A stretch of DNA of 64,000 nt from a candidate division LCP-89 bacterium B3_LCP. Its GTDB lineage: Bacteria; Electryoneota; B3-LCP. The stretch lies in the NCBI GenBank assembly GCA_005223185.1, contig NJBN01000004.1, positions 186,001 through 250,000 of the forward strand. Reading direction: 5' to 3'. The notes beneath the pieces are model-generated. The model was not told the DNA's origin, searched no databases, and saw only the letters and a list, made by a program, of their open reading frames with translations. The translations under genes and the position numbers were made by a program. How positions within the stretch are numbered: the first letter of the stretch is position 1; every line of letters starts with the position of its first letter. This document shows positions 1 through 64,000 of the stretch, piece by piece.

Positions 1-1572
1 ATTCTTGGGGATATTCTGGGGATCAGAGTAACCGTGGAGGAAGACCTCTTCTAACTTTTTAGCCAAACCGATGACGGGAATATTAGAAACGCCAAGATCA
101 CACAAGACCTGCACCGCCCGGTTCAGTTGACCTTTGCCGCCATCAATCAACACCAGATCAGGAAGCGGGAGATCTTCGTTCTTCAGCCGCCGGTAACGTC
201 TCCGGACTACTTCACCCATCATAGCAAAATCGTCGGCACCTTTTACGGTACGGATTTTAAAGCGACGATATTCTTTCTTGTACGGTTTGGCATCCTTGAA
301 ACAGACCATCGAACCCACAGCATCACGCCCCTGTATATTGGAGATGTCGAAAGCTTCTATCAGGCGCGGTGGTTTATTCAGGTGCAGATCCCTCTGCAGA
401 GCTTTCAGGGCATGGTGTATGAAATCCTTCTTGCTTTTCTGAATTTTGAGTTCCCCTAAAAGCAACTGTGCATTCTGTGAAACCAATCTCACGAGCCTGG
501 CTTTTTCACCAACTTTGGGCACTTCCAGATGCACCTTCCTGCCCTTTCTTTCAGATAGCCATTGGGAGATCAAATTCCTATCCACTATTTCAAATGGCAG
601 AAAGGCGGCGTCAGGGAGGGATTCTGTGCGGTTATAGTATTCTCGCAGAAAAGCCTGAAGAACGTCTGAAGGAGTTTTTTCAAATACTGAAGTAAGGTAG
701 AAATGGGACCTGCCCACGATTCGCCCGGATCTGATCTGAAACAAGGCTGCGCAGCCGTCCTCGTCTTCCAGAGCGAGAGCTATGACGTCTTTATCCCGAA
801 GGTCAGCGGCAATTATTCCACCCATTGTGGTCAGGCGACCGAAGTTTTCCACTTGCAATATTCGATCCCGAATTTGAGCTGCTTCTTCGTAGTGTTTCCC
901 TTCGGCGGCTTCTGCCATCTGCGCTTTCAGCTCGCGAATCAGATCCTTATCGCGCCCATATATCAGGTTTACCAGATGTTGTACATTCAATTGATATTTA
1001 TCAGAAGCTATTCCATCGGAGCAGGCGCTCGCACAGCGGTTGATATGGAAATTCAGGCAGGGTTGGTATTTCTGCGAAGCGATCAATTCCGGAGTGATTT
1101 TCCTGTTGCAGTTCCTTATCTTCAGAACTCCCTTGAAAGTTCTTAAGAATTGGCGTAGCGCTTTGACGTCGGTATAGGGACCATAATATTTCGAGCCATC
1201 TCGTGGGGTTTTGCGGGTCAAGAAAACTCTGGGGAAAAGTTCATCAGTTACTTTCAAATAAGGGTAGCTCTTATCATCACGAAGTTGGACGTTGTAGCGC
1301 GGAATATTCTTTTTTATCAGGTTGGCTTCTAAAATGAGCGCTTCGATCTCAGTATCTGTGACGATTACTTCGAGATCAGCGATGGCTTTGACCAGGCGGT
1401 TATACTGGTAACGACCGTCATCTCCCTTGTTGAAATAGGAGCGGACGCGATTGCGCAGCACCTTCGCCTTACCGACGTAGATTACCTTGCCACTGCGATC
1501 TCTGAATAGGTAAACTCCCGGAAGCTTGGGGAGATTTTTCAGTTTAGTGGATATTTTTACTTTTGGAGACAC
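1..1572 (-). CDS. uvrC: UvrC, excinuclease ABC subunit C (3' end cut by window edge)
   Basis: UvrC makes both incisions around a DNA lesion in nucleotide excision repair, after UvrA and UvrB have loaded. The readable 524 codons start at a GTG 11 nt downstream of the preceding gene's stop. They show the N-terminal GIY-YIG nuclease (PGVYLFRD then VIYVGKAKVLRNR, about residues 14-90), a conserved cysteine cluster (CLNFHINRCASAC), a UvrB-binding coiled segment (KHYEEAAQIRDR), and the RNase H-like second nuclease (FDISNIQG and LVLIDGGKGQ). The C-terminal helix-hairpin-helix lies outside the window. The close spacing suggests co-transcription with the upstream PLP enzyme. An AAGAAG stretch about 15 nt upstream is a weak ribosome site, so the exact start is less certain than the identity. 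Confidence 0.95.
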   Translation of the reverse strand, partial: MSPKVKISTKLKNLPKLPGVYLFRDRSGKVIYVGKAKVLRNRVRSYFNKGDDGRYQYNRLVKAIADLEVIVTDTEIEALILEANLIKKNIPRYNVQLRDDKSYPYLKVTDELFPRVFLTRKTPRDGSKYYGPYTDVKALRQFLRTFKGVLKIRNCNRKITPELIASQKYQPCLNFHINRCASACSDGIASDKYQLNVQHLVNLIYGRDKDLIRELKAQMAEAAEGKHYEEAAQIRDRILQVENFGRLTTMGGIIAADLRDKDVIALALEDEDGCAALFQIRSGRIVGRSHFYLTSVFEKTPSDVLQAFLREYYNRTESLPDAAFLPFEIVDRNLISQWLSERKGRKVHLEVPKVGEKARLVRLVSQNAQLLLGELKIQKSKKDFIHHALKALQRDLHLNKPPRLIEAFDISNIQGRDAVGSMVCFKDAKPYKKEYRRFKIRTVKGADDFAMMGEVVRRRYRRLKNEDLPLPDLVLIDGGKGQLNRAVQVLCDLGVSNIPVIGLAKKLEEVFLHGYSDPQNIPKN

Positions 1573-1583
1573 CGTGCAACTGA

Positions 1584-2768
1584 TCAGATCTTCTTTAAAG
1601 CCTGGGAAAGGTCATCGATGATATCTTCGATATCTTCAACACCGACCGATAAGCGTATCATGCCGGGAGAGATACCTGTAGCTTCAAGATCTTCAGGGGA
1701 ATAGGAACTGTGCGTGGTGGATGCAGGATGGACGATCAGCGTATCGCAATCACCCAGTGAAACTGCTAATGTGCAGAGCTCCACAGCATCCATCATCCTC
1801 TTTCCTTCCTCTAAACCACCTCTTATCTCAAAAGCAATCATTCCCCCAAAATTGTCCATCTGGGCTTTGGCTAAATCGTGCTGCGGATGAGTGCGAAGGC
1901 CGGGAAACCAGACGCGTTCGACCTTGGGGTGGAAAGCCAGGAATTGCGCCACCTTGGTGGCATTCTCGCAGTGCCTGTCCATGCGGACCGGCAGCGTCTT
2001 TAACCCGCGCAGAAGCAGCCAGGCATTGAAAGGGCTTATACAGGCGCCTACATCCACGGCAACGCCTTTGCGCATCTCTTCCATGATAGTTTTGGGACCT
2101 ACCGTTATGCCTGCTACGGTATCACCGTGTCCGCCTATGTATTTGGTGGCAGAATGGATAACAATATCAGCTCCCATGGTCAGCGGCTGCTGCAGATAGG
2201 GCGTGGCAAAGGTGTTATCAACGACCAGCTTAATCCCCTTACGATGGGCGATTTCCGCGCAGCCTTTAATATCTATGATTTCAATGGTGGGATTGGCCGG
2301 CGTTTCTATGAATAGGAAACGCGTCTTTTCATCGATGGCGTCTTCGATCTGATTCAGATCGGTAGCGTCCACTTCGGTGACTCCGATATTCAGTCTGGGA
2401 AGTACTTTTAAGTACATGGCGTGAGTGCCACCGTAGATGGTTCTGGAAGAAATGAAGTTTTCTCCGGAGTTACATAGAGTCATTGTAGCTACGGTGATGG
2501 CAGCCATACCGGAACCAAAAGCTAAAGCTACTTCACCCTTCTCCAAGAAAGCCATTTCGCGCTCAAGGGCTTCCTGGGTAGGATTTAAGATGCGCGAGTA
2601 GATATAGCCCTTAGCCGTTCCGGCAAAAAGATCCGCACCATGCTGGCTGTCATTAAAGGCGAAAGTGGAACTCTGATAGATCGGCGGAGATATGGCGCCG
2701 GTTAAGGGATCATGACCACCACTGCCGTGCACCGCCAGGGTAGCAAATCCCCAGGATTTTTTAATCAT
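1584..2768 (-). CDS. PLP-dependent sulfur amino acid lyase, methionine gamma-lyase-like
   Basis: This is a cytoplasmic Cys/Met-metabolism PLP enzyme of 394 residues, full length for the family. The Schiff-base lysine is K209 in HSATKYIGGHGD, the PLP-ring aspartate is D184 in VVDNTF, and the phosphate-binding region is around GSGMAA (85-90). Overall sequence resembles methionine gamma-lyase, which splits methionine to methanethiol, 2-oxobutyrate and ammonia. However, the catalytic-loop cysteine of that enzyme (YGC) is replaced here by glycine (YGG, 112-114). O-acetyl/O-succinylhomoserine sulfhydrylase or cystathionine gamma-synthase activity is therefore equally possible. It is followed directly by uvrC on the same strand. 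Confidence 0.88.
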   Translation of the reverse strand: MIKKSWGFATLAVHGSGGHDPLTGAISPPIYQSSTFAFNDSQHGADLFAGTAKGYIYSRILNPTQEALEREMAFLEKGEVALAFGSGMAAITVATMTLCNSGENFISSRTIYGGTHAMYLKVLPRLNIGVTEVDATDLNQIEDAIDEKTRFLFIETPANPTIEIIDIKGCAEIAHRKGIKLVVDNTFATPYLQQPLTMGADIVIHSATKYIGGHGDTVAGITVGPKTIMEEMRKGVAVDVGACISPFNAWLLLRGLKTLPVRMDRHCENATKVAQFLAFHPKVERVWFPGLRTHPQHDLAKAQMDNFGGMIAFEIRGGLEEGKRMMDAVELCTLAVSLGDCDTLIVHPASTTHSSYSPEDLEATGISPGMIRLSVGVEDIEDIIDDLSQALKKI

Positions 2769-2840
2769 GGTAACCTCCTATTGCCGCTTATACGTAAAAG
2801 TGGCTTAATATTATTTGACTAGTCACCAGAAAATATACAG

Positions 2841-2876
2841 AAACTCCCCTTCAATATCAAGTAAAAAGGGGAGTTT
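2841..2876. repeat. 11-bp perfect inverted repeat (possible bidirectional terminator)
   Basis: AAACTCCCCTT at 2841-2851 is exactly mirrored by AAGGGGAGTTT at 2866-2876 with a 14-nt loop. It lies between the start of the PLP enzyme gene and the end of the beta-helix gene, both on the minus strand. A second hairpin nearby is the better terminator candidate. Confidence 0.5.
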
Positions 2877-2879
2877 CGG

Positions 2880-2917
2880 AAGAGAGAGAAAGGAGCGGCT
2901 CTTGTTGAACCGCCCCG
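2880..2917 (-). terminator. Rho-independent terminator of the beta-helix protein gene
   Basis: Read on the minus strand, GGGGCGGTTC and GAGCCGCTCC form a 10-bp stem (two G-T wobbles) around an AACAA loop. It is followed by the pyrimidine-rich TTTCTCTCTCTT. It sits about 15 nt after the stop codon of the gene ending at 2932. Confidence 0.6.
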
Positions 2918-2931
2918 ATGTGGGTTAGTAA

Positions 2932-4647
2932 CTACTTAAGTAGCACTAATTTCTGTACTGAGTGATAATCCCCAATCTCCATTATAGCAAAGTAGATACC
3001 GGAAGGGATATCCGCTGCTTTGAAGGTAACCTCATGAGCACCAGCATCCCTGAAGCCATCCACTAAGGTGGTCAATAGCCGACCCTGAATATTGTAGATG
3101 GACAAGTTCAGGTGTGATGCTGTGGGAAGCGTGAAGTTGAGCGTGGTTGAAGGATTAAATGGATTGGGGTAGGCTGGATGCAGGATAAACACCTCTGGAC
3201 TTCCTATATCGGTTTTTTTTTCAATTCCAGTAGTTTGGTCGTAGTAGAAGACGCCCATGTCAGCGATGGTGTTGTCAGGATCGTAAGGACTTAAGGGATC
3301 ACCAGCATCTATACACGGCGAACTTCCCTGGAGGTGATAATCACCGGAGGAAGGATCCACGAAAAGCGGATCTAAGTAGATGTTACTATAGACGTCACAG
3401 GAATCGCCGTTCAGGTTTGTGGTTGATAATATCCCAATATTGGCTGGTATTACACCTAGGAAATTGCCGCCAGGATTATCGTAGAAATCACAATAGAGGA
3501 CGGAGTCCAGCGCCGTACGTTCAAAGTACATTCCATCTGAATTACCATAGACGATATTGTTGTAGAAGGGAAGACTGTGAAGTTCCCAGTCGCTGTAGTA
3601 AGCGCCACCCAGCGAATCAGCAGTATTATTAGTGAATGTACAATTGTAAACTGATCCGTCCGCACCCAGACAGATCATTCCACCTCCGAATAATTCGGCA
3701 TGGTTATCTTCTATCAGACAGTGGTCAACGGTTAAATCATCTCCATCCGGACCAAAGGCAATCCCGCCGCCCTGTTCTGCTTCATTTCGCACAACGGTGC
3801 AGTTCTGGATGTGTACATTGTACACTTTGAAATCCAGGAGCACGCCTCCGCCCGTACCATCGGTTATATTCTCCGAAAGATAACAGTCCTGCATGTAAGT
3901 CCCCCAATCTGTCCAGCTGTGAAATCCGCCACCACCTAAACCGCAATAGTTCTTGCTGATATTGCAGTTGATTATGTCAGGAGATGCGTCGCCATTTTCT
4001 ATCCCTCCCCCAAACTGTCCTGCAATATTTCCCTGAATGTCCAGATTTTCCAGCAGCGGACTTGTCGTATTATAAACTACAATCCCACCTCCGGAATATC
4101 CAGCTTCGTTTTCCCATATTCTGCAGTCTCTTATCACCACTGATCCATCATAGTCGTCATATAAGGCAATTCCACCTCCACTCATGGTGGCATAATTACC
4201 CGTGATGGTGCTGTTAGAAATCGTGGGGCTGCACGCGTAACATAATATACCACCACCGCTATAATAAGGCCAATTCCCGTCTGCATATCCACCCGTTACA
4301 AGTACATAGCTCAAGCGGTTGGAATCAGAAGAATTTACTTCAAAACAAATGCCACCCCAGTAAGGAACGCCGGTGTCAGGGACGAAAATTATGCTGTCAT
4401 TATCGGTTCCCACGCAGTATAAATAGCCGTTAATCTCAAATTCATAATCACCGCTGAAATAAAATTCAGCGCCTGGTTCAATCACCAGAGAATCGGCTTC
4501 CAGTACGTAGATATCACCATCTACTACGTATGACGTATCTTCCAGCACTCCTGCCAGATTTCCGGAAATGTGAACTTGCGCGATGGTGAGGTTGGAGAGG
4601 AGAAGTATGAATGCGCAGAATCCTGTAAGACTGTTTAGATGCTTCAT
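2932..4647 (-). CDS. Secreted right-handed beta-helix protein with C-terminal sorting domain
   Basis: A 571-residue exported protein. Residues 1-23 form a signal peptide. The middle (about 90-420) is built of repeated GGGI/GGGF-containing turns such as SGGGIALYDD, GGGIVVYN and GGGFHSW, typical of right-handed parallel beta-helix (pectate-lyase-like) proteins. Surface adhesion or polysaccharide contact is plausible, but no catalytic residues can be assigned. The C-terminus (about 490-571) carries YPNPFNPSTTL, SIYNIQGRLL, a LPSGIYF-like core and a terminal LVLLK, the type IX-like sorting domain that directs proteins to the cell surface. The DNA for its last 70 codons is closely related to the orphan fragment at 5039-5263. 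A terminator follows. Confidence 0.85.
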   Translation of the reverse strand: MKHLNSLTGFCAFILLLSNLTIAQVHISGNLAGVLEDTSYVVDGDIYVLEADSLVIEPGAEFYFSGDYEFEINGYLYCVGTDNDSIIFVPDTGVPYWGGICFEVNSSDSNRLSYVLVTGGYADGNWPYYSGGGILCYACSPTISNSTITGNYATMSGGGIALYDDYDGSVVIRDCRIWENEAGYSGGGIVVYNTTSPLLENLDIQGNIAGQFGGGIENGDASPDIINCNISKNYCGLGGGGFHSWTDWGTYMQDCYLSENITDGTGGGVLLDFKVYNVHIQNCTVVRNEAEQGGGIAFGPDGDDLTVDHCLIEDNHAELFGGGMICLGADGSVYNCTFTNNTADSLGGAYYSDWELHSLPFYNNIVYGNSDGMYFERTALDSVLYCDFYDNPGGNFLGVIPANIGILSTTNLNGDSCDVYSNIYLDPLFVDPSSGDYHLQGSSPCIDAGDPLSPYDPDNTIADMGVFYYDQTTGIEKKTDIGSPEVFILHPAYPNPFNPSTTLNFTLPTASHLNLSIYNIQGRLLTTLVDGFRDAGAHEVTFKAADIPSGIYFAIMEIGDYHSVQKLVLLK

Positions 4648-4741
4648 GATGCCTCCAATGTTGTGTCAATTATCGTACTATAGTAATTAAATTAGAGGGA
4701 AATAACTACATGTGCAAGTATATTATTGGGGAAGTAGTGAT

Positions 4742-4867
4742 GGGGAATTGTGAATGCAGAATTTAGAATTGGGGGTGGTTAATTGCAAATTGAAGACTGC
4801 AAATTCTAAATTGCAAATTTGGCTGGGATGTCCGAGTGTTGAAATCCTTCGCTGTGCTCAGGATGAC
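4742..4867 (+). repeat. Approximately 130-bp dispersed repeat, copy 1
   Basis: It begins GGGGAATTGTGAATGCAGAA, passes through GCAAATTGAAGACTGCAAAT and ends near CAGGATGACT. A second copy in the same orientation lies at 10339-10473 with the same order of blocks and scattered mismatches. Both copies are intergenic. Confidence 0.75.
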
Positions 4868-4880
4868 TAAAGGCGGTAGA

Positions 4881-4913
4881 AGCGTCATTCTGGCTCGTCC
4901 AGAATCTGACGCT
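4881..4913. repeat. CATTCTGG-CCAGAAT hairpin repeat, copy 1
   Basis: AGCGTCA ... TGACGCT flank an inner TTCTGG/CCAGAA palindrome with a CTCGT loop. Related copies are at 4998-5028 and 17711-17744. It looks like a REP-type element. Confidence 0.7.
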
Positions 4914-4922
4914 TTAGCTGGG

Positions 4923-4946
4923 GTGGCATGAACCATTTCATGCCAC
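4923..4946. repeat. Palindrome GTGGCATG...CATGCCAC
   Basis: A 24-bp palindrome with GTGGCATG and CATGCCAC arms. A second palindrome of similar style, GCGGTCATGG...CCATGACCGC, follows at 4957-4982. Both sit inside the repeat cluster. Confidence 0.6.
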
Positions 4947-4956
4947 GAATCAGAAA

Positions 4957-4982
4957 GCGGTCATGGAATGGTCCATGACCGC
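4957..4982. repeat. Palindrome GCGGTCATGG...CCATGACCGC
   Basis: Perfect 10-bp arms around a 6-nt centre (AATGGT), in the repeat cluster between two secreted-protein genes. Confidence 0.6.
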
Positions 4983-4997
4983 CCTGAGGAATGTAAC

Positions 4998-5028
4998 ATG
5001 TCATTCTGGCTCGTCCAGAATCTGACAT
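4998..5028. repeat. CATTCTGG-CCAGAAT hairpin repeat, copy 2
   Basis: It has the same core as 4881-4913 (TCATTCTGG, CTCGT loop, CCAGAATCTGA), with ATG/CAT as outer arms in place of AGC/GCT. It ends 10 nt before the stop codon of the orphan sorting-domain fragment. Confidence 0.7.
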
Positions 5029-5038
5029 AATACCTATA

Positions 5039-5263
5039 CTACTTCATCAACACCAACTTTTGCACTGCGCTGTAACCTCCAGTTTCCATTCTTGCGAAGT
5101 AGATGCCGGAGGGTAGATTGCTGGCGTTGAAGGTGATTTCATGAGCACCTGCATCCCTGAAGCTATCCACTAAAGTGGTCAACAACCGACCCTGAATATC
5201 GTAGATGGACAGGTTCGTGTGGGATGCGGTGGTGCAATTCGCTGTGGAGGAGTTATTCTGAAG
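5039..5263 (-). pseudogene. Orphan C-terminal sorting-domain fragment, in frame after a stop codon
   Basis: On the minus strand 74 sense codons run from just after the TAG of the gene at 5264-5815 to a TAG at 5039, in that gene's own frame. The product contains NLSIYDIQGRLL, SFRDAGAHEITF, LPSGIYF and VQKLVLMK, so it is the last three quarters of a type IX-like sorting domain. It closely matches the end of the beta-helix protein (2932-4647) in protein and DNA. The YPNPFNP start is missing and there is no start codon. I read it as the 3' relic of an older secreted-protein gene whose domain was replaced by the one now ending at 5264. It is probably not expressed on its own. Confidence 0.8.
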
Positions 5264-5815
5264 CTACTTTTCCACCACAAGCTTAATCACACGATAGTAA
5301 TCACCTGCTCTAATTGTACAGAAATATACCCCAGATGGTAGACCTGCTGATTCCCAAAACACAGCATAAACACCGGGGAGCTTATAACTATCTACCAGAT
5401 CACCGACTGTTCTACCTAGTAGATCATAGACTTTGAGTTCTACGTGAGTCGCTTTTGGTATTTCATAAATTATTTTTGTTGTTGGATTAAAGGGATTTGG
5501 ATAATTTTGGTGAAGCTTGAACGTCTTGGGAAAGAGATCACCTGTTCTCACTTCAATAATTCCAGTTATCAAGTTCTGATAGAAAAACAGAAAGTACCCA
5601 AATCCATTGTAATTTCGAATGCTGTTTATCTCGTTTTTCCCTATGACAGATTCGCCGAGAATATGCACATTTCCGAAAGTCTGAGAACCGCTTTTATTAC
5701 CAACGTTTAATCCTGTAAGATACCTGTTGTTCACAGTAGCTCGAGAGGAACTTTGGCAAAGGAAAAACACAGCGAGAATGACTATTATTTGGGGAATGGT
5801 GTATATTTTATTCAT
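5264..5815 (-). CDS. Small secreted protein with C-terminal sorting domain
   Basis: A 183-residue exported protein. A signal peptide (about 1-27) precedes a short unrecognised region of about 75 residues containing LTGLNVGNKSG. A full sorting domain then starts at LHQNYPNPFNPTTK (about 102-115) and ends RVIKLVVEK. The mature part before the sorting domain is very short for this protein class, and I cannot assign a function. The reading frame continues past its TAG into a second, truncated sorting domain (5039-5263), which suggests domain replacement at this locus. Confidence 0.75.
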   Translation of the reverse strand: MNKIYTIPQIIVILAVFFLCQSSSRATVNNRYLTGLNVGNKSGSQTFGNVHILGESVIGKNEINSIRNYNGFGYFLFFYQNLITGIIEVRTGDLFPKTFKLHQNYPNPFNPTTKIIYEIPKATHVELKVYDLLGRTVGDLVDSYKLPGVYAVFWESAGLPSGVYFCTIRAGDYYRVIKLVVEK

Positions 5816-5883
5816 GGTAGCATCTCCAGATTTGTATCAGTACTATATTGGAAATCGTTTTAAGGATATCTTAGTTGATTTGT

Positions 5884-7551
5884 TTATTCAGTTGCAGTCT
5901 CAAGCCGCATCTTATCACGAATTACTTGATTATCTTCGTAACCTCTGCGAACACCTTGAACGAAGTAATCAATTTCATAACTTCCACTACCATTCATCAG
6001 TTCTTTAATCCGGAATCCCCTCTCACTTTTTTCTACAACAGCAAGCCCTTTTGAATTAGCAGAAAGTGGAGTAAGTTGAATTGTCAGAGTGGTATGATTG
6101 ATAACCCAGGTAAAATGATCTTCGAATGGCACAAAGCATTCACCATTTACGAGAGTAGCACTTCCTCTGGTGTAAGCGGCTGCTTCAGGACCCTCTATGC
6201 ACGTATATACTATGTCCTTGTCCGGAAGTTGTGGATGATCCATTCTGAAGTTACACGTGTTTTTTGTAATTGTACCAGTCTGACCATTCAAGTCAATAGT
6301 AATACTGCCACCGCTTGTATTTGTGACATAACATCTTCCTGCGTTGCCATAACTTGAACTAGCTCCAAAGAAACCACGTTGGCTTCCACTTCGATAGGTA
6401 AAGCAAGCTCCATTATTACCAGATGTCCCTGATACAGTACTAAGAGAAGCCACTGAGTTTCCACCATTACCCTTTAATTTAAAGTATCCGGTGCTTCCTC
6501 CATCATCATTAGCAAATATATTATCTGAAGCATAAATATCATCGCCTGCAGTAACATCGTCACTTGCTATAACATCATCACTTACAATAACATCATTGCC
6601 CACAGTAAGATCATTTCCCACACTGGCAAAGCCGCTGATCGTGAAATTACCACTACTACTCTGGTGATAGTGAAGTGTGGTCGGTCCCGCATCAGTCAAA
6701 TCAGTTGCTTGTGATGAGGTTAATAATGTATAACTTGAGTTAATATCATCCGTAGTGATCGTCCCATTGGCTATGTGTGATGAAGCAACACCTCCTGTTG
6801 CAATGTATAGAGAAACCTCACCGCTATATGCGCCACCTGACAAATCATTTCCAGGAGTTAGGACTGCCGTAATGTCACCGCTTCCGCATTCCTCGATAGC
6901 TTGGTCTAAATCATCTAAAACGTCCTGAACGTTTGTTGAATTACTACTTTGAAATTCATCTACAACGGGAATATCCACTCCACTTACTTGATTAGTACCA
7001 GCACCCCAATCGATTTTCGTATCTTGCACAGCATCATTTGCAATTTGAGAAGACGTAATCTCTGGAATTGCCAATATCGGAAACGTTGCATTCTGATTCA
7101 GAGGCAGCAAAGTATTCGCTGTTGGGTTTGCATTCACACTGAAACCATCAACTTCATCTGAATCCAAGGCTTTTATGGCTATTAAACTGTGAGAGATCAG
7201 TTGGCGCGGTAACAGCACTTCTCCATCCATTGTAACCTCAAGCCAAAGTTCCTGGGTAGTAAATGGCAAATTCTCTAAGAGGCTAGCCGCTCCAAGTTGC
7301 ACTGAATAGATACCCTCTTCCACATTTGTGTTGGTGTGATCTTCAGACCACTGTTCGTTTCCACCAGATTCCGCATCCCAGATTTTAAATATGAAGTCGA
7401 AGGTCCCCGTCACTAATGAATCATTCTCATCTGTGAGTATTCCTTGGTAATTCGCTTTTGGTAAAGCTTGCGCATTTGATAAGAAGACAGATCCGATTGC
7501 AAACATGCAAATCGTAAAAACTGCTAAAGTAATTTGTCGTGATTTCATCAT
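5884..7551 (-). CDS. Secreted fibre-like protein with hexapeptide repeats
   Basis: A 555-residue exported protein with a signal peptide (1-28). Residues about 30-130 hold the domain often seen at the N-terminus of FCB secreted proteins (ANYQGILTDENDS, then a strand-rich block). Residues about 311-353 are short repeats of the type V/A-G/S/N-D/N-D-V/I-x (VGNDLT, VSDDVI, ASDDVT, AGDDIY). The C-terminus (about 450-550) starts IEGPEAAAYTRG and resembles a module conserved in tail-fibre-like surface proteins. There is no sorting domain, so its exit route differs from its neighbours or it stays periplasmic. It is divergent from the membrane XRE regulator at 7704. Function unknown. Confidence 0.75.
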   Translation of the reverse strand: MMKSRQITLAVFTICMFAIGSVFLSNAQALPKANYQGILTDENDSLVTGTFDFIFKIWDAESGGNEQWSEDHTNTNVEEGIYSVQLGAASLLENLPFTTQELWLEVTMDGEVLLPRQLISHSLIAIKALDSDEVDGFSVNANPTANTLLPLNQNATFPILAIPEITSSQIANDAVQDTKIDWGAGTNQVSGVDIPVVDEFQSSNSTNVQDVLDDLDQAIEECGSGDITAVLTPGNDLSGGAYSGEVSLYIATGGVASSHIANGTITTDDINSSYTLLTSSQATDLTDAGPTTLHYHQSSSGNFTISGFASVGNDLTVGNDVIVSDDVIASDDVTAGDDIYASDNIFANDDGGSTGYFKLKGNGGNSVASLSTVSGTSGNNGACFTYRSGSQRGFFGASSSYGNAGRCYVTNTSGGSITIDLNGQTGTITKNTCNFRMDHPQLPDKDIVYTCIEGPEAAAYTRGSATLVNGECFVPFEDHFTWVINHTTLTIQLTPLSANSKGLAVVEKSERGFRIKELMNGSGSYEIDYFVQGVRRGYEDNQVIRDKMRLETATE

Positions 7552-7703
7552 TCTCTCCTTCGTTACTTTAAGGATTTTCTAATTGCTTTGCACACTTTTT
7601 GTGCTTACCATTAATATAACACCATTTAATTTCGAGGTCAAATGAAAAGAGATGACATTAGAGGAATTTTCGGGAAAAACAGCGGTTTTGATGGGGAGTA
7701 TGG

Positions 7704-8510
7704 ATGCCAGTTAAATTAAATTCGGAGAAAATTGAGCGTTTTATAGAGGCGCGCAGGAACAAGCACCTGACGCAACTCGAGCTAAGTAACGAATCTAATA
7801 TTGCCCTGAGAACCATCAAGGACTTAGAAAGCGGTCGCCGTAAGTCTTTCCATGAATCTACACTGATAAGTCTCTGCAGAGTTTTGGATCTGAATTATAA
7901 TGAGCTATTTAACAACCAGAAACCTACGAGGTTAAACAGAAGACTTGTACTGATTACACTTAGTATAATTGTCGTTGTAATTTTGGGAATTTTATTCTGG
8001 AAGTATCTGAAGGAACATAATAAAGAGGCAAATGTACCGGTTTCATACGTCAGAACCGACTGGGTAAGGCCTGAAGAGAAAATAAAAACCTGCCATACTA
8101 ATCCCGACTGTGGAGATAAGAATTGGATAAACGTAAATTGGTATCATCTCGATTATATAGTTAAGCCCGGCACAATAAATCCGGTTGAAATATTGTGGTC
8201 CTACCACTGTATGCCTGGTGCGGCTGGTCATGACCCCAGCACACCTGAATACCACATCAACGCTTTCACAAAGTGGAATCCTGACCAAGAGATCAAAATA
8301 TTTGAAGGCGTAATATTCGGCACAGGAAGCGACACTTTGAGTTTCGAGTTTATCGCATCTGAAGAGACAGGACTGGATACTCTGCGAGTATTTTTTGCTT
8401 CTGCATTTGCGCCTGTATCCAGCTATTACGGTCACCCACCGGACAATCAGCCATCTTCACCCGATAGCGCTCCCTGCCTCGAAATAACTATTGAAGTTAT
8501 TGAGGAATAG
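7704..8510 (+). CDS. Membrane-anchored XRE-family transcriptional regulator
   Basis: A 268-residue protein with three parts. An N-terminal XRE helix-turn-helix (about 8-65, with LTQLELSNESNIALRTIKDLESGRR) comes first. A single membrane helix follows (about 80-100, RLVLITLSIIVVVILGILFW). The last 165 residues would then lie outside the cytoplasm and include a few cysteines (CHTNPDCGD, SYHCMPG). The layout recalls one-component sensors such as ToxR, though the DNA-binding domain is a different family. It is divergent from the fibre-like secreted gene 152 bp away, which is a natural candidate target. The sensed signal is unknown. Confidence 0.8.
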   Translation: MPVKLNSEKIERFIEARRNKHLTQLELSNESNIALRTIKDLESGRRKSFHESTLISLCRVLDLNYNELFNNQKPTRLNRRLVLITLSIIVVVILGILFWKYLKEHNKEANVPVSYVRTDWVRPEEKIKTCHTNPDCGDKNWINVNWYHLDYIVKPGTINPVEILWSYHCMPGAAGHDPSTPEYHINAFTKWNPDQEIKIFEGVIFGTGSDTLSFEFIASEETGLDTLRVFFASAFAPVSSYYGHPPDNQPSSPDSAPCLEITIEVIEE

Positions 8511-8549
8511 AGCGAACGGAAAGATTTAACAAGTTCTAGAATGAGTGAA

Positions 8550-8575
8550 AATACCGAGTCAGAAAACTCGGTATT
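8550..8575. terminator. Shared hairpin terminator between convergent genes
   Basis: AATACCGAGT and ACTCGGTATT form a perfect 10-bp stem with a CAGAAA loop. On the minus strand it is followed by TTTTCAC. It lies between the ends of the XRE gene (plus) and the fumarase gene (minus), so it may serve both. The T-run favours the minus direction. Confidence 0.6.
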
Positions 8576-8605
8576 CGTATAGTAACCAGAAGATAACAGC
8601 TTACA

Positions 8606-9445
8606 TCACAATTCCACACTCTTATGCCGTGCTGCGTGGCACTGCACGTTGACAGCCGCAGGCAAGCTGGCGATATGGCAGGGATGCGCTTCGATGAAGA
8701 CGGCTAAAGCAGTAGTGCGACCGCCCAAACCCTGGGGACCAATTCCTAACTTGTTGATCCGTTCCAGCAGTTCATCTTCCATCGCGGCGTAATATGGATC
8801 GGGATGCTTCGATCCGATTTCACGCAGGAGCGCTTTCTTGGATAGCCAGGCGCACTTGTCATAAGTCCCGCCGATGCCCACGCCCACGATTACAGGCGGG
8901 CAGGGGTTGGCTCCGCTGCGTTTGATGCGGTCAACCACGAAATCCTTCACGCCCTCTTCCCCATCGGAAGGTTTGAGCATCTTTACTTCGGACATATTCT
9001 CCGAACCGCCGCCCTTGGGAGCGATGGTTATCTTGAAACCGTCACCGGGAATCATGTCCGTCCAGATGATGGGCGGAGTGTTATCTCCGGTGTTCTTGCG
9101 GCGCAGGGGATCCTCGACAATGGATTTGCGCAGATAACCGTCTGTATAGCCTTTGGCTACTCCTTTGGATATAGCTTCAGTCAGGTTGCCATCAATAGTC
9201 ACCTGATCGCCCATTTCCACAAAAAAGACGGCGAAACCGGTATCCTGGCAGATGGGCACTTCATCTTCATGGGCAATTTGAGCGTTCTTGATACACTGCT
9301 CTAAAAGCTCGATGGCTACAGGGGATTCTTCCTTCGCTCGGAAGTCTTGCAGCGCCTGATATATATCATCGCCAAGGTGATAATTGGCGTTCATGCAGAG
9401 GTCGGCAACTACTTCAGTAATTTTATCAGCGTGTATGGTTCGCAT
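8606..9445 (-). CDS. Class I fumarate hydratase, alpha subunit
   Basis: This is the iron-sulfur-binding subunit of a two-subunit class I fumarase (interconverts fumarate and malate) or of the related L-tartrate dehydratase. It has 279 residues, normal for the alpha chain. Three cysteines sit in the contexts expected for the 4Fe-4S cluster: C66 in ICQDTG, C182 in ANPCPP and C256 in HPCHIASLP. The beta subunit normally follows immediately, but here the next gene is convergent and unrelated, so the partner must lie elsewhere. Malate dehydrogenase (12028) in the same window fits a TCA role. ElbB lies upstream on the same strand across a palindromic repeat. Confidence 0.9.
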   Translation of the reverse strand: MRTIHADKITEVVADLCMNANYHLGDDIYQALQDFRAKEESPVAIELLEQCIKNAQIAHEDEVPICQDTGFAVFFVEMGDQVTIDGNLTEAISKGVAKGYTDGYLRKSIVEDPLRRKNTGDNTPPIIWTDMIPGDGFKITIAPKGGGSENMSEVKMLKPSDGEEGVKDFVVDRIKRSGANPCPPVIVGVGIGGTYDKCAWLSKKALLREIGSKHPDPYYAAMEDELLERINKLGIGPQGLGGRTTALAVFIEAHPCHIASLPAAVNVQCHAARHKSVEL

Positions 9446-9467
9446 GTGGACTCCGGTTGTATGTTAA

Positions 9468-9522
9468 GTAGCGCGGGGGCTTGCCCCCGCTAGTGGAAGG
9501 TGGCAGCAAGCTACCGCGCTAC
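9468..9522. repeat. Nested palindromic element GTAGCGCGG...CCGCGCTAC
   Basis: Outer arms GTAGCGCGG (9468-9476) and CCGCGCTAC (9514-9522) enclose an inner GCGGGGGC-TT-GCCCCCGC hairpin (9473-9490). A partial relative (GAGCTGCCGCGCTACC) occurs near 33209. It looks like an intergenic mobile palindrome. Confidence 0.65.
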
Positions 9523-9577
9523 CTCTCGTGTCAAGATGATTAATTACTATCCATAAGCTTTTGTTTTCGTTGCGGAT

Positions 9578-10240
9578 TTACGCCATCTCCAACACCTTCG
9601 CTACCAGCTTCTCGATTCCATCAGCGACGTTCTTGATGCTGGGACCTAACATATAGGCAGGCGTGGAAACGACCTTATTGGTTTCATCCACAACGATATC
9701 GTCAACTGCACAATCGACATGTTTTGCGCCCAGTGTTTCCAAAGCTTCAGCGGTGCCTTTATCGTTACCAATGGTCAGTCTGACTTTGATGCCCTTATTT
9801 TTCATTGCACGTGCCATAACCGCCGGAGCAATGCAGATGACGCCCACCGGCTTCTTCGCTTTAACCATATCATTCAGCAGGCGGTCAACTTCAGGATGGA
9901 TGGTGCAGTCAGCGCCCCTGACGGCAAAATCCACTAAGTTCTTGGCAGCGCCATAACCACCGGGGAGGATCAGACCATCCAGTTCATCAGCTTTGACGTC
10001 GGCAACGTCGGCGATATTGCCGCGGGCTATGCGCGATGCCTCAGTCAAAACGTTACGGACTTCGCCGGTATCATCACCCGATTTGTGGTTGATGGTGTGC
10101 ATCTGTGATTTGTTGGGAGCCATGCATTTGATATCGGCTCCACCGCGGTCGAGAGCCAGCAGGGTAATGGTAGCTTCGTGGATTTCCGCTCCGTCCAAAT
10201 GACCGCAACCAGCTAATAAGACGCCGATTTTCTTTGCCAT
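9578..10240 (-). CDS. elbB: ElbB-type DJ-1/PfpI family protein
   Basis: A 220-residue cytoplasmic class I glutaminase-like protein. It matches ElbB in length and in its diagnostic blocks: GVLLAGCGHLDGAEIHEA at the N-terminus, INHKSGD, LPGGYGAAKNL (about 92-102) and the nucleophile elbow cysteine C136 in GVICIAPAV. ElbB of E. coli has weak glyoxalase activity, and its link to isoprenoid synthesis is genetic only, so the true substrate is unclear. It stands alone, upstream of the fumarase gene on the same strand. Confidence 0.9.
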   Translation of the reverse strand: MAKKIGVLLAGCGHLDGAEIHEATITLLALDRGGADIKCMAPNKSQMHTINHKSGDDTGEVRNVLTEASRIARGNIADVADVKADELDGLILPGGYGAAKNLVDFAVRGADCTIHPEVDRLLNDMVKAKKPVGVICIAPAVMARAMKNKGIKVRLTIGNDKGTAEALETLGAKHVDCAVDDIVVDETNKVVSTPAYMLGPSIKNVADGIEKLVAKVLEMA

Positions 10241-10955
10241 GATAGCCTCGCTGTTTCAGTGTACAAGTTTACATGTAACCAAGTTTACAAGTTTGGCTAA
10301 AGATAATGCTTGAAGGGGATAAAATCAAGGGAGGAATAGGGGAATTGTGAATGCAGAATGGAGAATTGGGGGTTTAGGATAAGTAACTGCAAATTGAAGA
10401 TTGCAAATTGCAAAATGTAAATTTAGGGCGGGGATTATTCGAAGATTGAGATCTTTTGCTATGCCCAGGATGACTTGGGTGGGACAATGTCATTCTGAGC
10501 CCAAATTTTGGCGTTTAATTGATTATTCTTACATTTACCAGGGCACCCCAGAATAAATTCTGGGGCTTAAACTAACCAAGATCACTGAAGTGATCATCCT
10601 GTAATTACTGTCTTTAGACATTTCGTCCAGTTTCAGCCTCAGACTTTAGTCTGGGGTAACTAGTGTCAACTTAATTAGTTAATTACCATCATTGGGGTGA
10701 AGAATCTCATTCCCCCGAAAGCGGGTCGGTGCAAGACCGACCCCTATGCGGGTTTTGCTTCGATAGCGTCGCACGCCCTCGTGTGATGGCAATTTCGGTG
10801 TCAGACGTGGACATCTGACTTACAAATATTGAAGAAGCTAAAAGAAATAACAAGAAAAACACTTGTTTGTTTTTTTATTATTCATAAATTAGCAGGATAC
10901 CACTAGTATAAAAGAAATAGTAAATGAAGTGGATTACTAAAATGAGGAGAATTCT
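10241..10955. other. Gene-free stretch packed with short hairpins
   Basis: No credible coding region. It contains the second copy of the 130-bp repeat (10339-10473), CCCCAGAATAAATTCTGGGG (10546-10565), GATCACTGAAGTGATC (10580-10595) and GGGTCGGT-GCAAG-ACCGACCC (10722-10742). An AT-rich segment with plausible promoter character precedes the lipoprotein gene at 10956. Confidence 0.65.
10339..10473 (+). repeat. Approximately 130-bp dispersed repeat, copy 2
   Basis: Same orientation and block order as 4742-4867: GGGGAATTGTGAATGCAGAA, then CTGCAAATTGAAGATTGCAA, then GCGGGGAT and CAGGATGACT. It starts about 100 bp upstream of elbB. Confidence 0.75.
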
Positions 10956-11714
10956 ATGCTAAAGAAAATCAACTTTTTAATTACCATGCTCATTTTATTT
11001 CCCTTGATGGTAATGACGTTTGGAGGCTGCGCTCCTTCAACACCTAAGATCGAAGAACCAGTGGTTTTGCCAACCTTCGATTTCGTTCCACCTTCAACGA
11101 CACCTGTCAGTAGCACAAGTGTCTCGTTTTGCGTTGTTTCACCGAGTTTCCCCAGTGAATGGAAAGCGTTAGGTTATATGAATCATTATCCTTATGATAA
11201 GTTCGCTCGAAATATGCCAGCCGATTTCGAGGAAATGCTAACTGCCAAAGGATTCAGAACCCGTGGACCTTTTAGGAATTATGATGAATTGACGTTTCCT
11301 GATAAAAGTGAGACAGATCTGATCTTGATGCCTAAGGTGGAAATTGATGTTAGAGCTGCTGGAAGAACAACCGAAAGTATAAATCTTCTCGGCGATGCAC
11401 GCTATAAATGGAATGGTACGATCCATTTGAGTGGTCGCATCACCATAGCATTGAACGAAACATTAAGTAATGAGCGTATGTGGAATAAAAGTGTAGAATT
11501 GCCTCAAAGACAATTCAGCTATAAGTCACCCAGTAGTGCTCAACCCGTTAATGCACCCAACATTAACGATACTAAATTTGCTAATGAGTTGGCTAAATAC
11601 ATGGAAGAATACTACAATTTGACATTTGACAAAATGTGGGATTATCTTGATCCTAATGAAATGACCATGGTAAAAGACCAGGCACAAGAAATTAAGGATA
11701 AGAAACGATACTAA
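10956..11714 (+). CDS. Lipoprotein of unknown function
   Basis: A 252-residue exported lipoprotein. A hydrophobic signal (about 6-24) ends in a lipobox with GGC, so the acylated cysteine is C25. An AGGAG ribosome site lies 8 nt before the ATG. The mature part is mostly strand-like and polar with no family motif I recognise. It has a long central region with regularly spaced hydrophobic residues (LILMPKVEIDV, YKWNGTIHLSGRI) that resembles outer-membrane assembly or curli-associated lipoproteins only in general style. It is followed by a hairpin with a T-rich tail. Confidence 0.75.
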   Translation: MLKKINFLITMLILFPLMVMTFGGCAPSTPKIEEPVVLPTFDFVPPSTTPVSSTSVSFCVVSPSFPSEWKALGYMNHYPYDKFARNMPADFEEMLTAKGFRTRGPFRNYDELTFPDKSETDLILMPKVEIDVRAAGRTTESINLLGDARYKWNGTIHLSGRITIALNETLSNERMWNKSVELPQRQFSYKSPSSAQPVNAPNINDTKFANELAKYMEEYYNLTFDKMWDYLDPNEMTMVKDQAQEIKDKKRY

Positions 11715-11747
11715 TTCGAGGTTTGTACAAAAACAGGATTTTCCATT

Positions 11748-11795
11748 GCGTCAGGTTTTCCCCGGTTTGTCGGGATGTGACCTGACGCTTTTCTT
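11748..11795 (+). terminator. GCGTCAGGT-type hairpin, likely lipoprotein gene terminator (copy 1)
   Basis: GCGTCAGGT (11748-11756) pairs with ACCTGACGC (11780-11788), with a nested CCCGG/CCGGG-like inner hairpin, and TTTTCTTACC follows. The same arms recur at 11942-11985 and 15320-15380, so this is a repeat family that may also act as a terminator. Confidence 0.6.
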
Positions 11796-11891
11796 ACCTT
11801 CCAACCATAGCTGTGGTGTCAGACGCGTTCCGTTGCCACCACAATTCTTTCATTCATCCTTCATAATTTATAATTCATAATTTAGCACAAA

Positions 11892-11915
11892 GAGCCACTC
11901 CAAATGAAGCGGCTC
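11892..11915 (-). terminator. Possible terminator of mdh
   Basis: On the minus strand GAGCCGC and GTGGCTC pair (one wobble) around a 10-nt loop and are followed by TTTGTGC. It lies about 110 nt beyond the mdh stop. Confidence 0.45.
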
Positions 11916-11941
11916 CTTGTTGCTCGATATTATGTTTTCTA

Positions 11942-11985
11942 ACGTCAGGTTTTGGATCCCGCTCAGGCGGGACAGGACCTGACGC
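11942..11985. repeat. GCGTCAGGT-type palindrome, copy 2
   Basis: ACGTCAGGT ... ACCTGACGC arms enclose TCCCGCTCAGGCGGGA. It belongs to the same family as 11748-11795 and 15320-15380. Confidence 0.65.
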
Positions 11986-12027
11986 AACTATGCATGGTAG
12001 GTCGGATTCCCCGAATCCGACGCACTG

Positions 12028-12984
<957 letters not shown>

Positions 12985-13020
12985 TTATTATGAATGCGGC
13001 AGGTATCCACCTGCAGCTTT

Positions 13021-13284
13021 TTAGGAGTCTGATAGTGGTAGAACGTTAATCAGGTGTGCTCGACCTCTGCCAGAGGTAAATTCGACAACGCCTGCAGTAG
13101 TGGCGAAGATCGTGTGATCCTTGCCCATACCGACATTGGTACCCGGATGGAATTTCGTGCCGTGCTGGCGAACTATTATCATGCCCGCTTTAACGGGCTG
13201 TCCACCGGGACACTTCACACCTAAAAATTGCGGATTCGAATCCCTGCCGTTGCGGGATGAACCGACGCCTTTTTTATGCGCCAT
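13021..13284 (-). CDS. rpmA: 50S ribosomal protein L27
   Basis: A component of the large ribosomal subunit whose N-terminus reaches the peptidyl transferase centre. It has 87 residues and starts [19 protein letters not shown], without the extra leader that needs cleavage in Firmicutes. The conserved [22 protein letters not shown] block is intact. It follows rplU with a 3-bp gap, the usual operon order. Confidence 0.97.
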
Positions 13285-13287
13285 GAT

Positions 13288-13902
13288 TTATTCTCCTTTG
13301 GATTCTTGGCTTTCAGGTGCCTTTTTAGCTTCGGCTTCAGGCTTATCTGCTGCTTTCGGTTTGGCGGCAGCTTTCGGCTTGGTGGCAGCCTTCGGCTTGG
13401 TTTCTACCTTTTTAGCGGGAGCTTTCGCCTTGGTTGTGGCCTTTGGTTTGGTCGCCGCCTTTGGCTTAGCCGGTCCCTCTGACTTTGCCTTAGCCTTAGG
13501 TTTAGCTTCAGCTTTAGGTTTGGGCGCTGCCTTGGGTTTAGGTTTTTCTTTGGCTTTTTCTGCAGGTTTAGGCTTGGCATCAGTCAAGCCCTGAATTTTA
13601 TCGACGTGCAGCAGGGTGTATCCCTGACGATGACCTCTGGTAACCTTGAAACCCTTGCGGCGTTTCTTGCGGAAAACGACTATCTTGGGATCGCGGCCGT
13701 GCGAAATCACCTTGGCAGTAGCCTTGACGCCTTTGATCAACGGTTCTCCGACCTTGATTTTACTGCCATCAGAAGTCATCAGTATTTCAGCGATTTCATA
13801 GTCAGCGCCTTCGTCTATAGTAAGCCGGGGGACTTTGAGATCACAATTTGGTTCGATGCGGAACTGCTTGCCCGCTATTATTGCTATTGCGTACATCTTC
13901 AC
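13288..13902 (-). CDS. rplU: 50S ribosomal protein L21 with long Lys/Ala/Pro-rich tail
   Basis: Residues 1-105 are a normal L21 (YAIAIIAGKQFRIEP, RKKRRKGFKVTRGHRQGYTLLHVDKIQ), which binds 23S rRNA. About 99 further residues form a low-complexity tail of KPKA/AKPK/ATKPKA repeats ending in an acidic patch. Normal L21 is about 103 residues. The tail is probably disordered and strongly basic. A second start codon two residues in (MYAIA) could be the true start. It begins the rplU-rpmA pair. Confidence 0.95.
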   Translation of the reverse strand: MKMYAIAIIAGKQFRIEPNCDLKVPRLTIDEGADYEIAEILMTSDGSKIKVGEPLIKGVKATAKVISHGRDPKIVVFRKKRRKGFKVTRGHRQGYTLLHVDKIQGLTDAKPKPAEKAKEKPKPKAAPKPKAEAKPKAKAKSEGPAKPKAATKPKATTKAKAPAKKVETKPKAATKPKAAAKPKAADKPEAEAKKAPESQESKGE

Positions 13903-14256
13903 TTTCTTAGATTTTAAGAAACTTAAATATAGTTAAAATGAGTCTGTATGTCAAGTGGTTTTTGGGGATTTACATCAACCCGATTCCTCCGGACTCCGGA
14001 TCATCAATGCCGCACGAGTCTCTGCATTCGACGAGAACATACCGTATAAACAAGATCATGGGATTTTATATCTTAAATATGTTTCAGATGAGGGCGTCTG
14101 AAACCACGGCAATTATTACTGTTTATTAAATTGCAACCATTTTACTTGATTCTAAAAATTTTGGCTCTTATATTCGAGAAATTCCCATGAAACATAGATA
14201 ACTCTTGTAATTAATGTTAAACCGCATTAAAAATCAGATTAGAAAAGGAGGATGAA
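13903..14256. other. Intergenic region between rplU and a lipoprotein gene
   Basis: A 354-bp divergent region. It should contain the rplU promoter and the promoter for the lipoprotein gene at 14257. I see an AGGAGG ribosome site just before 14257 but no convincing repeat, RNA gene or coding region. Confidence 0.6.
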
Positions 14257-15177
14257 ATGAAATATGGTATACCGATCTTCCTATTTGGACTCCTATGGCT
14301 ATCTGGGTGTTCAGCCAATCTCTCACCTGCTTCAAAATCACAGCCAGAAAATCACAATAACCTTAGCATGGCCATTTCTTTTGAAGAAAGGATAGAAGGC
14401 AATGGAGGAATACCGATCGATTCGTTCCAACATCTTGCGAAAATCGCTTCGCGAAGTGAACTGGTCATTATGCTGAATCAGGAAATGATCGAGAAAATTG
14501 CGAAACATGATTCCGAGAAAATTGATAATGTTCAAATGAGAATGAGTGCCAAACTGCATAAAAACAATCACATGTCCATACCGGTCAATATTGATAATTA
14601 CACAGATGAAATTGAGAGAATCGATTCTTATCCTCGTTTGTGGCTTCGTGATCTAAACAACATCGCAACTGGGCGAATACATCTGAATATTGAATCAGCA
14701 GAACAAGGAGACGAACTCGAGATCGTTACGGAAATCATAAAAACTGATAGTAATGGCAGAGAGCTTGTTTTACAAAAGGTAACTAAGTGCTTCGATATTG
14801 AGCGTTTCGGTTATATGCACAGATTCATAAGCCATCCGGCTATCGCAGGTTTAATTGATGAAGATGACGGTTTCGATAACTGGGCATCAGCGCTGGCAGT
14901 TTCATGGACGGTTCACTGGAAAATTAGAACGAATAGAAATTCTCCTTGGATCTGTAGAGCATATTCTTTTATTAATCCAGGAATCGGCTTGAATTTTATA
15001 CAGATAAATGATGACGATTGGCAACAAAGTGGGATCGGATTTCATCTTTCAATCTTTAATGATGGTGTAATGGGTGGATATGGTCGCACGGAGTTTGAGG
15101 ATCAATACTACTTCTTTGGTATTGGTTTCATAGATTTCATTGATAAAATCGATGATATTCTTGGTCTTTCTCAGTGA
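14257..15177 (+). CDS. Lipoprotein of unknown function
   Basis: A 306-residue protein with a short signal peptide ending in a lipobox (LWLSGC, lipidated C18) and a strong AAAAGGAGG ribosome site. The mature part is rich in polar and acidic residues with no motif that I recognise. Near the C-terminus it has glycine-rich strand-like segments (GIGFHLSIFNDGVMGGYG). It stands alone between two palindrome-bearing spacers. Confidence 0.7.
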   Translation: MKYGIPIFLFGLLWLSGCSANLSPASKSQPENHNNLSMAISFEERIEGNGGIPIDSFQHLAKIASRSELVIMLNQEMIEKIAKHDSEKIDNVQMRMSAKLHKNNHMSIPVNIDNYTDEIERIDSYPRLWLRDLNNIATGRIHLNIESAEQGDELEIVTEIIKTDSNGRELVLQKVTKCFDIERFGYMHRFISHPAIAGLIDEDDGFDNWASALAVSWTVHWKIRTNRNSPWICRAYSFINPGIGLNFIQINDDDWQQSGIGFHLSIFNDGVMGGYGRTEFEDQYYFFGIGFIDFIDKIDDILGLSQ

Positions 15178-15319
15178 TAGCGGAATCATTAACCGTGCTG
15201 TTGACTTCCCGTAGGAGTTCTATGAACCTATGGAGAAGACGGGTGGCATGGGCGTAAGCCCTCTTACGAGCTTCTGATCCCGCTTTAGTAGGGACGAAGC
15301 ATGTTTCTCCATGGCTGTT

Positions 15320-15380
15320 GCGTCAGGTCTTGGACGCTGAAAGCGAAGAGCATGTCCCGCTCCGGTGGGATGACCTGACG
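15320..15380. repeat. GCGTCAGGT-type palindrome, copy 3
   Basis: GCGTCAGGTC and GACCTGACG arms with a nested TCCCGC...GTGGGA hairpin, followed by TTTTTCC on the plus strand. It lies between convergent genes and could act as a terminator for the lipoprotein gene. Confidence 0.6.
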
Positions 15381-15389
15381 TTTTTCCTC

Positions 15390-15641
15390 CTACCGCACCG
15401 GTTCATTAATAGAGAGAAAGATGCATACGATGGCAGTTATTCCTAGTATTACAGTAATAATGATCAACGCCGCTGAATATTGATATATTTTCAGCCACCC
15501 ATACAGCAGAGCCCACAGGATCATTGTTCCACCGAGGATGCGACCGTATGGATTTCTTAGAACGACCCATCTCAGCCTATGATGGAAGCCACTGAGGATT
15601 AACAGTAATATCCCCACAGCCCCAATCAGGATTGCAGCCAC
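15390..15641 (-). CDS. Small integral membrane protein, unknown function
   Basis: An 83-residue protein made almost wholly of three hydrophobic helices (about 2-18, 36-50 and 56-78) joined by a basic loop (HHRLRWVVLRNPYGR). No family is recognised. It follows the Nudix gene by 11 bp on the same strand and is likely in its operon. Confidence 0.6.
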   Translation of the reverse strand: MAAILIGAVGILLLILSGFHHRLRWVVLRNPYGRILGGTMILWALLYGWLKIYQYSAALIIITVILGITAIVCIFLSINEPVR

Positions 15642-15652
15642 TTAGTGCCCTC

Positions 15653-16198
15653 CTATATTTTTTCTGTTTTTCCCGTCCTGGCAATATCTAATATCACCCT
15701 ATGCGTATCAAACACTATCTCCGGCATATCATCCAGCGGAAAATAGCCAACTTCCGATGCATCATCACCCGCTGTTAATTTCCCACCCACAACTTCGACT
15801 TCAAACCCAATGACTACCACGTCACCCCAGTAACCGTCCACCTTGGAGGCAACGTCTATAACCCGCACTAACTTACCTTCCAGACCCGTCTCTTCTTTGA
15901 ATTCCCGCAGCGCCGCTTCCTGTGCGGTTTCACCCATTTCGATGAAACCACCCGGCAGACACCATTGTCCTACGCAGGGTGGTTCACTCCGGCGGGTCAA
16001 GAGCAATTCACCTCTATCGTTGAAGCAGATCAACGCCGTTGCCGGAAAGGGATTCTGGTAGTGAATCTCCCCGCACTTCTGGCATCGCAATCTGAGCCGT
16101 TCTGATATCTCCTCCTGTACTAATTTCCCCGCACATTCAGGGCAGAAGCGAAAGCGGATGGTAGATTTTACAGATTTCAACTGTGATTTGTTATCCAT
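15653..16198 (-). CDS. Nudix hydrolase with N-terminal zinc ribbon
   Basis: A 181-residue enzyme that hydrolyses a nucleoside diphosphate linked to another group. A zinc ribbon (C19, C22, C39, C42) precedes a complete Nudix box at about 84-106 (GFIEMGE, then REFKEETGL), which holds the metal-binding glutamates. The ribbon plus QNPFPATALI resembles the NudC/ADP-ribose pyrophosphatase type, so NADH or ADP-ribose are likely substrates, but the sequence does not settle it. It directly abuts the MFS gene upstream. Confidence 0.85.
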   Translation of the reverse strand: MDNKSQLKSVKSTIRFRFCPECAGKLVQEEISERLRLRCQKCGEIHYQNPFPATALICFNDRGELLLTRRSEPPCVGQWCLPGGFIEMGETAQEAALREFKEETGLEGKLVRVIDVASKVDGYWGDVVVIGFEVEVVGGKLTAGDDASEVGYFPLDDMPEIVFDTHRVILDIARTGKTEKI

Positions 16199-17601
16199 TA
16201 GAGTGTTTTATCCTTCACCCTGCTTTCCACGTCGAGCCATTTTCTTCCTAAGAACAGAGTAATTGGTGAAATCATGGTAGAAATCCCCACGATTATCCAC
16301 ATCAGTTCGGTATTCCTCGAACCCTCAGCAGGGCACAGATTCGCCAACAGAATCCCGGTGATCGGACCTGCCGCCACCTTGGCGAAGAACATAGGCGCTT
16401 TGGAATACGCCATATAGGAAGCTTCACGTCCCGGAGGTGCAATATTAGCAGTGTAATCGTACACTCGTGGGGAATAAATCGCTTCACCAATCGAAAGTAT
16501 AATCTGGAAAGCAACTATCATGGCAATACTTTCGTTCAGTCCCATGAAAAAGACCGATCCCGCACTGATGAACGACCCCACCATGATCACGTTAAACGCT
16601 TTCATCCTCCCCGTAATGGCGGTCATCACCGGCACTAAAAATATGATGATGAAGGGGTTGATGCTGTACAGTTTCCCCGTCCATTCTCTGAATCCTATGC
16701 GTTCCATGTACAGCGGATACAGAGAATGATTATATTGGAAGATCATCTTCACCATAACCAGCAGAAAGATGAACGCTATAAATATCCAGAATCGCTTCTC
16801 GCTGGCAACTTCCTTCATGATAGCCCAGGCGCTTTTATGCTTCTCAGTTTGACCAGGCTGCGCTATCGTTTCTTCTCTTTCTTTTTCCTCCTCTTCGTTG
16901 AACGCTTCGGATGGTATCTTGCTGCGGATGAAGAAAACCACCAGGACCATAGAAACAAAAGTCGCCAGGACGGCTACCAAAAAGATAATCTGCGTGGGAC
17001 GGACTGTTAGTATCATTCCGAAAACATCGAATTTCATTACTTCAGTGAAGGTAGCCCGTATAGGATCTAAAGCTAAGCCTGCCGCTAACGATCCTACATT
17101 CATCACCACGTAATACCAGGAAAAGGCGAATTTCTGCGCTTTTTTATTTGAGAATAGCTTAACCGCTGCGGCGAGTAGTGGGATCATATAAGCGAAACCG
17201 ACCGAAAGCAGGAAGAGTCCCGGGAAAACCACCCAGCCGTTGGTGGTAAATGTAATCGCCAATCTTCCCACCAGGGCTATTACCAGCCCTATGAACAGCG
17301 CCTTTTTTATTCCCATTGAATCGGCTATGAAGCCCACAAATAGCATGAAGAAGGACATCGAAGCGGAAAATATCCCGAAAATTATTCCCGCTAACTGATC
17401 GGAAAGCCCCATATCCTGCGTCATGAATATCATCAGCATCAACACGGAGGAAAAATAGCAGAGACTTTCCAGAATCTTAATCAGAAATGTAATCCATATC
17501 TCACGAGGACAGGTAAACAGGTTCTTCAGTCCGTTGCTGTAATCCAGAAATATAGTTCTCATCAAGCTGCTATCGGTCTCAAGCGTACTCAGGGTAGTCA
17601 T
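16198..17601 (-). CDS. MFS transporter
   Basis: A 467-residue integral membrane protein with about 12 hydrophobic helices and a charged cytoplasmic loop in the middle (about 225-250, EAFNEEEEKEREETIAQ). The general layout is that of the major facilitator superfamily with extra N-terminal residues. The substrate cannot be predicted. Its stop overlaps the start of the Nudix gene, so the two are translationally linked. Confidence 0.8.
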   Translation of the reverse strand: MTTLSTLETDSSLMRTIFLDYSNGLKNLFTCPREIWITFLIKILESLCYFSSVLMLMIFMTQDMGLSDQLAGIIFGIFSASMSFFMLFVGFIADSMGIKKALFIGLVIALVGRLAITFTTNGWVVFPGLFLLSVGFAYMIPLLAAAVKLFSNKKAQKFAFSWYYVVMNVGSLAAGLALDPIRATFTEVMKFDVFGMILTVRPTQIIFLVAVLATFVSMVLVVFFIRSKIPSEAFNEEEEKEREETIAQPGQTEKHKSAWAIMKEVASEKRFWIFIAFIFLLVMVKMIFQYNHSLYPLYMERIGFREWTGKLYSINPFIIIFLVPVMTAITGRMKAFNVIMVGSFISAGSVFFMGLNESIAMIVAFQIILSIGEAIYSPRVYDYTANIAPPGREASYMAYSKAPMFFAKVAAGPITGILLANLCPAEGSRNTELMWIIVGISTMISPITLFLGRKWLDVESRVKDKTL

Positions 17602-17710
17602 GGTATTCCTTCATTAGGGGATGTTTAAATATAGCCATCTCTGATCCCGTTTGCAATTTTTTTCACAACGCATTGTTGTGTCAACTATTCCCGTTGTCAT
17701 AAAAAAATAA

Positions 17711-17744
17711 AGCGTCATCCTGGTCTTGCCCAGAATCTGACGCT
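17711..17744. repeat. CATTCTGG-type hairpin repeat, copy 3
   Basis: AGCGTCA ... TGACGCT arms around TCCTGG/CCAGAA with a TCTTGC centre, the same family as 4881-4913. It lies downstream of the sorting-domain gene at 17789 (minus) and may end its transcript. Confidence 0.65.
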
Positions 17745-17788
17745 TTATCAAACCGTGTTACCGACTCCCCGAAGTAGATAGCTTAAAA

Positions 17789-20014
17789 CTACTTCAAAAA
17801 CACAACCTTAGCACGCTGACTGCCTTCCGGTGCTGTCAGTTCAATCAGATATATTCCTGAAGGCAGGTCTCGCGGCGACCAGGTAACCTGGTGATAACCG
17901 GCTGGTAACCAACCTGCCATCAATTCATCGGAAAGCCTTCCCATCGAATCGTAAACCCTGACAGAAACCAAATCGGGATGAGGCAGCCCAATCAATATCT
18001 GTGTACTGCTGTTGAAGGGATTAGGGTACACACTCTTCAGCGTAAATTCAACCGGTGTAGTTAACGGATCAAATCCAGATATGATTCCCTGGGTTGACTC
18101 AATAATCAGCGGTCCCGGGCTGTAAATCCAAACGGCTGTATCTTCATCAGCTATCGAAGCGTAAACCCAAACAGCGCCATCAGGTAAGCTGGAAACGTCC
18201 CACAGAAGGCTGTCAGCAGTATCATCTTCCTCTATAGCTTCAGCGCCCACAATTTGGGTACCGTCGAAGCCTGTATCATCTTCATCCCAGAAGAGACTGA
18301 TTACCGCATTATCATCAGGGTCATCATCTTCCCAGAAGATGGTGAATTCACTTTCTGCAGAATCACCTGTTGCCGGGTGAGTAATTGTTATTTCAGGCGG
18401 CGTATCTATGATGATTAAAGGCCCGTCGCTGTAAGCGAATATGCTGGTATCATCGTCGGCAATCTCCCCATAAACCCAGACAGAATCCTCTGGAATTTGG
18501 GTGACGTCCCACAAGTAGCTGTTAGTCGTGTCATCTTCCAATATGCCGCTGACTATCAACTCTCCGTCAAAACCGCTGTTCTGTGAATCCCAGTACAGGC
18601 TTATTTCGGCATTATCATCAGGATCTTCATCCGTCCATGTGATCAGGAAGTCTATTACCGCTGTGTCACCCAATATGGGGTGTAATAGGTCAATTCCTGG
18701 TATGGCATTAGGCGGGGGAGTTCGGTCTACTACCAGTGGTCCTTCACTGTAATCGTACATCTCGGAAACGCCATCGGTGATGTAGGCATAAATCCAATAG
18801 GTACTATCTACCATTTGCGCGAGATCCCACAGAAAACTGTCAGTTGTATCGTCTTCCTCTATGACGAATGCTCCCCAAATGGCATCACCATCAAATCCGC
18901 TATCATCATAATCGTAAAACAGAGTGATAGTGGCGTTGTCATCAGGATCTTCATCTTCCCACTCTATCAGGAATTCTGTCGTGGCGCTGTCACCATCCAC
19001 CGGTCTGGTAACCTCAATCCAGGGAGGTACGTTGGCACTAAAGGTCATGGATGTATCGTTGTTGTTTTCATTGGACTCCAGCACCTCGAAGGCGGCATCT
19101 AACATCCATTCAACTGTATGTTCTGAAGGTGTTACAACCCAGGTGTCGGTGTAGGTTTCCAGCCATACCATCTGACTTAGCCCAATATTCACCGTCCGCC
19201 GTTCACTGTAAAACAGGTTGCCATCCAACCAGCATTCTATGTCGATGAGTGGAGTCACACCCGCACCGGAAGCTTTCCAGTTCAAGCCGAATCTGATGGT
19301 ATCATCCGCTACTGTGCCCCCTATTTGCATGGAATCCGGACTCGCTAAGAATGGAGATAGCGCTTCAAAATCGTAGAAACCATCATCCCAGGAAAAACCG
19401 ACATTATCGATGAAAGCACCCAAGTCCACCTGCCCGTCGTAATCGCTGACGAAATTGAAGTATATCCATACGTTCTCTTCACCTATAACGCTCACCGTTC
19501 CACCTTCTAAGCTATCCAGACCATAACTCGTGTAGGTCCAATCCGACATGTATCCGGAGGTGCGTCCGGCTTCGTAGAAACTTCCGTTGTGAGCAACTCC
19601 CCAAGCGAAATAATCCTGACTTGGTTCACTGAGACAGAAATAATAGAAACTGCTGCGGGCAGTTGAAGCCTCCGTCAGATCGATAGGACCCCAGAATGCC
19701 CAAGAATTGGTATTGGCCGGGTAGGGATCAAATTCGGGATCAAGACTTGATAAAAGCCCCACACACCAGAGACTCTGATCGTTTGAACCGGGTCCGAAAA
19801 TATAATCGGTAATTCCCCAGGTATAGGGGGGACTCGGGGGTGGATAGGGTGAAAGCAGCCAGTTAGGCCAGGGCCAGTCCGGAGGGTCTCCGGGGAAAGT
19901 TTCATTCAGCTCGTTGTGCCAGATAGCTTGAGCCGAATAATTTAGGAAACCAGCGCATATCAGAATCGTAATTATCAGCAGCAAAGGTTTACTTAAAGCT
20001 GTTCCGGGTCGCAT
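17789..20014 (-). CDS. Large secreted repeat protein with CARDB-like and Ig-like domains and sorting domain
   Basis: A 741-residue exported protein with a signal peptide (about 1-30). Residues about 50-200 look like a carbohydrate-binding-style sandwich. A CARDB-like adhesion domain (about 225-325, ending VLESNENNNDTSM) follows. Three tandem Ig-like repeats of about 100 residues come next, each starting with an ITHP/LHP-type strand and containing EDxDPDDNAxISLxWD, acidic enough to bind calcium. A type IX-like sorting domain (VYPNPFNSSTQI ... LPSGIYLIEL) closes it. It is probably a cell-surface or released structural protein. No enzyme motif is seen. Confidence 0.8.
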   Translation of the reverse strand: MRPGTALSKPLLLIITILICAGFLNYSAQAIWHNELNETFPGDPPDWPWPNWLLSPYPPPSPPYTWGITDYIFGPGSNDQSLWCVGLLSSLDPEFDPYPANTNSWAFWGPIDLTEASTARSSFYYFCLSEPSQDYFAWGVAHNGSFYEAGRTSGYMSDWTYTSYGLDSLEGGTVSVIGEENVWIYFNFVSDYDGQVDLGAFIDNVGFSWDDGFYDFEALSPFLASPDSMQIGGTVADDTIRFGLNWKASGAGVTPLIDIECWLDGNLFYSERRTVNIGLSQMVWLETYTDTWVVTPSEHTVEWMLDAAFEVLESNENNNDTSMTFSANVPPWIEVTRPVDGDSATTEFLIEWEDEDPDDNATITLFYDYDDSGFDGDAIWGAFVIEEDDTTDSFLWDLAQMVDSTYWIYAYITDGVSEMYDYSEGPLVVDRTPPPNAIPGIDLLHPILGDTAVIDFLITWTDEDPDDNAEISLYWDSQNSGFDGELIVSGILEDDTTNSYLWDVTQIPEDSVWVYGEIADDDTSIFAYSDGPLIIIDTPPEITITHPATGDSAESEFTIFWEDDDPDDNAVISLFWDEDDTGFDGTQIVGAEAIEEDDTADSLLWDVSSLPDGAVWVYASIADEDTAVWIYSPGPLIIESTQGIISGFDPLTTPVEFTLKSVYPNPFNSSTQILIGLPHPDLVSVRVYDSMGRLSDELMAGWLPAGYHQVTWSPRDLPSGIYLIELTAPEGSQRAKVVFLK

Positions 20015-20282
20015 GATTTACCTCCGCATCATAAGCTTAGGATAACGTTGTCTAAAGTCTGTATTTATATTATAACAATTTTTTTGGTCAATGTCAAGCA
20101 TTTTATTCGTTTCAGACAAGTTTTTCTTCGTTTCTGGTGATTCTTCAATTGCCGTAATTACCAAAGAAATATCCTTCGATTGTGCTTTGTGAAAGAAAAT
20201 CCTTGTGTGAATGTTAAAAATTCATATCTTTGTATTGTCGTATATTCGGTAGTCGGAGTGGTCCCTGACCCCGACAGTATTT

Positions 20283-20741
20283 ATGAAAGCGAGGCGCCCT
20301 CTGAAACGCAAAATCCACTGCACCCACTGTGGAAAAGAACTGGAGATTTGGGACAATCCCAAACCCGTCGTCGATATTATAATTGAATTCGGAGGCGGGA
20401 TAATCCTGATCAAGCGCAAGAACCCACCTTCCGGTTGGGCTATCCCCGGTGGTTTCGTTGATTATGGAGAAAGCGCAGAAGATGCGGCTCTCAGGGAAGC
20501 GAAGGAAGAGACCAATCTCGATCTAAACGATCTGCGCCAGTTTCATGTATATTCCGATCCTGCCAGAGATGACAGGGTGCATACAATAAGTACTGTTTTT
20601 ATCGCTAAGGGTCAGGGAACTCCCCAAGCAGGCGACGATGCCGATGACATATCCATCTTTTCACAGGATACTTTACCCCCAGATTTAGCCTTCGACCACC
20701 CCCAAATTCTCGCTGATTATTTCGACAGGAGGAAATCCTGA
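20283..20741 (+). CDS. Nudix hydrolase, ADP-ribose pyrophosphatase-like
   Basis: A 152-residue enzyme. A CTHCGKEL half-ribbon at the N-terminus leads into a Nudix box at 57-79 ([20 protein letters not shown], then TNL). The last box glycine is asparagine (N78), but all metal-binding glutamates are present. Size and [12 protein letters not shown] resemble ADP-ribose pyrophosphatases, which clear free ADP-ribose. Its stop codon lies inside the ribosome-site/start region of the next gene, so the two form an operon. Confidence 0.85.
20727..20740 (+). promoter_or_regulatory. AGGAGG ribosome site that favours a CTG start
   Basis: AGGAGG at 20727-20732 lies 5 nt before an in-frame CTG (20738-20740) that overlaps the previous gene's TGA. 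The next in-frame starts are CTG 20750 and TTG 20753, which are 17 and 20 nt away. Spacing therefore favours the rare CTG start, giving five extra residues before the signal peptide. Confidence 0.5.
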
Positions 20742-20752
20742 AAACAATCCTG

Positions 20753-23515
20753 TTGAAATCATCTGCCATTAAGTTGACACATTTGGCAGTCTTTTTTCTC
20801 CTGATTATATCCACATTCCTGTTTGTTTCTATTCAATCAGGATACGCTGGAGGATTATTCTCCATCTTCAAGCAATCCGACCCTCATGAAGATTTTCAGC
20901 AGTGGCTGGATGAGGGGAGGGAGTTTCGCTCTCGCGGTATGGTGGATGAAGCTATCACCTCTTTCAACCGCCTCCTTGAAATCGATCCCATCCATGATGA
21001 AGCCACCTACGAAATAGCTCAAACCTACTTCAAAGCGCGACTTTGGCCCGAAGCCATGGATTGGTTCTACGCTGTCAGCTTATTCGATCCCCAGCGGAGG
21101 GAAGCGTATCTGAAACGCTGGATTTCCATCGTAGAATTGGCGAAAGACGATTCGCTGTTGGGGAAGTCAGCCAGAGTTGCAGTGCGCGATGAAATGGCAG
21201 ATTTTTTAAAAAGCTACCCCTGGGACTGGGAGACGCTGAATACGATGCGAAAAAGCGCCCAACTCATCGCTGATTCTCTGCTTTTCGATGAATTGGCTGA
21301 TAGGATTGTTCACCTGTATCCAGATTCACCGGCTGGCTATGAAATCATTTCGGAACGATTCTTCGATGGTATCTATCCTATCTGGGAAGAATCTGAGACG
21401 AAGATAGCGTTTATCAACGAATTTTTAAAAGATTATCCTATAAGTCAATTCCGTGAAACCGCCTGGCTCTATCTGACCCATTCCTTAAACGAAGTCGGAG
21501 ATTTACCGGAGCTTCGTTCCACATTAAACGAATGGATGGCTGAAGATAGCGACAATCCCTTGCCCTACGAACGCAGCGTGCTTTTCCTGTTTGAAATGGG
21601 AGTTGATGCTGACAGCTTATTACCCATTGCCCGAAAAGCCGTAGAAAAATGCCGAGGATGGCGAGGTAAGCCTGTAAAACACGTGGAACAACGAATCCTT
21701 GAAGGAAAACGTCTGTATGCCAACACCAGGTTGAATATGGCGCGCCTGCTTATCGAACTGGAAAGATTCGCGGAAGCCCGCCTCTGGTTGTTGGATGGTT
21801 CGCGCAACTGTGGTTACGGAATAGATGATGACGGAACCACCGCCTCTTTTGACTATTATTTAGGCTTAATCGCCGAAAAAGAGAAGGATTTTCAAGGCGC
21901 TTTTGATAATTTTACCAGCGCTCTTATTCAGGGGGATACGCACAACAGATGGACCCATCTTGCAGATTCAGCAATTGTAAACCTGTTCGATGAACATTTC
22001 GATATTGCCTATCCTGACTTAATTACGATGGTGCGGGCAAGAAATGGATATGTAGGACCTCAATTCAAAGATGTAACTTCCCGGTACGGTCTTGGTGATG
22101 TTCGAGCCAGCAGAGTTGCCTGGGGGGATGCTAACGGTGACGGTTTTGATGATCTGCTGTTGGGTGGCAAGCGCCTGTTTATCAATCGATTAGGGAATAT
22201 ATTTATCGAAGTAAGCGATTCCTGTGGTATAGCGGGTAATGGTATACGGGGTGGTGTGTGGGCTGACGTTGATCTTGATGGCGATCTCGATCTTTATTGT
22301 GCCGCTAATGGAGGGAAGAATGGCGGAGACCGGCTTTTTCTAAACGATGGAAATGATCGCGGTAATGTACCGCGCTTTCGCGATGTGACCGACATATTCT
22401 CACAAATTCGCGATGGCTCTCCCACCGAAGGAGCTGCCTGGGGTGATCTGCAGGGAGACGGGCGACCGGATCTCTATGTGGGTAATTATGAGACGTCATC
22501 TCAGGAATTGGGGAAAGGCACGCCGGACTATCTTTACCTGAATATCCCTGATGAAGATTCTCTACTAGGATTTAGCTTGCAGAAATTGGGACCTGATTCC
22601 GGCATTCAGCCACCGTTTGGAGAAAATCTATGCGGTCGAGGCGTTGCCTGGGGTGATTTCGACGGGGATGATCATCAGGATGTTTACGTATCTAACTATC
22701 GCTTGCAGGAAAACTTACTGTGGTCGGTTAATTCGGATGGTGTAATCAGCAATAAAGCGCGCTATTACGGGATCGCGGGCAAGGAATTTGAGGGCTGGTG
22801 GGGACACACAATCGGATCGGAGTGGGCTGATTTTGATAACGATGGCGATTTGGACCTGTTCAGCTCAAATCTGGCGCATCCCCGCTATATAGAATTTTCC
22901 CACAGGTCGTGTCTTTACGAAAACAGGCTGAACAAAGAAGAATTCTTCTATGATATCCGCGGAGATTGGGGTATTAAATATGAGGAAACTCACTCCGATC
23001 CAGCCTGGGGGGATGTCGATGGCGACGGCGATCTCGATCTGTTCATAACTTCCATATATCCTGATAGAAGGTCATTCCTGTACCTGAACGATCTGGAAGC
23101 TGAGACCTTCAAGGACGTTACTTACTTAGCTGGCGTTAGAATTACCAACGGGTGGGGTTGTGCCTTCAGCGACTTCGACAATGATGGTGATCTTGATTTG
23201 ATAGTCGGATCGGGTGAGGGTGTGCGGTTATTCAGGAACGATGCCACAAATCACCACTGGATCGAGGTTGAATTGGACGTCCCTGGAAGCGCCTATGGGA
23301 CAAAAGTAACCGTCAAGTGCGGTAAGAAACAGATATATCGTGAGTTATCCGGCGGTAAGGGAACTACTTCACAGCATTCGAATACACTCTATTTCGGGCT
23401 GGGTTCATACGATAAGCCGGTAAATATTGAAGTGAGATATCCCTGGGGTGGTAGAGTGAAGTTGAAGAAGGTTCAACCAGATCAAAAGGTGGTTGTTTCC
23501 GGATCTGCTGGTTAA
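20753..23515 (+). CDS. Secreted TPR + VCBS/FG-GAP + UnbV-domain protein
   Basis: A 920-residue exported protein (TTG start; CTG 20738 is an alternative). After a signal peptide, TPR-like helical repeats occupy about 40-420. Seven acidic FG-GAP/VCBS units follow (about 445-815), each with a calcium-loop core such as DVDGDGDLDLF, DFDNDGDLDL or DANGDGFDDLL, expected to fold as a beta-propeller. Residues about 845-915 match the ASPIC/UnbV domain (GSAYGTKVTVKCG, LYFGLG, VEVRYPWGG-like). There is no sorting domain. It probably works at the cell surface in binding. It is preceded by a Nudix gene and followed by a response regulator. Confidence 0.8.
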   Translation: MKSSAIKLTHLAVFFLLIISTFLFVSIQSGYAGGLFSIFKQSDPHEDFQQWLDEGREFRSRGMVDEAITSFNRLLEIDPIHDEATYEIAQTYFKARLWPEAMDWFYAVSLFDPQRREAYLKRWISIVELAKDDSLLGKSARVAVRDEMADFLKSYPWDWETLNTMRKSAQLIADSLLFDELADRIVHLYPDSPAGYEIISERFFDGIYPIWEESETKIAFINEFLKDYPISQFRETAWLYLTHSLNEVGDLPELRSTLNEWMAEDSDNPLPYERSVLFLFEMGVDADSLLPIARKAVEKCRGWRGKPVKHVEQRILEGKRLYANTRLNMARLLIELERFAEARLWLLDGSRNCGYGIDDDGTTASFDYYLGLIAEKEKDFQGAFDNFTSALIQGDTHNRWTHLADSAIVNLFDEHFDIAYPDLITMVRARNGYVGPQFKDVTSRYGLGDVRASRVAWGDANGDGFDDLLLGGKRLFINRLGNIFIEVSDSCGIAGNGIRGGVWADVDLDGDLDLYCAANGGKNGGDRLFLNDGNDRGNVPRFRDVTDIFSQIRDGSPTEGAAWGDLQGDGRPDLYVGNYETSSQELGKGTPDYLYLNIPDEDSLLGFSLQKLGPDSGIQPPFGENLCGRGVAWGDFDGDDHQDVYVSNYRLQENLLWSVNSDGVISNKARYYGIAGKEFEGWWGHTIGSEWADFDNDGDLDLFSSNLAHPRYIEFSHRSCLYENRLNKEEFFYDIRGDWGIKYEETHSDPAWGDVDGDGDLDLFITSIYPDRRSFLYLNDLEAETFKDVTYLAGVRITNGWGCAFSDFDNDGDLDLIVGSGEGVRLFRNDATNHHWIEVELDVPGSAYGTKVTVKCGKKQIYRELSGGKGTTSQHSNTLYFGLGSYDKPVNIEVRYPWGGRVKLKKVQPDQKVVVSGSAG

Positions 23516-23539
23516 CCTAATCGAAAATCGGAGGTATAT

Positions 23540-23896
23540 GTGTCTGCAAGAATACTGGTAGTTGATGATGAAGAGAACATTTGTAATTACTTAGTTGAAC
23601 TTTTCAAATTAGAAGGATGGTCAGCGGAAGCGGCTCATGATGGCTACGAAGGCGTAAAGATGGCTTCCGAAAACGATTATGACGTTATCATAATGGACAT
23701 CTTAATGCCGCGCATGACCGGAATCGAAGCCACGCGGGAGATCACCAAGCGCAAACCCGGCTCAAAAATTTTAGTAATAACCGGCGCGCCCTACCGCCAG
23801 CAGGCTCAGGAAGCCCTGGACAGCGGTGCTTTACTCTTCATAAAAAAACCATTTTCATCCGCTAAAATAATCGAGGAAGTGAAGAAACAGTTGTAG
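23540..23896 (+). CDS. Single-domain response regulator
   Basis: A 118-residue CheY-like receiver with no output domain. The acidic pocket is D10 with neighbours, the phosphorylation site is D53 in IIMDILMP, and the switch residues are T81 and K103 (IKKPF). GTG start with GGAGG 7 nt upstream. It follows the TPR/VCBS gene by 24 bp. No histidine kinase is nearby, so its partner is unknown. Confidence 0.9.
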   Translation: MSARILVVDDEENICNYLVELFKLEGWSAEAAHDGYEGVKMASENDYDVIIMDILMPRMTGIEATREITKRKPGSKILVITGAPYRQQAQEALDSGALLFIKKPFSSAKIIEEVKKQL

Positions 23897-23905
23897 GGAA
23901 GGTAG

Positions 23906-24991
23906 TTAGATCCCACATTCACCCAAAATCTTCCCCGCAACAACTTCCGCTCCACTACAGTCAACCTCTGGCGGAAAGGTTGCTTCCAATAGACGCTGGA
24001 ATGCTTCCACCCATCTACCAGTTTTAAAATCCTCTACGCACACCTTTTCAGCAGGAAGGTACTCTCCCATCTCTTCAACCAATACGGGGTATTCCCGGAA
24101 GTTACCTCTGGACGTGTAGATCAACGCAGTTCTGTTGGCTATACATTCAGATACAATTCCGTATCCTGGTTTGCTCACCACAGCATCTGCAGCGGCGACC
24201 AGGTCGGGGTAGCGGAGTTTCAATTCAGCACGCTTACGGTTGGTGACGTATAAAAACGGCTCTCCCGGATCGGGTGAAGGTTCACTGCTGATTAGAACCA
24301 AGCCTCTGGAACTGTGCACCTGTTCTGGAAGCTTCAGACGCACTCCACCGAAGGAAAACAGAACCACTCGATCACTTTCGGATAGCCCCAAACGCCGCCT
24401 CGATTCTGATTTACCCAGCATTGATTTTCTGGCGATCAAGGGTACTTCTATTCTATTAGCGAAGCTTTCCATATCACCACTGAAAGGCAAGGTGAAGAGC
24501 CCATCAGCCTTTTTGTAGGACGATATGATCCGTTTGATGTGTCTGTCCAAACCGGGATAGTCCTCCGCATAAGTCCCGTATATCCAATCCCAGGAAAAGT
24601 TGCTCATACCCCATACCGGGACGCCGCTTCTGACAGCAGCTTCAATAGCTAAGTGAGGGAGGTCAGCTAAAATGAAGCGGATGTTTTCCGCACGGATATA
24701 TTTCGTTTCGCGGGATATCAGCGATTCCTCTTGTATGGCTAACTGATCCAGATCATCCAGTGTGCCCGGCAGGTTCATGGTGAGGCTGTCCACCTGACAT
24801 ATCCCCACGTCCAATTTTACTTTGCGGCGGAAGATGCGGGGATGCTCTTCACCGGCAAAGAAACTATCCGGCACGGCGGAATTGAAATGAACGGTAAGCT
24901 TATTATCACAATTAACCAGTGTCTTTGCCACTTCGTAGGAACGGGAAGCGTGCCCGAATCCATGAGCAGTGGTGTATATTGCAATTTTCAT
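23906..24991 (-). CDS. Glycosyltransferase-like protein resembling the N-terminal domain of L-arabinokinase
   Basis: A 361-residue GT-B-fold protein. I chose the ATG at 24991 because the recognisable fold starts there (MKIAIYTTAHGFGHASR), and further upstream extension would run into the divergent gene. Motifs match the bacterial stand-alone relatives of the N-terminal half of plant arabinokinase: GHGFGHASR, NFSWDWIYGTYAED, FSFGGVRL and VVSKPGYGIVSECI (a UDP-glycosyltransferase-style C-lobe). The GHMP kinase half is absent. It probably transfers or binds a nucleotide sugar, but its reaction is unknown. Confidence 0.75.
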   Translation of the reverse strand: MKIAIYTTAHGFGHASRSYEVAKTLVNCDNKLTVHFNSAVPDSFFAGEEHPRIFRRKVKLDVGICQVDSLTMNLPGTLDDLDQLAIQEESLISRETKYIRAENIRFILADLPHLAIEAAVRSGVPVWGMSNFSWDWIYGTYAEDYPGLDRHIKRIISSYKKADGLFTLPFSGDMESFANRIEVPLIARKSMLGKSESRRRLGLSESDRVVLFSFGGVRLKLPEQVHSSRGLVLISSEPSPDPGEPFLYVTNRKRAELKLRYPDLVAAADAVVSKPGYGIVSECIANRTALIYTSRGNFREYPVLVEEMGEYLPAEKVCVEDFKTGRWVEAFQRLLEATFPPEVDCSGAEVVAGKILGECGI

Positions 24992-25126
24992 GTCTGAAAT
25001 GGCGAACAATTTAGTTATTTTCTCGTATAATTTAAGATAAGGCAATCGGAAGTAATAATCCAGTTTACTTTGGTGAATATTCAGAGGTCTTATTGAATGC
25101 TGTGAGTACCATAACCCAAAAATCTC

Positions 25127-25155
25127 TTGATCCTGTCCTGCGTTTTTATTATCAT
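25127..25155 (+). promoter_or_regulatory. Candidate sigma70-type promoter for the C25 peptidase gene
   Basis: TTGATC (25127-25132) and TATCAT (25150-25155) are separated by exactly 17 nt, 45 nt before the ATG at 25200. Fit to E. coli-type consensus is good. FCB promoters can differ, so this is tentative. Confidence 0.35.
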
Positions 25156-25199
25156 ATAGAACTACATCATTCAGCAAGAGCACAACACCTGAGGAAGCC

Positions 25200-28100
25200 A
25201 TGAAAACGAGAAGCTTTGTATTGGGATTAATCTTCATACTGCCTTTATTAGCAGCAGCAGAAAATATATCATCTAACGCGAACTGGGTGGGGACGACGCC
25301 TGTCGTCGAAGGAACCACCTGGTCATGTCAGATATTAAGTAGTGATGCATCAGGGACGCGGTTGTTACTGGAATGCCCCGGGTTCTACATGCAGACTGTA
25401 CAGCAGAATGGGGCTGAACGCACCGGGGTATTTCTACCGGATGCTGGGGTATCTACAGTATCAGGAATGCCCAGTCTGCCTGCTATCGGTCAGTTACTGG
25501 CTATTCCGGATGACCGCCAGCCGGAGGTTATCATCCATGAAGTGGCTTACCAACGTTTTCAATGCGCTGATCTGGTTTTAAACAGTTCGCCAGATGGCAG
25601 CTTTAGTGATTTCGCTGACTTTGCGGATTCCGGTGGGTTGTACCCCGACCAATGGGCAGCAGTGCAGGAACCAGGCATAATGAAGGATTACCGCGTAGTG
25701 CCTCTGAATCTCTACCCGGTGAGGTATGATTTTAAGCAGAAGGAGCTGATGCTTGCCACCCGCTTAGAAGTTGAAGTGCGCACCGTAAGCGCTTCCAATG
25801 TGAACGTCAAGACACACCATAAGCGCGTTTCGGAAGCTTTCGAGCAGCTCTATCAAAGCACTTTGGAAAATCGCAGCAGCTTTAATACAGCGGCTCCTCT
25901 GGTGAGTGAAGGTCCGCGCGGAGGATACGTCATCATCATTGAAGATGACTTCTTAGCCAATCTCTTCCTGCAGAGTTTCGCCCTATGGAAGGAACAGTTG
26001 GGTTACCAGGTCTCCATCATTCCGCTATCACAAGCGGGCAGCACCACCGATGAGATTAAAGAAACCATCATGTCAGAGTACTATGGCGGCAATGTGCCAC
26101 TGGACTACATCCTTCTGATAGGCGACGTTACCGGCGCGCTGACCATACCAGCATTCACCATTATTAAACCGACTGGCGGTGAACAGGACGTTACCGATCA
26201 TCCTTACACCTGCTTAGAAGGAAATGACTATTTCCCGGACGTGATGATAGGGCGTCTCTCAGTTTCTGATGACTTCGAACTCGCTACGGCATTAAAGAAG
26301 AATATAGATTACCAACAGAATCCCTACATATCAGAGCCGGATTGGTTTGAACATGCGTTGGTAGTTGCCGGTAACTATACGGATACAGGTATCGCTCCGA
26401 TAACGCCCGTGTGGACGAGTATATGGCTTCAAGAAAAACTCCTTGAGCATGGTTATACTCAGGTAGATACTATTCTCTATTGGGGTGAAACTAATCCGGG
26501 GTGGTGGGGTCCTTATCCCGGAACCGATTTAATTGCTGCTTCTATTAACGACGGCGTGAGCTTAGTGGCATACAGGGGCTGGGCTGATGAGAGCGGCTGG
26601 CAATTTCCCGTGTTCTATGTCGAAGACGTAAACGCCCTTACGAATGGCAGTAAATTGCCGGTGGTGGTAAGTATAGTCTGCGAAACCGGCAATTTCGGAG
26701 ACATAGTTGATCCCTGTTTCGGTGAAGCCTGGGTTAGATGCGGATCGCCGAACAGCCCTCAAGGCGGAGTGGCTTTCTTCGGACCTTCCGATCTGCATAC
26801 CAACACCAAATGGAATAATGCCATGTATGCGGGATTCTTTGAAGGGATGCTGGAGGAGAACCTCTATCGCATCGGTCAGGCGGGCACCAGAGCCAAGTTT
26901 GAACTGTATTACGGCTTTCCAGATAATACCGGCGTGGGTGATTTCGCTGAATTCTACTTCCACGTTTATAACGTTTTAGGCGATCCTGAACTGCCCATGT
27001 GGTGGGACGTGCCGGCCGATATTTCCGTTGACGTCCCCGCGGAAATTCAACCGGGACAGCAGGTGATAACAGCAACCGTGACCAACGCCAACGGCGGACC
27101 CTTGGGCGGCGCTTACGTGGCTTTCTACAAGGAAGGTGAAGTATTGGCGGGAGGCGTCGCTTTCGGTGATGGCACCGTATCGGTTGAAATAGAACCGCTG
27201 ACGGAGGGCGAAGTAACAGTTACCGCATCCAAGCAGAACTGCAAACCGAAACAGGTCACCATCAGCGTTCAGATCGGTGATTTTCCCGTTGGCATTGCCG
27301 AAGTTACCGTGGCTGGTGATGGCATCGCTTCGGCTGGTGAGACGATTGATTTATACGTGACATTAAGCAATTACGGCACGACTTCAGTTACAGGGGTCGA
27401 GGCTAATCTCTCAGCAGCAGATCCTAATGTAACCGTGCTCACGGCATACGACCCGGTGGGAACGATCTATTCTTCCGGGGAAGAGGATGCTCTGTTTGAA
27501 GTAGAAGTGGATAACACCTGCCCTGAAGGACATTTGGTTGAATTTACGCTGGATCTGAACGATGGAGCGGCACACAACAGTGAGATCAAGTTTCTGCTAT
27601 CAATAGGTGGGTTGCAGTTCATCCCGGGCGGTTACACTATCGAGAGTGGGAGTTTAGAACCGGGGAATACTGCCAATCTTTTAGTGTCGATAAACAACGC
27701 CGGAACGCTAACTGCGCAAGGTATATCAGGAACTTTATCCTGTGCGGATGGCGCTGTAACAGTGACCACTTCTCAGGCGGATTTCCCGCTACTGCTTCCC
27801 GGGGCTACTGGAACCAGCAGTACTCCCTTTGTCGTTGAGGTGGACCCTACGGCGGCAGTGGGCAGACAGGTGATCTTCGATCTGGAAATTAGCACTTTAT
27901 CTGGATACACAGCATCTATAAGTTTCCCTGCTCAGCTTGGGGAACTTTCGAGCAGTGATCCTTTAGGACCTGATTCCTACGGATACTATGCTTATGATGA
28001 TACGGACGTCAACTACGATGAAGCGCCTGTTTTTGATTGGGTGGAACTCGATCCGGATTACGGTGGGTCGTACGATGACCATTTTTCCATGGGTGATGAC

Positions 28101-28964
28101 GTTTCGGAAACAATCGAGCTGCCCTTTGAATTCAGTTACTACGGCAACAGTTACGACAGCTTGACGGTATGTTCCAACGGCTGGGTGTCTATGGGCACGA
28201 CCTGGATGGCGAACTTCCGCAACTGGAACCTGCCATCAGCTCTGGGGCCTGGGGCGCTTATTGCCGCTTTCTGGGACGACCTCAAGGCTGATACAACCGG
28301 TGGGGATAGCGCTATCAACGTCTATACGTGGTATGATAATGCAGAAGACCGCTTCATCGTGGAATGGAGCCATAGCGTCAACCGCTATCACTATGAAGAT
28401 CCGGCGCTCTGGGAGGAGGAGACTTTCGAGATCATACTCTACGATCCATCAGCTTATCCAACTTCTTCCAACGATGGTGAGATACTGTTCCAGTATTTGG
28501 TGGTGAACGACGTGGATGAGAACAACAACTTTGCCACCGTGGGGATCGAAGATGAGGGACATAATCGAGGTTTACAGTACGCTTATTCTAATGAATACCC
28601 TTCATCATCAGCAGTGCTGGAAGATGGTCGTGCCATTAAGATCACTACAAGTCCACCAGATCAGTTCGGGGATGTGCCTGACGGCGCTGGCGGTGAGATC
28701 GATGAAGCAAAGTTCTTCGCTCCGTCACCGAACCCGGCGAATCCTTCTACCTCACTGCGCTTTGTCATTCCTCATGATGGTTATATATCGATGATACTGT
28801 ACAACGCCATGGGGCAGCGTGTGGCCACTCTCTTCGATGGCGATATGGCTGCAGGGATGCATAGACTTGACGTAGATGGAACTTCCCTGGCGTCTGGAAT
28901 TTACTTTGCAGTGCTGCGCTTTGAAGATGTGCTGCTGAACCAGAAAGTACTGATCCTGAAATAA
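25200..28964 (+). CDS. Secreted C25-family (gingipain-like) cysteine peptidase with sorting domain
   Basis: A 1254-residue exported protein with a signal peptide (1-20), a propeptide-like region to about 220, and a C25 catalytic core (about 235-600, with VIIIEDDFLANLF, DYILLIGDV and FPDVMIGRLSV). The nucleophile region is SIVCETGNFGD near residue 490. Where gingipains have the GHGS histidine, this protein reads YRGWADESGW (near 455), so the catalytic histidine is not in its usual place. Three CARDB/Ig-like modules (about 610-930), a beta-sandwich (about 950-1150) and a sorting domain (PSPNPANPSTS ... LASGIYFAVL) follow. C25 enzymes include the type IX sortase PorU and secreted proteases; this one carries its own sorting signal. 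Confidence 0.85.
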   Translation: MKTRSFVLGLIFILPLLAAAENISSNANWVGTTPVVEGTTWSCQILSSDASGTRLLLECPGFYMQTVQQNGAERTGVFLPDAGVSTVSGMPSLPAIGQLLAIPDDRQPEVIIHEVAYQRFQCADLVLNSSPDGSFSDFADFADSGGLYPDQWAAVQEPGIMKDYRVVPLNLYPVRYDFKQKELMLATRLEVEVRTVSASNVNVKTHHKRVSEAFEQLYQSTLENRSSFNTAAPLVSEGPRGGYVIIIEDDFLANLFLQSFALWKEQLGYQVSIIPLSQAGSTTDEIKETIMSEYYGGNVPLDYILLIGDVTGALTIPAFTIIKPTGGEQDVTDHPYTCLEGNDYFPDVMIGRLSVSDDFELATALKKNIDYQQNPYISEPDWFEHALVVAGNYTDTGIAPITPVWTSIWLQEKLLEHGYTQVDTILYWGETNPGWWGPYPGTDLIAASINDGVSLVAYRGWADESGWQFPVFYVEDVNALTNGSKLPVVVSIVCETGNFGDIVDPCFGEAWVRCGSPNSPQGGVAFFGPSDLHTNTKWNNAMYAGFFEGMLEENLYRIGQAGTRAKFELYYGFPDNTGVGDFAEFYFHVYNVLGDPELPMWWDVPADISVDVPAEIQPGQQVITATVTNANGGPLGGAYVAFYKEGEVLAGGVAFGDGTVSVEIEPLTEGEVTVTASKQNCKPKQVTISVQIGDFPVGIAEVTVAGDGIASAGETIDLYVTLSNYGTTSVTGVEANLSAADPNVTVLTAYDPVGTIYSSGEEDALFEVEVDNTCPEGHLVEFTLDLNDGAAHNSEIKFLLSIGGLQFIPGGYTIESGSLEPGNTANLLVSINNAGTLTAQGISGTLSCADGAVTVTTSQADFPLLLPGATGTSSTPFVVEVDPTAAVGRQVIFDLEISTLSGYTASISFPAQLGELSSSDPLGPDSYGYYAYDDTDVNYDEAPVFDWVELDPDYGGSYDDHFSMGDDVSETIELPFEFSYYGNSYDSLTVCSNGWVSMGTTWMANFRNWNLPSALGPGALIAAFWDDLKADTTGGDSAINVYTWYDNAEDRFIVEWSHSVNRYHYEDPALWEEETFEIILYDPSAYPTSSNDGEILFQYLVVNDVDENNNFATVGIEDEGHNRGLQYAYSNEYPSSSAVLEDGRAIKITTSPPDQFGDVPDGAGGEIDEAKFFAPSPNPANPSTSLRFVIPHDGYISMILYNAMGQRVATLFDGDMAAGMHRLDVDGTSLASGIYFAVLRFEDVLLNQKVLILK

Positions 28965-28990
28965 TATTATCAAGATTAAGATCGAAAAAC

Positions 28991-29827
28991 ATGAATAGAG
29001 CTCGTTCATATTCCATCGGTTTCGGGAGTCCCTGGACACCTGCCGTTAAAGCGTTAATAATAATCAACGGTGCTGTTTACATAGCGCAGGAATTTTTGGG
29101 ATTTCCTTCCATTCGCATCTTCGGTCTGGTTCCCTATGATGTATTGCACAAGGGTGCTTTCTGGCAGTTAGCCACCTACATGTTTCTGCACGGCGGATTC
29201 ATGCACGTCGCCTTCAACATGTTCGCATTGTGGATGTTCGGATCGCAGTTGGAACGAGTTTGGGGAACGCGTCAGTTCGTTAAGTATTACTTCATCACAG
29301 GGATCGGCGCCGGGCTAATTAACGTGGCTTTCAGTTCGGGATCCCTCATCCCCACTATCGGCGCATCAGGCGCGATCTTCGGTCTGCTCTTAGCATACGG
29401 GGTACTCTTCCCCAATAACACCATCCTCCTGTATTTCTTCATACCCATGAAGGCGAAGTATTTCGTGCTTCTGTTCGCGGTTCTGGAATTCTTGATGGCG
29501 CGTTCTTATACTGCAGACGGCGTGGCGCACTTCGCGCATTTGGGCGGTATGGCAGTGGGACTTTTATACTTGAAGGGCCGTCCGCTTTTAAGAAGGATGA
29601 AGGGGCAGGCTGCTGAGAAACGGCACGAACATAAGGAGGCTATTCAGGTTAAATTCGATGCGCAGAAGCTGGCTGATATACAATCCATACGGTCTGAAGT
29701 GGATTATCTCTTAGGGCGCGTCAGCCGCGTAGGGTATGATAACCTGACCGAAGAGGAGAGAAAGCGTTTGGAAGAAGCCAGCCAACTGCTCCGCCAATAC
29801 ACTGAAGATAAGGAAGACCTAAACTAA
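28991..29827 (+). CDS. Rhomboid-family intramembrane serine protease
   Basis: A 278-residue inner-membrane protease with six helices. The catalytic serine is S126 in GASGAIFG and the histidine is H183 in HFAHLGG. H72 and N76 in FMHVAFNMFALW form the oxyanion side. The last 75 residues are a charged, coiled tail (EKRHEHKEAIQVKF onward). Rhomboids cut helices of membrane proteins within the bilayer; the substrate here is unknown. It starts 26 bp after the C25 gene on the same strand. Confidence 0.92.
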   Translation: MNRARSYSIGFGSPWTPAVKALIIINGAVYIAQEFLGFPSIRIFGLVPYDVLHKGAFWQLATYMFLHGGFMHVAFNMFALWMFGSQLERVWGTRQFVKYYFITGIGAGLINVAFSSGSLIPTIGASGAIFGLLLAYGVLFPNNTILLYFFIPMKAKYFVLLFAVLEFLMARSYTADGVAHFAHLGGMAVGLLYLKGRPLLRRMKGQAAEKRHEHKEAIQVKFDAQKLADIQSIRSEVDYLLGRVSRVGYDNLTEEERKRLEEASQLLRQYTEDKEDLN

Positions 29828-29887
29828 CTTTTTTCCTGCCTCAACCACTTCACTGTAACATTACATTAAAAAGAACGTCTAATAACT

Positions 29888-30733
29888 ATGCTAAAGCTCT
29901 CGAATGTCCACAAATCGTTTAATGGTACCGTAGCGGTTGATGATTGTACCATCACGATTCAAAGCGGTGAAGTCTTCGGGTTATTGGGTCCCAATGGAGC
30001 GGGAAAGACGACTACCGTCAATTTAGCCATTGGTCTCCTGAAACCGGATCAGGGATCAGTGTATATCGGTGAGGACGGTTCCCCTGCACAACCAAATATC
30101 AGGAAGAAAATAGGCGTTGCCCCACAAGCATTATCACTCTACGAAGAATTAACCGGCACGGAAAACCTCATCTTTTTCGGGAAACTGCAGGGGTTAAGCG
30201 GTAAACATCTGCATGAACGAGTCGAGTGGGCGTTGGATTTCGTCTCCCTGAAAACCCGGGGAAAAGATCTGGTGAAGGAGTATTCCGGCGGGATGAAAAG
30301 GCGGCTTAATCTGGCTATCGCCATCGTTCATGATCCACCTCTGCTACTGCTTGATGAACCCACAGTGGGCGTCGATCCTCAGTCGAGAAATGCAATTTTT
30401 GACAACATTCTGGCGTTACGTGCGGAAGGGCGGTCGATCCTCTTTACCACGCACTACATGGAAGAAGCCCAGCGTTTATGCGACCGCGTGGGCATCATGG
30501 ATCAGGGCAAGATGCTGGCGCTCGACAGCGTGGACAACTTGATAAAAGCTCACGGTGGAAAGGATTTAGTGATAGCCGAAACTGCAACAGAGGAGCTGAA
30601 GATCGAAACTGATGACCCTATCGCGGAGCTGGAGAGATTGAAGAAAAACACCGATTTGCATAGGTTCCGTGTGGAACGCCCCAATTTAGAAAGTGTATTT
30701 TTGAACCTCACCGGCAGACAATTGAGAGACTGA
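29888..30733 (+). CDS. ABC transporter ATP-binding protein (ABC-2 exporter)
   Basis: A 281-residue ATPase with Walker A GPNGAGKTT (35-43), signature YSGGMKRR, Walker B LLLLDEPT and the H-loop TTHYME. Class resembles drug and multidrug ABC-2 exporters (NatA/CcmA-like). Its stop shares one base with the start of the permease gene, so they are one unit. Confidence 0.93.
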   Translation: MLKLSNVHKSFNGTVAVDDCTITIQSGEVFGLLGPNGAGKTTTVNLAIGLLKPDQGSVYIGEDGSPAQPNIRKKIGVAPQALSLYEELTGTENLIFFGKLQGLSGKHLHERVEWALDFVSLKTRGKDLVKEYSGGMKRRLNLAIAIVHDPPLLLLDEPTVGVDPQSRNAIFDNILALRAEGRSILFTTHYMEEAQRLCDRVGIMDQGKMLALDSVDNLIKAHGGKDLVIAETATEELKIETDDPIAELERLKKNTDLHRFRVERPNLESVFLNLTGRQLRD

Positions 30734-32037
30734 TGAAAGAAGTTATCGCTTTAGCTAAGAAAGATTTTAAACTCTTGATGCGGGACAAAACCGGCTTCTT
30801 CTTCGTGCTGTTTTTTCCACTTATATTCGCCTTGTTCTTCGGACTTATATTTTCCGGAAGTGGAGGCGGTAGTTCGGGAGCCATCCCGATTGTGCTTGTT
30901 GACCTGGACAGCACTGAGGCATCGCAGGATTTTGCTGGATTGATAGAGGATACCAAAGGCTTAAAGGTGGAGAGGACTGATCTCGTACAGGCTCGTTCTC
31001 TGGTTCAGCGGGGGAAGCGTTCCGCCTACCTGGTGCTGCCTGAAGGTTTCGGTGAAACCAGTTCCAACCTCTTTTGGGGAGAACCGACTCACCTGGAGAT
31101 AGGCGTTGACCCAGCCAGAAAAGCTGAAACCGCCATGTTAGAAGGGATGCTCACCGGTCTGTTCATGGAAAATATGATGAAAGGTCTGACGGATCCGCAG
31201 GGGATGAGCGACCGCATTAAGGGCTGGCGGTCGCAGATTGAATCTGCGCCGGATTCAACTCAGGAAGAATTAGGCTTTATGGATAAATTCTTCGTTGAAC
31301 TTGATACTTTCATGCATGAACTAGAGACTGCCGAAACCGATACGGCAGTTCTATCCGATTCTGCTGCAGCATCTGAAGCATCCGGTTGGCAGCCGCTGTC
31401 CTTTGAGAAAACCGATATTTCCATCAAAAGAGACGGTCCTAAAAATCCCTTTGAAATAACTTTTCCGCAGTCCATTGTCTGGGGATTAATAGGCTGCGCC
31501 GCTTCCTTCGGAATATCTTTAGTTGTAGAGAGAACCAGAGGCACGTTGATCAGATTGCGCGTTGCTCCGCTGCAGAAATGGCAGATCCTGGCGGGAAAAG
31601 CGTTGGCGTGCTTCATAACCACAATCATCGTGGCGGCAATGTTATTTCTATTTGCAGTAATAGTCTTCGGGGTGCGTCCTGATTCCTTAGCCATGTTAGC
31701 AATGGCAGTTATTTCGGCAGGCATCTGTTTTGCAGGAATAATGATGCTCCTGGCAGTGTTGGGTAAAACAGAGGCTTCAGCCGGTGGGATCGGCTGGGCG
31801 GTGTTGTTGATCATGGCGATGACCGGAGGAGGTATGATTCCAGTTTTTTTCATGCCTTCCTGGATGCAGACTCTGGGATCCTTGAGTCCCGTCAAGTGGG
31901 CTATCCTGGCTTTGGAAGGCGCAGTATGGCGGGGATTTACCTTTGATCTGATGCTGCTGCATTGCGGGATACTGGTTTTAATCGGTCTGGTCTGTTTCAC
32001 CATTGGAGCGAAAGTCTTCAACTGGACAGCAGAATGA
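30733..32037 (+). CDS. ABC-2 type permease
   Basis: A 434-residue membrane subunit. One N-terminal helix (about 22-42) is followed by a large extracytoplasmic region (about 45-240, with an unusual acidic Ala/Ser/Thr stretch near 200) and five or six C-terminal helices (about 255-430). This is the usual ABC2_membrane layout. With the ATPase before it, it forms an exporter of unknown substrate. It overlaps the radical SAM gene start by ATGA. Confidence 0.9.
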   Translation: MKEVIALAKKDFKLLMRDKTGFFFVLFFPLIFALFFGLIFSGSGGGSSGAIPIVLVDLDSTEASQDFAGLIEDTKGLKVERTDLVQARSLVQRGKRSAYLVLPEGFGETSSNLFWGEPTHLEIGVDPARKAETAMLEGMLTGLFMENMMKGLTDPQGMSDRIKGWRSQIESAPDSTQEELGFMDKFFVELDTFMHELETAETDTAVLSDSAAASEASGWQPLSFEKTDISIKRDGPKNPFEITFPQSIVWGLIGCAASFGISLVVERTRGTLIRLRVAPLQKWQILAGKALACFITTIIVAAMLFLFAVIVFGVRPDSLAMLAMAVISAGICFAGIMMLLAVLGKTEASAGGIGWAVLLIMAMTGGGMIPVFFMPSWMQTLGSLSPVKWAILALEGAVWRGFTFDLMLLHCGILVLIGLVCFTIGAKVFNWTAE

Positions 32038-32882
32038 TGGACAGTTTTTCCAGCCAATATGAAAACTGTCTGTTGTGTGGGCATCAGTGCGGTGTTAACC
32101 GTCTTGTTGATGAGCAGGGGGTTTGCGGCTTGAGTGCGGAACTGCTGGTGTCATCGGTCGGTCCTCATTTTGGCGAAGAACCTGAATTGGTCGGGTACCG
32201 GGGATCCGGTACCATTTTTTTTGCTGGCTGCAACCTGGATTGCCAATTCTGCCAGAACTGGGATATCAGCCATGAACGTAGAGGGTCACCCACATCCATC
32301 GAACAATTAGCTCAACATATGCTTGATCTGGAAAGGATCGGCTGCCATAACGTCAATTTTGTCACTCCCACGCCATATACGCCGTCTATTTTAGAAGCCC
32401 TGAACCTGGCTCGAGAGCGGGATTTAAGGGTTCCGGTTGTTTACAACTGCGGAGGATACGAATCGGTAGAGGTGTTAGCTTTGTGCGAGGGCAAGATCGA
32501 GATCTACATGCCGGACGCCAAGTATTCGGACGCTGAAATCGCAGAACAATTCAGCGAAGCACCAGATTACCCAGAAATTAACCAAAAGGCTTTAAAGGAA
32601 ATGCACAGGCAGGTGGGTGATCTTCAGGTGGTCAACGGTGTAGCTCAGCGGGGTTTGCTGATTCGTCACTTAGTGCTTCCCAGCTACAAGGACAACACAG
32701 AGAAGGTATTGAAATTCATCGCAACCGAGATCTCGCCTGATACATACGTGAACGTAATGGATCAGTATCGCCCTTGCTTCAGAGCGGACACTCTTACGGG
32801 GATGAATAGGGGTCTAACGACGGCGGAATATGATGACGCTGTGCAGTTCGCAAGAGAGGTCGGTCTGCATAGGGGGTTTTGA
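32034..32882 (+). CDS. Radical SAM protein, PflA-like (AmmeMemoRadiSam type)
   Basis: A 282-residue enzyme. I place the start at 32034 (ATGATGGAC overlapping the permease TGA) because the conserved sequence begins right after (ENCLLCGHQCGVNR). The radical SAM cluster motif is CNLDCQFC in FFAGCNLDCQFCQNWDIS. The PflA-like family often has unknown substrates. Shared overlap with the ABC genes shows co-expression, though a functional link is unclear. Confidence 0.88.
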   Translation: MMDSFSSQYENCLLCGHQCGVNRLVDEQGVCGLSAELLVSSVGPHFGEEPELVGYRGSGTIFFAGCNLDCQFCQNWDISHERRGSPTSIEQLAQHMLDLERIGCHNVNFVTPTPYTPSILEALNLARERDLRVPVVYNCGGYESVEVLALCEGKIEIYMPDAKYSDAEIAEQFSEAPDYPEINQKALKEMHRQVGDLQVVNGVAQRGLLIRHLVLPSYKDNTEKVLKFIATEISPDTYVNVMDQYRPCFRADTLTGMNRGLTTAEYDDAVQFAREVGLHRGF

Positions 32883-33334
32883 GGAGAGCTGTCCCAAAAG
32901 CCAGGAGATGTCATTGCTCCATTGGAGTCCCTACGGGACGAGTCCAATTTATTGTGGCGAAGCAATCTCGTAACATATTGAACATTATGAGATTGCTTCG
33001 TCATTCCGCTGATGGTCATTGCTTAATTACCTTAAGGCCATAGGATTAAAATCCTATGACTGAATTTTGCGTAAATTGGTTAAAACCAATGGTGATATTC
33101 TATGACCTCAACAGTCGCTTCAGCGACTTTACCCAAAATTTGGGCATCCGAATTTATTCGGATGACGAAGGATCAGTACTGTTGGTAAGTATTACATAAT
33201 ATGAGGAGCTGCCGCGCTACCTTCAATGTCAAGATTTTTATTCAAATGCTAATAACAGGATTCCTCGTTCCAAAGGAACCCTCCATAGGAGTCCTTCGGA
33301 CAAAATGACAATTCTGGCTTATAGGACAGCCCCA
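32883..33334. other. Gene-free stretch with repeats
   Basis: No coding region is supported. It holds one copy of a 113-125 bp dispersed repeat (32910-33022), a palindrome ATAGGATTAAAATCCTAT (33041-33058), CCCAAAATTTGGG and CATCCGAATTTATTCGGATG palindromes (about 33130-33165) and a partial GCCGCGCTACC palindrome relative (near 33210). Confidence 0.65.
32910..33022 (+). repeat. GTCATTGC dispersed repeat, copy 1 (about 113 bp)
   Basis: It begins GTCATTGCTCCATTGGAGTC, has CTACGGGACGAG, AGCAATCTC and GAGATTGCTTCGTCAT, and ends GGTCATTGC. The reverse complement of 62568-62692 matches it block for block. Its ends and inner AGCAATCTC/GAGATTGCT arms are inverted repeats. Confidence 0.8.
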
Positions 33335-34792
33335 TCAATCCACGATTATCGGCTTTTCCAACGGCTCTCTTCTTTCCTTCCCTCTCAACAATACAGCTAT
33401 CATTCCCAACCACGCCAGACCCGCTCCCACCAAGAATACCCAATGCAGTGCGATTACAAAAGCGGAAGCGGAAGCCAGTTCGTCTCCCCTGTTGTCAACC
33501 AATGGCAGGCTTTTCACGCTTGTGAAGATGACGCTGGATAGAGCCACCCCGAAGGCCATCCCCAGTGTTCTGGTCAAACCCAGCATGCCAGAAGCATTGC
33601 CTAAGCGTTCATGAGGGACTGAGCTTAACAGATCGGAATTGTTGGGTGGGTTGAACATACCTATTCCCAGACCCGTCATTAAAAGCGCGGCAACTATAAA
33701 TCCGGAGGAAGTAGCTGTGCCCAGCATAGCCAACATAACGAAGCTTATCCCTTGAATAAACAGACCGGCTACGCAGAGTCCACGCGTACCAATTTTGTCC
33801 GATAGCGCTCCGGACGTCGGCGCTACTACTGCCATAACGGATGGCACAGCCATGAGGAACAATCCTGCCTGTGCAGCCTGAAATCCGCGCAGTTGGATCA
33901 AGTAGAACGGCAGCAGGAAGGTCTGCGTAAAGAGCGAGCTGAAGGCTAAAAATCCTGCAATAGTTGCGCTACTAAAGGTCCTGTTTTGAAATATCGACAG
34001 TTCGAAGATCGGTTCAGGCGATCGTTTTTCTATAACTGTAAAGAGGATGGGAAACAGTATCGTGCCCCCTAAAAGCACTAAAATTTGCGGGGATGACCAA
34101 CCCCATTCATTACCCCGTGATAGCATCATCAGCAGGCAAAAAAGGCTGCCAGCAAGCGTAAATCCGCCGGAAATGTCGAAACCGGTCTTCTTGAAGACGG
34201 TGTCGGGCTTCAGGTTGCGAATCACCAGCCACGCCGCCAGAATACCGAAGGGTATGTTCACGAAGAAAATGTAGCGCCAGCCCAGAAAATCGGTGATTAT
34301 TCCCCCTACAGCAGGTCCAATTGATAAACCCACCGACACGGTAGTTCCCAAAATCCCCAGCGCTTTGCCTCTCTGGTTTGGTGGAAAGACCGTACCGATC
34401 AAGGCGGGACCCACTGACACTATCAGTGCTGCTCCGATTCCCTGCAAGACGCGATAGGCTATTAGCACTTCCACGGAATCTGCAAAACCACAGAGGGCTG
34501 ATGAAGCGGTGAAAATTATAATGCCGAATTGGTAGATGCGGCGTCTTCCGTAAAGGTCACCTAACCGTCCCGATATCATCAAGAGGGCAGTTACTGCCAG
34601 GAGATATGCCTGCACAACCCAGTCAACTACACCGATGTCGGCGTTTAATTCAGCGGATATTACCGGCAGAGAGACGTTGATCACACTCGAATTGAGGGTG
34701 GCGGCAATTGAGACTAAAGCTAACGGCAGGAGGGCGCGTATGCGCTCTTCGGGTGGATAAAAAGGGGAAGAATCAGTGGGTGATAAAGACAT
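33335..34792 (-). CDS. MFS drug exporter, DHA2 (14-helix) type
   Basis: A 485-residue inner-membrane antiporter with about 14 hydrophobic helices. Family markers are the loop 2-3 motif GRLGDLYGRRRIY and motif C-like SIGPAVGGIITDFLGWRYIF, which mark proton-driven EmrB/QacA-type exporters. The substrate cannot be predicted. It lies 53 bp downstream of ychF on the same strand. Confidence 0.88.
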   Translation of the reverse strand: MSLSPTDSSPFYPPEERIRALLPLALVSIAATLNSSVINVSLPVISAELNADIGVVDWVVQAYLLAVTALLMISGRLGDLYGRRRIYQFGIIIFTASSALCGFADSVEVLIAYRVLQGIGAALIVSVGPALIGTVFPPNQRGKALGILGTTVSVGLSIGPAVGGIITDFLGWRYIFFVNIPFGILAAWLVIRNLKPDTVFKKTGFDISGGFTLAGSLFCLLMMLSRGNEWGWSSPQILVLLGGTILFPILFTVIEKRSPEPIFELSIFQNRTFSSATIAGFLAFSSLFTQTFLLPFYLIQLRGFQAAQAGLFLMAVPSVMAVVAPTSGALSDKIGTRGLCVAGLFIQGISFVMLAMLGTATSSGFIVAALLMTGLGIGMFNPPNNSDLLSSVPHERLGNASGMLGLTRTLGMAFGVALSSVIFTSVKSLPLVDNRGDELASASAFVIALHWVFLVGAGLAWLGMIAVLLRGKERREPLEKPIIVD

Positions 34793-34845
34793 ATTTATAA
34801 TTAGAACCTGATCCCATTGCAGTTTGAAATCTATAGAATATTGTG

Positions 34846-35925
34846 TTATAGAGCGAAGCGAAATTCAATAATATCGCCATCCTGGACAGTGTACTCTTTG
34901 CCTTCCAGGCGGCGTACACCATCTTTCCTGCAGGCTGATAAGCTACCGCGCGGCTGGAATTCCTTGAAATTGACCACATCAGCGCGGATGAAGCCGTGCT
35001 CCAAGTCAGAGTGGATCTCACCGGCTGCCTGGCGAGCTTTAGTTCCCTGTTTGACAGTCCAGGCACGCACTTCGTCGTCACCTACGGTGAAGAAGCTGAT
35101 CAGACCTAAAAGCTTATACGAAGCCTGAATCAGGCGGTTCAATGCGGATTCTTTAATCCCCAAGTCATCCATGAATTCCCGTGCTGATTCCCGATCTAAC
35201 TGAGCGATCTCCATTTCGATGGAAGCACAGATGACAGTTAGAGATACCTTGGGACTCTCTATTGCTGGCTTCAGTTCGTTAATCATTTCGTCCGATCCGC
35301 GGATATCGTCTTCGGCGATGTTCAGCAATACCAGCTCCGGTTTGGCGCTGAGTGACTGATAAGAGCGCAGTAATTTATCTTCTTCCGGCGTAAATTCAAG
35401 TTCGCGCAGAGGCTGTTCATTCTGCAAAGCTTCAAGGCAGCGTTCCATCAGATTGATTTCGCGGCCCAGTTCGGGATCCTTGCGCTTTTGCGCTTCTTTG
35501 CGCAATCGCTGTAATTTGCCTTCGAAGATCATCTGGTCTGATAGCAGAAATTCCTGGAAATCAGCTTGGTAATCCCGCAATGGATCAGGCTTAGGCAATC
35601 CGGGCAATTCAAAATTGCGGACTACGTGCAGAAGTGCATCACAGGAACGAATCTGTCCCAAGAATTGCGCATCGTATCCACCCCGGGAGACGTCACTTCT
35701 GGAAAATCCGGCTAAATCAACGTATTCCACAATGGCGTTGACCTGTTTCCCTCGTTGGAAGATGGCATGAAGTTCATCCAGCCGGGGATCGGGCACTTTG
35801 ACCTGACCTAAGTGGATTTCACGGCTGATTGCACCGCCCGTCTCGTCCACCACTGCTGGTACGAGAGCTTTAAAGATGGAAGTTTTACCGCACCCAGGCG
35901 GACCTAATATTCCGATATGTAACAT
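34846..35925 (-). CDS. ychF: Obg-family nucleotide-binding protein YchF
   Basis: A 359-residue cytoplasmic P-loop protein. G1 is GPPGCGKTS (8-16) and the G3 region is VDLAGFSR. The G4 position reads NIAE rather than NKxD, which in YchF means ATP rather than GTP is preferred. A helical coiled insert (about 135-185) and a C-terminal TGS-like domain (about 275-359, FFTVGDDEVRAWTV ... GKEYTVQDGDIIEFRF) complete the family layout. YchF binds ribosomes and affects stress responses. Confidence 0.93.
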   Translation of the reverse strand: MLHIGILGPPGCGKTSIFKALVPAVVDETGGAISREIHLGQVKVPDPRLDELHAIFQRGKQVNAIVEYVDLAGFSRSDVSRGGYDAQFLGQIRSCDALLHVVRNFELPGLPKPDPLRDYQADFQEFLLSDQMIFEGKLQRLRKEAQKRKDPELGREINLMERCLEALQNEQPLRELEFTPEEDKLLRSYQSLSAKPELVLLNIAEDDIRGSDEMINELKPAIESPKVSLTVICASIEMEIAQLDRESAREFMDDLGIKESALNRLIQASYKLLGLISFFTVGDDEVRAWTVKQGTKARQAAGEIHSDLEHGFIRADVVNFKEFQPRGSLSACRKDGVRRLEGKEYTVQDGDIIEFRFAL

Positions 35926-35928
35926 GAT

Positions 35929-35961
35929 TAAAAAAGAGGATTCCTTTAACTGGAATCCTCA
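35929..35961 (-). terminator. Strong Rho-independent terminator after the YHS gene
   Basis: On the minus strand GAGGATTCC and GGAATCCTC form a perfect 9-bp stem with an AGTTAAA loop, followed by TTTTTTAATC. It lies 35 nt beyond the YHS gene stop and closes the seleno-redox gene run before ychF. Confidence 0.85.
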
Positions 35962-35995
35962 ATATAGGGAAACTGATTACCTTTTGCAAGTCAAA

Positions 35996-36640
35996 TTAGC
36001 GAGCTGTGTGATCTAAGGCTTCGTAGGCTGTGTGCATCTCTTCAAAAGCCTGCTTGATCTTCTCATTGTCACCTTTATCGCAGGCGACTAACAGTGCGTC
36101 AACTTTCTCGCCGAAAGCGGTCTTAGCACTCTTGAAACTGTGCGAACAGGCGCCTTCGGGACAGTTTGCATTCATTACGCTGCTTTTCAGGTCAGCCAGC
36201 TCGCTGCGTCCCTTCTTTACCGCATCGATGTCGCCTTTAGCAACGGCTTCGTGCAATGGATGCATGTAAGTATGAAAGTGGTTTATGGCATCTACTTTTG
36301 TCTGACCGCATTTGCCGTCACACCCTGCTTCTTTCTTAGTAGATTGGCACGATCCACAGCCTTTCTTCTCTTCTTTCTTACCTTTCTCTTCGCAGAGTCC
36401 CAACTTATCCAGCTCTTTCTTGCTTAAATAAGCCTCGGGATTTTTGCAGAACGCCTCTTTGCAGTGATCACTGCAGAAGTATAGGTTGCCTGATTTGCCT
36501 TCACAGGACGCAGCAGCCTTGGCAGCATCTACTTCCATCCCGCAGACTGGATCTTTGACGGAATCGCCGGTTATGGCGAGCCCTACCAAGACGCTGGCTA
36601 AAACTACCGTTAGAATGAATGCTAAAAAAACTCTCTTCAT
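35996..36640 (-). CDS. Exported YHS-domain, cysteine-rich metal-binding protein
   Basis: A 214-residue protein with a signal peptide (1-25). A YHS domain follows (DPVCGMEVD, then LYFCSDHCKEAFCKNPEAYL), a short module linked to metal binding. A cysteine-rich linker (CGSCQSTKKEAGCDGKCG) precedes a predicted helical bundle (about 120-214) with HFHTYMHPLHE. It probably binds a heavy metal or iron outside the cytoplasm. It is the last gene of the minus-strand run that holds the selenoprotein genes and ends at a strong terminator. A role in the same redox system is inferred from position only. Confidence 0.75.
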   Translation of the reverse strand: MKRVFLAFILTVVLASVLVGLAITGDSVKDPVCGMEVDAAKAAASCEGKSGNLYFCSDHCKEAFCKNPEAYLSKKELDKLGLCEEKGKKEEKKGCGSCQSTKKEAGCDGKCGQTKVDAINHFHTYMHPLHEAVAKGDIDAVKKGRSELADLKSSVMNANCPEGACSHSFKSAKTAFGEKVDALLVACDKGDNEKIKQAFEEMHTAYEALDHTAR

Positions 36641-36807
36641 TTTGACCTCTGATTATGTTTATTTGTATGTTGATTTATACTACTTAAAGATGTTGCGTTG
36701 GGTTCCCGCTGAACCTCTGGTTCTTTATATACGGGTAGCAATCAAGTTTGTTTGTTTTTGTCGTGACTTTCAGATTGGGGGATCGTTTGTGTAAAATCGA
36801 TCGTAGG

Positions 36808-39132
36808 TCATAATTGGAAACTCTTCCTCTTCTTCCGCCAGGGCCAGTTCCACACGAACCTGACATGCTGACACTCCGTGCATTCCAAGCACTTGATACA
36901 TTCCTCACTGTTCGCTTCGGTTTCAACTACCAGGTTAGCAGGGCAGGCTGCCGGGCATTGACCGCAAGATGCACAGGCTGGATCCACCTCTATCGAAACT
37001 AAGGATATACGGTTGAATAAGGCGTAAATCGCTCCAAGTGGGCAAAATACGCGGCAGAAGGGGCGTTTTATAAACAAGAATAACAGGAGAAATATCCCCA
37101 GTATCCACATTTTTATGGTGAACAACGTACCAATGTCTGCCGGATCGATGACTGAAATACCGATTTCCGGATCGATGGGATTCCAGAGAACCCAGGGAAT
37201 CCCGGCGATAAGAGCGCCGCAGGGACAGAGCTTGCTGAACCAGTGCTCGTAGGTGTAGTAAGGGATAATGATGACCACGCCGATTAATACAGCATATTTG
37301 AAGAAATCGAGTATCCTCGGCAGCGGTATGGTCAGTTTTTTGAATCTGTTGAGCAGGTCCTGGATTAAACCCCAGGGACACAGCCATCCGCAGGTGAATC
37401 GCCCCGATATCAGACCGATAATCCCTAAGAAACCTATCAAAAACCAGGGGATACGATGAGTCGCAGAAAAATGCTGCAGCATACCAATAGGGCAGCCCAT
37501 TAGTGCAGTGGGACACGAATGACAGTTCAGTCCCGGTACGCAGGCATTACGCAACGGTCCACCATAGACCATTTTAGTTGATATGACGCCCCAGAAACTG
37601 TTAAAAAGCAGCGTCCCCACACCGATCTGGGTTACCCTCCGCAGGATATGCAGTTTAGATCTCTTGGGCGCCTTGATAAAACTCTCGCCGCAGGTGACAC
37701 ATCTGTCCGCTTCCTTGACTATTGTTTCTTTCAGGGGAGTGAAATTACTTTCGCTCCATGGTTCTTTCAATCTCTGTTCAGCATTTAGACCGGGTACTCT
37801 GCAGCGTTGCGATTCTTCCAGAACATAGAGATTCAGTTGATCGGCACGGATAATCTCGCGGTCGGTATCTCTCACCGGTGATTCGTCACCACTTAACTCA
37901 GCGTGTATAGCTTCAGCGGCTCGCCGTCCTTGATTAAGAGCTTCGGCAACGATTCCTATTCCCTGAACGTCACCACCAGCAAAAATTCCATCATGTTCAG
38001 TAAAACCGTTCTGGTCAATTTCAGCCCAGACCATGGAAACCCTGATATTCTCGAGTCCCTCCCATTCTGGCTGCTGCGATACCGCGACAATAACATTATC
38101 TACTGACAGTGTGAAAGTATCATCAGGGATGGGAACCGGTTTTCTGCGTCCGGAATCGTCCGGCTCTCCAAGCTCCATCCTCTGGCATAATATGCTCGAA
38201 ACTCGCTCGTTTTCAGATTGAACCTCTAACGGCGCGGCGAGATAAACGATTTCGATCCTTTCCTCTTCGGCTGCTTCGATCTCTTCTGCCAGTGCCGGCA
38301 TCTCTTCTCTGGTGCGCCGGTAAACGATTGTGACCTTCGCACCGAGTCTTTTAGCAACCCTCGCCGCATCGATGGCGGTATTGCCTCCACCAATGACTGC
38401 TACGCTGTTTCCAAGATCTATCTTCTCACCGCTGTTTACGCTTTCGAGAAATTCAAGTCCGTTGTAAACCCCGGAAGTTTCTTCGCCGGGACAGTGCAGC
38501 ATCACCGCTTTTTGAGCACCGATCCCTAAGAAGACGGCATCGTGTTCTGTTCTAATTTCATCGAAGGATATGTCTTTGCCTACGGCACAGTTAGTGCGCA
38601 GTTCGACACCTAAGTCCAATATCTTTTCTATTTCGGCGCTAAGCACGTCGCGTGGCAGTCTAAAACTGGGGATGCCGTACCTAAGCATCCCTCCCGGTTC
38701 AGAGAGAGCTTCAAAGATGGTGCTTTTATATCCACGGCGCGCCAGTTGGTAAGCACAGGATAAACCCGCCGGTCCTGAACCTATTATGGCGATTTTCTCA
38801 GATTGGACTCTATCGGTAAGTTTTTGATGAGAAAGTGATTTATCAATCGCCCAATCACCCAGGAATCGTTCAATGACGTTTATGTTAACCGAACTATCCC
38901 TCTCTTGACGGTTGCATTCACCTTCACAGGGGTGCGGACAGACCCTACCGCATACTGCCGGGAAGGGATTGACTTCCGTGATCTTACGCCAGGCTTTCTC
39001 GAAAGCTTCTTCTTCGGTCATCCCCCGGTTTTCTGCCTGGGAGATATCACCGATGAAAGCCCGGATGTCAATCCCCTGCGGACAACTGTTAATGCAGGGG
39101 GCTAAAGGAATATTTTCTTTATTCTGAGACAT
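36808..39132 (-). CDS. Fusion: GltD-like NAD(P)H-FAD oxidoreductase + NapH-like membrane polyferredoxin
   Basis: A 774-residue protein with two halves. Residues 1-460 match the small-subunit glutamate synthase family: N-terminal Fe-S cysteines C13, C17, C61, C65, C69 and C73, a FAD loop GSGPAG (118-123) and a NAD(P)H loop GGGNTA (248-253). Residues about 480-774 are an inner-membrane polyferredoxin with several helices, NCHSCPTALMGCPIG, TCGWLCPWG, FCRVFCPLG and two C-terminal 4Fe-4S motifs (CASCGQCPAACP, CIKCLECTEC). Electrons would pass from cytoplasmic NAD(P)H through FAD and Fe-S clusters into the membrane. The gene follows the small selenopeptide gene by 138 bp across a palindromic repeat. 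A link to periplasmic selenothiols is my inference. Confidence 0.9.
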   Translation of the reverse strand: MSQNKENIPLAPCINSCPQGIDIRAFIGDISQAENRGMTEEEAFEKAWRKITEVNPFPAVCGRVCPHPCEGECNRQERDSSVNINVIERFLGDWAIDKSLSHQKLTDRVQSEKIAIIGSGPAGLSCAYQLARRGYKSTIFEALSEPGGMLRYGIPSFRLPRDVLSAEIEKILDLGVELRTNCAVGKDISFDEIRTEHDAVFLGIGAQKAVMLHCPGEETSGVYNGLEFLESVNSGEKIDLGNSVAVIGGGNTAIDAARVAKRLGAKVTIVYRRTREEMPALAEEIEAAEEERIEIVYLAAPLEVQSENERVSSILCQRMELGEPDDSGRRKPVPIPDDTFTLSVDNVIVAVSQQPEWEGLENIRVSMVWAEIDQNGFTEHDGIFAGGDVQGIGIVAEALNQGRRAAEAIHAELSGDESPVRDTDREIIRADQLNLYVLEESQRCRVPGLNAEQRLKEPWSESNFTPLKETIVKEADRCVTCGESFIKAPKRSKLHILRRVTQIGVGTLLFNSFWGVISTKMVYGGPLRNACVPGLNCHSCPTALMGCPIGMLQHFSATHRIPWFLIGFLGIIGLISGRFTCGWLCPWGLIQDLLNRFKKLTIPLPRILDFFKYAVLIGVVIIIPYYTYEHWFSKLCPCGALIAGIPWVLWNPIDPEIGISVIDPADIGTLFTIKMWILGIFLLLFLFIKRPFCRVFCPLGAIYALFNRISLVSIEVDPACASCGQCPAACPANLVVETEANSEECIKCLECTECQHVRFVWNWPWRKKRKSFQL

Positions 39133-39155
39133 GGTTTGGTGGGACTGTCTCGAAA

Positions 39156-39239
39156 GTCATTCTGAACGCAGTGAAGAATCTCTAGTTATTCTATGAGTTA
39201 TAAAAAAAATGAGACTCTTCGCTTCGCTCAGAGTGACAT
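39156..39239. repeat. GTCATTCTGA-type inverted repeat
   Basis: GTCATTCTGAACGCAGTGAA at 39156 is mirrored by GAGACTCTTCGCTTCGCTCA and GAGTGACAT ending at 39239. The arms are about 27 bp with a few mismatches. This resembles the widespread GTCATTCTGAGCGAAGC intergenic repeat. It separates the selenopeptide gene from the fusion oxidoreductase gene. Confidence 0.65.
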
Positions 39240-39265
39240 TTTCAGGAAAGTCCTCAGTGTATTGA

Positions 39266-39283
39266 AGAGATCATCCGATCCCT
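39266..39283 (-). promoter_or_regulatory. SECIS-like hairpin for the 47-codon selenopeptide
   Basis: In the mRNA, AGGGATC and GATCTCT pair (7 bp, one wobble) around a GGAT loop. The stem starts 11 nt after the in-frame TGA at 39295-39297. The gene's final TGA lies inside the hairpin. A loop starting with G at this distance fits bacterial SECIS rules. Confidence 0.6.
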
Positions 39284-39414
39284 ATGCAGGCCAGTCAAAG
39301 CCCGGAAGCTTCCATACGCATATCCGCCGGGTCACCTAAGATGAATCCCCTGATGAGGGCTAATACTATCACTATGGCGAGCAGAAGGAAGGTTAAGGTC
39401 CTGATCTTGTTCAT
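39271..39414 (-). CDS. Small membrane selenopeptide with C-terminal UxxC motif (47 residues)
   Basis: The frame starts MNKIRTLTFLLL, contains one membrane helix (about 7-21), and meets a TGA at codon 40. Seven codons follow, so the end reads GLULACIGIG, a UxxC motif at the extreme C-terminus. Ending at codon 39 would leave no cysteine at all. A SECIS-like hairpin follows the TGA at the same distance as in the neighbouring thioredoxin genes, and selB is nearby. It lies 43 bp downstream of the TlpA-like gene on the same strand. Topology suggests the redox end faces the periplasm. Such short genes with internal TGA are skipped by standard callers. I know of no family name for it. Confidence 0.65.
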
Positions 39415-39457
39415 ATATTCTTACCCGGTACGGATTAGTGTATACAGATCACGAAAA

Positions 39458-39976
39458 TTACTCATGAGAAGATGCAGCTTCCTCCTCTTCTATTAACAGG
39501 GTATCCAGGATTTCCTTGATCTTATCTGTTTTTAAAAACAGTTTACTCCCCTGAACGATCCCTTCCTGATCAATTATAACGAGATGTGGCAATTTGGTTA
39601 TTTTATAATCCCGCGCTACGCCGGTTTGGCGGCAGATCAAGGTCGGAAATTCGATTTTGTACCGCTTCGCTTCTGCTGCAGCCTGCTTGGATGGGTTAAT
39701 GGCATTCATCGAAAGGATTTTTACCTGCTCTTCGGGGTAGCTTTCAGCAATTTTCTTAAGATGCGGAATCTCCGCATGACACTGTCGTCAATTGGATTTC
39801 CAGAAGTGCAGGATGACCACCTGCCCCCGGTAATCTGACAGGGTAACTTCGTCTCCTTTGGTCGTCTGCAGAGTGAAATCTGGCGCTTGAACGCCGACGC
39901 CTATGGCTGCATACCCAACTATGGGCATTAGAAAGATTGCTAAGATTATCAGTCTTTGAAAGTTTACATTCGTCAT
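39458..39976 (-). CDS. TlpA/thioredoxin-like selenoprotein (Sec at residue 63, UxxC)
   Basis: A 172-residue exported thioredoxin-fold protein that looks split by a TGA at 39788-39790. The frame is open on both sides without any shift. The N-terminus has a membrane/signal segment (1-24), APDFTLQTTKGDEVTLSDYRG and VVILHFWKSN. The TGA then stands where TlpA proteins have the first active-site cysteine, followed by RQCHAEIP, so the motif is U63-R-Q-C66. The cis-proline region is KLPHLVIID. A perfect 7-bp SECIS-like hairpin begins 10 nt after the TGA. Selenocysteine would make it a strong reductant or isomerase in the envelope. It follows the larger paralogue by 26 bp. Confidence 0.87.
39761..39777 (-). 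promoter_or_regulatory. SECIS-like hairpin of the 172-residue TlpA-like gene
   Basis: The mRNA reads ATGCGGA-GAT-TCCGCAT: a perfect 7-bp stem with a 3-nt loop starting in G. It begins 10 nt after the UGA. The loop and inner stem (CGGAGATTCCG) are identical to the hairpin in the neighbouring selenoprotein gene. Confidence 0.75.
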
Positions 39977-40002
39977 TTTAAACCGTTTTCATGTGCTTAT
40001 CA

Positions 40003-40878
40003 TTAATCGGGTGGATTTTCAAGCAGTTCATCTATTTTCGCTAGAACCTCATCCATTTCCAGGCTGAATTCGGGATCGGAATCAGTGCCATCGAACCGTA
40101 ACTGGATAACCCCCGACTGATCGATCAGGAATATCGATGGTAGATTAGTTAAATTCGACTCATAAAGATCGAAGGTATCACCGGTCGTGTCAGAAAGCAT
40201 GGGGAAGGTTATGGCGACGCTCTTGATCATGGTGGTCAGAGGCGCATACCACTCCAGCCATCCGGTCGGAGCGTTGGGATGCAGAACGCTTAGAACTGCC
40301 ACACTATCCGTATCGAATATCTCGTGAATTTCTGTCTGGAAATACGGAATCTCCGTACCAATGCAGAAAGATCATCCGTATTCGAAGAAATATGCCAACA
40401 CGATTTTGTCATCGCCGGTTAATACCGACAAAGTAACTAAATTATCGTCCAGGTCGTACAGGGCGATCTCAGGTGCCAGGAATCCCTCGTATGGTGCAAC
40501 CGGCAGGTCGCCCTCCAGGTCGAACTGAGTCTGGGTAGTCTGACCTTCCTGTACAGTAACGTACTGAGGTGCGCTGAAATATTCGATTGTGTCGCCAGGA
40601 TTGGGATAGATGATGGATCCCACTTCCAGCAGATGAGTACCGATTACTGTGGTCAATGTATGCGGATTGGGAAATGTGCCTAAAAAACCGTCATCGAGAG
40701 TTACGTGAACGCTATCTGCGGGACTGCTGTCCGGCATCACTCCATTTACCTGAACAGAACCCACCTTATCCACAATTGTTACGGGTAAGTTGCCGCATCC
40801 CCAGATCAAAAAGACGGTAATGATCAAAGCACAAACGATGAGCATTCCGGAATGACTATGTGTTTGATCCGCTCTCAT
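40003..40878 (-). CDS. Lipoprotein with thioredoxin-like domain, selenoprotein (Sec at residue 169, UxxC)
   Basis: A 291-residue lipoprotein interrupted by a TGA at 40372-40374 with the frame intact on both sides. A signal peptide ends in IWGC (lipidated C28). Residues about 38-120 form a small beta domain resembling PEGA. The thioredoxin-like domain starts near 128 (GFLAPEIALYDLDDN). Its active site reads AYFFEYG then TGA, then SFCIGTEIP, giving U169-S-F-C172. The cis-proline region is NLPSIFLID. A SECIS-like hairpin starts 14 nt after the TGA. Its start overlaps the barrel gene by 4 bp. Anchoring by lipid suggests it acts on the periplasmic face of a membrane, probably the outer one. Confidence 0.87.
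40343..40357 (-). promoter_or_regulatory. SECIS-like hairpin of the 291-residue lipoprotein gene
   Basis: The mRNA reads TACGGA-GAT-TCCGTA: a perfect 6-bp stem, extendable by wobble pairs, with a GAT loop. It begins 14 nt after the UGA. The inner part is identical to the hairpin at 39761-39777. Confidence 0.72.
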
Positions 40879-41879
40879 AATATGTGCTCCAATGCCAGCA
40901 GATAGGTGTTCATTTCGACGTCCTGATCACTCCAGTAATAGCGGTATTTAACCGATACGATGGTCTCGGCAAATAGGTGATGACTTAAGATACCGGATAT
41001 GGAAAAGCTGGTGAAATGGTCTCCCTTGATTGTCTCAAGGGCTGCTTCATCAGTAGGTTTTCCGTAATAGTAGCGTGCCCGCGTTTTGAAAATCGTTGCC
41101 CAGGATAGATATTGAGCAATTTCCAGGGAGGGGGAATGAGAAGTCAATCCGGCTGTATCCCAGTGTTCTCTCCATTCCAGATGTACGGCCGTCTGCGTTG
41201 GCAGCCACTGTGACAGCCAGAAAGTAAGCGTATTGGATACGAAATCGGCTTTTTCACCTGAAGCAAAGAACCAATCATGCCGAACCTGAAACGCGGTAGA
41301 GCGTGAAAGAGTCTGGCGCAGTTTTAATTGGAAGGAATGAGCATCGCTCTTCTCAAGTCCGACGCTGTCGATTTCATTGGTGTAATATGCGTATGATGCT
41401 GATGCCAGTACGAAACCCGCCCAGTCGTATCTACCGCCCAATTGGACCATCTTTCCCAGGAAGTTACCGGTGCCTCTGGTAAACTGACCGCTGATGTGCA
41501 CATCCGCGGAAGCGGAGACGTTACGTTGGTACTTGAGATTAAAGAGATCCTGAAAATTATTCTCAGACAGGTCAGAATATTGGTATTTCAACTGTATTTC
41601 ATCGTTGAAACCGATACCCTGGGTCACTCGAGCTAAACTCCTGTTTTCAGGAAAATCAACGATGTAAGGAAGCGGCTGGGTATATTGCTGATTGGGGTAT
41701 TCGAAGAGAATGGGATTGGGATAGGAGTATTTTAGATAGTCAGTGTACTGGTACTCTAATTTCACCTGAGTGAAGTTACCGATACTCAGAGGGCCGGCAA
41801 AGAGCGATGCGGGAATCAGCGTTATTGCACTGATTAAGAGAATTATTCTATTACAAGGGTTCATTTTATTCTGCATCAA
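40875..41879 (-). CDS. Outer-membrane beta-barrel protein
   Basis: A 334-residue exported protein with a signal peptide (1-28, ending LFAGP). The mature part alternates polar and aromatic residues in strands (VKLEYQYTDYLKYSY, IQLKYQYSDLSE, VSVKYRYYW) and ends with a strand finishing in a hydrophobic residue, as barrels do. It recalls the DUF3570-type barrels that travel with small DUF4266 lipoproteins and thioredoxins in other bacteria. That resemblance is from layout and is not a confirmed match. It sits between the small lipoprotein and the Sec lipoprotein and overlaps the latter by 4 bp. Confidence 0.75.
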   Translation of the reverse strand: MMQNKMNPCNRIILLISAITLIPASLFAGPLSIGNFTQVKLEYQYTDYLKYSYPNPILFEYPNQQYTQPLPYIVDFPENRSLARVTQGIGFNDEIQLKYQYSDLSENNFQDLFNLKYQRNVSASADVHISGQFTRGTGNFLGKMVQLGGRYDWAGFVLASASYAYYTNEIDSVGLEKSDAHSFQLKLRQTLSRSTAFQVRHDWFFASGEKADFVSNTLTFWLSQWLPTQTAVHLEWREHWDTAGLTSHSPSLEIAQYLSWATIFKTRARYYYGKPTDEAALETIKGDHFTSFSISGILSHHLFAETIVSVKYRYYWSDQDVEMNTYLLALEHIL

Positions 41880-41962
41880 TTCAAGGGTAACCAGCGCTTG
41901 ACCGGATTAACCCTCGTTCTCGATCTGATAGCTTAGATGGATTCTATAATAAATATCGCTGA

Positions 41963-41979
41963 CCATCCGAACCGGACGG
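41963..41979 (-). promoter_or_regulatory. SECIS-like hairpin after tandem TGA codons
   Basis: The mRNA reads CCGTCCG-GTT-CGGATGG: a 7-bp stem with one wobble and a G-first 3-nt loop. It starts 9 nt after the first of two adjacent TGA codons (41989-41991) and 6 nt after the second. It has no T-run, so it is a poor terminator. Confidence 0.4.
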
Positions 41980-41988
41980 AAAACTTCA

Positions 41989-42195
41989 TCAAGTAGGGCA
42001 TTCACCGGCTGAACCGGAATAACCGCCGTCTTCAACTTTACACAGGTCACTGTCCTGGGCGTCATCGGCATACATCATGGGATCGCTGACTGGCTGATCC
42101 AACATGTAAACCATGTTGAAAACACAGCCAGAGAACGCAACCATCAGGCAGAAAGAAAGGAAAATTATCACAAATGTGTGGATTAGACGCCGCAC
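41989..42195 (-). CDS. Small lipoprotein (DUF4266-like), possible C-terminal selenocysteine
   Basis: A 68-residue lipoprotein with a GTG start. The signal ends in a lipobox (AFSGC, C24). The end reads GGYSGSAGECPT and then TGA TGA. In the DUF4266-like lipoproteins that it resembles, the tail is a glycine-rich GGGCGCN with paired cysteines. Reading the first TGA as selenocysteine would give CPTU, a CxxU pair, with the second TGA as stop (69 residues). Reading both would extend it to 83 residues, ending at 41944. The hairpin at 41963 supports recoding, but ordinary termination is still possible. It is the first gene after the promoter at 42231-42259. Confidence 0.6.
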   Translation of the reverse strand: MRRLIHTFVIIFLSFCLMVAFSGCVFNMVYMLDQPVSDPMMYADDAQDSDLCKVEDGGYSGSAGECPT

Positions 42196-42230
42196 TATGG
42201 TGTATCCCAGGTTATTTTTTGGGTTGTATT

Positions 42231-42259
42231 AATTTACAAAATTCTTGGTTGGCAGTCAA
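42231..42259 (-). promoter_or_regulatory. Sigma70-type promoter of the seleno-redox operon
   Basis: On the minus strand TTGACT (42259-42254) and TAAATT (42236-42231) are separated by exactly 17 nt. The -10 box ends 35 nt before the GTG start of the small lipoprotein. A palindrome, TACCACCACGGTGGTA, lies just upstream at 42295-42310. Confidence 0.55.
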
Positions 42260-42294
42260 GCAGTTTCTCTAATTAGTACTCAATAAAATCTAAG

Positions 42295-42310
42295 TACCAC
42301 CACGGTGGTA
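42295..42310. promoter_or_regulatory. Palindrome upstream of the seleno-redox promoter (operator or dapF terminator)
   Basis: TACCAC-CACG-GTGGTA, a 6-bp perfect inverted repeat 36 bp upstream of the -35 box and 90 nt after the dapF stop. It could bind a regulator or end dapF transcription. No T-run follows directly. Confidence 0.35.
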
Positions 42311-42400
42311 ACTGAATTATTCCCCTAAATGTGATACTCATCTGTCTGCAAAATGTTGGCGTCTTGACAAGGTGAGTTTAAGCTGAGAGTTGTCCATGCT

Positions 42401-43270
42401 TTAAAATTCCAGCACGCCGTGAAAGACGTAAACCGCTTCACCTTCCAGCGTGGCTTCAGCATATTGATCGGCGATAGCTACCACCAGTTCACCGCCCGGC
42501 TGTTCAACTTTGATGTTGGCGGCAAAGGGTAGTACTCCTTTAGCGATACCTGCAGCCACAGCGGCAACCGCTCCCGAACCGCACGACAGCGTCGGTCCTG
42601 ATCCTCTCTCCCATACGCGCTGCCAGATGGTATCGGGACCCTTGACTTCTACGAACGATACGTTAACGTGTTCCGGGAAGAGGGAGTGTTTCTCCAATAC
42701 CGGACCTAATTGGTTGAACTGATCGTCAGAGTATTCACCAAAGATAACCACATGCGGATTGCCCACTGACAGGGCGGTGATTTTCAACTTGGTGTCCTTA
42801 TCCAGTTTAAGTTCCTCATCAATGCAGTCACCTTGGCCACGCATGGGCAGGTCCAGCCGGTTGAAGGAAACGGGCGGCATGGCAACTCGGACGCGATCAC
42901 CGGTCAGGAAATCCACTACGATGTCTCCGCCCAGAGTTTGAATTGTCATAGGTGAATTGACAGGGTAACCCTGATCGCGAACAAAAAGAGCGAGACAGCG
43001 CAGACCGTTTCCACAGATCTGAGCTTCCTGACCGTCAGCATTGAAGTACTTCATCCGGCAGTCGCTCTCTTCAGATTCCAGCAAGACGATCAATCCATCA
43101 CTGCCGATGCCGAAATGTCTGGTGCAGAGCTTGAAGATGGTTTCCGTATGCCACCAGCTTGGCGTTTCCGGGTACTTAATGCCGTCAACAAGGATAAAAT
43201 CGTTGCCGGTGGCATGGTACTTGGAAAAGTACATTACGTTCTTACTGGGTTGACGCGGTGTTATTTCCAT
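42401..43270 (-). CDS. dapF: Diaminopimelate epimerase
   Basis: It converts LL- to meso-diaminopimelate for lysine and peptidoglycan synthesis. It has 289 residues with both catalytic cysteines in context: ADGQEAQICGNGLRC and GSGPTLSCGSGAVA. The start at 43270 has an AGGTG site upstream. A later ATG (43234, MYFSKYHATGND) lies at the usual family start and could be the true one. It ends just before the seleno-redox operon promoter. Confidence 0.95.
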   Translation of the reverse strand: MEITPRQPSKNVMYFSKYHATGNDFILVDGIKYPETPSWWHTETIFKLCTRHFGIGSDGLIVLLESEESDCRMKYFNADGQEAQICGNGLRCLALFVRDQGYPVNSPMTIQTLGGDIVVDFLTGDRVRVAMPPVSFNRLDLPMRGQGDCIDEELKLDKDTKLKITALSVGNPHVVIFGEYSDDQFNQLGPVLEKHSLFPEHVNVSFVEVKGPDTIWQRVWERGSGPTLSCGSGAVAAVAAGIAKGVLPFAANIKVEQPGGELVVAIADQYAEATLEGEAVYVFHGVLEF

Positions 43271-43340
43271 AAGACACCTGCTTAGTATTTTCAGCTTTTA
43301 ATGCGTTGGTAAATCTATCTGAATCTATTTAAAATAATTG

Positions 43341-44318
43341 CTAATCTATCCTTTTCAAAGCTTTTTTTGCCTGTTTATGCTTAGGATTCAATTTCAGCAC
43401 CTGTTGGTATTCCGCTTTCGCCTGATCTATCTTCCCGCCTTTCTGGTAGATCTGTCCCAGATAGTAATGAGCCCGATCGAATGCCGGATCACTTTCGACA
43501 GTTTCCGATTTCAGATAGTCTTCAAGGCACTCTTCGGCCCTGACTAAGTTTTCGCCAGATGCTGCGCCTAATCTGCCAATTTCAAATAATACACTAACTT
43601 CATCGGGCAATTCTATCAACATTTTTTCCAAGAGTTGGGATGCTTTACCGTATTCTTCCGTCATATAGTACAAATCATTCAGCAGATAACGGAAATCCGG
43701 ATCAGCGGGATCCTCCTCGATAGCAGCTAAGTACTCTCCTTCGGCTCTGGTGAATTCCTCTTCGTCTTTATAAATTCGTGCGTAAGCCTTGTGTGCCCAG
43801 AGAGAATCTCGTTTCTTTATTTCCTCTGCTTCTAAGTAGGCTTTTTTCTTGCTGCCGCCCACAATTCCTGGCGCCTGCAGATAGAATCTCACCAAAGCCT
43901 CTCTGGCGCGCACATGATCCGGGTTCAGTTCGATGGCACGCAGAAAACCTCTCTTAGTCTTCTTAGCCAGACCAATTCTCTTGAAAATACTCGCCTTCTG
44001 CGCTTTCCTCCCATAGACAGCTCCCAACCAGAAATGATGATCAGAGGTTTCGTCATTAATAGCCACTGTCTCTTCAAACTGGTCAATAGCCGAATCGTAT
44101 TCCTTGCGTTCATAGAAAACCCTGCCCAAATACAGTATAGCCTGAGTGTCATCCGGCTGCTTCTGGATTAATTCCTGGAATACTTCTTCAGCTTGCGAAT
44201 ATCTGCCAGCTTCAAAGAATGCGATTCCATCTTCCAGAGAAGCCCCTGCATGAGTGATCGCAGAAGTAATAGCAAGCAGTCCTATGAGAAGAAAGATATA
44301 GTTATTCACCTGTCTCAA
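43341..44318 (-). CDS. Exported TPR-repeat protein, paralogue 1
   Basis: A 325-residue protein with a signal peptide (1-24) followed by about six to seven tetratricopeptide repeats (for example YSQAEEVFQELIQKQPDDTQ). TPRs mediate protein contacts, so a scaffold role in the envelope is likely. It is closely related to the next upstream gene (44346-45371): same repeat order, the shared block PGIVGGS/PGIMGGS near the middle, and the same NPxHxQAKKALKxxx ending. It is a tandem duplication. Confidence 0.85.
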   Translation of the reverse strand: MRQVNNYIFLLIGLLAITSAITHAGASLEDGIAFFEAGRYSQAEEVFQELIQKQPDDTQAILYLGRVFYERKEYDSAIDQFEETVAINDETSDHHFWLGAVYGRKAQKASIFKRIGLAKKTKRGFLRAIELNPDHVRAREALVRFYLQAPGIVGGSKKKAYLEAEEIKKRDSLWAHKAYARIYKDEEEFTRAEGEYLAAIEEDPADPDFRYLLNDLYYMTEEYGKASQLLEKMLIELPDEVSVLFEIGRLGAASGENLVRAEECLEDYLKSETVESDPAFDRAHYYLGQIYQKGGKIDQAKAEYQQVLKLNPKHKQAKKALKRID

Positions 44319-44345
44319 TTTTCACCTCACGTATTTAAAGGGTGT

Positions 44346-45371
44346 TTATTTCAGTTTTTTTAAGGCTTTTTTAGCTTGCGTGTGATCGGGATTGATAACC
44401 AAAGCGGCTTCATAGTGTACGCGAGCGGAATCTATCTTCCCGGCTTTATCATATACCATAGCCAATCGGTGATGAGCCCAATCGAGACCAGAGTCATCCG
44501 GTCCAGGTTCAGATAACAAATATTGCAGCAGACAATCTGCCGCTCTATCCGGTCTTTGACCGGAAAGCGCTCCTGTCCGACCGATCTGGTATAAGGCTCT
44601 CAGTTCTTCCGGATGATCCTGTAAGATGTTATCAAACAGATCGAAGGCTTTGTCGAACTGTTCGTGATTTTGATAAAAATAGCCTAAATAGTACTGGTAA
44701 TCACTGTTATCTGGATCGCTGGCTATTAAATTATGATATTCACCTTCCGCCAAATCCATCTTATCATCATGTTCGTATATGACAGCGCTGGCATGACAGC
44801 CCATCACGGGATTGCGTGTTTTTATCTCTTCAGCTTGAACTCTGGCTTTTTCATCGCTGCCGCCCATGATTCCCGGCGCATTCAGATAAAATTGCATCAA
44901 CCCGAAGCGCGCGTCCATGTGGTCTGGGTCTAATTCGACAGTGCGGAGGAACTGCTTCTTAACTCCCTTGGCTAAACCCGGGGCTTTAAAGATGCTGGCA
45001 TCTTGAGCTCTCATACCGTAAACTTGTCCCAGTAGAAAGTGATATTCAGCGCGGCTATCGTCGTATTTGACCGCTTTTTTCAGCCATTTGGAAGCTTGTT
45101 TGGGATCATCATCAGCGGCTAAAGCAATTCTCCCTAAGTAAAAGTTAGCTTCGGCGTTGGTCTTGTCTTCATCAATCAGTGCTTGAAAGATGGGTCTCGC
45201 TTCTTCATAATCCTTGTTTTCAAAGAGTGCTATCGCTTCATCCAGATTTCTGGAACCGTCTGACAGCACTACATTAACTGTTAGGGAAGTTATCAGCAGT
45301 GAACAAATCACCAATATAAATCTTCGCAAAGTATAACTGGTTGGCTTTAGATCTGGTAGTAAGTCCATCAT
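44346..45371 (-). CDS. Exported TPR-repeat protein, paralogue 2
   Basis: A 341-residue protein with a membrane/signal segment (about 15-37) and TPR repeats along its length (YEEARPIFQALIDEDKTNAE and others). It shares organisation and the LNAPGIMGGSDEKA block with the gene 27 bp downstream, so the pair arose by duplication. The start could also be the second methionine. Partner proteins are unknown. Confidence 0.85.
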   Translation of the reverse strand: MMDLLPDLKPTSYTLRRFILVICSLLITSLTVNVVLSDGSRNLDEAIALFENKDYEEARPIFQALIDEDKTNAEANFYLGRIALAADDDPKQASKWLKKAVKYDDSRAEYHFLLGQVYGMRAQDASIFKAPGLAKGVKKQFLRTVELDPDHMDARFGLMQFYLNAPGIMGGSDEKARVQAEEIKTRNPVMGCHASAVIYEHDDKMDLAEGEYHNLIASDPDNSDYQYYLGYFYQNHEQFDKAFDLFDNILQDHPEELRALYQIGRTGALSGQRPDRAADCLLQYLLSEPGPDDSGLDWAHHRLAMVYDKAGKIDSARVHYEAALVINPDHTQAKKALKKLK

Positions 45372-45385
45372 TCTTCCTCACATTC

Positions 45386-46441
45386 TCAAGGTTTGAATAT
45401 TACCTTCAATCCTTCACCCTTCAGTTTGACGTCGAAGCCTTTCTGAAATTCTTCCAACGGCATGGTGTGCGTAACCAGATTCTGCAGGGTTTCCAATAAA
45501 CCGGTTTCGATCATACCCAGCATTCTGAACCAGGTATCGTAGGTCCTCCTGCCGATAATGCCGCGTATGGTCAAACCTTTGAAGACAACGTCGCGGTTGA
45601 AATTAATCGATATCGGTTCCCGGGGTAGTCCTAAGAGAAGAACTTCACCGCCCATACGAACGCATTCGAAGAGGTCATCATAAGCGGTGGGATGCCCACT
45701 CATCTCCACAACTACGTCCACGCCCAAGCGCGTTCTATCCTTCTTACAGTGCTCCAGAAACGCCTGCCTGCCCTCCTGGGAACTCACATTGAAGGTGTGA
45801 TCAGCACCGTTTTGGGCGGCGATATCCAGCAGACTCTGGTTGACGTCCGTTATCAACACCTCACGTGCGCCGCTGATCTTGGCGATTTTCGCACCCATGA
45901 TGCCGATGGGTCCCGCGCCTAAAATAGCTACACTCCTGGCGACGACGTCAACCGGCGATAGCGTGTGCACAGCGTTGCCAATGGCGTCCAAGTAAGCTGC
46001 TACCTCTACCGGTAAATCTTGCGGGAGCTTTATAATATTTGCTGCGGGAACGATTACATATTCAGCAAAACAGCCGTCCGCATCGATTCCCTTGATAATA
46101 GTATTGATACAAACGTGTCCGTTACCTGTACGGCAATTGATACATTCCTTGCAGAGTATGTGCATCTCTGCGGAAACGTAATCTCCCGGTTTGACCTTTT
46201 CCACGCCTGTGCCCACTTCAACGACCTCACCACAGAATTCGTGTCCGACAACGACCGGCATGATCGGTTTCATCCGATTGGTGAGGTCGGGATCACTCTT
46301 GTAGATATCCAGGTCGGTGCCGCAGATGGCAGTAGCTTTAACGCGCACTAACACGTCTGTAGGCGATTTAATTTCAGGCATGGGATGATTATCGACTAAG
46401 GTCAATCCCTGTTCGGTGCTGTTTTTTAAGATGGCTTTCAT
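45386..46441 (-). CDS. tdh: L-threonine 3-dehydrogenase-like zinc alcohol dehydrogenase
   Basis: A 351-residue medium-chain dehydrogenase. I use the ATG at 46441 (MKAILKNS) because the family starts there. The catalytic zinc site is around ICGTD and GHEFCGEV, the structural zinc cysteines are CKECINCRTGNGHVC, and the NAD loop is GAGPIG. ILDA/NAVHT and YDTWFRMLGMIETGL closely match the threonine dehydrogenases that make 2-amino-3-ketobutyrate. Related polyol dehydrogenases cannot be fully excluded. It is separated from selB by a palindromic repeat. Confidence 0.88.
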   Translation of the reverse strand: MKAILKNSTEQGLTLVDNHPMPEIKSPTDVLVRVKATAICGTDLDIYKSDPDLTNRMKPIMPVVVGHEFCGEVVEVGTGVEKVKPGDYVSAEMHILCKECINCRTGNGHVCINTIIKGIDADGCFAEYVIVPAANIIKLPQDLPVEVAAYLDAIGNAVHTLSPVDVVARSVAILGAGPIGIMGAKIAKISGAREVLITDVNQSLLDIAAQNGADHTFNVSSQEGRQAFLEHCKKDRTRLGVDVVVEMSGHPTAYDDLFECVRMGGEVLLLGLPREPISINFNRDVVFKGLTIRGIIGRRTYDTWFRMLGMIETGLLETLQNLVTHTMPLEEFQKGFDVKLKGEGLKVIFKP

Positions 46442-46502
46442 GGTTTTATATGTTATTGTAAATGTGTTCTTTATCTTGTGTTTATTTATGCTGAGGCTTA
46501 CC

Positions 46503-46541
46503 GTCGGGGTCAGAGGCCCCAAAGGGGCAGGCGACCCCGAC
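46503..46541. repeat. Palindromic repeat GTCGGGGTC...GACCCCGAC
   Basis: Outer arms GTCGGGGTC and GACCCCGAC enclose GCCCC-AAA-GGGGC. A degenerate relative, GTCGGAGTGGTCCCTGACCC, lies just upstream of the Nudix gene near 20253-20274. It sits between selB and tdh. Confidence 0.65.
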
Positions 46542-46565
46542 TACGGGATTTCGTCTTTTCATAGG

Positions 46566-48482
46566 TCAAGATTGGTTCTTCAATTGGCGCACTTCACCCA
46601 CTCGCACAGTGAAACCTATCTGATCGAAGTAATTCAGAATCGGGGTGGTGAATTTACGTGTGGAATTTAGCGCTTCACGTGCTTCAAAAAAAGCGATTTC
46701 ATCTTTATCTTTAAAAAGACCTGCCACGATATCTTTTGCCTCATCGATGCGTTGGGAGTGAAAAATCAGAGCGCGGCCTATCTTGATGCTTAATTCCTTC
46801 AGGTCGCCCTTATCAGTCAGCCCTTGAATTACACGGCGGACCTGCTCAGCAGGCGCGTCCAACTGTTCGGTTAGTTCATCGAATTCGGGAGTGACGAAAG
46901 CAGCTTCCCAGTATATTTTTAGGATTTTTTCTGCTAATAATTCCTGCTGTTTATTGAACTTGATCTTGTGTCCCTTCCGCAGAACGTGCAGACCCTTTAA
47001 TTCTATATCACCCTCTTCCACATGGTGATCGAGAAAAGCGTCGTACAGTCCTGTATCCACCTTACCGAACAGCTTGCCTGCCAGTTCGGAACGTTTCAAC
47101 CCTAAGCGAAATGGGTTGGCATGGTGGAATTCATCCAGCGTCTTCAGCATCAATTTTCTGGAGTCTTCTAAGACTTCATGATGGATAACCCAATACGTCT
47201 GAGGCGTTTTGAATTGAACTATCTTACCCTGCTCGATCAATTTCTCAAAGAGACCGGATACTTCATCTTCTGGTCGGGAAATATCGCGGGCGACAGAAGC
47301 GATGGTCAGAGGAACGAAGCCGCTGCGTCTGATATGTTGTTCGGTTAAGTCACCGGCGCCGCCTTTGTCCAGAGCTTCTAAAACGCGGATCTCATCATCC
47401 GGGAGGTACTTCAATTTTTCTGGATGGACTTCCAATATCTGCCCGCCGCCGATGGTTCTGCCAGGTGAGTAATCCCTTATGACGAATCGGTCGCCGATTT
47501 CGCAGACGGTAGGGGATTCTAAGCGCAATTGCATGTAGCCGGTTTCGCCCGGAAGAATGGGTTTCTTCTCTAAAGGCACCGCTCTGGCTAAGTACTCGGC
47601 TGTACCTAAATGGAGACGAATTCTAGCGCGGTTGGCAAGGGGCTTTGAAGCAAAAAGGAGGTGATTATAGGACACGTTCAGCATGTAGGTTGATTTGAAA
47701 TATCCAGTTTGTGCTAGCAGATCACCGCGCATGATCTGGGATGTTTCCACCCCCTGTAGATTGATGGCAGCACGTTCACCGATTCTGGTTTTGGGGACTT
47801 CAGCGTTATGAACCTGTATCCGCTTAATGCGGACGGTAATTCCAGCAGGCTGCAGTTCAGCGCGATCGCCGGGTTTAAGTTCTCCGCCCAAAACGGTTCC
47901 AGCGATGACGGTCCCCGAACCTTTTATGCTGAAAACGCGGTCAACGTACATGCGGAAAACACCACGATCGGGTCTTGGGGGAATCTCTTCTGCTAACTTT
48001 AAAATTGCCTGTTTTATCTCTTCGATGCCCTTACCGCTGATGCTATCAACTCGGAAAATTGGCGCATCTTCCAGGAAAGATCCCGTTAACCTTTGCTTGA
48101 TATCATCCTCGACCAGGTCAACCCATTCAGGGTCCACCGTATCGATCTTCGTCAACGCTACCATGCCGCGTTCGACGTTCATCAGTTTCAAGATTTCAAA
48201 GTGCTCTTCCGACTGCGGCATGAAACCGTCATCGGCGGCAACGATGAAAACGACTGCATCGACCGTCACCACTCCAGACAGCATGTTTTTGATGAATTTT
48301 TCATGCCCCGGAACGTCTATGAAAGTGATATCGTCACCTAAGAAAGCAAATCCCAGGTCAATGGTCATTTCCCTCTCTTTTTCTTCCTGCAGACGATCAG
48401 GGTCTGTGCCGGTTAGCGCTCTGACTAATGCGGATTTCCCATGATCGACATGCCCCGCAGTGCCGATGACAACATGCTGCAT
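46566..48482 (-). CDS. selB: SelB, selenocysteine-specific translation elongation factor
   Basis: It delivers selenocysteinyl-tRNA to in-frame UGA codons that carry a SECIS hairpin. It has 638 residues. The N-terminal GTPase has G1 GHVDHGKS, EREMTIDLGFA, DVPGHE and ALTKID. Beta-barrel domains follow (about 175-365). The C-terminal third (about 380-638) consists of the winged-helix repeats that bind the SECIS RNA and distinguish SelB from EF-Tu. Its presence shows that this organism inserts selenocysteine, which supports the UGA-containing genes 4-9 kb away on the same strand. selA, selC and selD are not in the window. Confidence 0.95.
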   Translation of the reverse strand: MQHVVIGTAGHVDHGKSALVRALTGTDPDRLQEEKEREMTIDLGFAFLGDDITFIDVPGHEKFIKNMLSGVVTVDAVVFIVAADDGFMPQSEEHFEILKLMNVERGMVALTKIDTVDPEWVDLVEDDIKQRLTGSFLEDAPIFRVDSISGKGIEEIKQAILKLAEEIPPRPDRGVFRMYVDRVFSIKGSGTVIAGTVLGGELKPGDRAELQPAGITVRIKRIQVHNAEVPKTRIGERAAINLQGVETSQIMRGDLLAQTGYFKSTYMLNVSYNHLLFASKPLANRARIRLHLGTAEYLARAVPLEKKPILPGETGYMQLRLESPTVCEIGDRFVIRDYSPGRTIGGGQILEVHPEKLKYLPDDEIRVLEALDKGGAGDLTEQHIRRSGFVPLTIASVARDISRPEDEVSGLFEKLIEQGKIVQFKTPQTYWVIHHEVLEDSRKLMLKTLDEFHHANPFRLGLKRSELAGKLFGKVDTGLYDAFLDHHVEEGDIELKGLHVLRKGHKIKFNKQQELLAEKILKIYWEAAFVTPEFDELTEQLDAPAEQVRRVIQGLTDKGDLKELSIKIGRALIFHSQRIDEAKDIVAGLFKDKDEIAFFEAREALNSTRKFTTPILNYFDQIGFTVRVGEVRQLKNQS

Positions 48483-48667
48483 TATTTCATCCAGATTTTA
48501 GTGCGTCCGTCGTTAGAGTTATCCTATGCTACCATTGACCAGAGATTTAAGCATCCCTTCAATTCACTCTTAAAAGGCAGCGCTTGTTCCACAGCTATTG
48601 CGTAAGATTCATTAAGGACCAAAAAACCCCAGGAATCCCAAATATGATTTCTTAGCAAACCTCACGC

Positions 48668-49180
48668 TTAGCGACATGTAGCGATGTCGCTGCAACTCTC
48701 CAAGAATTGTCTTAGCCTGTCACCACCATTTAGCTTCTCCTCATCGGCGGTGATGGCATCATCGAAGCTTTTTATAAAGAGACCGGCGAAAATGCCCGGA
48801 GCCGACCCAATCACAGAACCTGATTCGTCCCATACCGGAACGCTTATTCCGCAGCTTGGCGAGCGAGATTTGAAAATGAAACCGTCTAAGTCCAGTTTCT
48901 CAAGTTCATTGATCTTACCAGCCGACCAAGATGTAAATTTATCGGTGAGGTCTCTACTGGTTTCAATTACTACAATACGAGGTGATTCTGTTTCCCCGCG
49001 CAATTCCATTTTCGGTCTTGGAATCGTCAGACCGCAATCCACCTCAGGGCAGATCGGAACTAACTCAGCTACGCCACTTAGAGAATCCAGCAACTGTCTA
49101 TCCAGTTTGCTTTCGCCGTCATAACGCACCTTTTCTCCGGTGAGGCAGGCGCTGATCCCTATTTTCAATTTACTCGGCAT
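48668..49180 (-). CDS. DUF523 family protein (YbbK-like)
   Basis: A 170-residue cytoplasmic protein with the DUF523 pattern: ISACLTGEKVRYDG near the start, LVPICPEVDCGLTIPR, GFIFKSRSPSCG and a C-terminal GxFAGLF. Conserved cysteines suggest metal or cluster binding, but the function of the family is unknown. It starts 4 bp after the amidohydrolase stop on the same strand. Confidence 0.85.
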   Translation of the reverse strand: MPSKLKIGISACLTGEKVRYDGESKLDRQLLDSLSGVAELVPICPEVDCGLTIPRPKMELRGETESPRIVVIETSRDLTDKFTSWSAGKINELEKLDLDGFIFKSRSPSCGISVPVWDESGSVIGSAPGIFAGLFIKSFDDAITADEEKLNGGDRLRQFLESCSDIATCR

Positions 49181-49184
49181 TGTC

Positions 49185-50885
49185 TCAGGGTATTAAATCC
49201 TTCATGACCAGATCAGCATAGACAATTTTGCCACCCACGATGGTGCCAACCACTTTAGTTTCCAGTATCTCAGCCCGCGGTATCCTGAAGATGTCCCTAT
49301 CCACAATGGTGAAATCAGCCAGTTTCCCGACCTCTATACTGCCCTTTATGTCCTCAGCGAATTCTGCATAAGCCGCGTCGATGGTGAAACCTCGCACAGC
49401 TTCTTCCACAGTCATTCGTTCCTGCGGATACCAGCCGCCCGGTGGTTGCCCCTGGTGGTCCTGCCTGGTTGCAGCGGCATATATACCCCACAGTGGATTT
49501 GGTGATTCAACCGGAAAGTCCGATCCGCAGGGGATTTTACAACCACGGTTAAGCAGTTGGCGCCAGGCGTAGGCTCCTTTTATTCTGTCCGGACCTAATC
49601 GATCTTCTGCCCAGGGCATGTCAGAAGTGGCATGGGTGGGCTGCATAGAAGGAATGACCTTCAACTCTGCAAACCTGTCAATATCATCAGAGGCTATTAT
49701 CTGGCTGTGTTCCACGCGAAGGCGGTAATCGCCCTCAGGATTTTCCGTCAGTGCTTTTTCATAGGCATCGAGAGTAGCCCGCACCGCAGCATCACCGATA
49801 GCGTGCGTACAGACCTGAAACCCCGCGTCAATTGCTAAACTGGCTGTCTGATATATCGAATCGGCGTCGCGAATTAATAATCCACTGTTGCCCGGATCAT
49901 CCGAATACGGTTCCAACAGAGCTGCGCCGCGGGAACCCAGAGCTCCATCAGCGTACAACTTGACCGTTCTAACCTGAAAGAACGAATCATCTTCGTAGGT
50001 AAGCGGACCATTTTGGAAATATTCCTGAAGAAGTGTCTCATCATCTCCATCTAACATTGCGTGAATTCTCATAGTCAATTCGCCAGATTCAGTCAATTCA
50101 CGATAGACGTCCAGGCGGGTGGTATCGACACCTGCATCATGAAGGCCCACTAATCCTAAACGATTGCATTCTTTCATCGCTTTCTTGAACCAGTTCCTGT
50201 ATTCCTGAGGAGGCGTAGCGGGCAGTTGATCCTTCACTAAATTTATGGCGTTATCTATTAACACGCCGGTAGGATTTCCCTGCCTGTCACGGATTATCTT
50301 CCCGCCTTCGGGCGCGGTAGTGTTTTTGTCTATGCCGCATATATCAAGAACGGTTTTATTCACCCAGGCGGCATGACCATCGACCCGGCGCAGGTAAACA
50401 GGATGGGATTCCGTACCCCGCAGATCTCGCCAGGAAGGGAATTTCTTCGTACTCCATAGGTTCTGATCCCAACCTCTGCCGGAAATCCATGAGCTTTCAG
50501 GAGTTCCCTCCATCTCTTTCAGCACCAGTTCTCTGATCTCACCTGGTGATTGCATACCTATAAGATCCAACTGAGAGAGGTATTTCCCTAAAGATGAGAG
50601 ATGAGCGTGTGCGTCAATCAAACCGGGTAGAACGAAGAAACCCTGCAGGTCTATCACGCGCGTATCTGAATCCTGGAATTCTTCTGATTCTGCTTCAGAA
50701 CCGGCAAATATTATTCTCCCCTCACGGATCGCAACAGCATCGACCTTTGGTTGATAGGCATCCATGGTATATATCCTGTCGCCTTTTAGAATCAGGTCTG
50801 CGGGACCCTTATTTCCACAACTCATCAATCCCACCGAAAGAAATGTGAATAACATGATACTACAGAGTTTGATATTTCGGTTCAT
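49185..50885 (-). CDS. Lipoprotein amidohydrolase, YtcJ-like
   Basis: A 566-residue metal-dependent hydrolase. I take the start at 50885 because the signal peptide with a lipobox (VGLMSCGNKGP) begins there. The amidohydrolase core has LPGLIDAHAHL with the metal-binding HxH, a lysine/histidine pair further on (HDAGVD, CTHAIGDAAV) and GSDFPVESPNP near the end, as in YtcJ-type enzymes that act on amide substrates. The lipid anchor puts it outside the cytoplasm, unusual for this enzyme class. The substrate is unknown. Confidence 0.88.
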   Translation of the reverse strand: MNRNIKLCSIMLFTFLSVGLMSCGNKGPADLILKGDRIYTMDAYQPKVDAVAIREGRIIFAGSEAESEEFQDSDTRVIDLQGFFVLPGLIDAHAHLSSLGKYLSQLDLIGMQSPGEIRELVLKEMEGTPESSWISGRGWDQNLWSTKKFPSWRDLRGTESHPVYLRRVDGHAAWVNKTVLDICGIDKNTTAPEGGKIIRDRQGNPTGVLIDNAINLVKDQLPATPPQEYRNWFKKAMKECNRLGLVGLHDAGVDTTRLDVYRELTESGELTMRIHAMLDGDDETLLQEYFQNGPLTYEDDSFFQVRTVKLYADGALGSRGAALLEPYSDDPGNSGLLIRDADSIYQTASLAIDAGFQVCTHAIGDAAVRATLDAYEKALTENPEGDYRLRVEHSQIIASDDIDRFAELKVIPSMQPTHATSDMPWAEDRLGPDRIKGAYAWRQLLNRGCKIPCGSDFPVESPNPLWGIYAAATRQDHQGQPPGGWYPQERMTVEEAVRGFTIDAAYAEFAEDIKGSIEVGKLADFTIVDRDIFRIPRAEILETKVVGTIVGGKIVYADLVMKDLIP

Positions 50886-51287
50886 TACTTTTTCCCAATA
50901 TTTCAGCTTGTACCTATTACTGACCCAGGCGGAAATCATACACTTAAAGATAAAGCAGACTTACCAGAATGTCAAGTCCAATATCCCCAACAATTTCGTG
51001 GATAAGTCATAACTAACCTCTCATAAGGATACAAAAATCGGCGGAAAAGTACACCCCTGATCGGGGAAAAAGATGCCGGATTCAGTTCTCTAAGATAGCT
51101 CCTTATCTCTAAACTGTTGATAATTAAGGTATAATATTAATCACAATCTCACTAAACCATGGCACATGATTTGCGTAAAACTGCAGTGTTAATTGTATTT
51201 TTATTAGACTTCTGCTTTAATTACGTCTGATTTGGCATATAATAATAACCGTGGCTCGATGGAAACACCCACAGGAGGGACGATTCC
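50886..51287. other. Divergent intergenic region before the sulfotransferase cluster
   Basis: About 400 bp without a gene. It holds a small CCCC-TGATC-GGGG palindrome (51054-51066) and AT-rich DNA with a perfect TATAAT at 51238-51243, but no good -35 box at 17 nt. A strong AGGAGGG site (51272) precedes the sulfotransferase start. Confidence 0.55.
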
Positions 51288-52154
51288 ATGGATGAGGAAA
51301 GACTCATGAACAATGATAGTAAATCAGAATTTCCTGCGCAGTTCCTGTTCAAGCCCATACTTATCGTGGGGTTTCCCAATTCTGGCATGAGCCTCTTAGC
51401 CAGACTTCTTCACCAAGCAGGGACCTTTGCGGTCAGCGACAGGAAATCTGAAAGCTGGAAATACTTTGACAGGATAGATATTGACATCCTTCCGGGATGG
51501 AATGACCCGGATATAATTCGCCGGTTCGATCCACATCAGGCTTCGTTTGGAATATCTGCACTAACTATCGCAGACGTCTTATGCGAAAACGGCTATATCG
51601 GAGACTTACCCTGGGTATGGGCTAATCCGCGGGCGGGCGCTACTATCCAGGCATGGGTCGAGGCTTTTCCGGAAGCATCGGTTGTGCACGTAATCCGTGA
51701 TCCTTTAGATGCAATCACAACGTTAGGTGAAGAGTTCTCGGAATTTACTCCCGGCGGTAAATTGCCACGACAGGAATTGGAATTCTGGGGAAGATTGTGG
51801 GTCGAAAACGATAGAAGAATCTCAAAAACCTCATTCAAATCTGAATCTTTCGTGGAAGTTCGTTATGAAGCACTATGCTGCCGTCCGCATCAGGAACTGG
51901 GGAAACTCATGCAGTTCTTGGATCTACCTGAAGTTGGATCGGTGGACATAAGAGAGATATCGGCAAGAGATATTGGGATTTACAGGAAATTGATCGCAGA
52001 CGGACTTCTACGCAGCGAGGATGTGAAGAAACTTAAGACTGTATTGGGAGATAGTAGAACGATTCGCGGATACACCGGATCTTCTCATAGAGGTTTCTAT
52101 GTAGATGGAAATGCTCAATCGAGCTGCAATCAGATACTTACACCAGTTATGTAA
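51288..52154 (+). CDS. Sulfotransferase-like protein
   Basis: A 288-residue cytoplasmic protein that fits PAPS-dependent sulfotransferases. The 5'-phosphosulfate loop is ILIVGFPNSGMSLLARLL (about 25-42) and the 3'-phosphate loop is VVHVIRDPLDAITTLG (about 135-150). It begins a plus-strand run with a cytidylyltransferase, a second sulfotransferase and a giant glycosyltransferase, so it probably sulfates a surface glycan. Acceptor unknown. Confidence 0.75.
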   Translation: MDEERLMNNDSKSEFPAQFLFKPILIVGFPNSGMSLLARLLHQAGTFAVSDRKSESWKYFDRIDIDILPGWNDPDIIRRFDPHQASFGISALTIADVLCENGYIGDLPWVWANPRAGATIQAWVEAFPEASVVHVIRDPLDAITTLGEEFSEFTPGGKLPRQELEFWGRLWVENDRRISKTSFKSESFVEVRYEALCCRPHQELGKLMQFLDLPEVGSVDIREISARDIGIYRKLIADGLLRSEDVKKLKTVLGDSRTIRGYTGSSHRGFYVDGNAQSSCNQILTPVM

Positions 52155-52199
52155 ACGGCTGAATGTCTGGAATTCAGTGATTTATAAAGGGAGGCACCC

Positions 52200-52973
52200 G
52201 TGAAAACAGCCATACTAATTACTGCTCGCTTAAAGTCAACCAAGCTGCCCAAAAAAGTGATTAAACCTATCAAGGGCAGACCGATGATCTGTCATATGAT
52301 CGATCGCCTTAAATTAGCGCAGAGACCGGAAACCATCATAATCTGCACATCTCCTCTGAAACAGGATGACCCGCTGGCGGACCTGGCAGAGCTTGAATCT
52401 GTCGAATGCTTTCGCGGTGATCCGGATGACGTGCTGCTGCGCCTGACGCAAGCAGCGGAAAGGTGGGGAATCGATACGGTGGTGAGCTGCACCGCTGACA
52501 ATCCCTTTGTCGATCCAGAGTACATTGACTACTTAGTCGATTTTCATCATCACTACAACAACGACTTCAGCCGCTGCTTAGGATTGCCTATGGGCGCATT
52601 TGCATACGTAATATCACGTACGGCGATGGTGCGCGCCTGCCAGATTAAGGATACTCTGGATACGGAAATCTGGGGAGGATATTTCACTCAGACCGGACTG
52701 TTCTCCTGGGGTGAAATGCCCGTTTCCAAGAATGTCTATTGGCCCGAACTGCGTTTGGCTGTGGATACTCCTGAAGACTTCAGTTTGGTACAGAAAATCT
52801 TCGACGAATTATATGTGCCGGATCATGTGTTTCCCCTCCGTTCCATAGTAGAACTCTGCCGAAACAGACCGGAATTGACCACAATCAATGCAGAAGTTGA
52901 ACAGAAGGACGCCAGACCGATAAGCATCAAAGAAGAGTACCAAGAGGTGAGTGCAGAACAGTTCATAGGTTGA
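52200..52973 (+). CDS. Cytidylyltransferase-family protein (SpsF/CMP-sugar synthetase-like)
   Basis: A 257-residue nucleotidyltransferase. The N-terminal ITARLKSTKLPKKV is the CTP-binding loop of CMP-sugar synthetases, and CTADNPFVDPEYIDYLVDF supplies the metal-binding aspartate. It would activate an acidic sugar such as a Kdo- or sialic-acid-like residue, or act as SpsF-type spore-coat protein relatives do, whose chemistry is unclear. It lies 45 bp after the first sulfotransferase, with GGGAGG as ribosome site. Confidence 0.8.
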   Translation: MKTAILITARLKSTKLPKKVIKPIKGRPMICHMIDRLKLAQRPETIIICTSPLKQDDPLADLAELESVECFRGDPDDVLLRLTQAAERWGIDTVVSCTADNPFVDPEYIDYLVDFHHHYNNDFSRCLGLPMGAFAYVISRTAMVRACQIKDTLDTEIWGGYFTQTGLFSWGEMPVSKNVYWPELRLAVDTPEDFSLVQKIFDELYVPDHVFPLRSIVELCRNRPELTTINAEVEQKDARPISIKEEYQEVSAEQFIG

Positions 52974-53040
52974 AGAGATAGCTCTAATTTTCAGTGATGA
53001 ATGAATCTCTCATACTGTTACGAAAAAAAAGGAGTTAAGC

Positions 53041-54123
53041 ATGCCAGCTTTTAGTGCAAATGATGATCATGAAAATAGATTGATCTTTCTCCACATAATG
53101 AAAACCGCCGGAACTACACTTGAAAGAATACTCAAGCGGCAGTATGGCGATTTGGGAGCGATCAGGTTCTATCCCAAGAAGTTAGAGGATAACTTGAGGG
53201 AATTCAACGAGCTTTCCTCCGCTGAACAGAATAAGGTTAATGTAATCATGGGGCATTTCCGCTTTGGCTTACACCGGGAGCTGACAGGTGATTATAAGTA
53301 TATTACCTTAATGCGGAATCCGGTTGACAGGATCATGTCCGAATATTATTACATTCTAACGCACCCTGAACATGAATTGCATGAACCGATGACTTCTCAG
53401 TATAAGAATATTGCTGACTTTGTCCGCAGTGGCATGTACCATCTACTGGACAATACACACACTAAATATCTGTCCGGCATGGATGATTTAGGTTATGGTG
53501 AATATTCTTCCGAAGCAGTTGAAATTGCCAGGGAGAATCTGCAAAAGCATTTTTCCTTCGTAGGTATAACCGAAGAGTTTGATGAGAGCTTGATTTTTTT
53601 AAAGAGGATGTATAATTGGAGCACGCCGTACTATATCAGGGAAAACGTTACCAACAACAGGCCGAAAACCGAATCGTTAACGCCCGAGGAGCGTGCGGTC
53701 ATCGAAGAGTACGCCCGTATGGATATTGAACTGTATGAACATATTCGCAGTGAATTTGAAGAAAGGCTCTCACAACAGGATGGAACTTTCCGCAACGAAG
53801 TTGAAGCGTTCAAACTGCTGAACGGTCAATGCGTGAAATATTTTGAAATGGCAATTAGGGTGCCGGGTGATCTATATTTAGCTCAATACCAGCATGTGTT
53901 AGGCGTCTTCAATAATCTCCTGAAGGATCAGCACTTGAACGAAGCCAAGACGGTACTCTCCTACGCCATAGCTCAATTCCCAGACGCCGGTGAACTCATA
54001 GCAATTGCGGAAATGCTAAAAGAGCATATTGATAATAAGAACCGGCTATCAAAGCTGCAGAGGACTGAAAGACTGGATGTCGATTCTGCTATGCTTGAAA
54101 ATGTTTTGGATGAGCCTCGTTAA
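53041..54123 (+). CDS. Sulfotransferase, family 2-like
   Basis: A 360-residue protein. FLHIMKTAGTTLERIL (about 16-31) is the PAPS 5' loop typical of the heparan/uronyl sulfotransferase group, and ITLMRNPVDRIMSEYYYI the 3' loop. About 100 C-terminal residues beyond the catalytic fold are helical and charged. A strong AAGGAG site precedes the ATG. Together with the gene at 51288, the cluster has two unlike sulfotransferases, so two sulfation positions are likely. Confidence 0.82.
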   Translation: MPAFSANDDHENRLIFLHIMKTAGTTLERILKRQYGDLGAIRFYPKKLEDNLREFNELSSAEQNKVNVIMGHFRFGLHRELTGDYKYITLMRNPVDRIMSEYYYILTHPEHELHEPMTSQYKNIADFVRSGMYHLLDNTHTKYLSGMDDLGYGEYSSEAVEIARENLQKHFSFVGITEEFDESLIFLKRMYNWSTPYYIRENVTNNRPKTESLTPEERAVIEEYARMDIELYEHIRSEFEERLSQQDGTFRNEVEAFKLLNGQCVKYFEMAIRVPGDLYLAQYQHVLGVFNNLLKDQHLNEAKTVLSYAIAQFPDAGELIAIAEMLKEHIDNKNRLSKLQRTERLDVDSAMLENVLDEPR

Positions 54124-54237
54124 TGGAGGAACTACGTATATGTCTTCCGTGTGGAAGTAGCCTACCTATGAAAAAACACCTATCACTTACAGCGTTCTAA
54201 ACGAGCAAACAACGAATTCCTCAATTATGCATAAAAC

Positions 54238-57200
54238 ATGATTCCTGACAACAGGAATAATAACAGACCTATAAAAGTTCTCCACATCACTGATCAGCTG
54301 TCCAAGGGCGGCGCCGGGAGAGCTCTGATCGGTGTGGCTAAATATTCGGGACAGATGGGGAATTTTCAGCATGAATGCATCTCCCTGCAACCAACCTTCG
54401 ATGGCGTTATTGCAGAGGGGGTTGCTGAAGGTTTGAAAGTACACATCGCTCCTGAAGCTGATAATTTCCTAAAGCTATACAAAAACGCTGACATAATCCA
54501 GTGGCACTGGTGGCAGGATTTCCCTTTGATGCATACTAATCTGCCGCGCAAACCTACCATTGTATGGTGCGCTGTTTCGGGAGAGTATCCTCCTAACGAA
54601 TTGACGCGGGAGGTGGTGGATTTCGCCGACGCTATGGTGATAACTAACCCCATGACGCGGGACCTGGAGGCAATTCGATCACTTCCGGAAACTGAAAGGC
54701 AGCGGAAGGTCAAGCTCATTTTCGAAAGCGCAGACTTTGACCGGATACTGCCGGTGAAACGCTTCCCCCATGATACGTTCAACATCGGCTGGATAGGGAC
54801 GATCTGTCCCGGAAAGTATAACACTCGTTACGTGGAAATGTCTCGTAAGATAGATATCCCCAACGTGCGCTTTCAGGTATGTGGTGATGGACCATTGCGG
54901 GAAGCTGCCATAGAAGAGACCGTACGCCTGGGTGTTCAGGATAGATTCGATTTTTTGGGATATTGCGATGACATGCGGCGCATATTCGGTCAATTTGACG
55001 TATATGGATTCCCCCTCGATGAGAAAACCTTCGCCGGTGGTGAATTGAATCTGCAGGAAGCTATGGTGGCAGCGCTGCCGATAGTGATATTCCCTTATGG
55101 CGGTCCCAAGCGGATGATCCTGCATAACTACAATGGATTGGTTGTTTATTCCGAACGAGAGTACAAGGAAGCTATTGAATACCTTTACCATCACCTGGAA
55201 GAACGGGAACGTTTGGGGAATAATGCCAAGGAATATGCTCTGCGGGAATTCGGCGCCGAAAACGCTGCCCGGAAATTCAATCAGTTGTATTCTGAGATGC
55301 TTTCAAATGAGAATGAGACCATCCGCATTCCTGGCATGAAAGACAGTCTGAACAGGTTGGCTGACTATCACCGAAAACGCGGTAACCTTGAAAAAGCCTT
55401 TGAATATGAACGAAAAGTAACTGGGGTGGAATCCGAAGATAGAAGCAAAGCAAATGATCAGGGAACGCTCCAGCCTGTTGCCCTGACTGATGATATTGAG
55501 AAGATTATCGATACCAGGAGTCGTCCAGAGTACAAGGTAACCGCAATAGTATCCACTTATGCATCCGAAGATCTTTTTGAAGGTTGTTTATCAGACCTGT
55601 ACGACCAGACACTGTACCGCAAGGGCGAACTGGAAATAGTCGTCATAGACGCGGCGTCACCGCAAGATGAATGGTCTATCGTCGAAAGATTTGCAAGTGC
55701 TAACGAACACGTTCTGGCTGTGAGAACCAAGCAGAGGGAGAGTCTGTATGCTGCCTGGAATCGTGCTATCAAGTTGGCAAGGGGGAAATACCTGACCAAC
55801 GCCAACACCGATGACCGCCATCGCCGGGATGCGCTGGAAATATTGGCAAAGGTGTTAGATGAACAGATGCATGTTGCTCTTGCGTACGGTGATGTATTAA
55901 TCACCACAAAACAGGGTGAAACCTTTGAGAACAATACAGCTCAAAGGTCTTTTGAATGGGGAGAGTATTCTCGAAAGATGCTGGAGCAGCGGTGCTGCAT
56001 GGGGCCTCAACCTATGTGGAAGCACAGTATTCATGATGAATTAGGATATTTTGATGAAAGGTATGTTTCTGCCGGTGATTACGATTTCTGGCTGCGGATA
56101 TCCCTCAGGTATCCCATGTATCATGTAGATGAAAAGCTAGGATTGTACCTGGATAGTCCCGAATCCCTGGAGCATAAAGGATTTACCGGTGAATACGAGC
56201 GTATCGACGTTCTGAACAGCCATCATCTGAGGAAAATGCCTGCTTTGACAGGGAAGCCCCTGGTGAGTGTTATAATACCGACGTATGAGCGAAAGCAGTT
56301 ATTGAATCAGGCTCTGGAGTCTCTGATTGATCAGACCTATGATAACTGGGAAGCGCTGGTTATCAACGACGGCGGTGAACCATTGCAACTGGGCGACGGC
56401 ATTCCAGATGATGAGCGTATAAAGTTGACCAATCTTTCCGAAAACCACGAGCGTAGTTACTGCCGTAACTCAGGGATCAGATCAGCTAAGGGACAGTACA
56501 TAGCTTTCTTAGATGATGATGACATTTTTTACCGTCATCATCTCGAATTGGCGGTAAGGACCCTGGAAAGCCCCGGTGAGAGGCGTAAGGTCTTCTACAG
56601 CGCCAGCCACCAGTCTATATCCAAGATGGAAAATGGAGAACTGGTTGTCGAAGAACTCAAGCGAGTTTATGGAGAGAAGTTCGACCGCCAACGATTCCTG
56701 GTGAATAACTATATCCCCATTCACGCTCTGGTCTTCAATCGGGAAGTCTTCAGTGAGGATATGCTCTTTGATGAAGAGATGAACTGCCTGGAAGATTTCG
56801 ACCTGCTGATTCGCCTGACACGCAAGTATGACTTCCGTTTCTTAAACTTGATTACTCATGAATTCAGAACGTTCCCGGTTGATGAAAGAAAGCAAATAGA
56901 AGCCCACAAAGAAAATTATCAAAAACTCTATCATCGATACCGTGATATAGTGGGGGATGATTGGGAGGTTTCCTGGAAGCAGCAGAATTGGATAAGAACT
57001 CTGGACATGCAACTGTTTAGAATGAGTATGAATCTGCCGGTATGTACCGTAATTATCCTGGGCAATCATGGTCATGATGAGCTGGTGATGACCGTAAATG
57101 AGCTTTCCAAATATACCGATTACCCCAAGGTAAACTTGATATTCAGCGTCCCTGAAGATGATCACGCTTCTCTACAATTGTTAGATCAGACAAACTGGAA

Positions 57201-58008
57201 GGATAACATAATTCCTGTATCTTCCACCCTCAAATATGCCAGCGTTCTCTGGAATGCGGCCAAAGAAGCGGGAAGCCCTCTATTACTGTTTCTCGATTCA
57301 AGATGCGTGCCCTGTAAGAACAACTGGCTTTCGGAATTGATAGATCTACACAATAGGGAAAATGCCGGTTTAACTGCAGGATTGATAGTTGAACCAAGCA
57401 CCAAGGCGATCATCAGGAATGCTTCCTTTGCGCTTAACAGACAGAATAAAAAGATCTGCGGATTATATCCACGATTCCCGTTTTACCATCCGGTAATCAG
57501 CAGAATAGGGAATGTTGATGCTGTCGGCGCAGGGATGGTATTAGTCGGCAGAGATGATTTTCTAAAAGCAGGCGGTCTTGATCCAACGCTGTCGAAAATG
57601 GCTTCATGGATTGATTTATCTGTGAGGATGAAAGATAATCTACAACGAAATGTTTTCTTGAATCCCAATTCTTTCGGTACGTATTTACACCCTGATGCGG
57701 TGCCTGTAAACAAAATACCCGATGAAGATCAGGATGAATTGAAAGGACGATGGGGTGAAGACTTCCTGAAAAATGAAGAGTGGTGGTTTGTCAAAGATGG
57801 TTTTTGTCGTGATGATTCACCAGGCAACGGCACAGAGCCCGATTATGGTGAAGCCTACGACTCCATGATAACCCGGGCGGACAAACTCAAATCACAAAAT
57901 AGAATGGAAGAATCGCTAATGATATTGAGAGCAGCAAAGCGCGTTTACCCTGATGACCGATCTCTGATTGCGAAGATTGAAGAAATATCTGGAGCTGTTA
58001 TCGGGTAG
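54238..58008 (+). CDS. Giant multidomain glycosyltransferase (GT4 + two GT2 + GT2-like)
   Basis: A 1256-residue cytoplasmic or membrane-associated enzyme. Residues 1-375 form a GT4-type GT-B fold (VLHITDQLSKGGAGRAL ... GWIGTICPGKYNTRYVEM ... NLQEAMVAALPIV). A GT2 domain follows at about 425-650 (YKVTAIVSTYASEDL, NANTDDRH). A second GT2 at about 675-900 carries VSVIIPTYERKQLL and LDDDD. A third, divergent GT2-like domain at about 930-1150 has a weaker acidic motif (FLDSRC). A TPR-like tail ends it. It could add several sugars in sequence to a surface glycan. It follows two sulfotransferases and a terminator closes the cluster. Confidence 0.85.
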   Translation: MIPDNRNNNRPIKVLHITDQLSKGGAGRALIGVAKYSGQMGNFQHECISLQPTFDGVIAEGVAEGLKVHIAPEADNFLKLYKNADIIQWHWWQDFPLMHTNLPRKPTIVWCAVSGEYPPNELTREVVDFADAMVITNPMTRDLEAIRSLPETERQRKVKLIFESADFDRILPVKRFPHDTFNIGWIGTICPGKYNTRYVEMSRKIDIPNVRFQVCGDGPLREAAIEETVRLGVQDRFDFLGYCDDMRRIFGQFDVYGFPLDEKTFAGGELNLQEAMVAALPIVIFPYGGPKRMILHNYNGLVVYSEREYKEAIEYLYHHLEERERLGNNAKEYALREFGAENAARKFNQLYSEMLSNENETIRIPGMKDSLNRLADYHRKRGNLEKAFEYERKVTGVESEDRSKANDQGTLQPVALTDDIEKIIDTRSRPEYKVTAIVSTYASEDLFEGCLSDLYDQTLYRKGELEIVVIDAASPQDEWSIVERFASANEHVLAVRTKQRESLYAAWNRAIKLARGKYLTNANTDDRHRRDALEILAKVLDEQMHVALAYGDVLITTKQGETFENNTAQRSFEWGEYSRKMLEQRCCMGPQPMWKHSIHDELGYFDERYVSAGDYDFWLRISLRYPMYHVDEKLGLYLDSPESLEHKGFTGEYERIDVLNSHHLRKMPALTGKPLVSVIIPTYERKQLLNQALESLIDQTYDNWEALVINDGGEPLQLGDGIPDDERIKLTNLSENHERSYCRNSGIRSAKGQYIAFLDDDDIFYRHHLELAVRTLESPGERRKVFYSASHQSISKMENGELVVEELKRVYGEKFDRQRFLVNNYIPIHALVFNREVFSEDMLFDEEMNCLEDFDLLIRLTRKYDFRFLNLITHEFRTFPVDERKQIEAHKENYQKLYHRYRDIVGDDWEVSWKQQNWIRTLDMQLFRMSMNLPVCTVIILGNHGHDELVMTVNELSKYTDYPKVNLIFSVPEDDHASLQLLDQTNWKDNIIPVSSTLKYASVLWNAAKEAGSPLLLFLDSRCVPCKNNWLSELIDLHNRENAGLTAGLIVEPSTKAIIRNASFALNRQNKKICGLYPRFPFYHPVISRIGNVDAVGAGMVLVGRDDFLKAGGLDPTLSKMASWIDLSVRMKDNLQRNVFLNPNSFGTYLHPDAVPVNKIPDEDQDELKGRWGEDFLKNEEWWFVKDGFCRDDSPGNGTEPDYGEAYDSMITRADKLKSQNRMEESLMILRAAKRVYPDDRSLIAKIEEISGAVIG

Positions 58009-58050
58009 ATTAGGTGATTCCACCTGAATTGCTCGGAAGTGCAAATAGAT

Positions 58051-58072
58051 AAAGCGGCTAATGAGCCGCTTT
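58051..58072. terminator. Bidirectional hairpin terminator after the glycosyltransferase gene
   Basis: AAAGCGGCT and AGCCGCTTT form a perfect 9-bp stem with an AATG loop, followed by ATTATTTT on the plus strand. It lies between the convergent ends of the glycosyltransferase and M23 genes. Confidence 0.75.
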
Positions 58073-58073
58073 A

Positions 58074-60170
58074 TTATTTTATCAGAATCAACTTTCCACT
58101 GGTAGTGAAGTAAGGGGTTGACAGGCGGTACAGGTAGATCCCTGATGTCAGGGCAGTTCCGTCAAAGGTGATATTGTGGGTGCCGGGGGGGTGCCACGTA
58201 CCCGGTGTAGGGGCGGGTTTACCCTTAAGGGTGCCTGCGGCAAAACCCGCCCCTACATTGCGCCCATAAATATCAAAAACTTCCAACCTCACCAAACTCG
58301 CCACCGATAACCTGAAGCTCAAAACTGTAGTGGGATTGAAAGGATTGGGATAACAATCCAGCAGAGTGATCTCATTGGGTGGTGAGACCGCATCAATCTT
58401 GCGATAAGGTGGAAGATCGTTGTTTATGAAGATCGGCGCAAGTGCTGAAGTCGTATTCATCGAAGCATCCTGGACGATTACTTCCAGCAGGTAAGTCCCA
58501 TTGAAAAAGGACCTGGTATCCAGAATTTCCAGGCTATCTTCTGCGGTTATGGCTGAATCACCATCTGAATTGGTCAGAATATAGAAGAAATCCCTGGCGT
58601 TGCCGGAGTTCGTCGAGAAGCAGGTTTGATCGCGGCTGTAGATGGTGTTTAAGACCAGTGTTTCGTATTGGTTGCTGAAGTAGTGATCCAGGGGCATATC
58701 TTGCGCGAAGCTGTATTGGGTGTAAATGGCGGTATCAGGATTCTGGGGGTCATAGATTTTGAACTGTATATCCCATATATTGATGCGGGAATCGAAACCC
58801 ACCGAATAGGCGTAGTCAACGCATTTGGCGATGATCTGGACTTCACCATGTAGATCCAGTGGGTCCAAGTATTCGCCTTCCTTTGTGCGAAAAGCGAAAC
58901 GTTCGCTTCCCAACGCGTATTCGATCACCGGCGCGATGGTATCGGTCATGTTGGTGATGTCAACCAAAGGATTGTTCACCGTCCACCAGTTACCGTCCCA
59001 CTGGTGCGCCGATGGTGTAATTCTGGCGAAATGACAGTGAGGCGCCCATCCCCAGGCGGGAAAAAGGGTGCCGATCAATTCCCCCGCCGAAACCGTATCC
59101 CCCACCGTATGCAGGAAAGAATCCTGACCTAAATGTGCGTAGAGGTATCCTTCTGCGCCTTCTGCTAGATTATCGATCGCTATCCTCCAGTACCGTTCGT
59201 CACCGGTTGTCAAAATCGCCTTTACCACTCCATCCTGAACAGAATAAACTTCAGTGTAAGGCGCTTCGAATATATCGACGCCGGGATGCAGATAGAGGCT
59301 GCTCCATTCCTGAATCTGTGCATAAGCGTTCTTGACTAATGAAGAGAAAGAGGTCTCGTAATAGTGTAAGGGTGAGCGAATCTCCTCGTGAGTGTCCATG
59401 CCACCCGGTCTCCGCTGGTAACTCCTCTTATCGATTATCCTGTGAATTCCATCCGCATCAAATTCATGTAAAACGAAGTTGAACCTGTCGTCTTGTACGG
59501 TTTTTTCGACCAGATAGAGCTTATCTGCGATTACTTCGGCGTCATGGTAACTTCCGGCAAGATGGTACATTTCTTCAGGTCGTCCGTTTCGGAAGATATA
59601 CACACTCCAACGAGTACATACGATCAAATTATCATTGAAAAGCAATAACTTAGATGGAACCTGCGTTACGCAGAAGCTTTGGTTCCGATAAATGACTCTA
59701 TTCAGGTCAGAGTGATAATATGCCACCTGCCCGATGGTATCGAGAGTGAAAATGTGGGATGAAGGATATTTTTGTTCAGCTCCTCTTTCGAGATTAATCT
59801 TAATAAGATGTTGACCATCGAAGAAAGCGGCGTAACGTCCGTCTGAAGATAGACACAGATTGATGATCTTCTGATAAATATGTTCGCTTTGTAGGTGGTG
59901 GTTATGAGTGTAATATCGTAAGATACTCGCTCTACCTTCACGCCCAAATTCGAAAGTTACCAGACCGGAAGAAGTCTTTACGAAACAGTCTCCTTTAAGT
60001 CTTGAGTATGGCTGGCTTTCATATAGAGATTTGAATTCAGGTATGACAGGCTGAGTACATGTTATATGCCCGAATTCGTTCAGATGGATAGCCGCCTGGT
60101 CAGCTTTTACGCATCTACCTGGTATCACAGCCAGGAAGGTAATGAATAATAAAAAAGATACTATGCTCAT
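58074..60170 (-). CDS. Secreted M23-family peptidase-like protein with sorting domain
   Basis: A 698-residue exported protein. I choose the ATG at 60170 because AGGGG precedes it and the signal peptide (MSIVSFLLFITFLAVIPG) starts there; the longer frame adds 59 basic residues. The M23 metalloendopeptidase core (about 285-400) has the zinc ligands in LHPGVDIFEAP (H and D) and HCHF, so cleavage of peptidoglycan cross-bridges is possible. The C-terminal sorting domain (YPNPFNPTTVL ... LTSGIYLYRL) is interrupted by about 17 extra residues encoded by a palindromic repeat (58206-58257). The part before the M23 domain is beta-propeller-like. Confidence 0.82.
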   Translation of the reverse strand: MSIVSFLLFITFLAVIPGRCVKADQAAIHLNEFGHITCTQPVIPEFKSLYESQPYSRLKGDCFVKTSSGLVTFEFGREGRASILRYYTHNHHLQSEHIYQKIINLCLSSDGRYAAFFDGQHLIKINLERGAEQKYPSSHIFTLDTIGQVAYYHSDLNRVIYRNQSFCVTQVPSKLLLFNDNLIVCTRWSVYIFRNGRPEEMYHLAGSYHDAEVIADKLYLVEKTVQDDRFNFVLHEFDADGIHRIIDKRSYQRRPGGMDTHEEIRSPLHYYETSFSSLVKNAYAQIQEWSSLYLHPGVDIFEAPYTEVYSVQDGVVKAILTTGDERYWRIAIDNLAEGAEGYLYAHLGQDSFLHTVGDTVSAGELIGTLFPAWGWAPHCHFARITPSAHQWDGNWWTVNNPLVDITNMTDTIAPVIEYALGSERFAFRTKEGEYLDPLDLHGEVQIIAKCVDYAYSVGFDSRINIWDIQFKIYDPQNPDTAIYTQYSFAQDMPLDHYFSNQYETLVLNTIYSRDQTCFSTNSGNARDFFYILTNSDGDSAITAEDSLEILDTRSFFNGTYLLEVIVQDASMNTTSALAPIFINNDLPPYRKIDAVSPPNEITLLDCYPNPFNPTTVLSFRLSVASLVRLEVFDIYGRNVGAGFAAGTLKGKPAPTPGTWHPPGTHNITFDGTALTSGIYLYRLSTPYFTTSGKLILIK
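58206..58257. repeat. 52-bp palindromic repeat inserted in frame in a coding region
   Basis: TGTAGGGGCGGGTTT (58206-58220) and AAACCCGCCCCTACA (58243-58257) are perfect 15-bp arms around a 22-nt centre. It lies within the sorting-domain codons of the M23 protein and is translated without disrupting the frame, adding GAGFAAGTLKGKPAPTP-like residues. Confidence 0.9.
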
Positions 60171-60421
60171 CCACTTTCCCCTATGACCCGAATGTTTAGC
60201 ATATGATAACCTAACCGACGCTTTTCTGCAATCACTCTTATAACCAATTGCATTTAGCCGAACGATTTTGTATATTATTGACCCTTTAGGCTGGTGTGTC
60301 ATAACTATATAAGATGATAGCAGATATTTCAATGTGATCCACGTCACATTGGAGTGGAATAAAGCCGGTTTCGAGTTTATATCAGGCTATCATTAAAATA
60401 AATCATCAACGAGTAAATGAA

Positions 60422-61633
60422 ATGGGTTTATCCGTCTGTGGATTCAGTCACAAAACAGCATCATTAGAAGACAGGGAAATCTTTCAACTGGGCCGTTCTG
60501 AACTACCTGAGGCTTGCGCTGCTTATAGAGAAATCGCCCAATGTGAAGAGACGGTAGTCGTTGCCACCTGCAACCGGGTTGAATTTTATCAGTTCACGCG
60601 TGACAAGACCGATCACCTGAAAGCTGTTATAGAATTCTACAAAAGTCGCGGTATATCTGAGGTTGATAAACTGCGTGAGATTAGCTATTGCCATCACAAA
60701 ACCACTACTGCACGGCACATCTTCCGCGTTTCCGCCGGTCTTGAATCCATGGTGTTAGGTGAAGATCAGGTATTTCATCAACTTAAGGAAGCGTATAGCG
60801 CAGCTTGTTCAGTTGATGGGCCGGGCAAGATACTGCACAAACTCTTTCACCTGGCTTTTCAGGTGGGAAAGCAAATCCGTGCGGAAACGAACGTGGGTTC
60901 AGGACCCCGCAGTGTACCTGGCGCGGCGCTGGAGATGTTGAGAAACAGGATGGATGGAGGTACACCTCGCGCTGCTCTGGTAATCGGCGTCAATGAAATG
61001 ACCGAAATCATCCTTGATGGTTTAGCCAGATGGGGCATACCAACTTATCTCGCCAACAGAACAGCGGATAAAGCCAATAAGCTGGCAGCTCCCTTTAAAG
61101 CAAAAACCCTCACATTGGATAATATTACCAGTGTTATCGGGGAAGTTGACGCGGTCTTTTCGGCTACTTCGGCGCCCGGAATAATCGTGAAAGAAGAATA
61201 TTTTGATGATTTGGACGGCGATAATGTGCCTGTTTATCTAATAGATCTCGCCATACCTCGAGATATAGATCCTGCCTTAGGCGATCTTCCCGGGATGGTC
61301 ATTTTGGATCTGCAGGATATGAAGCGGTTTCTGGATCACATAGAGCAAGTACGGGCTGAAGACGTTCCTCTGGCTGAAAAGATGATAGAGGAACAGGTTT
61401 CGGCGTATTCGATCTGGCGAACCAAACTTAAGCAGGAAACTCTTCTACTGGAAGTCCATAGGGATTTGAATAAAATGCGGAAGGTGGAATTGGAACGTTT
61501 TAAAGATGGATTCAGGTTAAGCGAGCACCGGGCGCTGGATGCATTCTCTCAATCATTGGTTAAAAACTTCATGCGAATTCTACCGGAAGTACTGGAAGTG
61601 GATGAAACGTCCGATAAGAAGACGAAATCTTAA
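60422..61633 (+). CDS. hemA: Glutamyl-tRNA reductase
   Basis: It reduces glutamyl-tRNA to glutamate-1-semialdehyde, the first step of C5-pathway tetrapyrrole synthesis. It has 403 residues. The catalytic cysteine is in VVATCNRVEFY (about 49), followed by the signature GLESMVLGEDQVFHQLKEAY, and FKDGFRLSEHRALD in the C-terminal dimerisation helix region. The NADPH loop reads VIGVNEMTE where most have GxGEM, a local variation. The start is close upstream of a conserved GFSHKTA block. No other heme gene is next to it. Confidence 0.95.
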   Translation: MGLSVCGFSHKTASLEDREIFQLGRSELPEACAAYREIAQCEETVVVATCNRVEFYQFTRDKTDHLKAVIEFYKSRGISEVDKLREISYCHHKTTTARHIFRVSAGLESMVLGEDQVFHQLKEAYSAACSVDGPGKILHKLFHLAFQVGKQIRAETNVGSGPRSVPGAALEMLRNRMDGGTPRAALVIGVNEMTEIILDGLARWGIPTYLANRTADKANKLAAPFKAKTLTLDNITSVIGEVDAVFSATSAPGIIVKEEYFDDLDGDNVPVYLIDLAIPRDIDPALGDLPGMVILDLQDMKRFLDHIEQVRAEDVPLAEKMIEEQVSAYSIWRTKLKQETLLLEVHRDLNKMRKVELERFKDGFRLSEHRALDAFSQSLVKNFMRILPEVLEVDETSDKKTKS

Positions 61634-62523
61634 AGGAAAAATCCCAGGACATATTTACCAGATACAAACAGAAGTACGCACGTTAATAAGACTTTGATAG
61701 CTCTTGCCGGAATGTAACGCTGCAGTCTGGCGCCCGTGTACATCCCCGCTGCCCCTCCTATACCGAACATAAACCCCAACAACCAATCCGGTGAAATTGA
61801 CAGACCGCTGGCGGAAAAGTAGGGTGATATGACTGTGTAGATAATCGCCCCTGCAACAGAAGATATAAACGTTCCTAAAAGTGCAGCTCCTGCGATAGTG
61901 TGCACTGGAAGTCTGAACATCGCTACCAATAATGGGGCCATGATAGCTCCGCCGCCGATGCCGTAAATCCCTCCGACGACGCCCACTAACAAGCTTAAAC
62001 CACCAATTGTCAGAGTAGATGCTGTATAGCTCTCACCATTGAATACGTAGCCCAACTTTTTTAGATTAATATAAGGATCCGTGATTTCAAAATCCCCTTT
62101 TTTGAGTGATGGATTTTTGCTCTCTTTGCGAAATATGTCCTTCCCCAATCTCACTCCAATATAGAGAAGCACCAGACCGGCGAACAACTTGAATGTGCCA
62201 GGATCAGGAAGGTATTTAATCCGTATAATAGCGCCAATAAATATTCCGGGCAAATACGCTATTGCCATGGTGATAACCAACGGCCAGACTATGCGCTTTT
62301 CGCGATAATAGCGGAGCACTCCGCTGGGGATGGCTACAATGTTATAAATCATATTGGTGGGACTCACTGCCGGGCTGGTGAATCCTAAGACGCTTATCTG
62401 GAAGGGCAATAGCAGAAAAGCGCCGGACACGCCGCCCATTGAGGTGAGCGTTGAAATAACGAACATCACGGCTATAGGCAGCCACCAGTAGGTCTCAACG
62501 CCGCTTATGGGGAAGTGAATCAT
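61630..62523 (-). CDS. TauE/SafE-family permease
   Basis: A 297-residue inner-membrane protein with eight hydrophobic helices in two related halves, each carrying a GxxGGxxxGPLL-like segment (GVSGAFLLLPF and GIGGGAIMAPLLVA). The family exports sulfite, sulfonates or similar anions. The specific substrate is not visible from sequence. It converges on hemA with a 4-bp overlap of the ends. Confidence 0.88.
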   Translation of the reverse strand: MIHFPISGVETYWWLPIAVMFVISTLTSMGGVSGAFLLLPFQISVLGFTSPAVSPTNMIYNIVAIPSGVLRYYREKRIVWPLVITMAIAYLPGIFIGAIIRIKYLPDPGTFKLFAGLVLLYIGVRLGKDIFRKESKNPSLKKGDFEITDPYINLKKLGYVFNGESYTASTLTIGGLSLLVGVVGGIYGIGGGAIMAPLLVAMFRLPVHTIAGAALLGTFISSVAGAIIYTVISPYFSASGLSISPDWLLGFMFGIGGAAGMYTGARLQRYIPARAIKVLLTCVLLFVSGKYVLGFFL

Positions 62524-62567
62524 ATACGGTTTGATTATCTGAGAGTGTTGAAGAGATATGTTTTTCC

Positions 62568-62692
62568 GTCATTGCGAGGAATCCGTCAGCCGACGGATGA
62601 CGAAGCAATCTCTTTATATTCAACGGGTTATGAGATTGCTTTGCCCCAATAAATTGGGGCTCGTCCCGTAGGGACTCCAATGGAGCAATGAC
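62568..62692 (-). repeat. GTCATTGC dispersed repeat, copy 2 (about 125 bp)
   Basis: Reverse complement of the element at 32910-33022, with the same GTCATTGCTCCATTGGAGTC end, CTACGGGACGAG block and AGCAATCTC/GAGATTGCT arms, plus about 12 extra bases. It lies between the permease and YkgJ genes. Confidence 0.8.
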
Positions 62693-62727
62693 TTTCGGGG
62701 ATTATTACAGTAGTATCAATTATATTA

Positions 62728-63522
62728 TTATCCGCTCAGGGCGGAGGGTTTGATGTCAATGGTCTTTTCAGCGAACAGGGCAAACTTCAGCCAGCGGAAA
62801 CCGAAGCGCAGGAGTTCTTCATCGTCAACCATTATTTTGTCGATCAATCCCTCTTCAAGGTCGAAACGCTGCAGAAATGTACTCTCTTTGATGAAATACC
62901 TGAACTTGTCCAGATTGTAACAAGCCATGTGGAAGAGTTCCATGCGGGGTACGTCCAACTGTTTGCCTTGCGTAAAATAGTCGTGCAGGGTGATCTCTTT
63001 ATATAGTTTACCGAATTCATCGAAGGCTTCCAGACCTTGATCGGTGCGCCACTGCCCGATAGTCCATTCGGTGTCCCCCTCAGCGAATCCTTTACAGACG
63101 TCCTCCTTCAGGATGAAGTAGAAATCTTCATCAGAATCGTTCTCACCTTCCTTGGGAGAAGCGAGACCTACGGGATAATAGCGGCAAGCCCAGGGGCGGT
63201 CTTCGTAAATGGTGCACCCCTCCGAACCGACGAAATGGCACGTTTTTCCCTCGTTATCCTGCATTTTCAGCAGGATAACCGGATAGTTCTGGTTTTTGTC
63301 TATCGGAGTTATGGTATAATTATCCAGAAATTCTTCCGAAGATATTCCCAGCCGGTTCTTCATGCGAAGTATATCGTAGGGCGTCAGGAATATGTTGACG
63401 TCGCCGCAGCATTCGTTGAAGCAGGACACGCCCGGTCGGCAGTTGAACTTGAAGGTATCATCGGCTGTCAACCGAGGATATTCTTCCAGGATAGCTCTCT
63501 TAAGGTTTTCTATCTCTCGCAT
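62728..63522 (-). CDS. YkgJ-family cysteine cluster protein
   Basis: A 264-residue cytoplasmic protein. The cysteine cluster is FNCRPGVSCFNECCGD near the start, followed by CHFVGSEGCTIYEDRPWACRYYP, the signature spacing of the YkgJ/UPF0153 family. It likely binds a metal or Fe-S cluster; the function is not known. The upstream zinc-finger gene ends directly at its ATG (TAG then ATG), so they are co-translated. Confidence 0.85.
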   Translation of the reverse strand: MREIENLKRAILEEYPRLTADDTFKFNCRPGVSCFNECCGDVNIFLTPYDILRMKNRLGISSEEFLDNYTITPIDKNQNYPVILLKMQDNEGKTCHFVGSEGCTIYEDRPWACRYYPVGLASPKEGENDSDEDFYFILKEDVCKGFAEGDTEWTIGQWRTDQGLEAFDEFGKLYKEITLHDYFTQGKQLDVPRMELFHMACYNLDKFRYFIKESTFLQRFDLEEGLIDKIMVDDEELLRFGFRWLKFALFAEKTIDIKPSALSG

Positions 63523-63813
63523 CTATTCTTCCTCATCATTTGAAGTTACAATACGGCTACGAATGGCGGTGTCAGACCAGACCGGCAGAGGGCCTGATTG
63601 TCCCGTTGCGGGATCCAGGCGATAGCGGTAGGATGCCTTAACTTCGTATTTCTCCATCATGTGATCCCAGCCTTTTATAAAGTAGGGACAATCGTCACTG
63701 AAGCAGGCGTACTGTATGTTAGCACCCCACGATGATTCTGCTGGTGGCAGCCATTTTAACAGCCTCGCTCCACAGTGTGGGCAGGTTGGTTTTTCGTTGT
63801 TTTGCATGATCAT
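63523..63813 (-). CDS. Small zinc-finger protein (Ogr/Delta-like)
   Basis: A 96-residue protein. Two CxxC-type pairs (CPHCGA at the N-terminus and YACFSDDCPYF after 25 residues) form one zinc site, with a basic tail. It resembles the Ogr/Delta phage-activator finger group, which bacteria reuse. The second methionine (63807) is an equally good start. It overlaps nothing but abuts the YkgJ gene, suggesting a joint role. Confidence 0.75.
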   Translation of the reverse strand: MIMQNNEKPTCPHCGARLLKWLPPAESSWGANIQYACFSDDCPYFIKGWDHMMEKYEVKASYRYRLDPATGQSGPLPVWSDTAIRSRIVTSNDEEE

Positions 63814-64000
63814 GTAATTTACTACTAATCTTTAGATTTTTCAAGGGGATTGTGGGATTTAAGCTTTACACTTGGTTGTATGGAACATTCCATGCTGCTA
63901 GTTAAAAACAGCCATTCTATGCACCGGACTGAAGTTCCGGTGCTCACTCTTTAGATCTAATTGACTAAAGTCAATAAGCAATATTTCTCTTAGTCACTTT
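63814..64000. other. Right-edge stretch without a gene
   Basis: 187 bp. It contains GCACCGGA-CTGAAGT-TCCGGTGC, a hairpin near 63920-63942, and TTGACTAAAGTCAA near 63960. Presumably it is the promoter region of the zinc-finger gene. Nothing else is recognised. Confidence 0.5.

Follow-up and report, generated by a model that had tools for sequence, protein, structure and literature searches.

The window considered here is the whole stretch of 64,000 nucleotides that was analysed, from the candidate division LCP-89 bacterium B3_LCP (contig NJBN01000004.1, positions 186,001 to 250,000). On its minus strand, a 47-residue peptide, MNKIRTLTFLLLAIVIVLALIRGFILGDPADMRMEASGL-U-LACIGIG, lies between a TlpA-like gene with a UxxC motif upstream and a GltD/NapH fusion gene downstream, all on one strand (Table 1). 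The peptide frame opens with ATG at 39414-39412, carries LACIGIG between two TGAs and is terminated by the second of these, codon 48 (39273-39271). Its sole cysteine, C43, lies 3' of the first TGA. The predicted membrane segment is strongly hydrophobic, with two basic residues before it and a net acidic stretch after it. Rereading of the sequence bore out every detail of the initial annotation at this level: the start codon, the single helix, the TGA at codon 40, LACIGIG and the second TGA, the placement of the only thiol after the first TGA, the 7-bp hairpin with its GGAT loop at the usual spacing, and the position of the gene between a selenoprotein and an Fe-S fusion.

Table 1. Features of the selenopeptide locus and its surroundings, in window coordinates.
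Feature	Position	Strand	Remarks
Fusion of GltD-like NAD(P)H/FAD oxidoreductase and NapH-like membrane polyferredoxin	36808..39132	-	presumed electron donor
SECIS-like hairpin, AGGGATC-GGAT-GATCTCT	39266..39283	-	7 bp; GGAT loop 18 nt after the Sec TGA
Selenopeptide gene	39271..39414	-	47 codons; one predicted TM helix at about residues 9-27; Sec at codon 40 in U-L-A-C
Sec codon UGA (codon 40)	39295..39297	-	TGA in 14/14 phylum homologues; Cys codon TGC/TGT in 20 elsewhere
TlpA/ResA-like periplasmic thioredoxin, selenoprotein	39458..39979	-	U-R-Q-C; presumed acceptor
Lipoprotein redoxin (AhpC/TSA fold), selenoprotein	40003..40878	-	U-S-F-C
Predicted outer-membrane beta-barrel	40875..41879	-	no family match above cut-off
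Small lipoprotein ending C-P-T-U	41986..42195	-	Sec as last residue, immediate stop (TGA TGA)
SelB of the second (type B) Sec system	46566..48482	-	clade B

The hairpin starts 11 nt past the first TGA, and the terminating UGA falls inside it, where the loop passes into the 3' arm: it takes up the final loop base and the opening bases of that arm. By itself this hairpin is unremarkable. Of the 2,634 TGA triplets in the window, 171 have an in-range hairpin of at least 7 bp, and shuffled sequences fold as well as the 57-nt stretch (z 0.10). An Rfam scan of the window gave no match. The folding energy is -7.0 kcal/mol for the isolated 18-nt hairpin and -10.6 kcal/mol for the 57-nt stretch, where the bSECIS criterion is -7.5 kcal/mol or lower. 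The selenopeptide is accepted as real because of its conservation across homologues, and not because of the lone hairpin.

A search with the single sequence found the peptide in all six genomes of the class, each time with an internal TGA. When a profile built from these six sequences was run on the 39 genomes of the phylum, 13 of them proved to carry the peptide and G029 a divergent copy, none lacking the TGA (E-values of the whole-genome searches are per genome). The TGA is at the same codon in all 14 homologues. At codons +1 (L), +3 (C), +4 (I) and +7 (G) after it, pairwise comparison gives 112 synonymous differences and no non-synonymous one; therefore, translation passes the first TGA and the residues beyond it are under selection at the protein level. 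Sequence 3' of the second TGA is not conserved among the phylum homologues beyond the needs of the hairpin, so this second TGA is the stop. Its reading as a further Sec codon is ruled out, as nothing after it is conserved and seven Cys-containing homologues also end in TGA there. In a scan of genome contigs one near relative was recovered, no homologue was found in the viral contigs and plasmids searched, and a PDB search yielded nothing informative.

Outside the phylum, a search of 386 genomes detected the peptide in 23 genomes from 15 other families (24 genes). A cysteine codon takes the place of the Sec codon in 20 of these genes and TGA is kept in four (G145, G172, G323 and one of the two G346 copies). 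The Cys forms align a cysteine at the Sec column and end in tails such as LCLSCIGIG, ICLECIGIG and VCLECIGVG, with CLxCIGxG as the general pattern. The initial annotation had named homologues with C/UxxC endings as the way to check the peptide, and tails of the ULxCIGxG and CLxCIGxG types are indeed found in many genomes. In G346 a Cys form and a Sec form occur together (L163, L169), each adjoining its own NapH-like gene. In two further loci, L170 (G276) and L178 (G138), a CTACVGI-type motif is embedded in a long membrane-protein ORF, of 851 and 708 codons respectively, that immediately precedes a NapH-like gene; this may be a natural fusion of the peptide.

The hairpin follows the Sec/Cys distribution. 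With the phylum rows and three outside Sec homologues aligned, 99% of pairs are kept and six double-change cells occur at two pairs, which was equalled by none of 500 shuffles; on the 14 in-phylum rows alone, the covariation was equalled by 18 of 500. Seventeen of the 18 Sec forms share the register of the hairpin and have the stop UGA inside it; the exception is the Sec form of G346 (G346b), which has a TAG stop and no hairpin in the shared register; in this form a hairpin is present farther downstream. None of the Cys forms has a fully pairing hairpin in that register. Judged across these alignments, the pattern at codon 40 is far beyond chance, and the 47-residue peptide is almost certainly a real selenoprotein with UGA-40 read as Sec.

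The initial annotation called the gene unannotated. This holds in that no family model names the peptide; its kin, however, are known, as it is a relative of NCBIfam family NF040920 (CD1871A family CXXC motif-containing protein). The curated cut-off of that model is 32 bits. Several Cys homologues exceed it (47.1, 50.5, 43.3, 41.9 and 32.1 bits), as does G346b when its Sec is read as Cys (32.8 bits), and the divergent G029 copy reaches 28.2 bits. The window protein read with Cys scores 7.8 bits, with a match that runs to the last of the 38 profile positions, where the CXXC motif lies. It therefore belongs to a Sec-containing branch related to NF040920 and is no formal member of that family. 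Changing C to A in silico at either column costs the G029 copy about 6.5-7 bits against the model; therefore, the CXXC of NF040920 sits at the U and C columns of the selenopeptide. No description of Sec in the CD1871A family was found in the literature, and a 2026 catalogue that covers 119 families of prokaryotic selenoproteins (PMC13188914) has no entry for the peptide. From these profile matches, we regard the selenopeptide as a new, Sec-containing form of a CXXC family that is known but not characterised.

Gene order is kept in the phylum: CPT-U lipoprotein, barrel-like protein, lipoprotein redoxin, TlpA/ResA-like protein, peptide and NapH-like polyferredoxin. This unusual operon thus holds four selenoproteins, namely the peptide, the TlpA-like protein and lipoprotein redoxin (both UxxC), and the CPT-U lipoprotein. 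The last of these is found in 14 genomes, every homologue read to its end having CPT-TGA-stop, and has no match above cut-off in Pfam or NCBIfam; it looks like a further unnamed selenoprotein. A GG-loop hairpin follows the stop of its gene. The UxxC TlpA-like gene adjoins the peptide in nearly all phylum loci, and a TlpA-like gene is within 1.5 kb in 8 of the 24 loci outside the phylum. A Cys-rich secreted protein with a YHS domain is encoded directly after the polyferredoxin in the window (36640-35996, minus strand) and, among the compared loci, otherwise only in G004.

The NapH-like gene is the more constant neighbour. In every readable phylum locus it lies downstream of the peptide, with an opposite-strand ORF between the two in G008; in G005 the contig ends at this point. 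Of the 24 outside loci, 19 have it no more than 350 nt downstream and the other five have no NapH match. The GltD-like half is fused to it in most phylum genomes and is absent at the peptide locus of G001, G004, G013 and G029. The NapH-like protein carries a C-x5-C-x2-C-x6-CP motif in its predicted first outside loop. Hydropathy and charge (the positive-inside rule) suggest an N-in/C-out orientation of the peptide in the inner membrane, which would place UxxC, within a periplasmic U-L-x-C-I-G-x-G tail, on the same side as this four-Cys loop. The shared side is inferred in this way because the AlphaFold model of an in-frame read-through chain of peptide and NapH from G004 is poor (pLDDT 58.5, uninformative past the TM helix). 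In five loci (L068 and L070-L073, from G006 and G009-G012), SelA lies directly downstream of the polyferredoxin, and in G006, G010 and G012 tRNA-Sec is on the shared contig.

Taken together, these neighbours suggest an electron relay from the NapH-like partner via the selenopeptide to the TlpA-like protein, which appears moderately probable. SelB would decode UGA-40 by way of the hairpin just 3' of it, with the second UGA, inside the hairpin, terminating translation. Electrons from NAD(P)H via the GltD-like half, or from a cytosolic donor in the NapH-only forms, would cross the membrane through the NapH-like 4Fe-4S centres to the outside four-Cys loop, which would reduce a selenenylsulphide between Sec40 and Cys43 of the peptide. 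The peptide would then pass them to the UxxC TlpA-like protein, from which the lipoprotein redoxin and CPTU lipoprotein would receive them. The initial annotation had proposed a redox shuttle between the polyferredoxin and periplasmic thioredoxins. The selenopeptide itself stands; the shuttle is suggested indirectly by the NapH neighbour, the UxxC or CxxC TlpA-like neighbours and the N-in/C-out topology. The best overall explanation is a Sec-containing relative of the CD1871A family acting in an Fe-S-driven relay, with a probability of roughly 0.6.

The main rival is a metal-ligand or subunit role, in which the selenopeptide is real and does not shuttle electrons: as a subunit of a NapH complex, its Sec or Cys would ligate or gate a metal or Fe-S centre, and the thioredoxins would not be direct partners. 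This would agree with the NapH neighbour being more constant than TlpA (19 versus 8 of the 24 outside loci), and Sec is known as a metal ligand in hydrogenases and formate dehydrogenase (PMC13188914). However, the free exchange of U and C in UxxC and the adjoining UxxC thioredoxins fit thiol/selenol redox chemistry at least equally well, and this role is considered unlikely. Reversal of the relay is improbable. In that case the peptide would oxidise periplasmic thiols and pass electrons inward to the Fe-S protein, in the manner of DsbB or VKOR; Fe-S chains can run both ways, and no NAD(P)H module is obvious in the NapH-only forms. Outward reduction is nevertheless favoured by the fusion to an NAD(P)H/FAD half that most genomes show and by the low potential of 4Fe-4S centres. 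Moreover, the neighbour matches the TlpA/ResA family, and TlpA/ResA relatives mostly act as reductants.

The Sec machinery bears on how UGA-40 is decoded. The six genomes of the window's family each have two SelA genes and two tRNA-Sec that pass the Rfam cut-off, together with a pair of divergent SelBs, the second of which is present in G002 as fragments only. The two tRNA-Sec are 63% identical, and both have a UCA anticodon, G73 and a long variable arm. Both SelA/SelB/tRNA-Sec sets are present in G000, the genome of the window (the SelB of the window, plus C16, C13, C18, C6 and C7). Single genomes with additional copies of tRNA-Sec have been described (PMC5330540), as has a second SelB with a tRNA-Cys in some Deltaproteobacteria (PMC7609411); no report of two complete Sec sets was found in the accessible literature. 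The extra SelB and extra tRNA-Sec-like tRNA of the genome invite the reading that a SelB*/selC*-type tRNA-Cys, as in Desulfobacterales, inserts Cys at UGA-40, since SelB*/selC* systems carry an extra selB (PMC7609411). However, the features and Rfam tRNA-Sec scores of both tRNAs and the two SelA genes make this very improbable. That UGA-40 is an ordinary stop, giving a thiol-free peptide of 39 residues with the rest a coincidence, is highly improbable: such a hairpin alone is common by chance, but the conserved UGA, the exclusively synonymous change downstream, the covariation and the Cys homologues aligned at the column all speak against it.

The SelB copies fall into two clades, and clade B is found in 15 genomes of the phylum. 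The CPTU lipoprotein is encoded in 14 of these 15 and in none of the 24 others, and the peptide in 13 of the 15 and in one of the 24, counts that are not independent because the genomes are related. In several genomes the clade B SelB, SelA or tRNA-Sec is on the contig of the operon. By gene content, the distribution of clade B SelB in the phylum follows that of the envelope selenoprotein operon. A wider scheme can be put forward tentatively, in which the Fe-S-driven relay is part of a trans-envelope selenol relay running from NAD(P)H through Fe-S centres and the peptide to three further selenoproteins toward the outer membrane. The second SelA/SelB/tRNA-Sec set would be dedicated to this pathway and would have been inherited together with the operon, alongside the ordinary Sec system.

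The selenopeptide adds a selenoprotein family to those catalogued. A widespread family of CXXC micropeptides, for which no characterisation was found, gains a likely partner, the NapH-type Fe-S protein, and a redox-active residue, and the alternation of Sec and Cys makes its function directly testable. The arrangement suggests a way of bringing reducing power out of the cytoplasm other than DsbD/CcdA. The link between a four-selenoprotein operon and a second complete Sec set also raises the question of whether bacteria keep pathway-specific Sec systems.

Among known systems, the CD1871A family (NF040920) shares with the selenopeptide a short one-helix membrane peptide and a CxxCIGxG end, and differs in having Cys first where the window protein has Sec. 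TsoA (NF045695), a LULAXC motif selenoprotein of a three-selenoprotein operon (Haft & Tolstoy 2025, as cited in PMC13188914), resembles it in the motif string LULAxC and in belonging to a multi-selenoprotein operon. However, the TsoA model has 144 positions against 47 residues, and the identification by motif is rejected, as NF045695 matches neither the window protein nor the locus in the six class genomes; the remaining Tso models do not match the operon proteins. The C-terminal half of the partner resembles the NapH/MauN family (TIGR02163, E 2.4e-17, with Fer4_5 domains) at 63 of 213 bits, below the family cut-off, and differs from it in the outside C-x5-C-x2-C-x6-CP loop and, often, in the GltD-like fusion.

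Every one of the 39 phylum genomes encodes a DsbD-type transporter, which leaves no obvious need for a second reductive route. For the same reason the route through the peptide would be an additional one, and the idea that the module replaces DsbD is unsupported. No DsbD_TM domain was matched in the peptide or the polyferredoxin. The DsbD/CcdA transporters (PF02683) supply TlpA-like proteins with reducing power from across the inner membrane, and the proposed module would work in a similar manner. However, the sequences are unrelated, and the module would consist of an Fe-S protein and a one-helix UxxC peptide.

Follow-up and report, generated by a model that had tools for sequence, protein, structure and literature searches.

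Does the in-frame TGA of a lipoprotein gene (P1) from candidate division LCP-89 bacterium B3_LCP encode selenocysteine (Sec), and if so, which machinery reads it? We present here an analysis of the gene, its neighbours and its homologues; the window is the whole stretch of 64,000 nucleotides analysed, from contig NJBN01000004.1, and the genome that it comes from is called the home genome (G000). Two families of genomes recur below: f1, which by its named relatives falls in candidate division LCP-89, and f2, which likewise falls with Candidatus Electryoneota.

The P1 gene and its UGA codon

40003..40878, minus strand: P1, lipoprotein in which an N-terminal beta domain is followed by an AhpC/TSA (ResA-like) domain at the C-terminus, with the active site U-S-F-C
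40372..40374, minus strand: UGA in the P1 frame, read as Sec (U169) from the TGA/Cys pattern in homologues

Read on the minus strand from 40878 to 40003 with TGA taken as a residue, the frame encodes 291 amino acids and contains a single internal TGA, in the context AYFFEYG-U-SFCIGTEIPYFQ. A first-pass annotation of the locus, which left the strand unstated, had placed this TGA in AYFFEYG-U-SFC, a UxxC site in a thioredoxin-like domain, and that placement is borne out; the open frame that it described beyond the TGA is also present and includes NLPSIFLID, but is 122 codons long rather than 123. A plus-strand reading of the locus was rejected, as it contains stops throughout.

The N-terminus of P1 has a lipobox-like stretch with G-C-G as its last residues, as do the f1 homologues by inspection. 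The protein matches PF00578 (5.6e-11) and combines this domain with a CxxC-type site, which is how ResA/TlpA-like oxidoreductases were recognized (AhpC/TSA or Redoxin domain plus such a site). ResA 4nmu is the top sequence-profile match (6.7e-20) and also comes first in Foldseek with an AlphaFold2 model, which is weak (mean pLDDT, 65.3) and was not used as support. No NCBIfam model scores over its cut-off; the ResA model gives 32.7 bits against a cut-off of 170, so P1 is called ResA-like and is not filed as ResA.

P1 was used as the query against 147 genomes and found matches in 44. The 14 best matches, from 13 genomes (6 of f1 and 7 of f2), contain exactly one TGA each, and the TGA occupies one shared site in all 13 aligned close homologues. 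Among 17 distant homologues tested, all 14 that could be aligned at the Sec site have Cys there. A relative with a sense codon other than Cys at this site, which the first-pass annotation had named as a possible refutation, was found in neither group. P1 therefore has a conserved in-frame UGA opposite Cys in homologues, by which selenoproteins are recognized, and the home genome has selA, selB, selC and selD. Standard ORF calling splits P1 into two pieces, as it would if the UGA were a true stop in a split or decayed thioredoxin; this is extremely improbable, given that 13 genomes share the position of the TGA at 28 to 54% identity, that the half downstream of it is conserved, and that none of them has another stop codon there. 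Judged from its sequence, P1 is a real selenoprotein, as the first-pass annotation had proposed with what is now good support, and, as a protein, a further predicted member of the known UxxC Prx-like type.

The P1 and P2 hairpins

about 40341..40359, minus strand: P1 SECIS, class A, GGUACGG-AGAUU-CCGUAUU (covariation; 30.0 bits with the genome-wide model)
39458..39976, minus strand: P2, second secreted Sec thioredoxin-like protein (U-R-Q-C, U63), with TGA in orthologues
39788..39790, minus strand: UGA in the P2 frame, from its reading frame and the TGA/hairpin count
39761..39777, minus strand: P2 SECIS, class A, AUGCGG-AGAUU-CCGCAU (29.1 bits)

The neighbouring gene, P2, has TGA in all 13 of its closest orthologues (its own included). 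The hairpin 3′ of the P1 UGA has the core TACGGA-GAT-TCCGTA, an uninterrupted 7-bp stem, a loop of 3 or 5 nt (GAU triloop or AGAUU pentaloop) and a minimum free energy (MFE) of -12.8 kcal/mol; the pentaloop starts 19 nt after the UGA. The P2 hairpin, ATGCGGA-GAT-TCCGCAT, has an MFE of -9.7 kcal/mol, and its pentaloop starts 16 nt after the UGA. According to the accessible part of PMC13188914, the bacterial SECIS (bSECIS) consensus has a small apical loop with a G in its first two places, followed mostly by G or U. The P1 loop and stem lie within the bSECIS size range (apical loop of 3 to 9 nt, stem of 4 to 16 bp), and both hairpins have the spacing (16 to 37 nt from UGA to loop), the MFE (-7.5 or lower) and the G within the first two loop positions. 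The usual, not absolute, G or U after that G is absent from both, in which A follows; in the selD hairpins of f2, the loop has G and then U.

Both hairpins contain the 11-mer CGGAGATTCCG, a sharing that the first-pass annotation had seen. It had also called the two proteins otherwise quite different, which needs correction: both have the AhpC/TSA domain, and E-I-P follows UxxC at a matching position, one codon farther from U in P1.

Conservation of the P1 stem was measured across 13 sequences, in which 96.2% of the stem cells are paired, three pairs are altered on both sides, and the single mismatches number three (A.A twice and G.G once). The covariation score is 0.556; shuffling gives a mean of 0.175, with none of 500 shuffles reaching the observed score, and sliding the stem gives no more than 0.175. 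The same-codon fraction among P1 homologues is 0.61 in the hairpin versus 0.39 outside it, with 0 of 150 outside windows as high; in f2, the values are 0.86 and 0.42. The covariation evidence comes from alignment A2, the register of which was set by the P1 codons. Alignments A3 (without P2 of G011, G031 and G033), A5 and A6 consist of segments selected by their loop and stem, which biases their pair counts towards structure; A2 alone was used as evidence. The comparison of synonymous sites and the covariation test had both been suggested in the first-pass annotation, and each favours the hairpin; the outcome that it held would count against a SECIS, a disrupted stem with the UGA kept, is not what these sequences present.

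The loop shared by P1 and P2 belongs to a wider class, here class A, with the apical pentamer [AG]-G-[AU]-U-N. Counting both strands, the window has 2637 TGA triplets. A hairpin of at least 5 bp with a class A loop stands at the right distance after 5 of them (the loop class having been fixed beforehand from P1, P2 and relatives), and exactly two of the 5 have an open frame of at least 40 codons both before and after the TGA, namely, P1 and P2. A class A covariance model with P1 and P2 both in its training set, run over the whole home genome, gives them 30.0 and 29.1 bits and the next hit 16.4 bits.

In other Sec genes, the codons under the class A loop specify P-Q-M/I, P-R-I, S-Q-I, S-R-I or A-Q-L. 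Two class A families came from a scan in which the motif played no part and which required a stem, whatever its loop, and a Cys nearby; their loop codons specify P-Q-M/I or P-R-I, and S-Q-I or S-R-I. The coincidence of protein and RNA constraints described in the first-pass annotation holds for P1 and P2, and the RNA constraint also stands alone, over other codons. Cys homologues, too, often have E-x-P after CxxC, from which the hairpin might be thought a by-product of the conserved E-I-P motif after UxxC; we regard this as very improbable, given the raised same-codon fractions, the three two-sided stem changes, and a loop class that is kept where other families spell other residues, such as P-Q-M/I or A-Q-L. 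Mere inheritance of the 11-mer between paralogues was rejected on the same loop being found in unrelated contexts. No accident of two genes, the 11-mer represents locally a SECIS class that goes with one set of Sec machinery and is probably specific to its SelB.

Two sets of Sec machinery

46566..48482, minus strand: SelB-A, proposed decoder of P1 and P2 (over the NCBIfam cut-off; SelB tree)

The home genome encodes two SelB proteins over the family cut-off, two tRNA-Sec over the Rfam cut-off (both with anticodon UCA), two SelA and a single SelD that is a Sec protein in its own right. With two diverged copies each of selA, selB and tRNA-Sec, it counts as a two-set genome. In f1, two tRNA-Sec, two SelA and one SelD are found in 6/6 genomes and two SelB in 5/6; the sole gap is a second SelB not found in the fragmented genome G003. 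Trees of SelB (45 sequences), SelA (18 of 19 loci tried, the G037 locus being absent) and tRNA-Sec (38 sequences) split into the same two sets. Set A, which in the home genome includes the selB of the window, clusters with the single set of f2; SelB-A groups with the SelB of genomes that have set A only (SH-aLRT, 100), and tRNA-Sec set A also has a support of 100. Set B falls with several families, f4, f5 and f8 among them, where deep branches are weakly supported.

All of these genomes are drafts, and in G000 the two sets are unlinked by contig (C18 and C7 versus C16, C13 and C6), as would be seen if the second set were contamination or a mis-assembly of metagenome bins. This is most unlikely: the f1 assemblies, which are 93 to 96% complete with 0.4 to 3% contamination, have both sets in every one of the six genomes (except for one SelB in G003), and their SelB-B copies group together.

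Identity between SelB-A and SelB-B of the home genome is 54% over the GTPase part and 24% over the SECIS-binding end. The latter value is expected if the two read different RNAs, and this end diverges fast in general (0.30 within set B). A comparison of the SelB wing domains revealed low identity and no clear residue for loop choice. The closest TGA-bearing P1 and P2 genes occur only in genomes with SelB-A, the f2 genomes without SelB (G006 and G028) have no P1 with TGA, and in several f2 genomes P1 and P2 share contigs with sel genes. Elsewhere in G000 and G001 (L246 and L247), selA-B adjoins a Cys-form ResA-like gene.

Two hairpin classes and their proposed decoders

A second hairpin class, B, has the apical pentamer N-G-G-N-N. 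For the class counts, each hairpin was picked by its longest stem, and the motif was not used. Genomes with set A only yielded 31 hairpins (29 of class A, 0 of class B and 2 unclassed, these being P1 and a P1 paralogue of G033). Those counted as B-only, which take in G029 (SelB, SelA and tRNA-Sec not found) and G012 (partial SelB, tRNA-Sec not found), yielded 24 (23 of class B, 0 of class A and 1 unclassed). No hairpin of the opposite class is thus present among the 55 from genomes counted as one-set. The two-set genomes yielded 26, of which 16 are class A, 6 are class B, and 4 are unclassed: the thioredoxin of G003 (AGAGU), the thioredoxin and selD of G010, and the peroxiredoxin of G000. By eye, the G010 selD hairpin is CCCA-AGAUU-UGGG, of class A.

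The classes follow families. In f1, P1 and P2 are class A in 6/6 genomes each, a beta-propeller gene is class A in the 4/4 read, and selD is class B in 6/6; over all two-set genomes, selD is class B in 6/7. In A-only genomes, P1, P2, a UGA thioredoxin and two further families carry class A loops, and in B-only genomes, selD and UGA thioredoxins carry class B loops. The selD gene switches class with the set, being A in all six A-only genomes read (the SelD of G019 is not among these) and B in 17 of 18 counted as B-only, with 1 unclassed. The A-only selD loop, AGUU[GA], lies at the same codons as the loop of B-only selD.

We consider it likely that P1 is a selenoprotein read by set A through its class A hairpin, alongside a second set, B, with N-G-G-N-N hairpins on selD, and that P1 takes part in a redox path with P2 and a GltD/NapH-like protein described below. 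SelB-A, carrying Sec-tRNA-Sec-A, would bind the class A hairpin just 3′ of the UGA, so that Sec is inserted at residue 169 of P1, and each SelB would prefer its own class; the exported P1 and P2 would then act as Sec thioredoxins. A stronger form, which we find evenly balanced, has two mutually selective decoders for the same codon and amino acid, with set A serving exported redox proteins (P1, P2 and the Sec-Cys beta-propeller) and set B serving the selD that feeds both. If true, the cell would hold a naturally orthogonal pair of translation systems, retained so that two selenoproteomes can be controlled separately. The sole B-class gene found in the home genome is selD, so set B may serve very little there.

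Alternatively, P1 is a selenoprotein and the machineries are redundant, with either SelB reading either hairpin and the loop classes reflecting drift within families. Since hairpin classes follow families, independent events are few, and such nesting fits redundancy; so do the two-set loops of neither class and the G at pentamer position 2 of both loop kinds, which matches known bacterial SECIS elements as given in the available portion of PMC13188914. Against it stand the absence of opposite-class hairpins from one-set genomes, the retention of both complete sets in six genera (one SelB not found in G003), and the recurrence of class A in unrelated protein contexts. We judge redundancy possible but rather unlikely, and decoding of P1 by set A remains the preferred reading.

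A conserved cluster and a proposed redox path

41989..42195, minus strand: small lipoprotein of 68 aa, first gene of the conserved cluster, with a weak DUF6970 match below cut-off
40875..41879, minus strand: conserved 334-aa protein, probably an outer-membrane beta-barrel (cluster conservation; barrel by inspection)
36808..39132, minus strand: GltD-like pyridine-nucleotide flavoprotein fused to a membrane NapH-like 4Fe-4S part (domain matches; cluster conservation)
35996..36640, minus strand: secreted YHS-domain protein, the end of the cluster in several f1 genomes (domain match; cluster comparison)

Both f1 and f2 preserve the order small lipoprotein, 334-aa barrel-like protein, P1, P2 and GltD/NapH-like protein, and the cluster extends to SelB-A in the three f1 contigs of sufficient length. 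The 334-aa gene lies directly upstream of P1, overlaps its start, and has no match in Pfam or NCBIfam. Conservation of the cluster suggests a path in which electrons would pass from NAD(P)H across the inner membrane through the GltD/NapH-like protein, the proposed electron source for P2 and P1, and from these to an outer-membrane partner. Mature P1 probably passes reducing equivalents outside the cytoplasm at its U-x-x-C site. The flavoprotein also resembles the NCBIfam model diclust_near_Sec below cut-off (137.8 of 530 bits), the name of which suggests a location near Sec genes.

Relation to known systems

UxxC Prx-like and ResA-type selenoprotein families have been published, as the accessible text of PMC1088965 and PMC1794560 indicates. 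P1 resembles them in its AhpC/TSA fold, U-x-x-C site, Cys homologues and downstream bacterial SECIS, and differs in having no NCBIfam model over cut-off, an extra N-terminal beta domain with a lipobox, and its own conserved gene cluster. Class A hairpins resemble the bSECIS consensus, so far as the available sections of PMC13188914 set it out, in their small loop, early G, and stem and spacing in range; they differ in the A after the G in their main form, AGAUU, and in occurring as one class per SelB lineage.

Genomes with two tRNA-Sec genes or two sel operons have been published as well; one of them, Photobacterium profundum 3TCK, has two non-identical tRNA-Sec in two complete sel operons, according to the accessible part of PMC5330540. 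The home genome is like it in having two non-identical tRNA-Sec; here, in contrast, both sets are family-wide, are scattered over the contigs of the home genome and share one selD, and two SECIS classes accompany them, of which the same part of PMC5330540 makes no mention for 3TCK. For B3_LCP, the available text of PMC12013277 reports four known selenoprotein genes found by deep-Sep, none new and the four unnamed, and in that text the listing does not mention two sel sets. Given this count, P1 and P2 have probably already been included among the four, and the beta-propeller Sec gene may be one beyond them. A search confined to the open-licence literature, which leaves absence unproven, turned up no account of a genome in which two SECIS classes pair with two SelBs. 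What appears to be new is the matching of two SECIS classes to two SelBs in one cell, with exclusive recognition suggested by it.

Variation among bacterial SECIS elements is known, and joint change of SelB and hairpin is hard to study, as cells usually have one SelB. Relatives with set A only, set B only or both, and a selD in both classes, make SelB-SECIS specificity directly testable, and the two-set family provides Sec engineering with a natural pair. Selenoproteins may be missed by SECIS searches tuned to G-G or G-U loops; here, two candidate families that are new surfaced.

Further Sec genes

One of these is the secreted FG-GAP beta-propeller, outside the window on home contig C18 near 54.8 kb (L039:1-1170, minus strand), with UGA in SVSYG-U-CIGATP, a Sec-Cys pair. 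It adjoins selD and tRNA-Sec-A, and a class A hairpin is present in each of the 8 members read, which come from f1 and f2; from sequence it is a candidate new selenoprotein family. The other candidate family, likewise predicted, is a secreted f2 protein with CPG-U-GGG (CxxU) and a class A hairpin, present in five genomes (L128 near 8397 on the plus strand, L143, L087, L190 and L191); the L128 copy ends in a Por secretion tail.

As genome-wide finders, the covariance models, which scored only 150 first-look candidates (of 1050 for R1 and of 215 each for R2 and R3), returned no Sec genes of the home genome beyond P1, P2 and selD. R2 did not list the beta-propeller gene; together with the few candidates scored, this means that the home selenoproteome is incomplete.

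Several further loci were noted. A BCP-type peroxiredoxin (L146 near 1749, minus strand; home contig C7:390654-391025) has TGA at its peroxidatic Cys (TSG-U-KKQ) and a hairpin that fits neither class. The UGA thioredoxins of the two-set genomes G003 and G010 (L242 near 1500 and L241 near 1331, both plus strand) fit neither class cleanly, with loops AGAGU and, by eye, AGCAUGC. The second P1-type gene of the A-only genome G033 (L199 near 1085, plus strand) is an exception, with loop GGACA. In a genome from outside the phylum, L025 near 3154 (minus strand) has a UGA in HT-U-DSC (UxxC), close to a Cys relative of P1.
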